Shown here: piece by piece, positions 1-47,182 of the stretch
Layout: each line of letters starts with the position of its first letter
Numbering within the stretch: position 1 is the first letter of the stretch
From: an uncultured Bacteroidales bacterium
Lineage (GTDB): Bacteria > Bacteroidota > Bacteroidia > Bacteroidales > Bacteroidaceae
Direction of reading: 5' to 3'
NCBI GenBank assembly: GCA_902787575.1
Contig: CADAGX010000021.1
Coordinates: 1-47,182, forward strand
Length of the DNA stretch: 47,182 nt
Translations under genes and position numbers: made by a program
Notes under the pieces: model-generated
Databases searched by the model: none
What the model was told of the DNA's origin: nothing
Seen by the model: only the letters and a program-made list of their open reading frames with translations

Positions 1-400
1 GTCTTTGCTTGTCAAAGACCGCATGGCACGGGACACATCAAGCCCCCTCCTAACCTTGCCCACCTTCGGGCTACGCCCTCACCAATTGCTCTCGCAATTG
101 CCCGAGGGGAGGGAAGCCCTCACCCTGCTACTTGTTTCGCTTCAAGGGTAGGGTCTTTGCTTGTCAAAGACCGCATGGCACGGGACACATCACATCTTGC
201 CATTTTCGGAATTTGACAAGCAAATTCCCTACCCGTGATGTCTACTATTCGCGAAGCACCTGGCTCGCTGTAGGGTCTTTGCTTGTCAAAGACCGTCCCC
301 CTCATGTGTCATTCCGACGATAGGAGGAATCTCACGCGAAAGGCTTGCCGGTTTGAGATTCTTCCTCCGCTTCGCTCCCTCAGAATGACACACTACCGCC
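1..400. repeat. Intergenic repeat cluster downstream of luxS
   Basis: I see no gene here; the short reading frames translate repeats. It holds three full and one edge-truncated CTTGT-loop hairpin (about 1-20, 152-172, 208-228 and 274-294), a direct repeat of about 40 bases (1-40 and 151-190), a 'CCCTCCC...GGGAGGG' type repeat at 41-114, and one long palindromic element at 305-392. The palindrome ends 8 bases from the luxS stop codon and could act as its terminator, although no clear U-run follows. Confidence 0.8.
305..392. repeat. Long palindromic element (TGTGTCATTC family), full copy
   Basis: Imperfect inverted repeat. The short arm begins TGTGTCATTCCGACGATAGG. The long arm, on the other strand, reads TGTGTCATTCTGAGGGAGCG and continues to AATCTCA. 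A second full copy in the opposite orientation lies at 4799-4882, and a solo long arm at 4461-4498. The asymmetry between a short and a long arm is kept in both full copies, so this is a defined MITE- or REP-like element and not a chance hairpin. Confidence 0.75.
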
Positions 401-895
401 TTATGCGTCGGCAAAGTCTTTGCCGTCGGGGAGCGTTACGTGCAGCTTGGTGTATTGGCTGTGGAAGTGGTGCTGGAGGCGCTGGAGGTATCGGGCGCTC
501 TCCCACTTGCACATTGGCAGGTCGTGGAGCAGGTAGTTGCCGCAGGTCTCGGGTTGGGTGGCCGGCACCTCGGTCTGTGTCAGTATCCACTGCAGGCACT
601 GGATGGTGAGCCTGCGCATGTCCTCGACTGTGTAGGCACCGGTCATGATGATGTACATGCCCGTGAGGCAACCCATGGGACCGACATACACTACGTCGGC
701 CTTGGCCTCTGAGTTGCGAAACCACGTGGCCATCAGGTGCTCCAGGCTGTGGATGGCTGCGGGTGCCATGGCTGGCTCGCAGTTGGGTTCGGTAATGCGC
801 AGGTCGAAGGTGGTGAAACCTCGGTCCTGACGCGACACGTAGATGCCTGGCTTCAGGCGCGTGTGGTCGATGGTAAAACTTTGAATTGCTTCCAT
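401..895 (-). CDS. luxS: S-ribosylhomocysteine lyase LuxS
   Basis: LuxS cleaves S-ribosylhomocysteine to homocysteine and DPD, the precursor of autoinducer-2, in the activated methyl cycle. The 164-residue protein has the normal family length. The metal site is visible as H49 and H53 in HSLEH with C118 in ETCGN, and the catalytic cysteine is C76 in MGCLTGMY. The ATG at 895 is the natural start because the sequence begins with the usual LuxS N-terminal strand (IDHTRLKPGIYVSR). The gene stands alone: heptamer repeats lie upstream (898-960), and a long palindrome lies directly downstream. No Bacteroidota-type promoter box is obvious in the repeat-filled leader, so its promoter may lie within the repeats. 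Confidence 0.96.
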   Translation of the reverse strand: MEAIQSFTIDHTRLKPGIYVSRQDRGFTTFDLRITEPNCEPAMAPAAIHSLEHLMATWFRNSEAKADVVYVGPMGCLTGMYIIMTGAYTVEDMRRLTIQCLQWILTQTEVPATQPETCGNYLLHDLPMCKWESARYLQRLQHHFHSQYTKLHVTLPDGKDFADA

Positions 896-897
896 TT

Positions 898-1043
898 TTT
901 TAGGTTATAGGTGAGAGGTTATAGGTTATAGGTCCAGGCCTATGGCCTATGGACTATGAACTATGCACTAATCCCAAGGGCTCCCTCCCCTCGCGGGAGG
1001 GCTGGGGTGGGGGCTTGGACTATGAACTATGAACTATGAACTA
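898..1043. repeat. Heptamer-period repeats between luxS and GH115
   Basis: Runs with a 7-base period: GGTTATA units at 904-937 and ACTATGA/ACTATGG units at 944-968 and 1018-1035. Between them (978-1018) is a GC-rich inverted block of the CTCCCTCCCC...GGGAGGG family. The last unit reaches into the GH115 gene and provides its stop codon (1041-1043). Confidence 0.8.
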
Positions 1044-4000
1044 TGGACTAATCCAATAGTTTCCTCCCCTGATATAGATGCCGCGGAGCGGTGGGCGGTG
1101 GGTGACTTTGCGGCCGCTGAGGTCGTAGATGTCTGCGGCGGCGGGGGATGTGAGGGGGATGCGGCGCAGGGCTGTGGCGTCTGCGGCATCGATGCGCTGG
1201 ATGCGGAAGTGGTCTGCCTTGAAGCATCCGTGGTTGTTGCCTGTGACTCGCGAGCCGTCGCTCCTGTGGTTGCTGGTGCGGATGCCGAGCCGGAGGCTCT
1301 CGCCCTCTGCCACGGTGACGAGGACTTCCATGGGCTTGAGTATCATCCGTCCGTCGCCCGAGCCTACGTAGCCGGCAAAGGTGCGCTGCTCGTCTGCGGC
1401 GAAGACGCTGGAGGCGTAGTCGCTCTCCTTTCCGTAGTACTGAACGGCGTCGCCTGCAAAGAGGCGGCAGGTGCCCAGCTTGTCCTTGAGCACGCCCAGC
1501 AGGCAGCTGACCAGATAGGTGCCGCCCGGGAGCCGGCCGGCAGGGATGGTCTGCGAGAGCTCGTACGCGTCGGGCATGGGGGTGCTGGTGGCCCAATAGG
1601 CGTTGATGCCATAGACTTGTTTGGCGTCCTGATTGATGCCCCACGAGTTGCCTTTCATCGTGCCTGTGGCTGTCCACCCTCGGGGCACGCCGCGGCCTGT
1701 GCTGCCCTGCGGGGTGAGGGCACCGGATGCGTTATACTCGAAGTCGGCATTCGTGAGCAGCGTGGTGGTGAGGTCTTGGGCATCGCTGCCAAAGGGGATG
1801 GAGGCCAAGGCGCTGACCGTGGAGCCGGGGTCCATGAAGTAGACGCGGACGGGGACGGTCTGGTCCTTGGTGCTTACGTAATGGACGGCTGCCCGAAGGT
1901 AGCCCTGCACGACGGTCTCGTCCCAAGGCGTGGTCATGGCCGTGGTCTGGACGGAGAGGACTGTGGGGACGGCTCCGTCTACGGAGATGCCGACCCGAAG
2001 GTCGTAGGAGGGATTGAGCGGGAAGGTGGGCAGGCTGCGCACCTGAATGACATTGAGCCCTTTTTGCACGGGCACGGTATATTCGGCATAGGGGGCCTGC
2101 GAACAGGTGGCGTGGGCCGTCAGACGGAGGGGCCAAACGGTGGCGGTGCTGCCGGCAAGGCCTAAGCCCTCGAGGCTGACCACGCCGTCGCTGCTGCTGC
2201 GGAAGCGGCCTCCGGGCAGTATGGTGACGGCAGGCTGTACGATGGTGCTCTGGATGTCGGACACGTCGGATGCGGAGGCGACACTGGGCATGAGGTGCTG
2301 GCTCATGTTGTTGGGCTTGTAGCTCATCATGTAGTTCCACTTGCCGCCGGCAATGGAGGTGTTGTATTTGTCGGTCATGGAGACAATCTCGTCGAAAGCG
2401 GCTTGTGCGGCAGAGGAGTATGCGAGCGCCTTCTCGCCCTGCCCGGCCCACGCATAGACGAAGCTCTGGCGCCCGCGCAGGATTTTGATGTTCTGGTCGG
2501 CACAGGCGCACACGGGGTACTCGACAAGTTCGTAGTAGGCATCGCGCAGTGAGGCGGGGATGCGCGAACGGAGCGCCACGGCTCTGTCGTAAATCTGCTG
2601 GTACGCCTCGATGCGGGCGTCTATCTGGGCATTCGAGTGGTCGAAGTAGCAGAGGTGGACGTGCTCGGGCTTGGCGGCTATGCCAAGGCGATAGTAGACT
2701 TGCTTAATCTGGCTGATTTCGTCGGCAAAGGCCTCGCCAAAGGTGCGGGCTGCCCAGTGGCGGGTGTAGAGGTGGGCGCGGTCGGGCGGCCAACTGTCTA
2801 TGTCCCACGCCAAGTCCATGCAGAACTCCAGTTCCTCTTCGGCCGGCTTGATGTCGCCTACATTGATAATCCACTGGCTGCGGACGCCCTGGTGGTAGGC
2901 TTTGCTCAGCTCGTAGCTGCAAAGCGAGGGCGAGATGGTGCTAAGCCAGAGGTATCCGCTGGGGGTCCCCCAATAGGAAAGATGATAGTATATGGCATTG
3001 CCACCACTGCGGGCCTGCTCGGCGGGTGTCGGCATCTGGCGGATGTAGCCGTGATTGTCGTCTACCCACATCAGGGTGACGTCTTCCGGTATCTGCACGC
3101 CTGCATTGTAAATGGGGAGCACCTCTTTGTAGGGGATGAAGATTTGGGGCACGGTGGTGGGGTCGCCAATGCTGTCTGCAATGAGCTGGCGCTGATGGGC
3201 TATGATGTCGGTCAGGGCCGCCACCTTCTCTTCGAGCGTGTTGTATCCGTTCATCCCTGCATCGTGTACGGCTCGCATGCCAAGCGTGTATATGCCGTTC
3301 TTGTCCTTGCTCTCACTGATGCGGGCTCCCCAGTAACGCATGATCATGTCTTTGTTGGAGTGCCAAACCCAGTCTTCGTCGCGATGACCGCCAAAACGCT
3401 CCCACTCGTACTCGTTGTTGCAGAGCATCTGCTCGCAGTGGCTCGAACCCATGTAAATGTCGTACTTCATGACCAGAGGGATGTTGGTCTTCTCGTACCA
3501 GAAGGCGCGCGAACCCGGATGCATGGCAGGCCAAAGGGTGTTGGCCCGCAGACGAAGCAACAGCTCCATGATGGCAGCATAGGTCTTGGGACCGAAATTG
3601 CCAAGGTTGGTGTCGAGGTTCTTGGCTCCCCAAGGCCGCAAGCCCCAGTCCTCATCATTGACAAAGATGCCGCGGAACTTGACGGAGGGCGACCCGAATA
3701 CTTGACGGCCGGGCGTGACGTAAAGCTGGGTCTTGACGTCCGGGGCTACGTCTGCCCACCAAATCCACGGAGAAACGCCGCACATCCTGCTCAACTCGAA
3801 CATGCCATAAGCCGTGGCTCGGGGCTGAGAGCCGAAGATGGCGAGTGCACGCTCTACGCCTTCCATCGGGTTGTCCACCACCTGCAAGCCGTAGGCCTCC
3901 CACTTGCCAATGACATCGCTCACATCTATCTTGCCATCGGAAATGAGCTGGTCGATATGCTTCGAGCGGCCGATGGTGCCCACAATAATGGGTGCCTTCA

Positions 4001-4262
4001 GCGAGGCCGGCTCGGACTTGTATTTCATGAACGTCTTTTTCGTCACCGCCTTAAGGTCGGACATCAGGCAGTCTGCAACCGTCATCACGACCTCTGCGTC
4101 CTGGTCGTCATACAGGATGATGGCTTTGTCTGAAACTACGGCACCGGCAATCGTGAAGCAGCCCTCCACGGGACTTGTCACCACCCGCAAGGTGTCGGCC
4201 TGCACTGTTGCGACTACATGCTGCAAACAAAGGATTACCAGAAGGAGACATCTCGTTTTCAT
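1041..4262 (-). CDS. Secreted GH115 family glycosidase (xylan alpha-1,2-glucuronidase type)
   Basis: GH115 enzymes remove (4-O-methyl-)glucuronic acid side chains from xylan. The 1073-residue protein starts with a Sec signal peptide (MKTRCLLLVILCLQHVVATVQA). The family core follows, including the conserved FRGIFVNDEDWGLRPWG stretch near residue 200, the NTLWPAMHPG segment and MWVDDNHGYIRQMP near residue 400. After the catalytic part come beta-rich C-terminal domains. The last 30 residues (IYDLSGRKV...RGIYIRGG) look like a type IX secretion sorting tail, but the end (NYWISP) and the stop codon come from a heptamer repeat, so the tail may be altered. A TATTTTTG box lies 24 bases upstream. The exact substrate is inferred from the family. 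Confidence 0.88.
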   Translation of the reverse strand: MKTRCLLLVILCLQHVVATVQADTLRVVTSPVEGCFTIAGAVVSDKAIILYDDQDAEVVMTVADCLMSDLKAVTKKTFMKYKSEPASLKAPIIVGTIGRSKHIDQLISDGKIDVSDVIGKWEAYGLQVVDNPMEGVERALAIFGSQPRATAYGMFELSRMCGVSPWIWWADVAPDVKTQLYVTPGRQVFGSPSVKFRGIFVNDEDWGLRPWGAKNLDTNLGNFGPKTYAAIMELLLRLRANTLWPAMHPGSRAFWYEKTNIPLVMKYDIYMGSSHCEQMLCNNEYEWERFGGHRDEDWVWHSNKDMIMRYWGARISESKDKNGIYTLGMRAVHDAGMNGYNTLEEKVAALTDIIAHQRQLIADSIGDPTTVPQIFIPYKEVLPIYNAGVQIPEDVTLMWVDDNHGYIRQMPTPAEQARSGGNAIYYHLSYWGTPSGYLWLSTISPSLCSYELSKAYHQGVRSQWIINVGDIKPAEEELEFCMDLAWDIDSWPPDRAHLYTRHWAARTFGEAFADEISQIKQVYYRLGIAAKPEHVHLCYFDHSNAQIDARIEAYQQIYDRAVALRSRIPASLRDAYYELVEYPVCACADQNIKILRGRQSFVYAWAGQGEKALAYSSAAQAAFDEIVSMTDKYNTSIAGGKWNYMMSYKPNNMSQHLMPSVASASDVSDIQSTIVQPAVTILPGGRFRSSSDGVVSLEGLGLAGSTATVWPLRLTAHATCSQAPYAEYTVPVQKGLNVIQVRSLPTFPLNPSYDLRVGISVDGAVPTVLSVQTTAMTTPWDETVVQGYLRAAVHYVSTKDQTVPVRVYFMDPGSTVSALASIPFGSDAQDLTTTLLTNADFEYNASGALTPQGSTGRGVPRGWTATGTMKGNSWGINQDAKQVYGINAYWATSTPMPDAYELSQTIPAGRLPGGTYLVSCLLGVLKDKLGTCRLFAGDAVQYYGKESDYASSVFAADEQRTFAGYVGSGDGRMILKPMEVLVTVAEGESLRLGIRTSNHRSDGSRVTGNNHGCFKADHFRIQRIDAADATALRRIPLTSPAAADIYDLSGRKVTHRPPLRGIYIRGGNYWISP

Positions 4263-4285
4263 ACCAAAAAGGTTAATTATTGGCG

Positions 4286-4293
4286 CAAAAATA
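4286..4293 (-). promoter_or_regulatory. -7 promoter box of the GH115 gene
   Basis: TATTTTTG on the minus strand matches the Bacteroidota TAnnTTTG box and lies 24 bases before the ATG. No clear TTTG -33 element is seen at the usual distance. Confidence 0.55.
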
Positions 4294-4883
4294 TGAAAAT
4301 TTTATATAACCCCACTCATTCCCGGCAAAAAAAGTACATTATATAATAGTTTTAATACATAATGCACGACCTTGCGGCCCACTTTTAGCCCCCACCCGAG
4401 GGAAAAGTATGTAAATCGAATTTCGATTTACATCGCAATGGCACTAGGGACGCGCCTTTCGTGTCATTCTGACGGAGCGAAGCGGAGGAAGAATCTCACC
4501 ACCCAGCAACACGATTCGTGTTTTTATTGTGAACGTCAAGGGTAGGGAATTTGCTTGTCAAATTCCGAAAATAGCAAGGCGTGATGTGCCTCGTGTTGTT
4601 TGTTCGGGCGGCCTACGGCCTTGAAATTATATTTAAAATTAGGATTTAAAATTAAACGAAAGGCGGTTAAATAGAATTTTAAATATGAATTTTAAATTCA
4701 ATTTTGAGCGAAGCGACCATTTCAACCGCCATGCGGTCTTTGACAAGCAAAGACCCTACCCGTGACAGGCAAGAGATGCGACAAGGCACGCACCTCTCGT
4801 GTCATTCTGAGGGAGCGAAGCGGAGGAAGAATCTCAAACCGGCACGATTGAGTGAGATCCCTCCTGTCGTCGGGATGACACAA
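4294..4883. repeat. Gene-free spacer filled with palindromic repeats
   Basis: No gene is supported here. From left to right it contains an AT-rich stretch; a near-perfect palindrome at 4409-4433 (11-base arms ATGTAAATCGA/TCGATTTACAT around ATT); a solo long arm of the TGTGTCATTC element at 4461-4498; a CTTGT-loop hairpin at 4546-4566 with stem GGAATTTG; an AT-rich segment at 4662-4730 bounded by GGCGGTT and AACCGCC; a CTTGT-loop hairpin at 4735-4755 with stem GGTCTTTG in inverse orientation; and a full long palindrome at 4799-4882. The leuA promoter array starts next to this last element. Confidence 0.8.
4799..4882. repeat. Long palindromic element (TGTGTCATTC family), second full copy
   Basis: Opposite orientation to the copy at 305-392. 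The long arm (with GAGCGAAGCGGAGGAAG) is on the left and the short arm (GAGATCCCTCC...GATGACACA) on the right. Both copies share the inner bases around AACCGG next to the long arm. Confidence 0.75.
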
Positions 4884-5092
4884 TAAATTTTGCTTTTCGC
4901 TCTCAACTTATTCGTAACTTTGGCCTTTCGGCCCATGTTACTTCGTCTCGGCAGAAAAAGAAAAATCCGTTTTTCTTTTGTTCTTCACTCGTTTATTCGT
5001 AACTTTAACCTGTGGTTTTAGTTACTCTCGTTCGGAAAAGCTAAAATAAATTTTGCTTTTCGCTCGTTTATTCGTAACTTTGCAGCCGATTT
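4884..5092 (+). promoter_or_regulatory. Tandem promoter-cassette array upstream of leuA
   Basis: Three cassettes point towards leuA. Each has TTTG, a spacer, then TAACTTTG or a one-base variant: 4889-4892/4915-4922 (spacer 22), 4977-4980/5000-5007 (spacer 19, box TAACTTTA) and 5052-5055/5075-5082 (spacer 19). The third is the best match and sits 39 bases before the leuA ATG, so it is the likely working promoter. The first two are each followed at once by a small stem (GGCC-TTTC-GGCC; AACC-TGT-GGTT) and then a GTTAC-containing arm that mirrors the box. The last copy lacks these. No leucine-rich leader peptide or riboswitch was recognised. Confidence 0.7.
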
Positions 5093-5121
5093 CAGGAAGA
5101 ATCTATAACTAAAAGAAAGAT

Positions 5122-6621
5122 ATGAGTGACAGATTGTTTATTTTCGACACCACTTTGCGCGATGGCGAGCAGGTGCCGGGGTGCCAGTTGAACACGGTGG
5201 AGAAGATTCAGGTTGCCCGCCAGTTGGAGACGTTGGGCGTGGATGTCATAGAGGCGGGATTCCCCATCTCGAGTCCGGGCGACTTCAATTCGGTAATCGA
5301 AATCAGTAAGGCCGTAACGTGGCCCACCATTTGCGCACTGACTCGTGCCGTGGAAAAGGACATTGACGTGGCGGCCGAAGCGCTGAAATACGCCAAGCAC
5401 AAACGCATTCACACAGGCATCGGCACGAGCGAGAGTCACATCCGATATAAGTTCAACTCCACTCCGGAGGAAATCATCGAACGCGCCGTGGCCGCTGTGA
5501 AGTATGCCAAGAAATATGTGGAAGACGTGGAATTCTACGCAGAAGATGCAGGACGGACGGACAACGAGTATCTGGCTCGCGTCATTGAGGCTGTCTGCAA
5601 GGCGGGCGCCACGGTCTGCAACATCCCAGACACCACCGGTTTCCGAGTGCCGAACGAGTACCACGAGAAGATTAAGTACCTCTACGAGCATGTAGACGCC
5701 TTTGCCGCCGGCAAATGCATTCTTTCCACGCACTGCCACAACGACTTGGGCATGGCCACGGCAAACACGGTGGCCGGTGTGCTGGCGGGGGCTCGGCAGG
5801 TGGAGGTGACAATCAATGGCATCGGGGAGCGTGCCGGCAACACCAGTCTGGAGGAAGTGGCAATGATATTCAAGACGCATCCCGACTTGGGCATCACCAC
5901 GAACATCAACACCACAAAGATTTTCCCCACGAGCCGCATGGTGTCCAGTCTGATGAACATGCCCGTGCAGCCAAACAAGGCTATAGTGGGCCGCAACGCA
6001 TTTGCACACAGCAGCGGCATCCATCAAGACGGCGTGCTGAAGAACGCCAGCACCTACGAGATTATGGACCCGAAGGATGTGGGCATCGATGACAACTCGA
6101 TCGTACTGACAGCACGCAGCGGACGAGCTGCACTGAAACACCGACTCAGCGTGAACGGAGTGGAGCTGGATGGTGAGCGCCTCGACAAAGTGTACGAGGA
6201 GTTCCTGCGGTTGGCCGACAAGAAGAAGGAGGTGACGGATGATGACATCCTGGTGCTGGCCGGAGCCGACCGTGCCGCCACGCACAACGTGAAGCTGGAC
6301 TACCTGCAGGTGACCACTGGCAAGGGTGTGCGCAGCGTGGCAAGCATCGGCCTCATCATCGCAAACGAAAAGTTCGAGGCTGCGGCCTCGGGCAACGGTC
6401 CCGTGGATGCAGCCATCCGCGCCCTGAAGACCATCATCAAGCGCGAGATGACACTGAAGGAGTTTACTATTCAGGCCATTTCGAAGGGCTCGGATGACAT
6501 GGGCAAAGTGCACATGCAAGTGGAATACGACGGCCACGTCTATTACGGATTCGGTGCCAACACAGACATTGTCACCGCAAGCGTGGAGGCTTATATAGAC
6601 TGTATAAATAAGTTTAAGTGA
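5122..6621 (+). CDS. leuA: 2-isopropylmalate synthase LeuA
   Basis: LeuA condenses acetyl-CoA with 2-oxoisovalerate, the first step of leucine synthesis. The 499-residue protein has the DRE-TIM barrel motifs DTTLRDGEQ (residues 9-17), [11 protein letters not shown] with the metal-binding HxH, and GIGERAGN. The C-terminal LeuA regulatory domain, where leucine normally binds, is present from about residue 370. The ATG at 5122 follows a strong promoter and fits the family start. The stop codon overlaps the GTG of the next gene. This is the first gene of a coupled operon; the related barrel enzyme at its far end (9394-10929) makes citramalate instead. Confidence 0.96.
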
Positions 6622-7097
6622 AAAAGGGGACCCTCTTCCCAAACCCTTCCCCCTCTAAGGGGACGGGCTTTCCGCTCCTTGAGGACTTACCAAGCTCTTC
6701 TTCACGCGAGGAGGTTGCTAAAAGAAACTTTGAGTGGGCCGACCCTTCCCTCTATGGCTTACTTAAGTCTTATGCTCGGGAAAATAGGAAGAACCAAACA
6801 GCGGAGGAAGAGTTTCTGTGGCGACAGTTGAAAGGCAATGTACTTGGTGTGAAGTTCAAAAGGCAACTTGTCATACAGGACTTTATAGCCGACTTTGCCT
6901 GCCCTGAGAGGATGCTTGTCATCGAGGTGGATGGTGGCTACCACTATTGTCCAGAGCAAATGGAAAGGGACGCATACAGGACAGAGAAACTTGAAAAACT
7001 TGGTTTTAAGGTTATTCGCTTTCGCAACGAGAGCATTATAATGGAAATAGAGAATGTATTAAAGAAAATTCAAGAGTGTTTAGATGAATACGCCTAA
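6618..7097 (+). CDS. DUF559 (Vsr/restriction-like fold) protein inserted in the leu operon
   Basis: A 159-residue protein starting at GTG 6618, overlapping the leuA stop by 4 bases. The first 45 or so residues ([19 protein letters not shown]...) are translated repeat. The DUF559 domain follows from about residue 50: [38 protein letters not shown] and [11 protein letters not shown], where the D and E/D residues fit a PD-(D/E)XK-like core, then [10 protein letters not shown]. Members are small endonuclease-like proteins related to Vsr; their cell role is not established. The gene lies inside a segment bounded by inverted repeats (6621-6636 and 7147-7162), which suggests a mobile unit between leuA and leuC. 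It overlaps leuC by 14 bases. Confidence 0.85.
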
Positions 7098-7162
7098 CAA
7101 AGCAAAACAAATCCTCCCCATAGAGGGGGAGGTGCCCAAAGGGCGGAGAGGGTCTCTTTTTG
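6621..7162. mobile_element. Putative DUF559-carrying insertion with terminal inverted repeats
   Basis: The left end AAAAAGGGGACCCTCT (6621-6636) and the right end AGAGGGTCTCTTTTTG (7147-7162) are inverted copies of each other: the inner 8 bases GACCCTCT/AGAGGGTC match perfectly and the outer part partly. Inside, next to each end, are blocks of the dispersed CCCCTCTAAGGGG-type repeat. The only gene is the DUF559 protein. No target-site duplication is certain and no classical transposase is present. Confidence 0.5.
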
Positions 7163-8535
7163 ATAAAATCTGGGACCGCCATGTGGTGCAGAACGTGGAG
7201 GACGGGCCTACGCAGCTATACATAGACCGTTTGTACGCTCACGAAGTGACGAGTCCGCAGGCTTTCGACACGCTGCGCGACAAAGGCATTGGCGTGTTCC
7301 GGCCGGCACAGATTTTTGCAATGCCCGACCACAATACGCCCAGCGACCAGCAGGAAGTCATCCACGACCCGGTCGGTCGCAAGCAGGTGGAGACGCTCGA
7401 GAAGAATTGTGCCGAATTTGGCATCCGCCACTTTGCGATGGGCACACGCGACAATGGCATCATTCATGTGGTCGGCCCCGAGAAAGGACTTTCGTTGCCG
7501 GGCATGACCATCGTTTGTGGCGACTCGCACACCAGCACGCACGGTGCAGTGGGTGCACTGGCCATGGGCATCGGCACCAGTGAAGTGGCCGAGGTGCTGG
7601 CCTCGCAATGCATTCTGCAGAGCAAGCCCAAGAGTATGCGCATCAGCATTGAGGGCTCGCTGCAGCCGGGCGTTACGGCCAAAGACATTGCGCTCTACAT
7701 CATGGCTCAGATGACCACCAGCGGTGCTACGGGTTACGTGGTGGAATACGCTGGCAGCACCATCCGCAGCCTTTCGATGGAAGGCCGCCTCACGCTCTCC
7801 AATCTGAGCATAGAAATGGGCAGCCGCGCGGGCATCATTGCGCCCGATGAAGTGACCTTTGCCTACCTGAAAGGCCGCGAATATGCGCCCAAGGGCGAGG
7901 AATGGGACCGTGCAGTGGAGGAATGGAAGAAGCTGCGCAGCGACGAAGACGCCGTTTTCGACAAGGAGGTGACCTATCGAGCCGAGGACATCAAACCGCG
8001 CATCACTTACGGTACCAATCCGGGTGCCGGCATTGCCATAGACGAGTGCATTCCGCTGTTGCAAGACGTTGCTGAGGGAGACCGTGCAGGCTTCCTCTCG
8101 CAGCTCAACTACATGCAGTTCCAGCCCGGCCAACGGCTGGAGGGAACGCCCGTTGACTACTGCTTCCTCGGCGCCTGCACCAATGGTCGCATAGAGGACT
8201 TCCGTGCCTTTGCCAGCGTAGTGAAGGGGCGGCAGAAGGCAGCTGGCGTAACGGCTTGGCTGGTGCCAGGCTCGTGGGCCGTGCGGCAACAGATTATAGA
8301 CGAGGGGCTCGACAAGGTGCTCGAGGCTGCCGGCTTCGAGCTGCGCCTGCCCAGTTGCTCGGCCTGTCTGGCCATGAATCCCGACAAGGTGCCTGCCGGC
8401 AAGCTTGCCATTTCCACCTCGAACCGCAACTTTGTAGGCCGTCAAGGCCCCGGTGCGCGCACCGTCCTGGCCTCGCCGCTTACCGTAGCTGCCAGTGCCG
8501 TCACAGGCGTAATCACAGACCCACGAAAACTATGA
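7084..8535 (+). CDS. leuC: 3-isopropylmalate dehydratase large subunit LeuC, with element-derived N-terminus
   Basis: LeuC with LeuD isomerises 2- to 3-isopropylmalate and, in the citramalate route, citramalate to methylmalate. It carries the [4Fe-4S] cluster: CTNGR around residue 362 and CSAC around residue 423 supply the cysteines. [10 protein letters not shown] and the other aconitase-family blocks are intact. Family members begin close to LFDKIWD, but here the only in-frame ATG is 24 codons earlier (7084), inside the DUF559 gene. The extra residues ([20 protein letters not shown]...) are encoded by the insertion end. A GTG at 7132 is a shorter alternative. Translation is probably coupled to the upstream gene, and the stop overlaps the leuD start. 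Confidence 0.94.
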
Positions 8536-9149
8536 AACAGAAGATAGATATTGTGCAGTCCACCTGCATCCCGTTGCAGATAGACAATTGCAACACCGAC
8601 CTCATCATACCGGCTCGCTATCTGGCCAGCACCACACGCGACCCTCAGTTTTTCGGCGACGCCTTCATGCACGATTTGCGCTTCGATGCAGACGGCCGCC
8701 CCGTGGCCGACTTTGTGATGAATCAGCCTGCCTTCTCCGAAAAGCCTCGCAAGGGTGTCCACGAGATTATTGTGGCCGGGCAGAACTGGGGCTCGGGGTC
8801 CAGTCGCGAGCACGCAGCATGGGCCATTGCAGGCTATGGTGTGAAGGTAGTCATTGCCGGCAGCTTTGCCGACATCCACTTTGGCAACTTGCTCAACTGC
8901 TTTGTGTTGCCCGTCAGGGTGAGTGCCGACTTTCTGCAGGAACTCTTCGGCACCATCGCGGCCAACCCTCAGGCAGAGGTGCGAGTGGACGTGCCAGCGC
9001 AGACAGTGACCAACATTGCCACCGGACGCAGCGAGCACTTCGCCATCAACTCCTACAAGAAGTACTGCCTGATGAATGCATTCGATGACATCGATTTCCT
9101 GCTGGAGAACAAAGACAAAATCGAAGCGTGGGAACGACAGAACAAATAA
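8532..9149 (+). CDS. leuD: 3-isopropylmalate dehydratase small subunit LeuD
   Basis: The small subunit of isopropylmalate isomerase, 205 residues. It has [11 protein letters not shown] near the N-terminus and the swivel-domain signature [13 protein letters not shown] at about residue 82. The ATG at 8532 overlaps the leuC stop as ATGA, so I chose it over the longer open frame reaching back to 8256, which is only the continuation inside leuC. The frame closes at 9149, 22 bases after the GTG of the next gene. Its partner LeuC is directly upstream. Confidence 0.96.
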
Positions 9150-9397
9150 GAGAGTTTGCCGAGGCGCTCTGTCGGCTCGTGGCTCGCGAGCTGCAGCAGC
9201 AAGATGGCGAGTACGTGCGCGGTGCCGTGCGGGTGCTCGACGCCCGCTGCCACCTGTTCCGCCTCGTCCCGCATCAGACAACGGACGAAGCCGAGGACGT
9301 ATTCGCGCTCTCCGACCTCTGCCGCGTGGATGAAGATATGCAAACCATTCCAGACATGAACCGTGCCCTCTCCGTGGCACGCAACTATTTCCTATGA
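9128..9397 (+). CDS. Small protein of unknown function between leuD and cimA
   Basis: An 89-residue frame starting at GTG 9128, overlapping leuD by 22 bases and ending in ATGA overlap with cimA. I do not recognise a family. The sequence is charged and looks globular: an amphipathic N-terminal helix ([20 protein letters not shown]), a beta-like middle (GEYVRGAVRVLDARCHLFRLVPH) and an acidic tail (DEAEDVFALSDLCRVDEDMQ). It lacks a signal peptide, membrane segment or metal motif. Its codon use matches the neighbours, and the overlaps at both ends argue that it is translated. It could be an accessory to the isomerase or to CimA, but that is inference from position alone. Confidence 0.7.
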   Translation: MGTTEQIREFAEALCRLVARELQQQDGEYVRGAVRVLDARCHLFRLVPHQTTDEAEDVFALSDLCRVDEDMQTIPDMNRALSVARNYFL

Positions 9398-10929
9398 AAG
9401 AGCGGCTGATAGAAATCATGGACACCACGCTGCGAGACGGCGAGCAGACGAGCGGTGTCAGCTTCATGCCTCACGAGAAACTGGTCATCGCAAGGGCCCT
9501 CTTGCACAAGTTGAACGTAGACCGCATCGAAGTGGCCAGTGCACATGTCTCTGATGGCGAGATGGAAGCCGTGAAGAGCATCACCCGCTGGGCCAAACAG
9601 ACAGGGCGACTGGACAGCGTAGAGGTGCTGGGCTTTGTGGACGGGACGAAGAGCGTAGACTGGATAACCGAAGCAGGCTGCCGCCATCTCAACCTCCTCT
9701 GCAAGGGCAGTCTGCGCCACTGCCGCGAGCAGCTGGGCAAAGAGCCCGAAGAGCATATACGCGAAATCCGTCAGGTGATAGACTACGCAGACGCAAAGGG
9801 CGTGGGCGTGAACATCTATCTCGAGGACTGGAGCAACGGCATGAAGGACAGCCCCGAGTACGTCTTCCAAGTCGTTGATGCACTGCGCGATAGCAGCATC
9901 CAGCGCTACATGCTGCCCGACACACTGGGCATCCTCAACCCGCTCGACCTCATCCGCTACGTCCGCCGCATGGTGAAGCGTTATCCCACCCTGCGCTTCG
10001 ACTTCCACGCTCACAACGACTACGACCTTGCCATCAGCAACGTGCTGGCCGCCGTCTTGAGCGGCTGTCAAGGCATCCACACCTGCGTGAACGGACTGGG
10101 CGAGCGAGCAGGCAATGCTCCGCTGGCCAGCGTGCAAGCCATACTGAAAGACCAGTTCCAAGCGCGCACCCACATCCGCGAGAGCCGCCTGGGCGAAGTC
10201 TCGCGCCTCGTAGAGAGCTACAGCGGAATCGCCATTCCGCCCAACCAGCCCATCACGGGCGAAAACGTCTTTACGCAGGTGGCTGGCGTGCACGCAGACG
10301 GCGACAAGAAAGCCGGCCTCTATCAGAACGCGCTGCTTCCCGAACGCTTCGGCCGCAAGCGCGCCTACGCACTGGGGAAGAACAGCGGAAAAGCCAACAT
10401 ACTGAAGAACCTCGAGGAACTGGGCCTCTGCCTCACGCCCGAACAGGCGCGCAGCGTCACCGAACGCATCATCGAACTGGGCGACAAGAAGGAACTCGTC
10501 ACGCAGGAAGACCTGCCCTTCATCGTAAGCGACGTACTGGGGCACGGCACGCTCGCAGACGAGCACGTTCGCCTGCTCTCGTACGTGGTCACCACCGCCT
10601 ACAGTCTGAAGCCGCTGGCCAGCCTGCGACTCGAAATCAACGGAGCCACCTACGAGGAGAGCGCACAGGGCAACGGCCAGTTCGACGCCTTCGTGCGCGC
10701 CATACGCCATATATACAAGGAGAAGCTCTCGCGCCCCTTCCCGTGGCTGACAGACTACACCGTGTCCATCCCGCCCGGCGGCCGCACCGACGCCTTCGTT
10801 CAGACCACCATCACATGGAACTGGAACGGCAAGACGCTCCGCACCCGCGGCCTCGATGCCGACCAGACAGAGGCGGCCATAAAGGCCACCATCAAGATGC
10901 TCAACCTCATAGAACAAGACTTCATTTAA
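9394..10929 (+). CDS. cimA: (R)-citramalate synthase, CimA type (LeuA paralogue)
   Basis: A 511-residue DRE-TIM metallolyase with [12 protein letters not shown] at residues 10-21, FHAHNDYDLA (metal-binding HxH), NGLGERAGNAPL and a C-terminal regulatory domain. Several blocks match the Leptospira-type citramalate synthase as I remember it (VDRIEVASA, GFVDG.K.VDWI, YLEDWSNG, FTQ.AGVHADGDKK, LPERFGRKR.YALGK), so I favour acetyl-CoA plus pyruvate to citramalate over a second isopropylmalate synthase. This would feed threonine-independent isoleucine synthesis and share LeuCD. The start codon overlaps the stop of the small upstream gene. It is the last gene of the operon; leuB, needed for both routes, is not in the window. 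Confidence 0.8.
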   Translation: MKERLIEIMDTTLRDGEQTSGVSFMPHEKLVIARALLHKLNVDRIEVASAHVSDGEMEAVKSITRWAKQTGRLDSVEVLGFVDGTKSVDWITEAGCRHLNLLCKGSLRHCREQLGKEPEEHIREIRQVIDYADAKGVGVNIYLEDWSNGMKDSPEYVFQVVDALRDSSIQRYMLPDTLGILNPLDLIRYVRRMVKRYPTLRFDFHAHNDYDLAISNVLAAVLSGCQGIHTCVNGLGERAGNAPLASVQAILKDQFQARTHIRESRLGEVSRLVESYSGIAIPPNQPITGENVFTQVAGVHADGDKKAGLYQNALLPERFGRKRAYALGKNSGKANILKNLEELGLCLTPEQARSVTERIIELGDKKELVTQEDLPFIVSDVLGHGTLADEHVRLLSYVVTTAYSLKPLASLRLEINGATYEESAQGNGQFDAFVRAIRHIYKEKLSRPFPWLTDYTVSIPPGGRTDAFVQTTITWNWNGKTLRTRGLDADQTEAAIKATIKMLNLIEQDFI

Positions 10930-10933
10930 AGTA

Positions 10934-11040
10934 AAGGTTAGTGGTTAGTGGTTAGAGGTTAGTGGTTAGAGGTTAGAGGTTAGTGGTTAGAGGTTAGCGA
11001 ATCTTTCATCTCTCACCTCTCACCTCTCACCTCTCACCAT
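10934..11040. repeat. Heptamer arrays in inverted arrangement after cimA
   Basis: About eight GGTTAGT/GGTTAGA/GGTTAGC units (10940-10997) are followed by CTCTCAC units (11011-11038). The two runs have the same period and are partly complementary, so the transcript could fold into a long imperfect hairpin between the convergent cimA and FGE-lipoprotein genes. Confidence 0.8.
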
Positions 11041-11065
11041 TCAAAAAAGACAGAGGGAGTGGGCT

Positions 11066-12496
11066 TTACAAGGCAATCCTGAATCCTACATTACAGAAAC
11101 TCTTGGCGGGCGAGTCGTAGAGGCGACGTGTCACGCGGCAGAACGATTCGCCATTGCTCCAGCAGCCGCCGCGTCCCACATGATAGATGCCAGACGAGGG
11201 ACCAGAAGGGTTCACCTGCGGACTGACTGCATACCACTCGGCATCGTACCAGTCGTGACACCACTCCCAGACGTTGCCGCTCATGTCGTACAGCCCCAGC
11301 TCGTTGGGGTCCTTAATGGCCACCTTGTGCGTCTGCTCGCCGCTGTTGTCACCGAACCACGCCACGTACGAGAGCATATCGGCTCCCGCATAGATGCAGC
11401 CCTGGCTGTGGCGGCCGCCGCGTGCCGCATATTCCCACTCGGCCTCGGTGGGCAGGCGGAAGGTCTTGCCCGTCTGCTGGTTCAACTTCTGGATGAACGC
11501 CTGGCAGTCCTCCCAGCTCACCTTCTCCACGGGCAGACTGTCGCCCCTGAACTCGCTGGGGTTCGTGCCCATCACGGCCTCCCACAGCTGCTGCGTCACC
11601 TCGGTTTGTCCGATATGATAGCTGCTCAGCGTGACTTGGTGCATGGGTTTCTCGTTGTCGTACGTAGAGTCGCAGCCCATCCAGAACGTGCCTCCCTCCA
11701 CGGCCACCAGCCGATATGACACGCCGTTCACGGTCAGCGTCTCTGTGCCGGCCGAGCCCGGAGCGGTGGTGAACGACTTCGCAGGCCCGTACTCGTAGAG
11801 GCTGTCTATGCGCAGGAAGGAGCGGTAGTAGTACCGCGTGTCAGGAATGAGCCATGAAGCCTCGGCCGCAAACAAGTCCGAGTCCTTCGGGCTGTAGATG
11901 GCATACGAAGCCTTGTTCAGCCAGGTGGGCTCGCTGTCTGTGCTCCACAGGACGCCAAAGGCGGCGGAGTCCATCTCGGCAGGCGTCAAGTTCACGCGGC
12001 CCGAGAAGCAGGCCTCGGTGGGCCCGATGTTGCTCGCGTCGCACGTCTCCAACTGCAGAGGCTCGGTGGAAAACGACTCCACGGGCCCGAATCCGAACGA
12101 AGGCCCGTGATGGAGGTAGAACCGATAGTAATACTTCGTGCCGGGCAGCAGCGGAGTCATCTTTACGCAGTACGTCTTGTCGTCCTGCACGTTGCACGCT
12201 GCAGCCGCCACCTTGTTGTCCCACATCAGCTCCTCATCTGTGCCCCAGATGATGCCGCACGAGACCACTGCCAGTTCTTGGTCCGAGAGGCGGACTTGCC
12301 CGCTGACCGTGGCAAACGTCACGCCTGCCTCCACCGTGTCTTCCAAGGCCGTCACCGTGCCGGCGGGCCCCTGAGGAGCGTCCGTGTTGCTGTTGTTGTA
12401 AATCACCACCGGGTCGCCCTCGGTGCAAGAGATAAGGATTGAAAACAAAAATACACCAGCAAGTGCAAGAAGGATTTTTGGTTTCATATGTGACAT
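11066..12496 (-). CDS. Lipoprotein with two Fn3-like repeats and an FGE-sulfatase (SUMF1) domain
   Basis: A 476-residue lipoprotein; the signal sequence ends in the lipobox ISCT, so Cys24 would be lipidated. Two similar beta modules follow, each ending in a YYYR...FGPVESFST-type motif (about residues 50-145 and 150-245). The C-terminal half is an FGE/SUMF1 domain: VEGGTFWMGCDSTYDNEKPMHQVTLSSY, QTEVTQQLWEAVMG, RLPTEAEWEYAARGG, GLYDMSGNVWEWCHDWY and a final VGFRIAL. Bacteroidota use this fold in many surface lipoproteins, often without sulfatase-activating function, and no sulfatase gene is nearby. ATG at 12487 is an equally good start. A TATCTTTG box lies 18 bases upstream of the listed start. 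Confidence 0.88.
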   Translation of the reverse strand: MSHMKPKILLALAGVFLFSILISCTEGDPVVIYNNSNTDAPQGPAGTVTALEDTVEAGVTFATVSGQVRLSDQELAVVSCGIIWGTDEELMWDNKVAAAACNVQDDKTYCVKMTPLLPGTKYYYRFYLHHGPSFGFGPVESFSTEPLQLETCDASNIGPTEACFSGRVNLTPAEMDSAAFGVLWSTDSEPTWLNKASYAIYSPKDSDLFAAEASWLIPDTRYYYRSFLRIDSLYEYGPAKSFTTAPGSAGTETLTVNGVSYRLVAVEGGTFWMGCDSTYDNEKPMHQVTLSSYHIGQTEVTQQLWEAVMGTNPSEFRGDSLPVEKVSWEDCQAFIQKLNQQTGKTFRLPTEAEWEYAARGGRHSQGCIYAGADMLSYVAWFGDNSGEQTHKVAIKDPNELGLYDMSGNVWEWCHDWYDAEWYAVSPQVNPSGPSSGIYHVGRGGCWSNGESFCRVTRRLYDSPAKSFCNVGFRIAL

Positions 12497-12514
12497 GTCT
12501 TACTTTCTGTGGTG

Positions 12515-12522
12515 CAAAGATA
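12515..12522 (-). promoter_or_regulatory. -7 promoter box of the FGE-domain lipoprotein gene
   Basis: TATCTTTG on the minus strand, followed by GCACC, is a standard Bacteroidota box. The -33 region is T-rich but has no exact TTTG. Confidence 0.6.
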
Positions 12523-12689
12523 CACTTTTATGGCGGAAAAACAGCACGCGGCACCGATTTTTTTTACGAGAAGGCACCCGATGCATACCATCCCGCCCAA
12601 AAACAGGGCCTAGACGTATTCGGCCGAGACCCGCCTCGGGCCAGGCGAAACAAATATGCACAGCCAGTGCAAAAAATGGAAAAAGAAAG

Positions 12690-12721
12690 TTTGCACAGTT
12701 CGGATTTATTAGATAAATTTG
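12690..12721 (+). promoter_or_regulatory. Promoter of the GH38 - deacetylase operon
   Basis: TTTG at 12690-12693 and TAAATTTG at 12714-12721 with a 20-base spacer. The ATG at 12755 is 33 bases beyond the box. This argues against the upstream TTG at 12719, which lies inside the promoter. Confidence 0.7.
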
Positions 12722-12754
12722 CGGCGCGAACCATCACCCCAAACAGACAAAGAA

Positions 12755-15700
12755 ATGAGATTTCAGACCGCTTCCCTGCTGCTGGCGCTCGGCTGCCTGG
12801 CGCTGCAGGCTCAGCAATACACACCTGTGGCTCTGACAGGATTCAACGCAGACGGCATCTACCAGAAGGGCGAGACGCGCTCGGCCCACACTCCGCTCGA
12901 CAATGCGAACTGGATTTTCTACGGCTCGGACGTGAAGGAGAGTGGAGGACTGAAGCAGACGCTCGCCTCGGCGCTCTACGGAGTGCCCTACCAGTTGGCG
13001 GACTTCGGCGCGAACAACATGCTGCACCTGACTACAGGCTCCGACGCACTGAAGAGCGGCACGCTCAGCTTCGGCACTCCGGTCGGCGCCGAATTGCTGT
13101 TCGTTCTGGGCGCATCGGCCAACGGGCAGAAAGACGTGAAAGTGACCGTTTGCTACTCGGACGGCTCGAAGGAGAGCGTCCAGGCCATCAGCTTCCACGA
13201 CTGGTACGGAGGAGAGGAGGCAAGTGCCGTCTCTGGGCTTGGCCGCATGGACAAGAACTCGGGCAGCTTTGACAGCCGGCTGGGCTTCGGCCTCTTCGAT
13301 GCCATCCTGCCGGTCAGCGCGGCAAAGGAGGTGGCAAGCCTGATGTGCGAGGCCTCGGAGGGGAACGAAGCGCACACCTCGATTCTGGCCGTAACGGCTG
13401 CCTCGGGCCACGTGTTCGGCGACGCCTGCCAGCTGATGCTGGTAAACAACTCACACCTCGACACGCAGTGGAACTGGGACGTAAAGACAACCATCGAACA
13501 GTATGTGGCGGCCACGCTGAACGACAACATGGCACGGCTGAAGGCCTACCCACACTTCCGCTTCAATTTCGAAGGCGCGGTGAAGTATCAGTGGATGAAG
13601 GAGTACTACCCTGCCCTCTACGAGCGACTGAAGCAACTGGTGGCCGAGGAGCGCTGGTGCCCGGCCGGAGGTTCGTGGGACGCCAACGAGACGATGGTGT
13701 CGAGCGCCGAATCGCTGCTGCGCAACCTACTCTACGGACAGACGTTCTATAAACGCGAGTTCGGACGCAAGGGCGGTACGGACATCATGGTGCCGGACTG
13801 CTTCGGCTTCTCGGCTGCGCTGCCCAGCATTGCGGCGCACTGCGGATTTACGGGCTTTCACACGCAGAAGCTCAGCTGGGGCTCGGCCTACGACTACGGC
13901 TCGCTGCCCACCATGGGCAAATGGCGAGGCGTGGACGGCAGCGAAATCTACTGCGTGCTGAAGATGGGAGCCTACGACCGCACCTGGAACGAGAATCTGG
14001 CCTTCAGCAGCGACATGCTGGCCACGGCACGCGAGAACCGGAAGCAATATGGAGTGGCGGCCGCGTTCCGCTATACCGGAAAGTCGGGCGACCGCGGCGG
14101 AGCCATGAGCGACGAGAACGCCCAGTGGCTCGAGAAGAGCATCACGGCTGACGGACCGGTGAAGGTGCGGCTCGTGACGCCAACCGAGATGTTTGCCTAC
14201 ATGGCCGAGAACGACCACGGGCAGTATCCGGTGGTGGACCACGAACTGCCAATGCGTACACACGGAGTGGGCTGCTACACGAGCCAGACCATGATGAAAT
14301 ACTGGAACCGACGAAACGAGCAGGCCGGCGATGCGGCCGAACGGAGCGCAGTGACTGCACAGTGGCTAGGCGGATACGACTATCCGAGACGCACGCTCAC
14401 GGAGGCGTGGCAACGCGTCATCTGGCATCAGTTTCACGACGACTTGCCCGGCACGTGCATCCCGCGCGCATACGGATACAGCCAGAACGATGAAGTGCTC
14501 TCGCTGCTCGATTTCACGCGAACGACCTCGCTGGCCGCCTCGGCCGTGGCAAGCCAGCTCAACACAGAGACGGAGCACACGCCTCTGGTGGTCTATAACC
14601 CACTGGCCATAGACCGCGAGGACGTGGTGGAGGCCGAGGTGGAGGCCGACAGGGCTTGGACGGGCATCCGGGTGACGGACGCCTCGGGCCAAGAGATGCC
14701 TGCACAGCTGACACGCTTTGCCGAAGGCCGCCAGCACTTCATCTTCCTGGCACGCGTTCCCAGCACAGGATTCGCCGTCTTCGACCTGCAGCCCGACGCA
14801 CCCTGCACGCTCAATCCTGAGGGATTCAGTGTCACCAGCAGCGGACTGGAGAACGACAAATACCGCGTAAGCATCGACACGCAGACAGGCGACATCAAGA
14901 GCATCTACGACAAACGCCTCGGGCAGGAACTGCTCAGCGCCAACCTGCGACTGGCACTGATGGCCTGCAAATCCACTGCGTGGCCCGCTTGGGAAATCCC
15001 CTACTCGGCCACACGAGCCACCAGCAACTACGTGAACAATGCAGACGGCACGCTGCGCATAGAGGTGGCAGAAGACGGACCGCTGCGCAAGGCACTGCGC
15101 ATCGAGCGCACACGCCTCGGCTCCACATTTGTGCAGTACGTGCGACTCTGCAGCGCAGGAGCCAACGAGCGAGTGGACGTGTGGAATGAGGTCGACTGGC
15201 AGTCGAGAGGCTACCTGCTGAAGCTGGAAGCCAACCTTAGGGCCACCAACCAAAAGGCCACATTCGACAACTCGCTGGGATTCATCTCACGCGGACTGAG
15301 CACAGAGAACTTCTACGAATATCCGGCACACCAATGGGCCGACCAGACGAATACGGCGGGCACTTACGGAGTGTCTATCCTGAACGACTGCAAGTACGGC
15401 TGGGACAAACCAAGCACCGGCCGGCTGCGCATGAGCCTCATCTATTCGCCTGAGGTGGCCGACGCGTACAGCTATCAGGCACAGCAAGACCTCGGGCTGA
15501 ACCGCTTCCAGTTCTCCATTTACAGTCATTCGGGCAAGGTGGGTGCCGACACCCAGTGGCAGAGCGACCGACTCAACCAGCCGCTGCGTGCATTTCTGAG
15601 CACGCCACACGAGGGAACGCTCGGTGCCTCGTTCAGTTTCATCCAGAACAGCACGCCTGCCGTAGCCGTCCGCGCACTGAAGCTGGCCGAAGACGACGAC

Positions 15701-17167
15701 CGGATAATTGTCCGCCTGCACGAACTCACAGGGCAGCAGCAAGAAGGCGTCACGCTCTCGTTCCCCACAGAAATCCTCTGGGCCGAAGAGACGAACGGAC
15801 TGGAGGAGCGCATTGGCGACGCCACCTTCAGCGGCCGCAGCCTCACGTTCAGCATCGGAGCCTTTGCGCCCAAGACCTTTGCCATACGGCTGAAAACGTT
15901 TGATGCCGCAGCCAACAGCCAACAGCCAACAGCCAACAGCCAACAGCCACTCGAACTGGAGTACAACTCAGACGTGATGAGCCTCGATGCCAACCGCTCA
16001 GACGGCAACACCGGCACGCTGGGGATGCTCTTTCCCGGCGAGTTGCTGCCCGACACGCTCTGGCACGATGGCATCCCCTTTGTCATCGGGCCGCGCGCAG
16101 CAATGAAGAAGAACGCCCTCACCTGTCGCGGACAGACCATCCAACTGCCTGATGGCGCACACGGCAGGCTCCACATCGCAGCCTTCAGCATCACACCCTC
16201 GGGCGAGACGCTCACCCTCTTGGCCGACGGGCAGCCGCTCACCACCCGGGTGCCGTCAGCCATAGGCAACGTGGCCGACCGCGGAACGTACTTCAGCGCA
16301 CCCGTGTTCCGGAACGAGAACGTGGCATTCACCGCCACGCACAGCCACGAGAAGACCAGCAAGCGCGACATCCCCTACCAGTATCTCCACCTCTTCCACC
16401 AGACGCTGACACTGCCCCCGGGCACGCAGTCCATCACCCTGCCCGAGAACACTAAGATTTACCTTGTGGCTGCCACAGTGGAGATGGGCAACTGCGACCA
16501 GCGGCTCGTCGCACTCAGTTCCGCAGACGAGCTGTTCCCCACGGCTCAGGAAGTGCCGGCCGAAGCCGCACCCTGCGGCCAGTGGCTCGTGCCCGGCAGC
16601 ATCTCGGCCTCGGGCTATACGAGTGCAGCCGAGGCACCCAAGATGGCAGCCGACGGCTGCTCGTACACCAAGTGGTGCGACGCCAGCAGCTCCACCAAGT
16701 ATCTGCAGTACACCTTCTCCTCGGAAGTGGACGTCTGCCAGTGGCAGGTGCTCTGTGCAGGCATAGAGAGCACAAGCTACGTGGCCGCAGCACTGCGCCT
16801 GCAGCGCCTCAATGCCGAGACCTCGAAGTGGGAAGATGTGGATGCAGTGACGCAAAACACAGAGAACCACATCATCCGCGGCCTTGCGCCCGTGCGCGCC
16901 AAACGCTTCCGCCTGCTGGTGGACAGCCCAGTGCAGGGCGGAGCAGGCACGGCACGCATCTATCAGTTCAACCTCTACGGCCACACTCCCTCCGAGCCCA
17001 CCGCACTGCAGACCGTGCGCCCCGACCTGCGGGACGGCCGGTACCCCGTCTACACGCTGCAGGGCGTGCGCGTGGCTACGGCCCATGCCGCCAACGGCAC
17101 ACTGCGCCTGCCACAGTTGCCAAGCGGCATCTATGTAGTGGCCGGACGAAAACTCAGGGTAAGATGA
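12755..17167 (+). CDS. Secreted GH38 alpha-mannosidase with discoidin and sorting-tail domains
   Basis: A protein of about 1470 residues that hydrolyses alpha-mannosidic bonds, as in host or yeast N-glycans. ATG 12755 is followed by a signal peptide (MRFQTASLLLALGCLALQAQ). The N-terminal beta domain is followed by the GH38 barrel: NNSHLDTQWNWD with H234 and D236 of the zinc site, and VPDCFGF with D348 as the likely nucleophile. A helical middle domain (WQRVIWHQFHDDLPG) and beta-sandwich C-terminal domains follow, then a discoidin (F5/8C)-like module at about 1280-1410. The last 50 residues (YTLQGVRV...LPSGIYVVAGRKLRVR) resemble a type IX secretion sorting tail. A heptamer repeat lies in frame at about residues 1053-1065. 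The stop overlaps the deacetylase start. Confidence 0.92.
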   Translation: MRFQTASLLLALGCLALQAQQYTPVALTGFNADGIYQKGETRSAHTPLDNANWIFYGSDVKESGGLKQTLASALYGVPYQLADFGANNMLHLTTGSDALKSGTLSFGTPVGAELLFVLGASANGQKDVKVTVCYSDGSKESVQAISFHDWYGGEEASAVSGLGRMDKNSGSFDSRLGFGLFDAILPVSAAKEVASLMCEASEGNEAHTSILAVTAASGHVFGDACQLMLVNNSHLDTQWNWDVKTTIEQYVAATLNDNMARLKAYPHFRFNFEGAVKYQWMKEYYPALYERLKQLVAEERWCPAGGSWDANETMVSSAESLLRNLLYGQTFYKREFGRKGGTDIMVPDCFGFSAALPSIAAHCGFTGFHTQKLSWGSAYDYGSLPTMGKWRGVDGSEIYCVLKMGAYDRTWNENLAFSSDMLATARENRKQYGVAAAFRYTGKSGDRGGAMSDENAQWLEKSITADGPVKVRLVTPTEMFAYMAENDHGQYPVVDHELPMRTHGVGCYTSQTMMKYWNRRNEQAGDAAERSAVTAQWLGGYDYPRRTLTEAWQRVIWHQFHDDLPGTCIPRAYGYSQNDEVLSLLDFTRTTSLAASAVASQLNTETEHTPLVVYNPLAIDREDVVEAEVEADRAWTGIRVTDASGQEMPAQLTRFAEGRQHFIFLARVPSTGFAVFDLQPDAPCTLNPEGFSVTSSGLENDKYRVSIDTQTGDIKSIYDKRLGQELLSANLRLALMACKSTAWPAWEIPYSATRATSNYVNNADGTLRIEVAEDGPLRKALRIERTRLGSTFVQYVRLCSAGANERVDVWNEVDWQSRGYLLKLEANLRATNQKATFDNSLGFISRGLSTENFYEYPAHQWADQTNTAGTYGVSILNDCKYGWDKPSTGRLRMSLIYSPEVADAYSYQAQQDLGLNRFQFSIYSHSGKVGADTQWQSDRLNQPLRAFLSTPHEGTLGASFSFIQNSTPAVAVRALKLAEDDDRIIVRLHELTGQQQEGVTLSFPTEILWAEETNGLEERIGDATFSGRSLTFSIGAFAPKTFAIRLKTFDAAANSQQPTANSQQPLELEYNSDVMSLDANRSDGNTGTLGMLFPGELLPDTLWHDGIPFVIGPRAAMKKNALTCRGQTIQLPDGAHGRLHIAAFSITPSGETLTLLADGQPLTTRVPSAIGNVADRGTYFSAPVFRNENVAFTATHSHEKTSKRDIPYQYLHLFHQTLTLPPGTQSITLPENTKIYLVAATVEMGNCDQRLVALSSADELFPTAQEVPAEAAPCGQWLVPGSISASGYTSAAEAPKMAADGCSYTKWCDASSSTKYLQYTFSSEVDVCQWQVLCAGIESTSYVAAALRLQRLNAETSKWEDVDAVTQNTENHIIRGLAPVRAKRFRLLVDSPVQGGAGTARIYQFNLYGHTPSEPTALQTVRPDLRDGRYPVYTLQGVRVATAHAANGTLRLPQLPSGIYVVAGRKLRVR
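15911..15949 (+). repeat. In-frame heptamer array inside the GH38 gene
   Basis: About 5.5 copies of GCCAACA, encoding NSQQPTANSQQP in a linker. The same heptamer type occurs in intergenic arrays at 22255-22387. Three heptamers equal seven codons, so the reading frame repeats with a seven-residue period. Confidence 0.9.
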
Positions 17168-17931
17168 TGCGCCGCTTCCTCCTCCTCAGCCTCGCGCTGC
17201 TGCTCGCCTCGGGCTGGGCAGGCGCTCGCAAGACACAGACGCGCTGCCTCTACCGCCAAGGCGGCATTGTGCAGGGCGACCCGTCGCGCCGCCGCGTCTG
17301 TCTGGTCTTCACGGCCGACGCATGGGCCGACGGAGCCGAGACCGTCATCACCACGCTCCGAGAGAAGAACGTGCAGGCAGGCTTCTTCCTCACCGGACGC
17401 TTCTGCGAGCAATACCCCCAAGTGGTGCGCCGCCTCGTCAGCGAGGGCCACTATGTGGGCAGCCATGGCTACGCCCACCTGCTCTACTTCCCGTGGGGAG
17501 GCGGTCCGATGGCCGTCAGCGAGAAGGAGTTCCGCGCAGACATGCAGCGGAGCTACTCACTGATGCGGCGCTTTGGCATCCGGAAACGGCGAGCGCCCTA
17601 CTTCATACCCTCCTACGAGCACTACAACGACACCATCTCGCAGTGGGCACGCCGCATGGGCCTGCAGGTGCTCTCATACACGGCTGGCAGCGGCAGCAAT
17701 GCCGACTACACCATCCCCTCAATGCAAAACTATCGTTCCAGCGACTCGCTGCAGCGCTGCATCCTCCGCTACGAGGCCGAGCACTCGCTGGCCGGACACT
17801 TCATGCTCCTGCATCTGGGCACCCACCCCGAGCGCACCGACAAGTTCTACCTCCGCCTGCCCTGGCTCATAGACGAGCTGCGCAAGCGAGGCTACCAGCT
17901 GGTGGGCGTCCGCCAAATGATAGAAAAATAG
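17164..17931 (+). CDS. Secreted polysaccharide deacetylase (NodB-like)
   Basis: A 255-residue protein with a signal peptide (MMRRFLLLSLALLLASGWAGA), translated by ATGA overlap from the GH38 gene. The NodB fold is visible: FTADAWADG, where classical members have TFDDG; QAGFFLTGRFCEQYPQVVRRLVSEGHYVGSHGYAH with the two metal histidines; RAPYFIPSYEHYN; and HFMLLHLGTHP. The motif-1 variant keeps an aspartate but spreads the usual DD pair. Such proteins remove acetyl groups from N-acetylhexosamine polymers or acetylated xylan. Coupling to an alpha-mannosidase suggests action on a mannose- and GlcNAc-containing glycan, which is inference. A longer open frame back to 16582 is only an alternative frame of GH38. 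Confidence 0.88.
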   Translation: MMRRFLLLSLALLLASGWAGARKTQTRCLYRQGGIVQGDPSRRRVCLVFTADAWADGAETVITTLREKNVQAGFFLTGRFCEQYPQVVRRLVSEGHYVGSHGYAHLLYFPWGGGPMAVSEKEFRADMQRSYSLMRRFGIRKRRAPYFIPSYEHYNDTISQWARRMGLQVLSYTAGSGSNADYTIPSMQNYRSSDSLQRCILRYEAEHSLAGHFMLLHLGTHPERTDKFYLRLPWLIDELRKRGYQLVGVRQMIEK

Positions 17932-17954
17932 TTTCGCGGGACCGGAGGCAGTGC

Positions 17955-20303
17955 TTACTCACGGAAGTAAACGCGCTTCACGCGGTTGGAGACTGCGGTA
18001 AGTATCTCGTATGGTATGGTGCCTATCTGCTCGGCCAGCTCGGCCGTCGGCAGCTGGCGGCCGAATATCAGCGCCTCGTCGCCCTCGCGGCAGGGGATGT
18101 CCGTGACGTCTATCATGCAGACATCCATGCAGATGTTTCCCACATAGGGCGCCCGCTCTCCGCAGACAAGGCAGTAGCCGTGGCGATTGCCCAGTCGGCG
18201 GTTTAGCCCGTCTGCATACCCGATGGGCAGCGCTGCGATGCGGCTGTCACGCTCGAGGGTGGTGCGGCGGCTGTAGCCTACGGTTTCGCCGGCCGGCACG
18301 TGGTGGATCTGCAGGATGGTGGTGCGCAGCGTGGAGACGTTGGAAAGCATCTGCCCGTCGAGCGGGTTGATGCCATAGAGGCCGAGGCCGAGGCGCACCA
18401 TGTCCATTTGCCGCTGAGGGAAGTGCTCTATGGCTGCACTGTTGCAGATGTGGCGCAGAATGTGGTGGCGATAGCCAGCCTGCAGAGCGTCGGCTCCGAG
18501 GCCAAACAACTGCGCCTGGCGGGCGGAGAAGGCGTCGAAGTCGGCGCTGTCGCTGCCCACAAAGTGGGAGAACACGCTCCGCGGCAGCAGGGCTGTCTGC
18601 CGGCTAAGGCGCTCGAGCAGCTGAGGCACGTCGCGCTCGGGGTCGAAACCGAGGCGGTGCATGCCCGTGTCGAGTTTGATGTGGATGGGAAAGTCCTGCA
18701 CGCCCTGCCGCTCACCCTCTGCAATGAGTGCGTCCAGCAGGCGGAAGCTGTAGACCTCGGGCTCGAGTCGGTAGTCGAAGAGCGTTCGCAGGCAGCCCAT
18801 CTCGGGATTCATTATCATGATGCCCATGGTGATGCCGCTCTGCCGCAGCGCTACGCCTTCGTCGGCCACGGCCACGGCCAGATAGTCCACCCGATGGTCT
18901 TGGAGCGTCTTTGCCACCTGTATGGCGCCTGCTCCGTAGGCATCGGCCTTGACCATGCATACCATCTTCGTCTCGGGGCGCAGGAAGGAGCGATAGCGAT
19001 TGAGGTTCTCCACCACGGCCGAGAGGTTCACTTCGAGTATGGTCTCGTGGCGTTGCAGCTCGAGCGCCTCCACCAGCCGCTCGAAGTGGAACGAGCGTGC
19101 GCCCTTCACCAGCACCAGCGCATCCGAGAGAGCGCATAAGGCCTCGCTCTGCAGCAGTGCGTCCGTAGAGCCGAAGAACTGAGCCCGGAAACCGCGCCCG
19201 CTGAACTGTGCCTCGTGGCGCTGGAGCTCGGGTCCCACTCCGATAAAGTGCTCCACGCCGCGGCTCTGCACGAGGCTTGCCACGCGGTCATAGAGCGTCT
19301 GGGGCGGCAGTCCGGTCTGCTCCATATCGCTGAGGATAACCGTGGGATGGGGCTCGCTGCGGCGGCGCATGAAGTCGAGGGCGATGTCGAGGCTGCCCAA
19401 GTCGCTGTTGTACGCATCATTGATGAGCGTGCAGCCGCCCTGTCCCTGCAGCACCTCCAGTCGCATGGCCACGGGCTCAAGCCGTGCCAGGCGCTGCTCC
19501 AGCACAGCCTCGTCCATGCCCAGATGGCGGCACACGGCTGCGCAGACGGCGCGGTCGGCCTGCAGTGCATCGCTGCCTTGTGCAAAGGGCACCAGCTGCC
19601 CGCGGAAGTCCATTTCGTGCACGCACTTCTCCACCACTGCATCTCCGGCCGGATAGAACAGCACTTCTGCGTCGCGAAAGAGCAGCAGTTTCTCGCGGCA
19701 CTTCTGTTCCATCGATTCGAAATTCTCCTGATGCGCCTGCCCCAGACACGTGAAGATGCCTATGGTGGGCTGTATGATGCGCTGCAGGGCGGCCATCTCG
19801 CCCGGCTGAGAAATGCCGGCCTCGAAGATGCCCAGCTGGGTGCCTTCGTGCAGTCCCCACACAGAAAGCGGCACACCCACTTGCGAGTTGTAGCTGCGCG
19901 GACTGCGCGTCACCACCATATCGGGCGAGAGCAGCTGATAGAGCCACTCCTTCACCACCGTCTTGCCGTTGCTTCCGGTGATGCCCACCACCGGAATGCG
20001 CATCGACTCGCGGTGCCGCTCTCCGATACGCTGCAGGGCCACGAGCGTATCAGGCACGCACAGGAAGTCAGCCTGCGGAAAGTCGCCCTCGGGAATACGG
20101 CTCACCACAAAGGCGCGCACGCCCTTTGCATACAGTTCCGCCACGTAGCGGTGACCGTCTCCGCGACGCGTGATAAGCGCAAAGAAGAGCGTCGTCTCGG
20201 GGAAACATAGGCTGCGGCTGTCCGTCAGCAGCCAGTCTATCTGCCGCTCGCTGGGCGCGATGCAGCGGGCGCCTATCAGGGTAGTAATCTCTTGTATTGT
20301 CAT
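17955..20303 (-). CDS. murF-alr: Bifunctional MurF ligase - alanine racemase
   Basis: A fusion of about 782 residues, typical of Bacteroidota. The N-terminal half is UDP-MurNAc-tripeptide:D-Ala-D-Ala ligase: the ATP site is GITGSNGKT near residue 106, followed by the Mur ligase centre and C-terminal domains (LINDAYNSD...). The C-terminal half, from about residue 415 (ILEVNLSAVVENLNRYRSFL), is a PLP alanine racemase: MVKADAYGAGA holds the PLP lysine, and RLGLGLYGINP, YSRRTTL and ICMDVCMIDVTD hold the second catalytic region. One protein thus makes D-Ala and attaches D-Ala-D-Ala to the wall precursor. I chose ATG 20303 because the 33 upstream codons are translated repeat. It is downstream of the GSCFA gene and convergent with the deacetylase gene. 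Confidence 0.95.
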   Translation of the reverse strand: MTIQEITTLIGARCIAPSERQIDWLLTDSRSLCFPETTLFFALITRRGDGHRYVAELYAKGVRAFVVSRIPEGDFPQADFLCVPDTLVALQRIGERHRESMRIPVVGITGSNGKTVVKEWLYQLLSPDMVVTRSPRSYNSQVGVPLSVWGLHEGTQLGIFEAGISQPGEMAALQRIIQPTIGIFTCLGQAHQENFESMEQKCREKLLLFRDAEVLFYPAGDAVVEKCVHEMDFRGQLVPFAQGSDALQADRAVCAAVCRHLGMDEAVLEQRLARLEPVAMRLEVLQGQGGCTLINDAYNSDLGSLDIALDFMRRRSEPHPTVILSDMEQTGLPPQTLYDRVASLVQSRGVEHFIGVGPELQRHEAQFSGRGFRAQFFGSTDALLQSEALCALSDALVLVKGARSFHFERLVEALELQRHETILEVNLSAVVENLNRYRSFLRPETKMVCMVKADAYGAGAIQVAKTLQDHRVDYLAVAVADEGVALRQSGITMGIMIMNPEMGCLRTLFDYRLEPEVYSFRLLDALIAEGERQGVQDFPIHIKLDTGMHRLGFDPERDVPQLLERLSRQTALLPRSVFSHFVGSDSADFDAFSARQAQLFGLGADALQAGYRHHILRHICNSAAIEHFPQRQMDMVRLGLGLYGINPLDGQMLSNVSTLRTTILQIHHVPAGETVGYSRRTTLERDSRIAALPIGYADGLNRRLGNRHGYCLVCGERAPYVGNICMDVCMIDVTDIPCREGDEALIFGRQLPTAELAEQIGTIPYEILTAVSNRVKRVYFRE

Positions 20304-20324
20304 CGTCTCTGTCGGTTTACTTAG

Positions 20325-20477
20325 TTCATAGTCCATAGTGCAAGCCCCCACCCGACCTCCCCGAGGGGAGGCATATTGTCTTGCCTGTTGTTCATAGTCC
20401 ATAGTTCATAATTCAAGCCCCCTTCCCAGCCCTCCCGCGAGGGGAGGGAGCTGTCCATAGTTCATAGTTATCCCCCT
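20325..20477. repeat. Mixed repeats between GSCFA and murF-alr
   Basis: Heptamer runs (TTCATAGTCCATAG-like) at 20325-20340, 20388-20412 and 20453-20468 alternate with two GC-rich inverted blocks at 20343-20371 and 20416-20451. Another such block starts at 20470 and supplies the stop codon of the GSCFA gene. Confidence 0.8.
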
Positions 20478-21356
20478 TTAGGGGTTAGGGGCTGCCCGGC
20501 GCACAGGCTCCTGCTGGCGCAGATACGCCTGGAAGGAAGCGTCCGTGCAGGCAGCCACGAAGCGCTGCCACACGTAGTCCACCGCCACCTCACTGGGGTG
20601 AAGCATGTCGGCCGCATAGAAGCGGTAGTCACGCAGTTCGTCAACGAAAATCTCGTAGATGGGCAGGTAGGTACACACCTCAGCCCGCCTCCGGCACACC
20701 TCGTCTACGGCCAGCAGCAGTGTGGACTTGGCCAGCTGGCTGCCGTGGAACGTATACTTGCGGTAGCGGTATGGGCTCACGCTCAGCAGCACCCTGATGT
20801 CAGCGTTCAGCGCCGTCACGGCCTCCACCACTCGCAGCAGCGTCTCCGCACACTGGCTCACGCTCAGCGCCTCCTCACGGAAGAGGCGGTCTGGCTGGCG
20901 GTGGCAGTTCGTCACCGGCTGCCCGCTCTCCTGCAATCTGTAGCACACGTTCGTGCCAAGCGTTATAAATAGGTATCGCGCACGCGAGAGAGCCTCGGCC
21001 AGACGTCGCAAAGCCGAGGACATCAGCTCCGCACACCCCTCGCGCGAGTCGGCCTTCAGCTTCGTGTTGGCCAGCCAGCAGTACCACTGCCCGTCGTGTT
21101 CGAAGAGCGGCAGCTCGCTGCCCACCGCTGACCGAAGGCCCACCGCCCGGCTCACCACCTGCCAGATGCTCAGCGGATTGTAGAGCGTGCCTACAGGGTT
21201 ATAGAGCGTAGGCAAGCCATACGAGGCAAAGCGCGCGCCTATGTGCTCGGCAAAGCACGAACCCAGAAATACCGACTCGTCGCCAGCCGACAACGGCCGC
21301 GACAGCCGCGGCAAGTCCACTCGAGTCCGAAACTCCATTTCCGTTTCTGCCATCAT
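20478..21356 (-). CDS. GSCFA-family hydrolase
   Basis: A protein of about 292 residues with the family name motif GSCFAEHIG at about residues 31-39. Further SGNH-like blocks follow: FITLGTNVCYRL, VTNCHRQP, LLSVSPYRYRKY and a C-terminal DMLHPSEVAVDYVW with the expected D/H pair. The biochemical activity of the family is uncertain; it is distantly like SGNH esterases and acts in the cytoplasm as far as can be seen (no signal peptide). Start at ATG 21356, or 21338. The longer frame to 21467 runs through the promoter (TAACTTCG at 21374-21381). The last residues APNP and the stop codon come from a dispersed repeat. It is probably co-transcribed with murF-alr. Confidence 0.88.
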   Translation of the reverse strand: MMAETEMEFRTRVDLPRLSRPLSAGDESVFLGSCFAEHIGARFASYGLPTLYNPVGTLYNPLSIWQVVSRAVGLRSAVGSELPLFEHDGQWYCWLANTKLKADSREGCAELMSSALRRLAEALSRARYLFITLGTNVCYRLQESGQPVTNCHRQPDRLFREEALSVSQCAETLLRVVEAVTALNADIRVLLSVSPYRYRKYTFHGSQLAKSTLLLAVDEVCRRRAEVCTYLPIYEIFVDELRDYRFYAADMLHPSEVAVDYVWQRFVAACTDASFQAYLRQQEPVRRAAPNP

Positions 21357-21373
21357 CTTTCCAATTTCCGCTG

Positions 21374-21381
21374 CGAAGTTA
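21374..21381 (-). promoter_or_regulatory. -7 box of the GSCFA - murF-alr unit
   Basis: TAACTTCG on the minus strand with TTTG 20 bases upstream. It resembles the cassette promoters but has C for T at position 7. Confidence 0.45.
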
Positions 21382-21414
21382 CGAAAAGTTGGGCGAAAAG
21401 GCAAAAAGAAGATA

Positions 21415-21608
21415 TTTTTATTTGGCTTTTCTCTCAACTTATTCGCGCCTTTGGCCTGACGGCCCAAGTTACTCTCGCTCGGAAAAGCTAAAATAAATTT
21501 GGCTTTTCTCTCACTTATTCGTAACTTTGACCTGCGGTCGAAGTTACTCTCGTTCGGAAAAGCTAAAATAAATTTGGCTTTTCTCTCACTTATTCGTAAC
21601 TTTGCAGT
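21415..21608 (+). promoter_or_regulatory. Tandem promoter-cassette array upstream of the FNT gene
   Basis: Three cassettes in the same direction. Copy 1 has TTTG 21421-21424 but a decayed box CGCCTTTG (21446-21453), followed by GGCC-TGAC-GGCC. Copy 2 has TTTG 21498-21501 and TAACTTTG 21522-21529 (spacer 20), followed by GACC-TGC-GGTC. Copy 3 has TTTG 21573-21576 and TAACTTTG 21597-21604 (spacer 20), no stem, and leads into the gene 28 bases later. Units 1 and 2 each end in GTTACTCTCG...GGAAAAGC, which mirrors GCTTTTC...GTAAC of the promoter part. Confidence 0.7.
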
Positions 21609-21632
21609 TCGAACAGGAAAAGGATAGAAGGT

Positions 21633-22223
21633 ATGTTTCGCAAAGTGTTTCCGCTGGCCATCCTTGCCGGCATCTGCATTGCCATTGGTGGCACAGTATT
21701 CATGCGTGTGGGCGGCGTGGCCGGTGCCGTATTATTTGCATTTGGCCTCACCACTGTGGTCTATTACGGTCTGAAACTCTACACGGGCACGGCAGGGTTC
21801 ATCCGCTGCCGAGGCGACTGGGGAATGCTCTGCACGGTGCTGGCCGGCAACATAATGGGCTGCCTGCTGACGGCACTGGCCATCCGCTATGCTCACCCCG
21901 ACTTGGTGGAGCAGGCCGGAGGCATCCTGTCGGCTCGCATGCAGAAGGGCGCGCTGGCTTGCTTCCTGCTGGCCATTGGGTGCGGCTTCATCATGACCAC
22001 TGCCGTCTTCTTTGCCCGACAGGGCAAGGTGCTGCCCATGCTGCTGGGTGTACCCGTCTTCATCCTGTGCGGCTTCACGCACTCCATAGCCGACGCTTTC
22101 TATTTCCTTTGTGCTCCGTGGCAAGACGTGCTGCAGTGGCCCGTGCTGCTGTTGTATGCAGCCGAGGTGGCCGGCAACTTTGTGGGCTGCAACCTTTACC
22201 GCTGGGTGGCCCCAAACCCCTGA
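21633..22223 (+). CDS. Small formate/nitrite transporter (FNT) family channel
   Basis: A 196-residue membrane protein with six predicted membrane segments at about residues 8-25, 31-50, 65-84, 106-126, 133-150 and 166-187. The FNT half-helix motifs appear twice, LAGNIMGC in segment 3 and VAGNFVGC in segment 6, as expected from the family's internal duplication. Known members are pentameric channels for formate, nitrite, hydrosulfide or lactate; the substrate cannot be read here. It is shorter than the usual 250-280 residues because the termini and loops are trimmed, yet all segments are present. Its last residues APNP and the stop codon lie at the edge of a CCCCTAACCCCCTAAAGGGG repeat. Confidence 0.8.
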   Translation: MFRKVFPLAILAGICIAIGGTVFMRVGGVAGAVLFAFGLTTVVYYGLKLYTGTAGFIRCRGDWGMLCTVLAGNIMGCLLTALAIRYAHPDLVEQAGGILSARMQKGALACFLLAIGCGFIMTTAVFFARQGKVLPMLLGVPVFILCGFTHSIADAFYFLCAPWQDVLQWPVLLLYAAEVAGNFVGCNLYRWVAPNP

Positions 22224-22496
22224 AGGCAGCCCCCTAACCCCCTAAAGGGGAACTTTGGCTTTTGGCCGTTGGCATTTGGCCAATAGCCAACAGCGAACTA
22301 TGGACTATGAACTATGGAACTTTGGCATTTAGCCTTTAGCTTTTGGCCAATAGCCAACAGCGAACTATGGACTATGAACTATGGACAGCTCCCTCCCCTC
22401 GCGGGCAATCGCGCGTTATGCGTTCAAGCGATTGGTGAGGGCGCAGCCCGAAGGTGGGCAAGGGCTGGGAAGGGGGCTTGAACTATGGACTATGAA
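22224..22496. repeat. Repeat-filled spacer between FNT and AGCS genes
   Basis: A GC-rich block at 22224-22251 is followed by two copies of a degenerate heptamer tract (22252-22313 and 22314-22386). All units stay in 7-base phase from TTTTGG-type through CCAACAG-type to ACTATGA-type. An extended inverted block of the CTCCCTCCCC family follows (22387-22480), and then a further heptamer run enters the AGCS stop codon. No gene is supported. Confidence 0.8.
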
Positions 22497-23903
22497 CTAG
22501 TCCGTCCCTTCGGTCCATGCATCGAGTTTGGCATCGGGGAACATGGAGCGATGGAACATGGGGTCGCGACCGGCTCGGCGCTGCTCTTTGTAGTCCTTCA
22601 GCAGACGGAAGGCGTAGCGGCTGAGCAGGATGACAGCAATGAGGTTGAGAATGGTCATCAGAGCCATGGCAAGGTCCACCACGCTCCATGCCTGCTTGAG
22701 CGTCATCACGCCACCCAGCATCACCACAATGCCACTGGCAATGCGGAAGAGGGTCAGCACCCAAGGCTTGCTGGTGATGAACCGCACATTAGACTCGCCA
22801 TAGAAATAATTGGCTATGATGGTGCTGTAGGCAAAGAGCATGATGGCAGCCGTCAGGAACCAGGCTCCCACGGGACCGAGGTGGAAGCTCATGGCTCGCG
22901 AGGTGAGGATGATGCCATCATCGCCTCCGGTATAAAGCCCGCTCAGCAGGATGATGAAGGCGGTGCAACTGCAGATGACCAGCGTATCGGTGAAGACACC
23001 CAGACTCTGCAGCAAGCCTTGCTTCACAGGGTGCGAGATGGCGGCTGTGGCTGCAGCATTAGGCGAGCTGCCCTCGCCCGCTTCGTTGCTGAAGAGGCCG
23101 CGGCGTATGCCCTGCATGACGGCTACGCCCACGGCTCCGCCGGCTGCCTGGTGCCAGCCGAAGGCACTCCTGACAATGAGCGAAAGCATGGCCGGAATCT
23201 GTGGCAGGTTGGTAAGTATGACATAGAGCGCCAATAGGATGTAACCGATGGCCATGAACGGCACCACCACTGCACTGAAATGGGCAATGCGCTGGATGCC
23301 GCCAAAGATGATGACAAGCGTCAGCACTGCCAACACGGCGCCCACCCAGCAGACATCTATCTGAAAGCCGTCGCTAATGGCCGAGCAGAGTGTATTGCTC
23401 TGCACTACTTGGTTGGCCAGACCGAAGCCGAATATCATGAAGACAGCAAACAGGACTCCCATCCACCGCCTGTGCAAACCAAACTGCATATAGTAGGCAG
23501 GGCCGCCATAGAAGCTGGCTTCGCCGGTCCGCTTGAAGAGCTGCGCCAAGGTGGACTCCATAAAGGCCGTACTGGCACCCAGCAGGGCCATCACCCACAT
23601 CCAGAAGATGGAGCCGGGGCCGCCCACATAAATGGCACTGGCCACACCGGCCAGATTGCCCGTACCCACTCGGCTCGAGAGGCTGACGGCAAAGGCCTGA
23701 AACGAGGAGATGTGCTTGTGGTGCCGCGGGCCCACGTTCTGCCCTTCGCCACGGAAGAGATTGCGAAGCATCTCGCCCAAATGCGTAAACTGCACGGCGC
23801 GCAGATTCCAAGTAAAATAGACAGCACAGCCCACCAGCATGGGGATGACCACATAAGTCCAGGTAATGTCATTCAGACGGTCGAGATAAGGTAGGAAGTT
23901 CAT
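22497..23903 (-). CDS. Sodium:alanine symporter, AGCS family
   Basis: A 468-residue inner-membrane transporter that takes up alanine or glycine with sodium. Family motifs are clear: SSRVGTGNLAGVASAIYVGGPGSIFWMWVMALLGAS (residues about 75-110), TGEASFYGGPAYYM, and RRGLFSNEAGEGSSPNAAATAAISHPVKQGLLQSLGVFTDT near residue 270, followed by the usual helices. It is the last gene of a minus-strand operon, 10 bases after the HAD phosphatase gene. The final residues (TEGTD) and the stop codon fall in a heptamer repeat, so the native C-terminus may have been somewhat different. Confidence 0.93.
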   Translation of the reverse strand: MNFLPYLDRLNDITWTYVVIPMLVGCAVYFTWNLRAVQFTHLGEMLRNLFRGEGQNVGPRHHKHISSFQAFAVSLSSRVGTGNLAGVASAIYVGGPGSIFWMWVMALLGASTAFMESTLAQLFKRTGEASFYGGPAYYMQFGLHRRWMGVLFAVFMIFGFGLANQVVQSNTLCSAISDGFQIDVCWVGAVLAVLTLVIIFGGIQRIAHFSAVVVPFMAIGYILLALYVILTNLPQIPAMLSLIVRSAFGWHQAAGGAVGVAVMQGIRRGLFSNEAGEGSSPNAAATAAISHPVKQGLLQSLGVFTDTLVICSCTAFIILLSGLYTGGDDGIILTSRAMSFHLGPVGAWFLTAAIMLFAYSTIIANYFYGESNVRFITSKPWVLTLFRIASGIVVMLGGVMTLKQAWSVVDLAMALMTILNLIAVILLSRYAFRLLKDYKEQRRAGRDPMFHRSMFPDAKLDAWTEGTD

Positions 23904-23913
23904 AGTTACGGGG

Positions 23914-24558
23914 TTATTGGTTAATCAAATCTAAGATATCTTCTGGCTGCTCGGCAAAGACGGTGGCTCCGTGCGAAAGGAGGAAAGCGCGGTCGCGAAA
24001 TCCCCACAGCACGCTGATGCAAGGCAAACCGGCACGGCGAGCCGTCTCGAGGTCGACATCACTGTCGCCCACATAGACGAAGCCATCCGGGTTGCTGCCC
24101 AGCTGCGCAATGGCCAGCCGCACCATATCGGGCGCCGGCTTGCGTGCCACTCCTTCGCGTTCGCCAATGGCCACCTGTATGGTGTCGGCAAAGAAACGGG
24201 CTGCCAGCTCATCCACTCCAGCCTGCAGCTTGTTGCTCACCACTGCCATCTTCGCTCCCTGCTGCCGCAACTGGCAGAGCAGCCTCCCAATGCCGGGATA
24301 GAGCGAGGTGTGGTCGAGACAGTGCTGCACATAGTGGAGGCGGAACTGGCGAAAACACTCTTCCTCGGCCTCGGCAGGTGTGCCTTCGGGCACGGCACGG
24401 GCAATGAGCATACGCACTCCATTGCCTACGAAGCGGCGCACCTCGGAGAGCGAGCGACCGGGCATTCCGCAGACTTCCAGCGCGTGATTCACGCTGTCAT
24501 GAAGGTCCTGAAGCGTATCGAGGAGCGTGCCGTCGAGGTCGAATATGATGGATTTCAT
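23914..24558 (-). CDS. HAD-family phosphatase (phosphoglycolate phosphatase-like)
   Basis: A 214-residue HAD hydrolase with motif I DLDGTLLDT (residues 7-15; the nucleophile is the first Asp), motif II VVSNK, motif III lysine in ARKPAPDM, and motif IV VGDSDVDLETA. The helical cap between motifs I and II fits the Gph/PGP subgroup. The substrate is unproven; phosphoglycolate or another small sugar phosphate is likely. It starts 2 bases after the stop of the PPDK_N gene, so the two are almost certainly co-transcribed. Confidence 0.88.
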   Translation of the reverse strand: MKSIIFDLDGTLLDTLQDLHDSVNHALEVCGMPGRSLSEVRRFVGNGVRMLIARAVPEGTPAEAEEECFRQFRLHYVQHCLDHTSLYPGIGRLLCQLRQQGAKMAVVSNKLQAGVDELAARFFADTIQVAIGEREGVARKPAPDMVRLAIAQLGSNPDGFVYVGDSDVDLETARRAGLPCISVLWGFRDRAFLLSHGATVFAEQPEDILDLINQ

Positions 24559-24560
24559 CG

Positions 24561-27500
24561 CTACTCAGTTGTTTTCTCGGTTTGCATCACCACAGCCTCG
24601 CGCTTGCTGCCATCCACCTTGATAGACAGAGGCTGAGGCATTCGGACGTGCCGCACATGCTCGGTTTCCTGCACGGCCGGCAGTGCGTCCAGCACTTCCT
24701 GACGGTAAATGCCATCGCCACGGAAGGCGTCCACAGTCAGGTAGCAGACGCCCAGGCTGGTGAGATTCTGGAAGAAGTGGGTGCCTTGGCTCGGGTCCAC
24801 CTGAAACGATTTCAGGCCAGCCTCCACGATTACCTGTGCAGCACTGATGTGCGGCCACTTCACAGGAATGCCGAGCCACGGGTCGCTGCTGCCCCACCGG
24901 CCGGGACCAATGAGCAGATAAGCCGTATTAGAACCAGTCTTCTCGCCGTTCACATTCGGAATGCTATCGGCGCTGAGGAAGGTGCGGTTGATGCGCTCTA
25001 TCTCCTCGGCTATCTGCGGGTTCAGGTTGGGGCTGTAGCCTTCGGTCTTCACATAGACAACGTCTCGGATGTCGGTATAGACACCGTGCCCAATAGCACT
25101 GTGCGAGCGGAGCAGGCACTGCTCGTCAGGGATTTTCGTCAGGTCCTCGTCCAGCTCCATGCGGTTGTCCACCATCGGACGAATCTGCAGCAGGTAGAAC
25201 TCGCCCGTGCGGTCAGCATGGAGGTTTACGGCGAACTCTATTTCCACCGGACGCTTCATTTCGTTCTGCCCATAGCGCAGCACCTTCTGCATCAGCTCGG
25301 GCATAGGGAAAACGCCGTGCTGAAGGACGCCGGAGAAGGAGATAATCTTGCGGTTGCGGCCCTCGTAGAACCCATCATATATGCACTGGTCAGTCGGGTC
25401 GTAAGTGCTGCAAATCCACTGCAGCGTCCCGTCCTGCTCTGCGTCTCGCACCGACCAGCGCCGCAGGTTGAAGCCGTCGTCCACCTTGAAGGCCAGATTG
25501 CTGCGTTCGTCACCCGTGGTGTGCGGCATCTCCTCGGCCAGTTCCAGTGCCAGGAAATGTGTCTGCGTCTCGCGCAGGGCAATTTCCATCTCACTCATCT
25601 GCAGGATTTGGTGCGGATGTGCAGGACAGACGCGCAGGCTCTGTCCGCCATCCACTATGTACTTGCCCAGTCCGAGCGCCAAGTTCACGGTGCCCTCCTC
25701 GGGCTTCTCGTCGCCAATAGGATAATAGTTGATGCTGCGCGCCACTCCGCTGATGGTAGGATAATAGCGCGGGCCGTGCTGCTCGCCGACCACCTCCTGC
25801 AGGATGACGGCCATCTTCTCTTGGTCTATGACGTTGCTCGTGGCCGTCATGTAGTCCTTGCTGCTGCGATAGAACACGCTCGCATAAACAGCCTTGATGG
25901 CGCTCGAGAGCATAGCCAGCCGCTCGTACTTATCTGGCACGTACGGAATCATGTACGTGCTGTAGACGCCAGCAAAAGGCTGGTAGTGCGAGTCTTCGAG
26001 CAGGCTGCTGCTGCGGATGGCAATGGGTTTGTCCACCACATGCAGGAAGGCCTCGAGGTCGTCCAACAAATATATTGGTAAACGCGCGCGCAGGAAGTGC
26101 TGCAGGATTTCCTCGTCCGGAAGGTCGCTGAGCGCTGTCTGATAGAGCTCGTTGCTGTCCATAAACTCGTCGAACACGTCCGTACAGAGCACCACCGTCT
26201 TCGGAATCATCACATGCACGCCATCCATCTCGTTCAAGTCGGTATGGCGCTTCAGCAGGTGACCGATGAAAGCCAAACCGCGCCCTTTGCCCCCCAAACT
26301 GCCCTCGCCGATGCGGGCAAAGTTGCTGTACTGGTCGAAACGCTCACGCTGAAAGACAGCCACCACACCTTGGTTCTTCATGCGGCGATAGGCCACGATG
26401 GCATCGAGGATAATCTGCCGGTGAGCGTCCACGTCCTGCAGGCTGTCCCAAGTGATGTTCTTCAGGAATTCCGAGATGGGAAACAGTGCGCGACTGGCCA
26501 GCCAGCGACTCACATTGTTGTGCGTGATATGATAGAGCAGACTGCGTGCCGGCACGGTCATGATGTTGTCTTGCAGGTCCTTCAGGTTCTGCAGTCGCGC
26601 CACTTCTTCCATCGTATCCGGATTGCGGAACACGAAATCGCCGAAGCCGAAGTACCGCAGCACAAGGTCGCGCAGGTCCACGTCTGTCTTCTTGCTGTTC
26701 TTGTCGATAAAGTGCGCGTGGCAGCGCGCCGCCATCTCCTTGTTACTCTGGTCGCTCGAGTTCATAATGAGCGGGATATACGGGTCACGCTCGCGGATGG
26801 CACTCAGCAGCTTGAAGCCTGCATCGTCCACCTTCTCGCCGTGCTCCCGCATCGGGAAGCGGCAGTCGCTGATGACGCCCAGCGTATTGTCGCCAAACTG
26901 CTCGTATAGCGTCCATGCCTCCTCATAGTTGCGGGCCAATACTATTTTGGGACGGCCACGCATCCGCAGCGTCTCGAGGCTGCTGTTCAACGCCTCCGTG
27001 GCAAACGCCAGACTCTGCTGCAAAACGAAGTTATACAAGCGAGGCAGTATGCTGCTGTAGAAGCGAATGCTATCTTCCACCACCAGTATCATCTGCACGC
27101 CCGCACTCTCAATGTCGTGCTGCAGGTTCAGGCGGTCTTCTATCAGCTTGATGATGCTCAGCAGCAATTCCGTGTTGCCGAGCCAGCAAAAGACGTATTC
27201 AAAGGAGCTCAGGTCCTCGTTCTGCATACGGCGCGTAATTCCATGGCTGAACGGCGTTAGCACCACAATCGGAATGTCGGGGTTCTCCTGTTTGATGCTT
27301 CGTGCGATGTGAAACACATCGTTGCTCTCGGCCGCGGGCATACAGATGACCAAGTCTATGTTGCCCATTCGCATCTGCTGCTCAGCCTCCTGCTGCGTGT
27401 TCACCTGTATGAAACGAGGCGGGAACCGCAGTCCCAGCCGCGCGTACTCCGAGAAGATCTTTTCGTCCACGCGCCCGTCGTCCTCCAGCATGAAAGCGTC

Positions 27501-27578
27501 GTACGGATTGGCCAGCAGCAGCACGTTGCACACGCGCCGCAGCATCAAGTCCACAAAGGAAGTATCTTTCAGTGTCAT
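24561..27578 (-). CDS. Receiver-like / PPDK_N fusion protein (PEP synthase-like nucleotide-binding domain)
   Basis: A 1005-residue cytoplasmic protein. Residues 1-150 and about 160-310 look like two CheY-type domains: LVICMPA...IPIVVLTPF, and MILVVEDS...GVISDCRFPMREHGEKVDDAGFKLLSAIRERDPYIPLIMNSSD with a central aspartate. From about residue 410 (FARIGEGSLGGKGRGLAFIGHLL) it has the PPDK_N/PEP-utilising ATP-grasp-like domain (KPIAIRSSSLLEDSHYQPFAGVYST). The phosphohistidine swivel and the TIM-barrel PEP domain of true PEP synthases are missing; the C-terminal part has GPGRWGSSDPWLGIPV instead. It should not be called a PEP synthase. Expression comes from a tandem promoter array, and the gene leads an operon with the phosphatase and the AGCS gene. 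Confidence 0.82.
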   Translation of the reverse strand: MTLKDTSFVDLMLRRVCNVLLLANPYDAFMLEDDGRVDEKIFSEYARLGLRFPPRFIQVNTQQEAEQQMRMGNIDLVICMPAAESNDVFHIARSIKQENPDIPIVVLTPFSHGITRRMQNEDLSSFEYVFCWLGNTELLLSIIKLIEDRLNLQHDIESAGVQMILVVEDSIRFYSSILPRLYNFVLQQSLAFATEALNSSLETLRMRGRPKIVLARNYEEAWTLYEQFGDNTLGVISDCRFPMREHGEKVDDAGFKLLSAIRERDPYIPLIMNSSDQSNKEMAARCHAHFIDKNSKKTDVDLRDLVLRYFGFGDFVFRNPDTMEEVARLQNLKDLQDNIMTVPARSLLYHITHNNVSRWLASRALFPISEFLKNITWDSLQDVDAHRQIILDAIVAYRRMKNQGVVAVFQRERFDQYSNFARIGEGSLGGKGRGLAFIGHLLKRHTDLNEMDGVHVMIPKTVVLCTDVFDEFMDSNELYQTALSDLPDEEILQHFLRARLPIYLLDDLEAFLHVVDKPIAIRSSSLLEDSHYQPFAGVYSTYMIPYVPDKYERLAMLSSAIKAVYASVFYRSSKDYMTATSNVIDQEKMAVILQEVVGEQHGPRYYPTISGVARSINYYPIGDEKPEEGTVNLALGLGKYIVDGGQSLRVCPAHPHQILQMSEMEIALRETQTHFLALELAEEMPHTTGDERSNLAFKVDDGFNLRRWSVRDAEQDGTLQWICSTYDPTDQCIYDGFYEGRNRKIISFSGVLQHGVFPMPELMQKVLRYGQNEMKRPVEIEFAVNLHADRTGEFYLLQIRPMVDNRMELDEDLTKIPDEQCLLRSHSAIGHGVYTDIRDVVYVKTEGYSPNLNPQIAEEIERINRTFLSADSIPNVNGEKTGSNTAYLLIGPGRWGSSDPWLGIPVKWPHISAAQVIVEAGLKSFQVDPSQGTHFFQNLTSLGVCYLTVDAFRGDGIYRQEVLDALPAVQETEHVRHVRMPQPLSIKVDGSKREAVVMQTEKTTE

Positions 27579-27601
27579 GCAAATACGCTCTTTTCAGCCT
27601 C

Positions 27602-27830
27602 CAAAGTTACGAAAAATCGAGAGCATTACAAAGAAACTGTTTCTTTTTTTGCCGAGACGGAGCAAGTTCGCCATTTTGATGGCAAAATTACGAAAAATCG
27701 AGAGAGAAGCAAAGAGAAAGCCATTTCCTTCATTTCTGAGACAAAGTAACTTCGACCTTTTGCCGTCAAAACTACTAAGAATTGGGACAAGGCACAGAAA
27801 AACCTTTCTTTTTCATGCCAAGACGTCACA
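27602..27830 (-). promoter_or_regulatory. Tandem promoter-cassette array upstream of the PPDK_N operon
   Basis: On the minus strand three boxes point to the gene. TAACTTTG (27602-27609) has TTTG 19 bases upstream, and TAATTTTG (27683-27690) also has TTTG at 19. TAGTTTTG (about 27767-27774) has only a degraded -33. After the two outer boxes come stems (GCCAT-CAAA-ATGGC; GAC...GTC) and arms like GTCGAAGTTAC and CGAACTTGC that mirror the box. The layout is the same as upstream of leuA and FNT, although the sequence is more diverged. The box nearest the gene has no stem. Confidence 0.65.
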
Positions 27831-27854
27831 ACTTCGACGATTGTTATTCGTCTC

Positions 27855-27872
27855 GATAAATTGGAATTTATC
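27855..27872. repeat. AT-rich palindrome at the end of the GIY-YIG gene
   Basis: GATAAATT and AATTTATC face each other around GG, and the stop codon lies inside. It could be a weak terminator but lacks a strong GC stem. Confidence 0.35.
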
Positions 27873-28332
27873 TTCCGAAAGAACGAGCGCCGTTACCAAC
27901 AGGTAACGCTCTGTATGTCTGATAAAACCTATTTAATATAATTGATTCTAAATTTTTGGCGTCTTGAGGGCCTCTACGCTTAAACACATCAACATGACTC
28001 CCATTATAGTACATGTATTGATAACGAGAAGCTAGTTGCCAATTTTTATCAAGCCCCCATTCGGAATCGTCCAAAAGTCGCTTTAAACCCTTAGTGAAAT
28101 GCTCATCTTTAAGCCTTCTAAATAAATCTTCTGACATACCGATGTAAATAATCGGACTTCGCTTACCATTTGGATAGGTGTATTTTGTACCATCTGTAGC
28201 AGATATTATATATACGCCAATTTCATGCCGGCGTACAGGGGCTCTAAAGTCTTTATCTTTGAAATCCCTTAGGTCAAAACTCGCATCAGGGAGGCGAGAA
28301 TCTGATAAGAATGATTTGAGATAACGTTTCAT
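27868..28332 (-). CDS. GIY-YIG domain protein
   Basis: A 154-residue protein with the core GVYIIS...PIIYIGMSEDLFRRLKDEH (about residues 39-77), which is the GIY-YIG pattern with the following arginine. Glutamate in NLESIIL (about 130) and asparagine in GNG fit the remaining active-site positions. Such domains occur in homing, repair and restriction nucleases. Here there is no second DNA-binding domain, so the target is unknown. The gene is visibly AT-richer than all its neighbours and has its own promoter-like TAACTTTG box (28417-28424), which together suggest recent acquisition. It lies just upstream of a promoter array that drives the next operon. Confidence 0.72.
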   Translation of the reverse strand: MKRYLKSFLSDSRLPDASFDLRDFKDKDFRAPVRRHEIGVYIISATDGTKYTYPNGKRSPIIYIGMSEDLFRRLKDEHFTKGLKRLLDDSEWGLDKNWQLASRYQYMYYNGSHVDVFKRRGPQDAKNLESIILNRFYQTYRALPVGNGARSFGR

Positions 28333-28731
28333 ATTGGATGCTTAATTGTATTTATACTGTTAATCAAATCTTGTATGACACATAAATTCCGATTTATCTG
28401 TTTCAATAATCAGGTGCAAAGTTACAAAAAATCCTGCTGATAAAGGTCCTTCTCTTTCCTAAATCCAACGAATGACAACATTATCCAGCGTTTTTCCTTC
28501 TCGCAGAATCAGTGTAAGCACTGCAAAAGGCATGAGAGAGATAAGGCAAGAATCTTCTTCCCTAAAGTTTTTTTCACGAAAAAACCTACATCCTACACCT
28601 TTCATCCTTTAGTAAGCTGAATGACTGCACGTTACCATGGTGTAGGCAAGTGTGTAGGTTAGGCCAAAACGTGTAGGTTTGGCAGCAAAAACACGTGACT
28701 TTTGTTTTTATCACGCGTGAGAAAGTGTGAA

Positions 28732-28838
28732 GCGACGTGTGGCGTCGAGCATTGCGACGTGTGGCGTTGAGCATTGCGACGTGTGGCGTTGAGCATCGCG
28801 ACGTGTGGCGTTGAGCATCGCGACGTGTGGCAGCGAAG
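28732..28838. repeat. 22-base tandem repeat, 4 full copies and a partial
   Basis: Units begin GCGACGTGTGGCGT and end GAGCATT or GAGCATC; they start at 28732, 28754, 28776, 28798 and 28820 (the last is incomplete). Copies differ at only two positions. There are no spacers, so this is not a CRISPR array. Confidence 0.92.
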
Positions 28839-28908
28839 TTTCTGCGTGCAAAAAACGGGCAGAAAGAAATAATTCTGGCGAAAGGGGCGTTCGTCTGAAA
28901 AAAAGTCG

Positions 28909-28916
28909 TATTTTTG
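28909..28916 (+). promoter_or_regulatory. -7 promoter box of the DPP IV gene
   Basis: TATTTTTG followed by CACAG, 32 bases before the ATG. No exact TTTG is present at -33. Confidence 0.55.
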
Positions 28917-28948
28917 CACAGAAATATATGCTTAAAGAATTTTAGGAG

Positions 28949-31162
28949 ATGAGACGTATTGCATTTTTCATAACGCTCTGCCTGACTCTTGTGGGCAGCA
29001 GGGCGGCCGAGAACCTGACGCTGACCGACCTGACGCGCGGCACGTACACCGCCAAGCGCGTGAGCGGACTACGGCCGCTGCTGGACGGCGAATCGTACGC
29101 ACGGCTGAGCGACAACCGCAAGCAGGTGGTGACTTACAGTTTCAAGACGGGCGAGCAGACGGGCGTACTCTTCGATGTGGATAACGTAAAGGGGCGCATA
29201 CACCTGCCGCGCATCGACGGCTACATTCTGAGCCCCGACGAGAGCCGGATGCTCATTCAGACAGAGACGAAGAGCATCTACCGCCGCAGCCACACGGCTG
29301 TGTACTATATCTACAACGTGAAGTCGCACATGCTGGAGCCGCTGAGCGACGGCGGGCCGCAGGAGGTGCCAGCCTGGAGCCGCGACGGAAACTTGGTGGC
29401 ATTCGTGCGCGAGGGCAATCTCTTCCTCGTGAAACTGCTTTTCAACAACAGCGAGAGCCAAGTGACGACGGACGGCAAGTTTAACGAAGTGCTGAACGGA
29501 AAGCCGGACTGGGTGAACGAAGAGGAATTCGCGCTCAGCCGTGCGTTCGACTTCAATGCCGACGGCACAATGTTGTGCTGGATTCGGTATGACGAGAAGG
29601 ACGTGCCGCTCTACTCCTTCCCGTGGTTCAAGGGACTCGCGCCGGAAAAGGAGCAGTACACCGACTATCCGGGCGCATACGAGTATAAATATCCGATAGC
29701 AGGCGCGCAAAACAGCGTGCCGACCGTGCATTCGTTCGACATCAAGAGCCGCGTCATCCGCAAGATGCAGTTGCCGCTCGATGCCGACGGCTACGTGCCG
29801 CGCATCTTCAGCACCGACGACCCGGAGAAGCTACTCATCCTGACGCAGAACCGCCATCAGAATCGCCTCGACATTTATCTGGCCAACCCGCGCAGCACGG
29901 AATGCCGCCTCATCGTGCGAGACGAAGCGCAGTGCTACGTGCCGGACTGCGTTTACGAGAACTTCCAGACCGTGCCGGGCGGCTTCGTCCTGATGAGCGA
30001 GCGCAGCGGCTGGAACCACCTCTACCTGTACGACCTCACCGGCACGATGCGTCGCCAGCTGACACAAGGCGAATACGCCGTGACCGCCTTCTATGGCTAC
30101 GACGCCAAAGCCGGCACCACGTACTACGCCAGCACGCAGGAGAGTCCGCTACGCCGCGCTGTTTACAAAGCAGACGCCAAAGGCCGCGTGACGAAGCTCT
30201 CCACCGAAGCGGGCACCAACAGCGCAATCTTCAGCCACGGATTCAGATACTTCGTGAATCAGTACAGCAACATCAATACGCCGCCCGTCACCACCCTCTG
30301 CGACGCGCAGGGCAAGACGTTGCGCGTGCTGGAAGACAACAAGGCACTGCGCGACAAACTGGCCACGAAGAATCTGGGCGAGCGCCGCTTCTTCACGTTC
30401 CGTACGCAGGACGGCGTGGAACTGAACGGCTTCATGGTGCTGCCCGCCAACTTCAGCGAGGCGAAGAAATACCCCGTGGTGATGCATCAATACAGCGGAC
30501 CAGGCAGCCAGCAGGTGCTCGACTCGTGGAACGCGGGCAACATGGGCGGAACGCTCTTTGAGCAATATCTCTGTCAGCAGGGCTTTGTCTGTGTCTGTGT
30601 AGACGGACGCGGCACGGGCGGACGCGGTCGGGAATTCGAGCAGTGCACCTACCTGCATCTGGGCCGACTTGAGAGCCACGATCAGGCAGAGGCAGCCATC
30701 TATCTGGCGTCGCTCCCCTATATCGACGCCCGCCGCATCGGCATCTGGGGCTGGAGTTACGGCGGCTTTAACACACTCATGAGCATGAGCGAGGGACGTG
30801 GCGTCTTTGCTGCCGGCGTAGCCGTGGCACCGCCCACCTCGTGGCGCTACTACGACAGCGTTTACTCCGAGCGCTACATGCGCACCCCAAAAGAAAACAA
30901 AGAGGGATACGACGACTCGCCCATTGGCCGCGCCTCAAAACTGAGCGGACATCTGCTGCTCTGTCACGGCATGGCAGACGACAACGTGCACTTCCGCAAT
31001 ACGGCCGAGTACACCGAGGCACTGGTGCAAGCCGACAAGGATTTCTGCGAGCTGACATATACAAACCGCAACCACAGCATTTTCGGCGGCAACACGCGCA
31101 ACCATCTGTTCCGACAGATTACGCAGTGGTTCCGACAGTATCTGCAAGGCGATTTGGATTAG
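28949..31162 (+). CDS. Dipeptidyl-peptidase IV family (S9) exported protease
   Basis: A 737-residue protein that should release Xaa-Pro dipeptides from peptides in the periplasm or at the surface. A signal peptide (MRRIAFFITLCLTLVGSRA) is followed by the eight-bladed propeller domain (about 40-480), including the double-Glu motif WVNEEEFALS that binds the substrate N-terminus. The alpha/beta-hydrolase domain has S603 in GWSYGGF, D677/D678 in GMADDNVHF and H709 in NRNHSIFGG. Length and motifs are normal. It is followed by rubredoxin, dxs and trkA on the same strand, but the 79-base gap to rubredoxin leaves open whether they share a transcript. Confidence 0.95.
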   Translation: MRRIAFFITLCLTLVGSRAAENLTLTDLTRGTYTAKRVSGLRPLLDGESYARLSDNRKQVVTYSFKTGEQTGVLFDVDNVKGRIHLPRIDGYILSPDESRMLIQTETKSIYRRSHTAVYYIYNVKSHMLEPLSDGGPQEVPAWSRDGNLVAFVREGNLFLVKLLFNNSESQVTTDGKFNEVLNGKPDWVNEEEFALSRAFDFNADGTMLCWIRYDEKDVPLYSFPWFKGLAPEKEQYTDYPGAYEYKYPIAGAQNSVPTVHSFDIKSRVIRKMQLPLDADGYVPRIFSTDDPEKLLILTQNRHQNRLDIYLANPRSTECRLIVRDEAQCYVPDCVYENFQTVPGGFVLMSERSGWNHLYLYDLTGTMRRQLTQGEYAVTAFYGYDAKAGTTYYASTQESPLRRAVYKADAKGRVTKLSTEAGTNSAIFSHGFRYFVNQYSNINTPPVTTLCDAQGKTLRVLEDNKALRDKLATKNLGERRFFTFRTQDGVELNGFMVLPANFSEAKKYPVVMHQYSGPGSQQVLDSWNAGNMGGTLFEQYLCQQGFVCVCVDGRGTGGRGREFEQCTYLHLGRLESHDQAEAAIYLASLPYIDARRIGIWGWSYGGFNTLMSMSEGRGVFAAGVAVAPPTSWRYYDSVYSERYMRTPKENKEGYDDSPIGRASKLSGHLLLCHGMADDNVHFRNTAEYTEALVQADKDFCELTYTNRNHSIFGGNTRNHLFRQITQWFRQYLQGDLD

Positions 31163-31241
31163 GAAATAGAGAGGAGAGAGGAGAGAGCGTGGAGACGCAA
31201 CTCCGCTATTAATTATTTTAACCACAAAAACAGAAAAGACT

Positions 31242-31400
31242 ATGAAAAAGTATGTTTGTGAAGTGTGTGGATGGGAGTACGACCCCGAAGTAGGAGCACC
31301 CGATGCAGGCATCGAGCCCGGAACTCCGTTTGAAGAACTGCCCGACGACTTCGAATGCCCCGTCTGCGGCGTAGGTAAGGACCAATTTGCCGAGGCATAA
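31242..31400 (+). CDS. Rubredoxin
   Basis: A 52-residue iron protein that carries single electrons. Both Cys-X2-Cys loops are perfect: C6-x-x-C9 in [13 protein letters not shown] and C39-x-x-C42 in [13 protein letters not shown]. Length and the aromatic core are those of a classical rubredoxin. It lies between DPP IV and dxs. The physiological partner cannot be read from the sequence; Bacteroidales rubredoxins are usually linked to peroxide or superoxide detoxification. Confidence 0.97.
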
Positions 31401-31401
31401 A

Positions 31402-31458
31402 AGCAGCCTCCTCCCCGTCCTTCCCCGAGAGAAGGGCTTGTGAATGGAGCCATGGACT
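31402..31458. repeat. Repeat in the rubredoxin - dxs gap
   Basis: A GC-rich inverted block (CCTCCTCCCCG...GAGAGAAGGGCTT, 31407-31440) is followed by a short ACTATGG-type run. An upstream ATG at 31444 falls in this repeat, so I start dxs at 31459. Confidence 0.6.
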
Positions 31459-33384
31459 ATGGAAAATAAAGATTCGCTGAAGGAATCGTTGCTCGACAAG
31501 ATAAATCTGCCCTGCGATCTGCGGCAGTTGCCCGTCGAGGCACTGCCACAGGTATGCGACGAATTGCGCCAAGTCATCATCCGCGAGATGTCCGACAACC
31601 CGGGCCACTTCGCCAGTTCTCTGGGCGTTGTGGAACTGACCGTTGCCCTGCACTACGTCTTCAACACGCCCTTCGACCGCATCGTCTGGGACGTGGGACA
31701 TCAGGCCAGCGGCCATAAGATACTGACGGGGAGGCGCAAGCAGTTCCACACCTACCGTCATCTGGGCGGACTTCGGCCATTCCCCTCGCCCGACGAAAGC
31801 GAGTACGACACCTTCTCATGCGGGCACGCTTCGAATAGCATCTCCGCCGCACTGGGAATGGCAGTGGCTGCTCACCAAAAGGGCGAGACGCAGCGACGCG
31901 TAGTGGCCGTCATCGGAGACGGAAGCATGAGTGGCGGCCTGGCTTTCGAAGGGCTGAACAACGTCAGTTCGACGCCGAACGACCTGCTCATCATCCTTAA
32001 CGACAACAACATGAGCATCGACCACAGCGTCGGCGGCCTGAAGCATTATCTGCATCAACTGCACACAAGTCCCACATACAACCGCATCCGCTTCCAGACG
32101 GCACAGCGACTTTTCCGCTGGGGCGTACTGAACGACGAGCGCCGCAAGCGTATCATCCGCTTCAACAACTCGCTGAAGTCGCTGCTTACCAATCAGCGCA
32201 ACATTTTCGAAGGGCTGGACATCCGCTACTTCGGACCGTCGGACGGGCACAACGTGGTGGAACTGGTGGAGACACTGCGCAGCATCAAGGATATGCAAGG
32301 TCCGAAACTGCTGCACATACACACCGTCAAGGGAAAAGGCTTTGGCCCTGCCGAGCGCGACGCCACCGAGTGGCACGCGCCGGGACGTTTCAATCCCGAG
32401 ACGGGCGAGCAAATAAAATCGGAGGCTGCGGGCCTGCCGCCCAAATATCAGGATGTGTTTGGCGAGACGCTGCTCGAACTGGCACGCGCCGACGAACGTA
32501 TCGTAGGTGTCACGCCCGCCATGCCCACCGGCTGCAGCATGAACCTGCTGATGCACGAGATGCCGGAGCGCGCCTTCGACGTGGGCATTGCCGAAGGACA
32601 CGCCGTCACTTTCTCGGGCGGCATGGCCAAAGACGGACTTATCCCATTCTGCAACATCTATTCCTCTTTCGCCCAGCGCGCCTACGATCACATCATACAC
32701 GACGTGGCGCTGCAACGCCTGCACGTCGTCTTCTGCTGGGACCGCGCCGGGCTGGTGGGACAAGACGGGCCGACACACCACGGAGCATTCGACCTGGCTG
32801 CGCTGCGACCCATCCCTAACCTCACCATATCCTCGCCCATGAACGAGCACGAGCTGCGACGCCTCATGTTTACAGCCAGCCGCGACGGCGTGGGCCCCTT
32901 CGTGATACGCTATCCGCGCGGTCGCGGCGTGCTCACCGACTGGCGCTGCCCACTGGAGAGCGTGGAAGTGGGCACAGGCCGGCTGTTGCGCGAAGGCAGC
33001 GACATCGCAGTCTTGAGTCTCGGGCCCGTGGGCAACACGGTGGAAAAGGCACTACAGGAGATGGCAGACGAGGGTATTCACGTGGCACACTACGATATGC
33101 GCTTCCTCAAGCCCATCGACGAAGCAATCCTCAATCACGTGGGACGTAGCTTCCGCTGCATCGTCACTGTCGAAGACGGCACTGTACGTGGCGGACTTGG
33201 CAGCGCCGTGCTCGAGTACATGGCCGACCACGACATGCATCCCACCGTTCGACGCCTCGGGCTGCCCGACCGATTCGTTGAGCACGGCACGCCCGACGAG
33301 CTGTACCACATCGTCGGCATCGACAAAGACGGAATCCAGAATACGATAAACGCGCTGCTGGCGCACGGAAAACCAGAAACATGA
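31459..33384 (+). CDS. dxs: 1-deoxy-D-xylulose-5-phosphate synthase
   Basis: Dxs condenses pyruvate and glyceraldehyde 3-phosphate, the first step of the MEP isoprenoid pathway, using thiamine diphosphate. The 641-residue protein shows [17 protein letters not shown], the ThDP motif [16 protein letters not shown]...[19 protein letters not shown], the transketolase pyrimidine domain ([30 protein letters not shown]) and the C-terminal domain. ATG 31459 ([16 protein letters not shown]) fits the family better than ATG 31444, which adds five repeat-encoded residues. The stop overlaps the trkA start as ATGA, so the two are translationally coupled. Confidence 0.95.
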
Positions 33385-34775
33385 AAATAGTAATTGCCGG
33401 AGCGGGAGCCGTGGGAACACATTTGGCTAAGCTTCTTTCGAAGGAAGACCAAGACATAATTCTCATAGACGAAGACCCCGAAAAAACTGCGAGACTCAAC
33501 AACGAGGGAAACTACGACCTGCTCACCCTCAACGTCTCGCCAACCAGCATCAGCGGACTGAAGGAAGCCGGCGTACCACATGCCGACCTCTTCATAGCAG
33601 TCACGCCCGACGAGACGCGAAACCTGACATGCTGCATGCTGGCTCACACACTTGGTGCCCGAAAGACGGTAGCGCGCGTAGATAACGCCGAATACGTGGA
33701 GCCGCAATACGTAACCATCTTCCAAAAGATGGGAATCGACTCCATCATCTATCCCGAACGACTGGCCGCACTCGAAATACTGGACGGCCTGAAGCGCTCG
33801 TGGGTCCGCCAATACTGGGAAGTACACGACGGCGCACTCATCATGCTCGGAATAAAACTTCGCGAAAGCGCCCACATACTCAACATTCCACTGAAGGAAC
33901 TTTGCAAACCTGGGACGCCATACCACGTGGTAGCCATCAAGCGCGACGACGACACAATTATCCCGGGCGGCAACGACATGTTGCTGCTGCAGGACATTGT
34001 CTACTTCATGACAACGAAGAAATACATCACCTACATTCGCGAGCAGGTAGGCAAGGAGAACTATGCCGACGTGAAGAACGTGATGATTATGGGCGGCGGA
34101 CGCAGCACCGTGAACGTGGTACACGGCAAACCCGATTACATGACCATGAAAATCATAGAGCAGAGCGAGGAACGCTGCATCCGGCTGACTGAATTGCTGG
34201 ACGACAATGACGTCCGCATCATTCAGGGCGACGGGCGCGACACGCATCTGCTGGTGGACGAAGGCATACGCGACATGCAGGCATTTGCCGCACTGACACC
34301 CGAAACGGAGACAAACATACTGGCGTGTCTGGCCGCCAAGCGCATGGGCGTAAGAAAAACCGTGGCGCTGGTGGAAAACACAGATTATGTGACGATGGCC
34401 GAGAAACTCGACATCGGAACCATCATCAACAAGAAGATGATTGCCGCCAGTCACATCTACCAAATGATGCTCGACACGGACGTGGCAAACGTCAAGTGCC
34501 TGACAATCGCCAATGCTGACGTGGCAGAATTTATAGTGAACGAAGGAAGTATTGTCACTCAGGGTGCCGTGAAAAATCTGCGCTTGCCACAAGGAGTAAC
34601 GTTGGGCGGTCTCGTGCGCGACGGCGTCGGCTATCTGATAAATGGTAACACAGAATTGCAAGCCGGCGACAGTGTCGTGGTATTCTGTATAAGCGGCCTC
34701 ATCAAGAAGCTCGACCGCTATTTCTGCAAGCCCACTTCGTCCATCAGCCGCCTGATGTCGGCTCTGAGCAACTGA
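33381..34775 (+). CDS. trkA: Trk potassium uptake regulatory protein TrkA, with altered C-terminus
   Basis: A 464-residue cytoplasmic NAD(H)-binding RCK protein that gates the TrkH/TrkG potassium channel. It has two TrkA_N/TrkA_C pairs: [17 protein letters not shown] at residues 3-19 with acidic E/D partners, and a second Rossmann start [16 protein letters not shown] near residue 234. Both RCK-C domains are visible. The family normally ends shortly after [17 protein letters not shown]. Here another 16 residues ([16 protein letters not shown]) follow, encoded antisense to the tail of the convergent DUF4435 gene (58-base overlap). The usual partner trkH does not follow. Confidence 0.92.
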
Positions 34776-35722
34776 TACGGCGCGCTGTCTTTGTAGCCAG
34801 TCCCTTTTCGTAGCATCACGTCCACCGGGCACTGGCTGTGCTGGTAGCTCGAAAGTTCGTTCTGGCGCTGCGTTTCGTGAACGGCCAGCCGCGTGATTTC
34901 TTTCTCACGCTCTTTCCGCAGCATCGTACAGAGGGGACCCAGCACGCACATCACCACATTGTCGAAAAGTGTGTGTCCCTGCATGTATAGGTAACTTGTC
35001 TCGGGCGTCAGTCCCAGGTCGAGAAGTTGCTGCCGCAGTGGTGCATAAGTTTTCTTGCCCTGCGGGAAGTGGCGTTGCAGCCATGCTATTTTCTTGTTCA
35101 CCTTGCGCCGCACGTATTCCAGCATGTCCTGCGGGTGATAAGGATTGATGTCTTTCAGCGACGCCGTCTCACAGAAATCAGAAAGTGTGAATGCCTTGTA
35201 GCGGTCGTAGCGGTAGCACCAGACGCTCCATACCAGCAGCGGCCAGACGATGACACTATATTCGGTGAAGAACTCCTCGAAATTCAGCACTTCGCGGTCG
35301 TTGAGCGTGCTCATTACGCACGTAGTATGCAACGAAGGCGCGTAACATTGGTAGTTTTCTATCGCGTAGGCGTAGGTATGAAAGACGTAAGGATTGTAGC
35401 AAACGAAGCGGCTCACCTCGTTTTGTCCCTGCAGCAACCAGTCGTAGTCGGCGTCGACGCAGGCAATCATGTAGCGGCCAAGTCCGGCGCCAAGCTTATT
35501 CATCAGTGCTGTCTTCTTGCCGCGTGTCAGATTTGTGCGGCTGGGAAGCATCACCTCGAAGTACACTTTGTCTGTTTCGAACTCCTGCAGGACGCTTCGC
35601 CAGAAGAAGACATCGTCGTAGCTCTCCACGTATGCCACAATCTTCTGCCGCGCCCGGCTCGGACGCAGGCGGTTGGCGGACGCGATGTAGGCGCTGTTCA
35701 GATTATCATGGAGACGCGACAC
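34718..35722 (-). CDS. DUF4435 protein with TOPRIM-like motifs (AriB-like)
   Basis: A 334-residue protein starting at GTG 35722; no ATG lies near the domain start. The TOPRIM pattern is visible: IVAYVESYDD with E33, then YMIACVDADYD with D90, D92 and D94. The middle holds AIENYQCY. DUF4435 proteins are the predicted TOPRIM nuclease partner of ABC-type ATPases; AriB in the PARIS anti-phage system is of this class. It is the third gene of the TIR-like/ATPase operon, 50 bases after the ATPase stop. Its 3' end overlaps trkA by 58 bases in convergent orientation. Assignment to defence is inference. Confidence 0.75.
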   Translation of the reverse strand: MSRLHDNLNSAYIASANRLRPSRARQKIVAYVESYDDVFFWRSVLQEFETDKVYFEVMLPSRTNLTRGKKTALMNKLGAGLGRYMIACVDADYDWLLQGQNEVSRFVCYNPYVFHTYAYAIENYQCYAPSLHTTCVMSTLNDREVLNFEEFFTEYSVIVWPLLVWSVWCYRYDRYKAFTLSDFCETASLKDINPYHPQDMLEYVRRKVNKKIAWLQRHFPQGKKTYAPLRQQLLDLGLTPETSYLYMQGHTLFDNVVMCVLGPLCTMLRKEREKEITRLAVHETQRQNELSSYQHSQCPVDVMLRKGTGYKDSAPYQLLRADIRRLMDEVGLQK

Positions 35723-35772
35723 GGTGATAACTGCTTACAATTACAAAAACAAGTTCTGAAACTCCGGATGCC

Positions 35773-36588
35773 TCACGACACGATGTCCTCCACATCTGTG
35801 ACACAGTCGGCCCAGCCGTCCATAATTACGGCGGGGCTATGTGTGGTGAGGATTATCTGCGCATTGGGATTCAGGTCGCGCACCAGTCCGATGAGCCGCT
35901 GCTGCCACTCTACGTGAAGACTCACCTCGGGCTCGTCCATGAAGAGCACGCAATGATGTCTGTTCTGCACCAGCACCGTCAGCAGTATGATGAGCATCTG
36001 TTTTTCTCCGCTGGAGAGTTTGTAGGACGAGATGGTCTCGCCAAGCGATTCGAAGTATATTTCGTTCTTGTCGCGCCGTATCTGCTTGCCCGTCTCCTTA
36101 AACAGGTCATCCACGAGGTCGAGGAAATGCGTTTTCTCCTGTGCTATCTCGTGAGCCATCTCTTGAGCCCGCGGATTCTGGCTGGTGAAAAGTTCTACGA
36201 TGCGGTTGCTCTGGTTCACCTGATAATCCAGATACTTCCGCTGAAGCGTATAGAGTTGGAAGTCGAGTTCCGTCTGCAGATGAGTATCCGTTATCTTGTT
36301 CAGCACCTCGTCCGAGAGCAACGGTTTGTCGAACGAACGGATTACATCGAAGTCCACGCTCCGTGCCTCCTCGGGGAAGAACGTGAGTTTTACACCTTCG
36401 AGGCGACGCTCCAGACGGCTGATGGTGAGAAGCTGCTTCACCACACGGCTCAGAATCGTGCTCTTGCCCACTCCATTCACGCCGCTCAATATATTCACGT
36501 CTGGCCGCAGCGTCCACACCACGTGTCGCTGGCCGTTCCACAACGAATCTATTTCGATGCTCTGTATGTATTCTCCGTGTTCTTTCAT
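35773..36588 (-). CDS. SMC/ABC-type AAA ATPase (AriA-like, short)
   Basis: A 271-residue ATPase. Walker A is GVNGVGKST (residues 36-44), the ABC signature is LSSGEKQ (191-197), Walker B is VLFMDEPE with D218/E219, and the switch histidine is H250 in TTHSPAV. A helical insertion of about 100 residues separates the halves, as in AAA_15/AAA_21 and OLD-type ATPases. I start at ATG 36588 (MKEHGEYIQSIEID), since the longer frame runs into the upstream gene. It lies 8 bases after the TIR-like stop. PARIS AriA proteins are the closest functional idea, but as I recall they are longer, so this would be a reduced form. Confidence 0.8.
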   Translation of the reverse strand: MKEHGEYIQSIEIDSLWNGQRHVVWTLRPDVNILSGVNGVGKSTILSRVVKQLLTISRLERRLEGVKLTFFPEEARSVDFDVIRSFDKPLLSDEVLNKITDTHLQTELDFQLYTLQRKYLDYQVNQSNRIVELFTSQNPRAQEMAHEIAQEKTHFLDLVDDLFKETGKQIRRDKNEIYFESLGETISSYKLSSGEKQMLIILLTVLVQNRHHCVLFMDEPEVSLHVEWQQRLIGLVRDLNPNAQIILTTHSPAVIMDGWADCVTDVEDIVS

Positions 36589-36596
36589 AGGGTAGG

Positions 36597-37124
36597 TTAG
36601 AATATTGTGGTTGAACTCCAAGGGAAGAGGCCGTCGCGCAGCGAATATGCGCTGAGGGCTCGCTCCAGTTTGTCTTTCGTAAGCGGGATGTGGCACATGC
36701 GGGCACTGTCGCGACCTATGTATTTCCGAATCTTGGCCGGAAGCCACGTCCAGTATTGCTCGATGGTCTGCTCATCTACGGCATCGAGACCGGCATAACA
36801 CACGATAACGGGCAGGTGAAAGCGGTTCACGGCACGGCTGATTTGCCAATTCAGGATTTCCGAATCCACATTTGTGACGGGCGAAGCTACAACCAGCAGG
36901 TTGTCGGCCTGCGAAAGCTTGGCCACGAACTTCGTTTTGAGCGTGCTCACCACCATATCATTGTACAGCGCGCTGAAATCTATTTCCTGCGTATTGAGGA
37001 AACGGAACCGCTGCGGGTAGTCGCGCTGCAACACCTCGAGTTGCCTGAACGTGTGCAGGTTGCTGTTCACCGGGTCTATCACGCCGTAAGCATCAAAGGC
37101 GATGTATGTCTGGTGGCTGTTCAT
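36597..37124 (-). CDS. TIR-like (DUF1863/Thoeris-type fold) candidate, first gene of ATPase-DUF4435 operon
   Basis: A 175-residue protein that I assign to the TIR-like class by pattern: a first strand ending in YIAFDAYG (residues 7-14), then a linker, STLKTKFVAKLSQADNLLVVASPVT (60-84), ILNWQISRAV (90-99) and LPVIVCYAG. This order (IAFD; helix; VLLV; WEI; PIIAV) is typical of the DUF1863 TIR-like family. The usual glutamate of WEI is Q94 here, so NAD hydrolysis may be lost. Start at ATG 37124, just after the promoter TTTG-N20-TAACTTTG (37149-37180). A longer open frame upstream is noise. No membrane segment is seen. Confidence 0.55.
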   Translation of the reverse strand: MNSHQTYIAFDAYGVIDPVNSNLHTFRQLEVLQRDYPQRFRFLNTQEIDFSALYNDMVVSTLKTKFVAKLSQADNLLVVASPVTNVDSEILNWQISRAVNRFHLPVIVCYAGLDAVDEQTIEQYWTWLPAKIRKYIGRDSARMCHIPLTKDKLERALSAYSLRDGLFPWSSTTIF

Positions 37125-37148
37125 CTCTGTTTTTTTCTTGCGCCACCA

Positions 37149-37180
37149 CAAAGTTAAGGTTCTTTCCGCAAATATGCAAA
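37149..37180 (-). promoter_or_regulatory. Promoter of the TIR-like/ATPase/DUF4435 operon
   Basis: On the minus strand, TTTG (37177-37180), a 20-base spacer and TAACTTTG (37149-37156). The ATG at 37124 is 24 bases downstream. The box lies back-to-back with that of the helicase gene. Confidence 0.7.
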
Positions 37181-37210
37181 CAAATGTGGCACGGCGCGAA
37201 AAAAAATGCG

Positions 37211-37218
37211 TAATTTTG
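37211..37218 (+). promoter_or_regulatory. -7 promoter box of the helicase gene, inside its longest frame
   Basis: TAATTTTG followed by CATCC and GTG. It overlaps codons 2-5 of the frame that starts at ATG 37206, so that ATG would lie upstream of the transcription start. Confidence 0.5.
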
Positions 37219-37223
37219 CATCC

Positions 37224-39107
37224 GTGATTCAGGAATTGTTGAAGCAGAAGGCGCTGTTGCAAAAAGAATACGCCTACGAGAAAGCGGAGTTCCAACGCCA
37301 GACGGAAAACATGGGAGTACCGCGCAAGGTGAAGCGTGGCCTGTGCTGGTTTCCGCTGCGTCTGGGGCATTCTTATTACAACTCGTTGGAGCAGTTGGTT
37401 GTGGAGGTGGAACGAACGGAGGCCACCGATGTGGACCATCAGTTCGAGCCGGGAAAACCAGTTGTATTCTTCGAGGAAGACGCCAGCGGGATGCTTCATT
37501 ACATGCGTTTCACGGCCCAAGTCAGTTTTGTCGAAGGCGACCGCATGGTCGTGGCGCTACCCGGTTCGGATGCAGCCACTCGCATACAGAATGCCGAGCG
37601 CGTGGGTGTGCAGCTCTATCTCGACGAGTACACCTATCGCCTGATGTTCGACGCCCTCGACCGCGTGCTGACGGCACGCAGCGGGCGGCTGGCCCAGCTG
37701 CGCGACATCATACATGCCGGAGCGCCGCTTCGCAAGTCCACCTTCCTGCCCACACGTTTCCCGTGGCTCAACCCGTCGCAGGAAGCCGCAGTGAACGAAG
37801 TATTGTGGGCGCGCGACGTGGCTGTGGTGCACGGCCCTCCGGGCACGGGAAAGACCACCACCCTGGTGGAAGCCATCTACGAGACGCTGCGACGCGAAGT
37901 GCAGGTGCTGGTGTGCGCCCAGAGCAATATGGCCGTCGACTGGATTGCCGAGAAACTTAGCGACCGCGGCGTCAGCGTTTTGCGCATCGGCAATCCCATA
38001 CGCGTCACCGACCGGATGCTCGCCGACACGTACGAACGGCGCTTCGAGGCGCATCCCTCGTATGCACAGCTGTGGGCCATCCGCCGCAGCATCCGGCAGC
38101 TCTACTCTCAGTCGGGCAGCCGCGAGGCGCGACATCAGAAAATTGCGCGCCTGCGTGAGAGAGCCACCGAACTCGAATACCAAATCAACGAAAGTCTCTT
38201 CAACGAATCGCGTGTGGTGGCCTGCACACTCACGGGCAGCGCCAACCGGCTGCTCATGGGCCGTCATTTCGGTACACTCTTCATCGACGAAGCCGCCCAG
38301 GCCATGGAGGCGGCGTGCTGGATAGCGCTGCAGAAGGCAGACCGCGTCGTGCTGGCAGGCGACCACCGGCAGTTGCCACCCACCGTCAAGTGTCCCGAGG
38401 CGCTGGCCGGCGGTCTCGACCGCACGCTCATGCAACAGATTGTCGAGTCCAAGCCGCAGTGCGTCAGCCTGCTCACCGTGCAATATCGCATGACAGACGG
38501 CATCATGCAGTTTCCCAACCGCGAGTTTTACGACGGCCAGCTAACCAGCGACCCCAGCGTGCGCCACCGCAGCATTCTCGACTGGGACACCAGTATGGAG
38601 TGGATAGATTCTTCCGCTCCGGCCACGCCGCTGGAAGACGGCAGCGAGACGACCGAGGAATGGGGCGAAGCGGAGGACGGGCTCTCGCGCGTGAATCCCG
38701 CCGAGGCACAGCTGACACTGCAGACGCTGAAGGACTACTTCCTCAAGATCGGACGCGACCGCATTCTCTACGAGCGTATCGACGTGGGTATCATCAGCCC
38801 GTACAAGGCACAAGTGCGCCTGCTGCGTCACCTGCTACGGCGCGACCCGTTCTGGAAGCCCTTCCGCCAACTCATAACCATCGACACAGTGGATGGATTT
38901 CAAGGGCAGGAACGCGATATTATCGTGCTCAGTATGGTGCGTAGCAACGAGCAGGGCGAACTGGGCTTCCTGCGCGATCTGCGCCGCATGAACGTGGCAA
39001 TCACGCGCGCACGCATGAAACTATTTCTTATTGGCGACCCCGAGACACTCTGCCGCCATCCGTTCTTCCGACGCTTGAAGCGTTACGTCGAAGACCTGTA
39101 CTGCTGA
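37224..39107 (+). CDS. UPF1/IGHMBP2-like superfamily 1 helicase
   Basis: A protein of about 627 residues. The N-terminal 150 residues form a helical/beta stalk, followed by the SF1 motor: motif I GPPGTGKTT, VLVCAQSNMAVDWIAEKL, motif II FIDEAAQAMEAACW, VLAGDHRQLPPTV, VQYRM, and motifs V/VI GFQGQERDIIVLSMVRSN...RRMNVAITRARMKLFLIGDP. It should unwind DNA or RNA; the role is unknown. I start at GTG 37224 because the upstream ATG 37206 overlaps the promoter box, and family members begin about 10 residues before the KQKALLQKEY helix. This would give an almost leaderless mRNA. It is divergent from the TIR-like operon, and a role in that system cannot be excluded. Confidence 0.88.
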   Translation: MIQELLKQKALLQKEYAYEKAEFQRQTENMGVPRKVKRGLCWFPLRLGHSYYNSLEQLVVEVERTEATDVDHQFEPGKPVVFFEEDASGMLHYMRFTAQVSFVEGDRMVVALPGSDAATRIQNAERVGVQLYLDEYTYRLMFDALDRVLTARSGRLAQLRDIIHAGAPLRKSTFLPTRFPWLNPSQEAAVNEVLWARDVAVVHGPPGTGKTTTLVEAIYETLRREVQVLVCAQSNMAVDWIAEKLSDRGVSVLRIGNPIRVTDRMLADTYERRFEAHPSYAQLWAIRRSIRQLYSQSGSREARHQKIARLRERATELEYQINESLFNESRVVACTLTGSANRLLMGRHFGTLFIDEAAQAMEAACWIALQKADRVVLAGDHRQLPPTVKCPEALAGGLDRTLMQQIVESKPQCVSLLTVQYRMTDGIMQFPNREFYDGQLTSDPSVRHRSILDWDTSMEWIDSSAPATPLEDGSETTEEWGEAEDGLSRVNPAEAQLTLQTLKDYFLKIGRDRILYERIDVGIISPYKAQVRLLRHLLRRDPFWKPFRQLITIDTVDGFQGQERDIIVLSMVRSNEQGELGFLRDLRRMNVAITRARMKLFLIGDPETLCRHPFFRRLKRYVEDLYC

Positions 39108-39206
39108 CGGCGTGCTGCCACGCGCAATTTCAGTCGCAAACGCTTGCAGTTTTCGCAAAAAAGCACGTACTTTGTAGAGCAAGTAAACCCAGAAAACGCA
39201 GAAACC

Positions 39207-39716
39207 ATGTTCAAAGACCTCTGTGCTGCACGCTATAGTTGCCGTTCGTACACGTCGCAACCTGTGGAACGAGAGAAACTACAGTATATTATGGAGTGTG
39301 TGCGGCTGGCTCCCAGCGCTGTAAATCGCCAGCCGTGGCGCTTCGTCGTGGTGGACGACGAGCGGCTGCAGATTCTCTATCGGGCGTATGCGCGCGATTG
39401 GATTCGCACCGCGCCGGCCATCATTGTCTGTCTGGCCGAAAAGACGGCTGCCTGGGTGCGGCCCTCCGACGGGAAAAATCACGCGGACGTGGACGTGGCC
39501 ATCGCCACGGAGCACCTGGTGCTGGCGGCGGCTGAGCAGGGACTGGGAACCTGCTGGGTCTGCAACTTCGATGCGCCGCTCTTGGCGGCGGAGTTTCCCG
39601 TGCCAGCCGGATTCGAGGCCGTGGCGCTGATTCCCATCGGCTATCCCGCAGACACGGCCACGCCCAAGAAGCGCAAAGAGGCAGCCGAGATTTGGGAACT
39701 CCCAGCCGAAAAATAA
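39207..39716 (+). CDS. Nitroreductase family protein
   Basis: A 169-residue FMN-dependent oxidoreductase. The family start is ARYSCRSYTSQPVEREKLQYIMECVRLAPSAVNRQPWRFVVV (residues 7-48, flavin-binding RxSxRxY and the SAxNxQPW segment). DVDVAIATEHLVLAAAEQGLGTCWVCNFD and IPIGYPA follow. ATG 39207 (MFKDLCAARYSCRSY) is right; the frame from 39144 adds non-family residues. Natural substrates of this short subgroup are not known. It is followed 25 bases later by the TIM-barrel gene, so both are probably one transcript. Confidence 0.9.
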   Translation: MFKDLCAARYSCRSYTSQPVEREKLQYIMECVRLAPSAVNRQPWRFVVVDDERLQILYRAYARDWIRTAPAIIVCLAEKTAAWVRPSDGKNHADVDVAIATEHLVLAAAEQGLGTCWVCNFDAPLLAAEFPVPAGFEAVALIPIGYPADTATPKKRKEAAEIWELPAEK

Positions 39717-39741
39717 GAAAACAGACCAAAAAAATATAGCT

Positions 39742-40629
39742 ATGAAAAGAAGAGATTTTCTGAGAACAGGTGTGGCCGCATCCGCCGCACTGGCATTGCC
39801 GCAGAACTTGGTGGCAGCCGCGCCCGGCGACATCCCGGCCAGCAAGAACTCCACCTACGAGCGCCGACAGCGGCAAGAGCCGTTCCATCTGGGAATGGCG
39901 GGCTACACATTCCGACACTTCGACATCGACCAGGCGTTGGCCTTCATGAAGCGGCTCGACGTGCACTATCTTTGCATTAAAGACTTCCACCTGCCGCTCG
40001 AAGCCTCAGCCGAGCAGATTGCAGCCTTCAAGCAGAAACTGGCCGAGGCCGGAGTGGTGGGCTACGGCGTGGGACCCATCTACATGAAGAGCGAGGCAGA
40101 AGTAGACCGGGCCTTCGCTTATGCAAAACGTGTGGGCGTGAGCCTGCTCGTCGGCGTGCCGAACTATGAGTTGCTCGACTACGCAGAAAAAGCGGTGAAG
40201 CAATACGACATCCGTCTGGCCATCCATCTACACGGCCCCGACATGAAGGTGCAGGGTTCGGACCGTTTCCTTTATCCAGATGCAACCGACATCTGGGAGA
40301 ATATCAAGGACCGCGACCCGCGCATGGGCATGTGCCTGGACATCGGCCACAACCTGCGCTACGGAAGCGACTCGCTGCGCGACCTGAAACGATACCACAC
40401 ACGCGTCTTTGACATGCACATGAAGGACGTTACGGGCAATACCAAGGCCGACCGCTCGGTGGAGCTGGGACGCGGTGTCATCGACTTTTCGGAATACGTA
40501 CGCCTGATGCGCAAGGTAGGATACGTCGGTTCTGTCAGTCTGGAGTACGAGAAGGATATGAAGGACCCGTTCTTTGGCATCTGCGAGAGCGTGGGTTACT
40601 TCCGCGGCATCTGCGCAGCTACAAAATAA
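39742..40629 (+). CDS. Exported sugar phosphate isomerase/epimerase-like TIM-barrel protein
   Basis: A 295-residue protein with a twin-arginine-like signal (KRRDFLRTGVAASAALALPQNLVAAAPG). The AP endonuclease family 2/xylose isomerase-like barrel follows: GMAGYTFRHFD, LCIKDFHLPL, GVGPIYMK, LAIHLHGPD, MGMCLDIGHNLRYG, VFDMHMKDV and VSLEYEKDM. The metal ligands expected at the strand ends (E/D/H) are mostly visible, with H in LAIHLHG and D in CLDIGH. The sugar substrate is unknown. This type is often found in periplasmic sugar-conversion loci of Bacteroidota. A long stem that looks like a terminator follows at 40651-40686. Confidence 0.88.
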   Translation: MKRRDFLRTGVAASAALALPQNLVAAAPGDIPASKNSTYERRQRQEPFHLGMAGYTFRHFDIDQALAFMKRLDVHYLCIKDFHLPLEASAEQIAAFKQKLAEAGVVGYGVGPIYMKSEAEVDRAFAYAKRVGVSLLVGVPNYELLDYAEKAVKQYDIRLAIHLHGPDMKVQGSDRFLYPDATDIWENIKDRDPRMGMCLDIGHNLRYGSDSLRDLKRYHTRVFDMHMKDVTGNTKADRSVELGRGVIDFSEYVRLMRKVGYVGSVSLEYEKDMKDPFFGICESVGYFRGICAATK

Positions 40630-40650
40630 AGCGCTGCAGGGCATAGACGA

Positions 40651-40686
40651 TGAGCCGGCAATCTGACATCTCAGGTTGCCGGCTCA
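40651..40686. terminator. Bidirectional terminator hairpin
   Basis: A 16-base stem (TGAGCCGGCAATCTGA with its complement, one G-U pair) with a CATC loop, followed by TATTTT on the plus strand. It sits between the convergent TIM-barrel and methyltransferase genes. Confidence 0.8.
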
Positions 40687-40708
40687 CTATTTTGCTGTCG
40701 AATACCGA

Positions 40709-41413
40709 CTACTTCCCGATGAGAAAAATGGCCGGCACCTTGCTCAGGTCGGGCAGCGTGTCGCGCTTCCAGGCCTGAATCGTCTTGGTGCGAATCCACT
40801 CGTCGGGCGTCGTTATACCGGCCGCCACACAGAGCCGTGTCTGCGGCCGCAAGTGCTGCAGCGCAGCATCGAACATTTTTTTGTTGCGATACGGTGTCTC
40901 GATGAAGAGCTGCGTCTGACCTTCGTTCCACGCCCGCGACTCCAGCGCCTTCAGTCGCCAAGCCCGCTCGTCGGGCGGCACAGGTAGATAGCCGTTGAAG
41001 GCAAACGACTGCCCGTTGAGTCCGCTGGCCATCACTGCCAAAATCATGCTGCTGGGGCCGACAAGCGGCACCACACGGTAGCCACGCTGTTGGGCAAGCG
41101 CCACCACCAGCGCGCCAGGGTCGGCAACCGCCGGACAACCGGCCTCGCTGATGACGCCCACGCTTTGACCCTCAGCCAATGGGCGGAGACATTCCGAGAA
41201 TTGCCCTTCGGCATGCTTGCCCATCTCGTAAAACCGACAATCGTCGATGGGAAACTCGCGGTCCATGCGGCGCAAGAAACGCCGAGCCGTGCGAATCTCC
41301 TCCACCACAAAGTGCCGTATCTCGCTCACCACCTCACGGTTCCAAGCCGGCAGCACACGTTCGTGCGGTGTGTCGCCCAGCGTCACTGGAATAAGATACA
41401 ATGCTGCTTCCAT
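40709..41413 (-). CDS. SAM-dependent methyltransferase, RsmI-like (tetrapyrrole methylase fold)
   Basis: A 234-residue protein of the tetrapyrrole methylase superfamily. It begins EAALYLIPVTLGDTP, then VGVISEAGCPAVADPGALVVALAQQ (SAM-binding P-loop region, about residues 85-110), VPLVGPSSMILAVMASGLNGQSFAFNGYLP and FIETPYRNKKMF. The last two resemble RsmI, which 2'-O-methylates C1402 of 16S rRNA. It is shorter at the C-terminus and may be the second RsmI-like paralogue common in Bacteroidota, so I give no gene symbol. The start is ATG 41413, since the preceding codon is GTG. A TACCTTTG promoter box lies at 41434-41441. Confidence 0.85.
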   Translation of the reverse strand: MEAALYLIPVTLGDTPHERVLPAWNREVVSEIRHFVVEEIRTARRFLRRMDREFPIDDCRFYEMGKHAEGQFSECLRPLAEGQSVGVISEAGCPAVADPGALVVALAQQRGYRVVPLVGPSSMILAVMASGLNGQSFAFNGYLPVPPDERAWRLKALESRAWNEGQTQLFIETPYRNKKMFDAALQHLRPQTRLCVAAGITTPDEWIRTKTIQAWKRDTLPDLSKVPAIFLIGK

Positions 41414-41433
41414 CACTTGCTGTTTTTCGTGTA

Positions 41434-41441
41434 CAAAGGTA
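41434..41441 (-). promoter_or_regulatory. -7 promoter box of the RsmI-like gene
   Basis: TACCTTTG on the minus strand, 20 bases before the ATG. Confidence 0.6.
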
Positions 41442-41494
41442 CGGAAAGTCGAGCGCAGAACAAAAGAAAATGCGGTTTTCTTTCCGTTTCACAC

Positions 41495-42208
41495 TTATCT
41501 ACCTTCGCCACGCAACTCGTAGGAGGCATCGTTGCGAGCTACGATGCGGAGCGAGGTGTGTTTGTCGAGCACCGGCCGCAGACGCGACACGAGGCGATAG
41601 AGTGTCTCGCTGGCATCGGGTTTTCCGGGCCACAGCGATGCGCTGATTTCGTGCTGTGTGAGCCGGTGGTTCGGAGAGCAGAAAAACATTTCCATCAGGT
41701 GGCGCTGCATGGGTGTGAAGGTGACTTCGCTGCCATTGGCTGCATAAAAGCAATGCTGGGACGCCTCGTAGGAAAGGCCGCCCATCGTGGGCAGCAAAGT
41801 GCGAGGCACTGTGCGCCCTGTCAGCAGCCACCACAACAAGGCGAGGGCAGCCAGCAAGCCCGACATGCGCTGATCGGAAAGGCGCAGCACGGTGGCAGCG
41901 GAGCAGCCGGCCTCGGCCACCAGCGTAACACGGTCGGCCGACATGGCAGCTGCCTGCCGGAGGGCTATGTATGCCGTGTCGCGCACCAGCGGCTGACTGA
42001 TGTGGCTGCGATAGACGCGCAGCGTGTCGGCATCCAAGGTGTGCGACTGATGCTCGGCAAGCGTCTGGGTCAAGGCGCAACGCACGTCGGCCTGAATGCA
42101 GAGCAACTGGGCGCGATAACTGGCAATGGCAGCCGTCAGCGACGTGGCCAGCAGCAAGACGAACACCGCAAGGGCTGGAGCGACAGAATGTAGGCGACGA
42201 TTCTTCAT
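41495..42208 (-). CDS. Membrane-anchored winged-helix transcriptional regulator
   Basis: A 237-residue protein with two membrane segments (residues 9-29 and 115-131), a loop of about 85 residues between them that should face the periplasm, and a C-terminal OmpR/PhoB-type winged helix (about 150-235; TPMQRHLMEMFFCSPNHRLTQHEISASLWPG, then YRLVSRLRPVLDKHTSLRIV). The DNA-binding part lies after the second segment, so it is cytoplasmic. The arrangement recalls ToxR/CadC one-component sensors but with reversed domain order. The signal and targets are unknown. The promoter box TAATTTTG is at 42235-42242, divergent from the SGNH gene. Confidence 0.85.
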   Translation of the reverse strand: MKNRRLHSVAPALAVFVLLLATSLTAAIASYRAQLLCIQADVRCALTQTLAEHQSHTLDADTLRVYRSHISQPLVRDTAYIALRQAAAMSADRVTLVAEAGCSAATVLRLSDQRMSGLLAALALLWWLLTGRTVPRTLLPTMGGLSYEASQHCFYAANGSEVTFTPMQRHLMEMFFCSPNHRLTQHEISASLWPGKPDASETLYRLVSRLRPVLDKHTSLRIVARNDASYELRGEGR

Positions 42209-42234
42209 ACGTAACGAGTTTTACTTTTGCACGT

Positions 42235-42242
42235 CAAAATTA
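42235..42242 (-). promoter_or_regulatory. -7 promoter box of the membrane-anchored regulator
   Basis: TAATTTTG on the minus strand, 26 bases before the ATG at 42208. Confidence 0.55.
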
Positions 42243-42337
42243 CAAATTCTGCGGCAGAGGGTGCTCGCGCAGGCGTGTCTTTTACGTTTTATTGGCATTT
42301 TTTAAGAAACGGCAACGGCCGTGTGACGGAAAATTCA

Positions 42338-42345
42338 TATATTTG
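42338..42345 (+). promoter_or_regulatory. -7 promoter box of the SGNH hydrolase gene
   Basis: TATATTTG followed by CATTCG, 33 bases before the ATG. It faces away from the regulator promoter about 95 bases to the left. Confidence 0.6.
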
Positions 42346-42378
42346 CATTCGTAAAAACAACACGAAACAGACTCTGAG

Positions 42379-43209
42379 ATGAAGAAGAAATTGTTATTGC
42401 TGCTCGTGGCCGTACTGCTCGGCATGGGTGGCACGGCGAAAAAGCAAGCCGCCGCGCCCGCTTCCTTCGCGCATCCGTGGACCGGCAAGCGCGTGGCCTA
42501 CATCGGCGACTCGGTGAGCGACCCAAATGTGAAGCAGACAGACGGGATGAAGCACTACTGGGACTTCCTTGCCGAATGGCTCAGCACGACTCCGCTGGTG
42601 TACGCCACCAACGGGCACACGCTAAAGAACGGACTCTCGAACGTGGACCGGCTGCATGCCGAACGCGGCGACAGCGTAGATGTGATTGTCGTCTTTCTGG
42701 GCACGAACGACTTCAACGCAGGCATGCCGCTGGGCGAGCTGTACGTACAGGAGGAAACCGAGGTGGAGCGCGCCACAGGCACACCGCGGCACAAGGAGTT
42801 TGCGCTGCGGCGCACGCCTGTGCTCCGCGACAACACCATCTGCGGACGCATCAACCTGATAATTCACAAAATCAAAACGCTGTATCCCGAGAAGCAACTG
42901 GTGATGCTGACACCGCTGCACCGCGGCTTTGCCGAGTTCGGCGAGCGTAATGTGCAGCCCGACGAGTCGTACAGCAACTCGCGCGGCACGTTTATCGGCG
43001 ATGTGGCACGTGCCATTACAGAAGCGGGCCGCATTTGGTCGGTGCCCGTCATTGACCTTTACGCACTGAGTGGGCTCTCGCCCACCCTGCCGGAGTATAG
43101 CAAATATTTTTTCAACGCCGAGCGCGACTGCCTCCATCCCAACGAGCGCGGCCACGAACGCATAGCACGCACCATTCTGCAGCAGTCGCTCACGCTGCCC
43201 GCGTTCTGA
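42379..43209 (+). CDS. Exported SGNH/GDSL hydrolase
   Basis: A 276-residue esterase-like protein with a signal peptide (MKKKLLLLLVAVLLGMGGTA). Block I is RVAYIGDSVSDP with S45 as the nucleophile, block III is FLGTNDFN (oxyanion Asn), and block V is DCLHPNERGHERIA with D250 and H253. In Bacteroidota such secreted SGNH proteins often remove acetyl groups from plant or host glycans, but no polysaccharide locus surrounds it, so the substrate is open. It is convergent with the FISUMP lipoprotein gene 12 bases away. Confidence 0.9.
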   Translation: MKKKLLLLLVAVLLGMGGTAKKQAAAPASFAHPWTGKRVAYIGDSVSDPNVKQTDGMKHYWDFLAEWLSTTPLVYATNGHTLKNGLSNVDRLHAERGDSVDVIVVFLGTNDFNAGMPLGELYVQEETEVERATGTPRHKEFALRRTPVLRDNTICGRINLIIHKIKTLYPEKQLVMLTPLHRGFAEFGERNVQPDESYSNSRGTFIGDVARAITEAGRIWSVPVIDLYALSGLSPTLPEYSKYFFNAERDCLHPNERGHERIARTILQQSLTLPAF

Positions 43210-43221
43210 AAAGGTACAGGC

Positions 43222-43974
43222 TTAGGGCTGTTTGAAGGCCACGGCACGCACCGTCTGTCCGACGCGGCGCTCGTACATGCTGATGTTAAACGAGCCAGCG
43301 TAGAGACCAAGACCCTCGGCACTGAATCCAGCACCCAGCGTACGAGACCAATAGCTGCCGTTGTAACCGGCATCGAGTTTGTCGTCGTAGCGGTAGCCCG
43401 AGAGAGGCAGGAAGATGGAGTTCCCATTCGCACGACTCGTCACTTGCCACCCCTTCTTTTCACCTTCCGAAATATACGTCATCGCCGTGTATTCCGTGTT
43501 TATCAGCTCTTCCAGTTGCTCCTTCGACGGCGTGCGCCACTCTCCGCCCCAATTCATCCATGCGGCATCGTCGGCCAGCGACAATTCCTTCAGCCCGTCG
43601 GAGGTAGTGTACTTGGTGATGCTGTTCTTCGTTCCCTTGCACAAAAGGTAGTTCTCCCATGTAAAAGTTTCCTTCCCGCCGGTGTAACCAGACGTCTCGC
43701 CCCAAGCAAAATAGTCGCCCGGCTGCTCAGGCTGCTCGGCTCCCACATTGCAACTGGCCCACAGCGTGCCGCTGGGCAATCCCAAATCTATGCTTTGTAC
43801 ACTTTGGGGCGCCTGTCCTACAGGAGTTACGACCACAGTTGAGTCCTCTGGCACGATCTGGGGAGTCGGCGGTGTGGGCTGTTCTTTTTGAGGAGTGGTG
43901 TCTTCGTCGTCACCACAGGCAGAAAAACCTATGCAAAGCACCGAAACGATGGAAAGGAAAAGATACTTTTTCAT
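43222..43974 (-). CDS. FISUMP-type surface lipoprotein
   Basis: A 250-residue lipoprotein with lipobox FSAC (Cys20), a Pro/Thr-rich linker (about 25-60), and a C-terminal Fibrobacter-major-paralogous-like domain: QSIDLGLPSGTLWASCNVGAEQPEQPGDYFAWGET, a middle ATWMNWGGEWRTPSKEQLEEL-like segment (AAWMNWGGEWRTP), FLPLSGYRYD, YWSRT and a closing GQTVRAVAF. This domain is abundant in gut Bacteroidales but its function is unknown. It has its own promoter box TACCTTTG at 44000-44007. Confidence 0.87.
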   Translation of the reverse strand: MKKYLFLSIVSVLCIGFSACGDDEDTTPQKEQPTPPTPQIVPEDSTVVVTPVGQAPQSVQSIDLGLPSGTLWASCNVGAEQPEQPGDYFAWGETSGYTGGKETFTWENYLLCKGTKNSITKYTTSDGLKELSLADDAAWMNWGGEWRTPSKEQLEELINTEYTAMTYISEGEKKGWQVTSRANGNSIFLPLSGYRYDDKLDAGYNGSYWSRTLGAGFSAEGLGLYAGSFNISMYERRVGQTVRAVAFKQP

Positions 43975-43999
43975 ACGTCATACTTTATGTTCAGCACGA

Positions 44000-44007
44000 C
44001 AAAGGTA
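44000..44007 (-). promoter_or_regulatory. -7 promoter box of the FISUMP lipoprotein gene
   Basis: TACCTTTG on the minus strand, 25 bases before the ATG. Confidence 0.6.
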
Positions 44008-44102
44008 GGAAAATTAAACTAAAAGCGCAAATATTATGGTCGAAAAACATCGTTTCCTGCATTTCGCCACGCAGTGCTGCAATTACCACACGTGGGAAAA
44101 AG

Positions 44103-44143
44103 AAAACTGCGTGTCGCAACACTCGATGCGACACGCGGTTTTT
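44103..44143. terminator. Terminator hairpin of the mtaB - GT2 unit
   Basis: A 10-base perfect stem GCGTGTCGCA/TGCGACACGC (44109-44118 and 44127-44136) flanked by AAAA and TTTTTT. It lies directly after the GT2 stop codon. Confidence 0.8.
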
Positions 44144-45154
44144 TCATTGCGGCAGGTCGCTCCAACGCCGCCTACGCCTGACATAATACTGCCAAAGGAG
44201 CGAGAAGCCCGACTGCTCGGGTACGGGCGAGAGAACAGCGGCCGCCAAGTTCTCGCGCCGGCTCTGTTCGAACTCGGGCCGCATGTGCCGGAATGCACGG
44301 CGCGCGCGCCACACGGCACAGAAGCTGCCCCACTGACCAGTCAGGAAGAACTGCACGCTGGCCAGCGCGTCGAGCCAGAAGCGCCAGCGCATCACCGAGC
44401 GGAGGCGACGCTCGGGAAGATTCTTGTAGAGCAGGAGCAGATTGTTGCGGAAGTTGAGAAACGTCTTGCGCGGGTTATCTTTTGGCAGCGTGCCACCTCC
44501 CACGTGAAAAACCACACTCTGCGGCACGCAAACCACGCCTCGGCCACGACTTCTGAGCCGCCAGCAGAGGTCTATCTCCTCTTGATGCGCAAAAAATCGG
44601 CCATCCAGACCGCCTGCCGCCCAATAATCTTGCGCGCGAACGAGCAGTGCGGCGCCCGTGGCCCACAGGACGGAGAGCGGCTCGTCGTATTGCCCCTCGT
44701 CGCACTCCACCGACTGCATCAGCCGGCCGCGGCAGTAAGGGTAGCCCAGTGCGTCGATGAAGCCGCCGCACGCGCCAGCATACTCGAAACGCTCGGGCTG
44801 CCACTCGCAGCGCAACTTAGGCTGACAGGCTGCCACCTCGGGGTGCGTTTCCATGTAGGAGAGTAACGGCGTGAGCCAACCTTCGGTGACAGCCACGTCG
44901 CTGTTCAGGAGCAAGTACATGTCGGCGTCTACCTGCTGCAGGGCGCGATTGTAGCCCTCGGCAAAGCCAAGATTCTCGCCCAGCATGATACGGCGCACCG
45001 ACGGGTGCTCGCGCTCGAGCCACTGCATGGAGGCGTCCGTACTACCATTGTCGGCCACCACCACTTCGGCCTGCGGCGAGAAAGCCAGCACCGAAGGCAG
45101 AAAACGCTGCAGCATGTGAAGGCCATTCCAATTGAGGATAACAATTGCTGTCAT
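44144..45154 (-). CDS. Family 2 glycosyltransferase
   Basis: A 336-residue GT-A enzyme beginning TAIVILNWNGLHMLQRFLPSVL, with VVVADNGSTDASMQWL (nucleotide-sugar binding), GENLGFAEGYNRAL, LLLNSDVAV as the DxD-type metal motif, and EEIDLCWRLRSRG with the likely base. A hydrophobic C-terminal part may touch the membrane. It resembles rhamnosyl- or galactofuranosyl-transferase-like enzymes of surface polysaccharides, but the sugar is unknown. ATG 45154 overlaps the mtaB stop as ATGA, and it starts the family at the right residue; the frame to 45199 is within mtaB. Confidence 0.92.
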   Translation of the reverse strand: MTAIVILNWNGLHMLQRFLPSVLAFSPQAEVVVADNGSTDASMQWLEREHPSVRRIMLGENLGFAEGYNRALQQVDADMYLLLNSDVAVTEGWLTPLLSYMETHPEVAACQPKLRCEWQPERFEYAGACGGFIDALGYPYCRGRLMQSVECDEGQYDEPLSVLWATGAALLVRAQDYWAAGGLDGRFFAHQEEIDLCWRLRSRGRGVVCVPQSVVFHVGGGTLPKDNPRKTFLNFRNNLLLLYKNLPERRLRSVMRWRFWLDALASVQFFLTGQWGSFCAVWRARRAFRHMRPEFEQSRRENLAAAVLSPVPEQSGFSLLWQYYVRRRRRWSDLPQ

Positions 45155-46488
45155 GTATCTGAGATTTCGCCCCGCAGGGCATCTTTTTCGGCATTCCACT
45201 CGCCCAGCCTTACGGGCACAATGCAGTTGTCGGCCTGTCGGCTGTCAACCTGCAACTCCACACGCACGTAATTGTCCGTAAATCCGTGCATCAGGCCGGG
45301 ATGTCGCGTGTGTTCGAGTAGGACGGGACGCGTCGAGCCCATGTATTTAGCGTAAAACGATCGCAGTTTCTCCTCGCTGAGTGCCAGCACCTGTTGGCTG
45401 CGAGCGTGCTTTTCGGCAGGCGAAACGGAAAGCGGTATCTGCAGCGCCTTCGTGCCCGGACGCTCGCTGTAACTGAAAACATGGTATTGCGCCACGTCTA
45501 ACTGCTGCATAAACGAAAGCGACTGGCTGAAGAACGCATCTGTCTCACCGCGCGTGCCGACGATAACATCCACGCCAATAAAGGCATCGGGCATCAGTTG
45601 GTGCACGCGCGACACCTTGTCGGCGAAGAACTGCGTGTCGTACCGACGATGCATCAGGCGCAAGACGTCGTCCGAACCGCTCTGCAACGGAATGTGAAAG
45701 TGGGGCATGAAGGCACGACTCGAGGCACAGAATTCCAGCACCTCGTCCGTCAGCAAATTGGGTTCAATACTACTGATGCGAAAACGCTGGATTCCGTCCA
45801 CCTTATCGAGAGCGCGAAGCAGATCCACGAAACGTTCGCCTGTGGTACGGCCAAAATCGCCAATGTTCACGCCCGTGATCACAATTTCGCGGCCACCAGC
45901 GGCAGCTGCCTCCTCGGCCTGTCGAACCAGCGACGCGATGCTGCCGTTTCGGCTGCGGCCACGGGCAAAAGGAATCGTGCAGTAAGTACAGTAATAGTCG
46001 CAGCCATCCTGAACTTTCAGGAAGTATCGCGTGCGATCTCCGCACGAACAACTGGGCATAAACGTGCGGATGTCAGCCGTACGCGAAGTATGGAACTCGT
46101 GGCGCGCCAGCGCACGCTCCTCGGGCATCATGGCAAGCCGCTCGCAGATGTAACGAACCACCTCGCCCTTCTGTTCCGAGCCAAGCACGAGGTCCACGCC
46201 GTCAATGTCAGCCAGCCGTTCCGGCCGCAGCTGTGCGTAGCAACCAGTCACGACCACAAGCGCACCAGCATGCTTACGCACCATCCGATGTATGGCTTGC
46301 CTACATTTTGCGTCAGCCACTTCCGTCACGCTACACGTGTTCACAATGCAAATGTCGGCCGTCTCACCACGACCGACGGGCTCAACACCGAGCCGACGCA
46401 ACTGCAAACCCAGTTCGCTCGTTTCGGCAAAATTTAGCTTGCAACCCAGCGTAAAATAGGCCGCTTTCTTCCCTTTTAGCGTATTCAC
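45151..46488 (-). CDS. mtaB: tRNA ct6A/t6A37 methylthiotransferase MtaB
   Basis: A radical-SAM enzyme of about 445 residues that adds a methylthio group to t6A37 of tRNAs reading ANN codons. The UPF0004 domain has YFTLGCKLNFAETSELG (Cys16), IVNTCSVTEVADAKCRQ and VVVTGCYAQL. The radical-SAM triad is in VQDGCDYYCTYCTIPFARGRSRN (C-x3-C-x2-C), then a TRAM-like C-terminal domain (RPVLLEHTR...NYVRVELQ). No ATG lies near the start; GTG 46488 puts ten residues before YFTLGC as in relatives, and it lies 4 bases after a TATTTTTG box. The longer frame from TTG 46503 would start in the promoter. Confidence 0.93.
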   Translation of the reverse strand: MNTLKGKKAAYFTLGCKLNFAETSELGLQLRRLGVEPVGRGETADICIVNTCSVTEVADAKCRQAIHRMVRKHAGALVVVTGCYAQLRPERLADIDGVDLVLGSEQKGEVVRYICERLAMMPEERALARHEFHTSRTADIRTFMPSCSCGDRTRYFLKVQDGCDYYCTYCTIPFARGRSRNGSIASLVRQAEEAAAAGGREIVITGVNIGDFGRTTGERFVDLLRALDKVDGIQRFRISSIEPNLLTDEVLEFCASSRAFMPHFHIPLQSGSDDVLRLMHRRYDTQFFADKVSRVHQLMPDAFIGVDVIVGTRGETDAFFSQSLSFMQQLDVAQYHVFSYSERPGTKALQIPLSVSPAEKHARSQQVLALSEEKLRSFYAKYMGSTRPVLLEHTRHPGLMHGFTDNYVRVELQVDSRQADNCIVPVRLGEWNAEKDALRGEISDT

Positions 46489-46492
46489 GGCA

Positions 46493-46500
46493 CAAAAATA
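46493..46500 (-). promoter_or_regulatory. -7 promoter box of mtaB
   Basis: TATTTTTG on the minus strand, followed by TGCC and the GTG start. The mRNA would have almost no leader. Confidence 0.5.
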
Positions 46501-46554
46501 CAAAATTTCCTAAAAAAAATCGAAAAAAGTGATACAACATATTAAAAATTGCCG

Positions 46555-46562
46555 TACCTTTG
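46555..46562 (+). promoter_or_regulatory. -7 promoter box of the Cys-rich lipoprotein gene
   Basis: TACCTTTG followed by CAGCG, 51 bases before the ATG. There is no exact TTTG at -33. Confidence 0.6.
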
Positions 46563-46613
46563 CAGCGTTTTTATGAGCAATAGATTGTTTTACAACTTTT
46601 AAAAAACGAAAAA

Positions 46614-46814
46614 ATGAAAAAGTTAGCATTTGTGTTCGCAGCTGTAGTAGCTGTATCTTTCGCTTCTTGTGGTAACAAAACCGCACAAGCTGAAGAAACC
46701 GACACTGTCGCTATTGAGGAAACTGAGTGCGTATGTGACTCCGCATGCACCGACAGCACCGCTTGCGACAGCACCTGTGCAGGTGAATGTGCCGAGGCTC
46801 CCGCAGCAGAATAA
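46614..46814 (+). CDS. Small cysteine-rich lipoprotein
   Basis: A 66-residue lipoprotein with lipobox FASC (Cys19). The mature part is about 48 residues, very acidic, and carries six more cysteines in a repeating Thr/Ser/Asp pattern (ECVCDSACTDSTACDSTCAGEC). The seventh, Cys19, is lipidated. It is monocistronic, with its own promoter box and a strong terminator, which is typical of an abundant small surface protein. The function is unknown; metal binding or cross-linking of the outer membrane are guesses. Confidence 0.85.
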   Translation: MKKLAFVFAAVVAVSFASCGNKTAQAEETDTVAIEETECVCDSACTDSTACDSTCAGECAEAPAAE

Positions 46815-46822
46815 TGCGAGAA

Positions 46823-46874
46823 CTAAGAAACGTTCTTAGTGGGGTTGCATTTAGAATGCAACCCCACTTTTTTT
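46823..46874 (+). terminator. Strong rho-independent terminator of the Cys-rich lipoprotein
   Basis: A small hairpin CTAAGAA/TTCTTAG (46823-46839) runs into a 14-base stem AGTGGGGTTGCATT/AATGCAACCCCACT with loop TAG, followed by seven T. Confidence 0.95.
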
Positions 46875-47065
46875 ATGCACGATTATAAAAGAAGTACAAA
46901 AGGAATAAGCCACGCCTCGTTCCACAACTAAAATACTTCGGCCGCCTCCACGTTTTACGACTTTAACATTATATTTCCTGCAAACCATTCCCAACACCCC
47001 AGACTCCGAGTCTTCCGAGTCTTCCGAGCACTCCTATAACTCCCCCGTCCCACCAAAACACAAGA
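46875..47065. other. Gene-free spacer before the rRNA operon end
   Basis: No gene is seen. It holds an AT-rich stretch and a short 9-base tandem repeat GAGTCTTCC (about 47006-47030). Confidence 0.6.
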
Positions 47066-47095
47066 AGCCCCCGTGCAACATCCTGCACGGGGGCT
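47066..47095 (-). terminator. Terminator-like hairpin after the 5S rRNA gene
   Basis: A perfect 12-base stem AGCCCCCGTGCA/TGCACGGGGGCT with a 6-base loop. Minus-strand transcription of the rRNA operon would reach it about 15 bases after the 5S end. The following T-run is weak (TCTTGTGTTTTGG). Confidence 0.75.
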
Positions 47096-47110
47096 CTCGC
47101 TCGAAAAAAG

Positions 47111-47182
47111 ACGGCGGCGACCTACTCTCCCGCCTTGCGGGCAGTACCATCGGCGCGGGCGGGCTTAACTTCTCTGTTCGGA
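47111..47182 (-). rRNA. rrf: 5S ribosomal RNA (partial, 3' part)
   Basis: The minus strand reads CCGAACAGAGAAGTTAAGCC, a 5S hallmark, then GATGGTACTGC and GGGAGAGTAGGTCGCCGCCGT at the 3' end. The 5' part lies beyond the window. The gene is probably the last of an rRNA operon transcribed towards the lipoprotein gene. Confidence 0.95.

What the first reader, a model, noticed from the sequence alone, without database searches (positions are those of the whole stretch)
34718..37124. Candidate three-gene defence operon: TIR-like protein, ABC-type ATPase, DUF4435 TOPRIM-like protein
Seen: three minus-strand genes with gaps of 8 and 50 bases, one promoter (TTTG-N20-TAACTTTG), an ATPase with Walker A, ABC signature, Walker B and switch His, and a DUF4435 protein with E33 and D90/D92/D94 in TOPRIM order. 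Known: the PARIS anti-phage system pairs an AAA_15 ATPase (AriA) with a DUF4435 nuclease (AriB). Inference: this locus is a PARIS relative with an unusually short ATPase (271 residues) and an added TIR-like gene. The TIR-like gene has Q94 where the family has a catalytic Glu, which hints at a sensing or scaffolding role and not NADase activity. If the TIR-like fold holds, the combination could be an undescribed subtype.
Basis: partly seen in the sequence, partly recalled or inferred. Interest (0 to 1): 0.85.

Follow-up and report, generated by a model that had tools for sequence, protein, structure and literature searches.

The report
Core PARIS-type operon with TIR-like lead gene
A three-gene unit that looks like a bacterial anti-virus alarm (the PARIS system) has a two-gene core that nearly every sampled member of this bacterial family carries and seems to inherit like an ordinary chromosomal gene, and one branch has added a TIR-like protein whose predicted catalytic residue is replaced in nearly all copies seen.

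Summary
In detail: three minus-strand genes, gaps 8 and 50, one Bacteroidota-type promoter, intact ATPase motifs, TOPRIM-order E33/D90/D92/D94. Sequence and predicted folds support AriA-like, AriB-like and ThsB-type TIR-like proteins. Q94 is real: Q in 50 of 51 relatives, where solved ThsB relatives have Glu. Two parts of the interpretation fail. The ATPase is not unusually short (about 270 residues is the norm here), and the pair is not patchy. AriB occurs in 285 of 301 sampled genomes of the window's family and 128 of 139 of its genus, with AriA directly upstream in 133 of 134 loci, often beside dxs-trkA, diverging in step with them under strong purifying selection. Divergent second AriAB pairs in 8 of 139 genomes are the patchy contrast; the four whose neighbours I scanned lie near restriction or defence genes. 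The TIR-like gene was found in the window's genus (77 of 139) and one other genus; at least 58 of the 77 have it at the operon head, and the promoter box follows the first gene. Best reading: a lineage-fixed, possibly domesticated, ATPase-gated TOPRIM nuclease with a catalytically dead TIR-like regulator. Function is untested.

The parts
36597..37124 (-). TIR-like gene (ThsB-type fold, 175 aa), first gene of the operon; Q94 at the catalytic-Glu column
35773..36588 (-). AriA-like ABC/OLD-type ATPase, 271 aa
   Evidence: AAA_21 70 bits, AAA_15 58 bits; PADLOC AriA PDLC04164 over the whole length, 202 bits; best PDB profile match is PARIS AriA 8ux9, 2e-18
34718..35722 (-). AriB-like DUF4435 TOPRIM protein, 334 aa, GTG start; E33, D90, D92, D94
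37149..37180 (-). Bacteroidota-type promoter TTTG-N20-TAACTTTG, 24 bases before the TIR-like ATG
   Evidence: the TANNTTTG box lies within 250 bases upstream of the TIR-like gene in 49 of 53 distinct loci, of AriA behind a TIR gene in 0 of 47, of AriA without TIR in 35 of 46, of AriB in 2 of 95 (7% of shuffled stretches); the full two-box pattern in 8, 0, 13 and 0 (0.2% of shuffles)
33381..34775 (+). trkA, convergent neighbour whose 3' end overlaps that of ariB by 58 bases
   Evidence: 34 of 47 distinct loci with convergent trkA/ariB overlap, 58 bases being the commonest value
31444..33384 (+). dxs, conserved neighbour (named by recall of the family; used as query, not profile-scanned)
37206..39107 (+). 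UPF1-like helicase, divergent conserved neighbour (named by recall of the family, not profile-scanned)

Best explanation
The locus is a PARIS-type AriA-AriB module that has become a fixed, apparently vertically inherited part of the chromosome in this family (by inference GTDB Bacteroidaceae), with a TIR-like gene at the operon head in much of one genus. Shown: homology and folds, intact ATPase and TOPRIM residues, near-universal presence in the samples, conserved gene order in the genus and near relatives, a promoter box that follows the first gene, purifying selection, and Q at the catalytic-Glu column of the TIR-like protein in 50 of 51 sequences. Inferred by analogy with PARIS: AriA assembles as an ATP-dependent scaffold that holds AriB inactive and releases it on a signal, and AriB then cuts RNA (tRNA in E. 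coli PARIS). Inferred: the TIR-like protein cannot break NAD and instead binds a nucleotide or protein ligand and tunes AriA. Whether the trigger is a phage protein (fixed immunity) or a cellular state (domesticated stress response) is open; I lean slightly to a domesticated or dual role.
For: AriB in 128 of 139 genomes of the genus (18 of 18 at least 90% complete) and 285 of 301 of the family sample (161 of 168, 28 of 30 genera), but in only 12 of 247 genomes of an order sample at E<=1e-30, three of those in the same family. AriA directly upstream in 133 of 134 distinct AriB loci with enough sequence. dxs-trkA or helicase neighbours recur, also in Paraprevotella. Protein distances track TrkA and DXS (Mantel r 0.90-0.97 over 21 loci with TIR; 0.70-0.90 over 39 loci). 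Median dN/dS TIR 0.059, AriA 0.104, AriB 0.053 against TrkA 0.029, DXS 0.037. No match in 50,697 phage records. Eight of 139 genomes carry a second AriB of 23-33% identity; in the four loci where I scanned one chosen neighbour each, these match PglX, a type II methylase, a type II restriction enzyme and PD-T4-4_A. Promoter switch. ThsB E85Q is the laboratory catalytic mutant (PMC10022894, passages).
Against: No experiment. It meets the published PARIS detection rule, and a B. thetaiotaomicron PARIS is reported as transcribed (PMC12135933, passages; not shown to be this locus). Seven of 168 high-quality family genomes lack AriB, and seven printed matches are flagged with in-frame stops, so it is probably dispensable. 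The distance correlations use loci that still lie by trkA and dxs, which favours vertical ones. All three genes have higher dN/dS than TrkA and DXS. Two plasmid records carry 51-52% identical copies. The TIR-like gene is absent from 62 of 139 genus genomes and sits apart from AriAB in at least 15, so AriAB does not need it in cis.
Confidence: 0.55

Rival explanations
1. Lineage-fixed immunity: the core AriAB is an ordinary PARIS abortive-infection system that happens to be retained by nearly the whole family, and the TIR-like gene is an extra phage sensor or trigger adaptor.
For: Meets the published PARIS detection rule (AAA_15/AAA_21 plus DUF4435 above cut-off; PMC9122126 methods passage; our scores); fold match to PARIS AriB; ThsB proteins are described as sensors of infection in Thoeris (PMC11204291, start of abstract in a listing); losses occur.
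Against: Published PARIS was found in 5.2% of genomes (PMC9122126 section 9); here it is near-universal in one family, in housekeeping context, with low dN/dS, unlike the second pairs of the same genus (8 of 139; the four scanned lie near defence genes).
Confidence: 0.4
2. The TIR-like gene is only a neighbour: it is co-transcribed by chance after landing between ariA and the helicase and acts on its own.
For: It is missing from 62 of 139 genus genomes, stands apart in one clade of 15 rows (11 of the 15 near a GH92 gene), and stands alone in the four carriers of the other genus.
Against: At least 58 of 77 carriers keep it at the operon head over deep divergence (copies about 49-72% identical to the window's), and the promoter box sits before it and not before ariA. 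All 77 carriers have AriB while the 11 AriB-less genomes all lack it (Fisher p 8e-5, not corrected for kinship or incompleteness).
Confidence: 0.3
3. The TIR-like protein is still an enzyme, for example a nucleoside-phosphate N-hydrolase-like protein using Q94 differently, that makes a signal for AriA.
For: The fold also resembles DNPH1 and MilB nucleotide N-glycosidases; N75 and W93 are invariant and Q94 nearly so, as in a kept binding pocket.
Against: The column aligned with Q94 is Glu in the three solved ThsB relatives found and E85Q removes ThsB activity.
Confidence: 0.12

Closest known systems
PARIS (AriA-AriB), E. coli B185 type
   Different: ATPase 271 versus 464 residues; near-universal in a bacterial family instead of found in 5.2% of genomes; TIR-like lead gene in one genus; trigger and target unknown
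Thoeris ThsB (TIR-like)
   Same: Fold match to 3hyn, EcThsB2 8v6t and ThsB 6lhy; PADLOC ThsB 80 bits
   Different: Catalytic-Glu column holds Gln in 50 of 51; no ThsA gene in the operon
Cran1, an OLD-family ATPase-nuclease with a cell-cycle role in Saccharolobus (PMC12796447, abstract and section list)
   Same: A precedent for a defence-type OLD-family ATPase-nuclease in a core cellular role
   Different: Archaeal, single protein with nickase activity; no sequence comparison made here

Membership tests
PARIS | ATPase over the AAA_15 or AAA_21 cut-off adjacent to a DUF4435 protein over its cut-off | tested here: met
   AAA_21 70 (27), AAA_15 58.1 (32.1), DUF4435 155.8 (27) bits, gap 50 bases; rule from PMC9122126 passage
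PARIS | AriB TOPRIM fold as in the solved complex | tested here: met
PARIS | Intact ATPase motifs and TOPRIM acidic residues | tested here: met
   at least 95% conserved in 92 AriA, invariant in 96 AriB sequences
PARIS | Activation by an anti-restriction protein (Ocr), tRNA cleavage, phage protection | not testable with these tools
   no experiment possible
PARIS | Patchy, mobile-hotspot distribution (typical, not defining) | tested here: not met
   285 of 301 family genomes, housekeeping neighbours, no phage record; but two plasmid records carry 51-52% identical copies
Thoeris ThsB | TIR-like ThsB fold | tested here: met
   Pfam ThsB_TIR itself is below its cut-off (17.3 of 21.2 bits)
Thoeris ThsB | Catalytic glutamate | tested here: not met
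   Q in 50 of 51 distinct sequences; the single E is a stand-alone copy of the other genus, L036
Thoeris ThsB | Paired ThsA effector | tested here: inconclusive
   none among the three operon genes; own-genome STALD search found nothing, but its control did not ring either

The most novel reading that the evidence does not exclude
A whole family of bacteria has domesticated a PARIS-type ATPase-gated TOPRIM nuclease into a core cellular switch, and one genus has put it under a TIR-like pseudoenzyme that acts as a ligand-binding regulator, so that what annotation tools call a defence system is in fact part of ordinary physiology (or a dual alarm).
Probability: 0.35. Interest if true: 0.85.

Novelty: new variant of a known kind. 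Interest (0 to 1): 0.62.

Why it matters
PARIS is known as a patchy abortive-infection system. A family-wide, vertically inherited AriAB would make the question 'when does a defence toxin become a housekeeping gene?' directly testable in genetically tractable Bacteroides, and would warn that automatic defence counts in this family may include a core gene pair. The E-to-Q change in an operon-head TIR-like protein offers a natural candidate pseudoenzyme regulator to study.

Tried and rejected
Rejected: 'unusually short ATPase'. Rejected: chance or mis-called ORFs. Rejected: plain Thoeris (Gln at the catalytic column, no ThsA in the operon).

Tried without result: AriB sequence and profile against PDB sequences gave no AriB hit, so the fold route was used. 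The TIR-like profile gave no confirmed relative in viral contigs and two weak hits outside the family in an order sample (3 of 198 with the window itself). AriB in viral contigs gave one 23% hit. Rfam (33000-41500) and tRNA (whole window) scans were empty. Own-genome PF08937 and PF18185 searches found nothing, the first although the window's TIR-like gene is there, so that model is too weak for it.

Literature: searches for DUF4435 (5 papers), AriA/AriB/PARIS/ThsB, DUF4435/TIR/AAA, PARIS/tRNA/Toprim and Bacteroides or Prevotella with PARIS showed, in the listings and the passages I opened, no report of a TIR-PARIS operon or of a core AriAB. The two 2024 Nature structure papers are not held, supplementary files were not searched, so absence from print is not shown.

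Rows dropped before counts: TIR fragments of 56 and 116 aa, AriA under 250 aa, AriB under 300 aa and duplicates; upstream stretches under 200 bases and duplicates; tblastn hits under 85% coverage or with stops; AriB loci under 150 bits or with under 1 kb upstream. The first dN/dS run mixed in distant pairs (AriB median 0.32, AriA 0.23); the filtered run is quoted. Both use a simple count method.

Full report
What is there. Three minus-strand genes lie at 34718-37124: a 175-aa TIR-like protein, a 271-aa ATPase and a 334-aa DUF4435 protein, with gaps of 8 and 50 bases. A Bacteroidota-type promoter (motif recalled) ends 24 bases before the first ATG. Pfam gives DUF4435 155.8 bits, AAA_21 70 bits and ThsB_TIR 17.3 bits, the last below its cut-off of 21.2; PADLOC gives AriB 193, AriA 202 over the whole ATPase, and ThsB 80 bits.

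Distribution of AriAB. A search of all 139 held genomes of the window's genus found AriB in 128, and in 18 of 18 at least 90% complete. In a sample of 301 genomes of the family the profile found it in 285 (161 of 168 high-quality, 28 of 30 genera); in an order sample at E<=1e-30 in 12 of 247, three of them from the same family. The family is unnamed in the tool; I infer GTDB Bacteroidaceae because close relatives are titled Paraprevotella, Alloprevotella, Prevotellamassilia and Bacteroidaceae and a Bacteroides finegoldii record carries the pair. AriA lies directly upstream of AriB in 133 of 134 distinct loci; the exception, L214, is from another family of the order. Published PARIS was found in 5.2% of genomes (PMC9122126 section 9).

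Context and inheritance. dxs-trkA, a UPF1-like helicase or a TIM-barrel gene flank many of the loci, including Paraprevotella clara and P. xylaniphila; trkA and ariB 3' ends overlap in 34 of 47 convergent loci. In 20 further loci from mostly other genera the pair often sits elsewhere; in 7 of these 20 an EamA-type transporter lies nearby. Protein distances of AriB, AriA and TIR follow those of TrkA and DXS (Mantel r 0.90-0.97 over 21 loci, 0.70-0.90 over 39), with the caveat that these loci were taken because they still lie by trkA and dxs. Median dN/dS for close pairs is 0.059 (TIR, 40 pairs), 0.104 (AriA, 108), 0.053 (AriB, 36), 0.029 (TrkA, 17) and 0.037 (DXS, 11). Eight of the 139 genus genomes carry a second AriB of 23-33% identity. 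All eight stretches were fetched; each has a reading frame of 241-360 aa with a P-loop-like start directly upstream, three of which were scanned and match AriA. In four of the eight loci I scanned one neighbour that looked promising: they match PglX, a type II methylase, a type II restriction enzyme and PD-T4-4_A. The neighbours of the other four were not scanned.

The TIR-like gene. It occurs in 77 of 139 genus genomes and, in the 301-genome family sample, in 18 genomes of two genera (14 and 4). On the contigs 56 of 77 have it next to AriB; two more, G360 and G404, have it next to AriA on a broken contig, so at least 58. Fifteen were fetched and show no AriA beside them (one, G350, lies at a contig end), and four were not fetched. 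The 15 form one clade (SH-aLRT 97); 11 of them have a GH92-like gene in the fetched stretch, confirmed by Pfam in L021. The four copies of the other genus stand alone. All 77 carriers have AriB and the 11 AriB-less genomes lack the TIR-like gene (Fisher p 8e-5, uncorrected for kinship and completeness). The promoter box TANNTTTG lies upstream of TIR in 49 of 53 loci, of AriA behind TIR in 0 of 47, of AriA without TIR in 35 of 46 and of AriB in 2 of 95, against 7% of shuffled stretches; the stricter two-box pattern in 8, 0, 13 and 0. This supports one transcript headed by the TIR-like gene.

Mechanism. By analogy with PARIS, where AriA detects Ocr and AriB cuts host tRNA (PMC12839542 passage; PMC12409363 abstract and passages), AriA most likely restrains and releases AriB. 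The TIR-like protein, lacking the catalytic Glu, most likely senses a ligand or protein and tunes AriA. These steps are inference. Fixed immunity and domestication both remain open; near-universal retention, housekeeping context and strong constraint tilt me slightly to a domesticated or dual role, and Cran1 is a precedent (PMC12796447, abstract and section list). Against it: absence in 7 of 168 high-quality family genomes, seven printed matches flagged with stops, dN/dS above that of TrkA and DXS, and no phenotype data.

Verdict. New variant of a known kind: PARIS-type by the tested features, unlike published PARIS in its near-universal presence in one family and in its TIR-like lead gene.

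Noticed in passing
L091 4781-5452 and L093: A 223-residue AriA, some 50 residues shorter than the rest, beside a normal AriB at the trkA site and without a TIR-like gene; the L091 copy is still a strong AAA_21 match.
   Followed up: partly
L021 7198-7725 (also L029, L030 and others): TIR-like copies that stand apart from AriAB in the genus lie near a GH92-like gene in 11 of 15 cases.
   Followed up: partly
L222 365-5859: A divergent second AriAB pair directly behind a PglX-like gene.
   Followed up: partly
L214 4710-6164: A 36% identical AriB-like protein in another family of the order, with a LuxE-like gene upstream and no AriA detected.
   Followed up: no
L219 (NZ_OY725943.1) and OY726067.1: Two Bacteroides/Phocaeicola records called plasmids carry AriB relatives; the first, with AriA, meaB and a DMT transporter, may be a chromosome fragment.
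   Followed up: no
G399:C91 and G411:C13: AriB matches come in two pieces without stops, which suggests an in-frame insert near residue 77.
   Followed up: no
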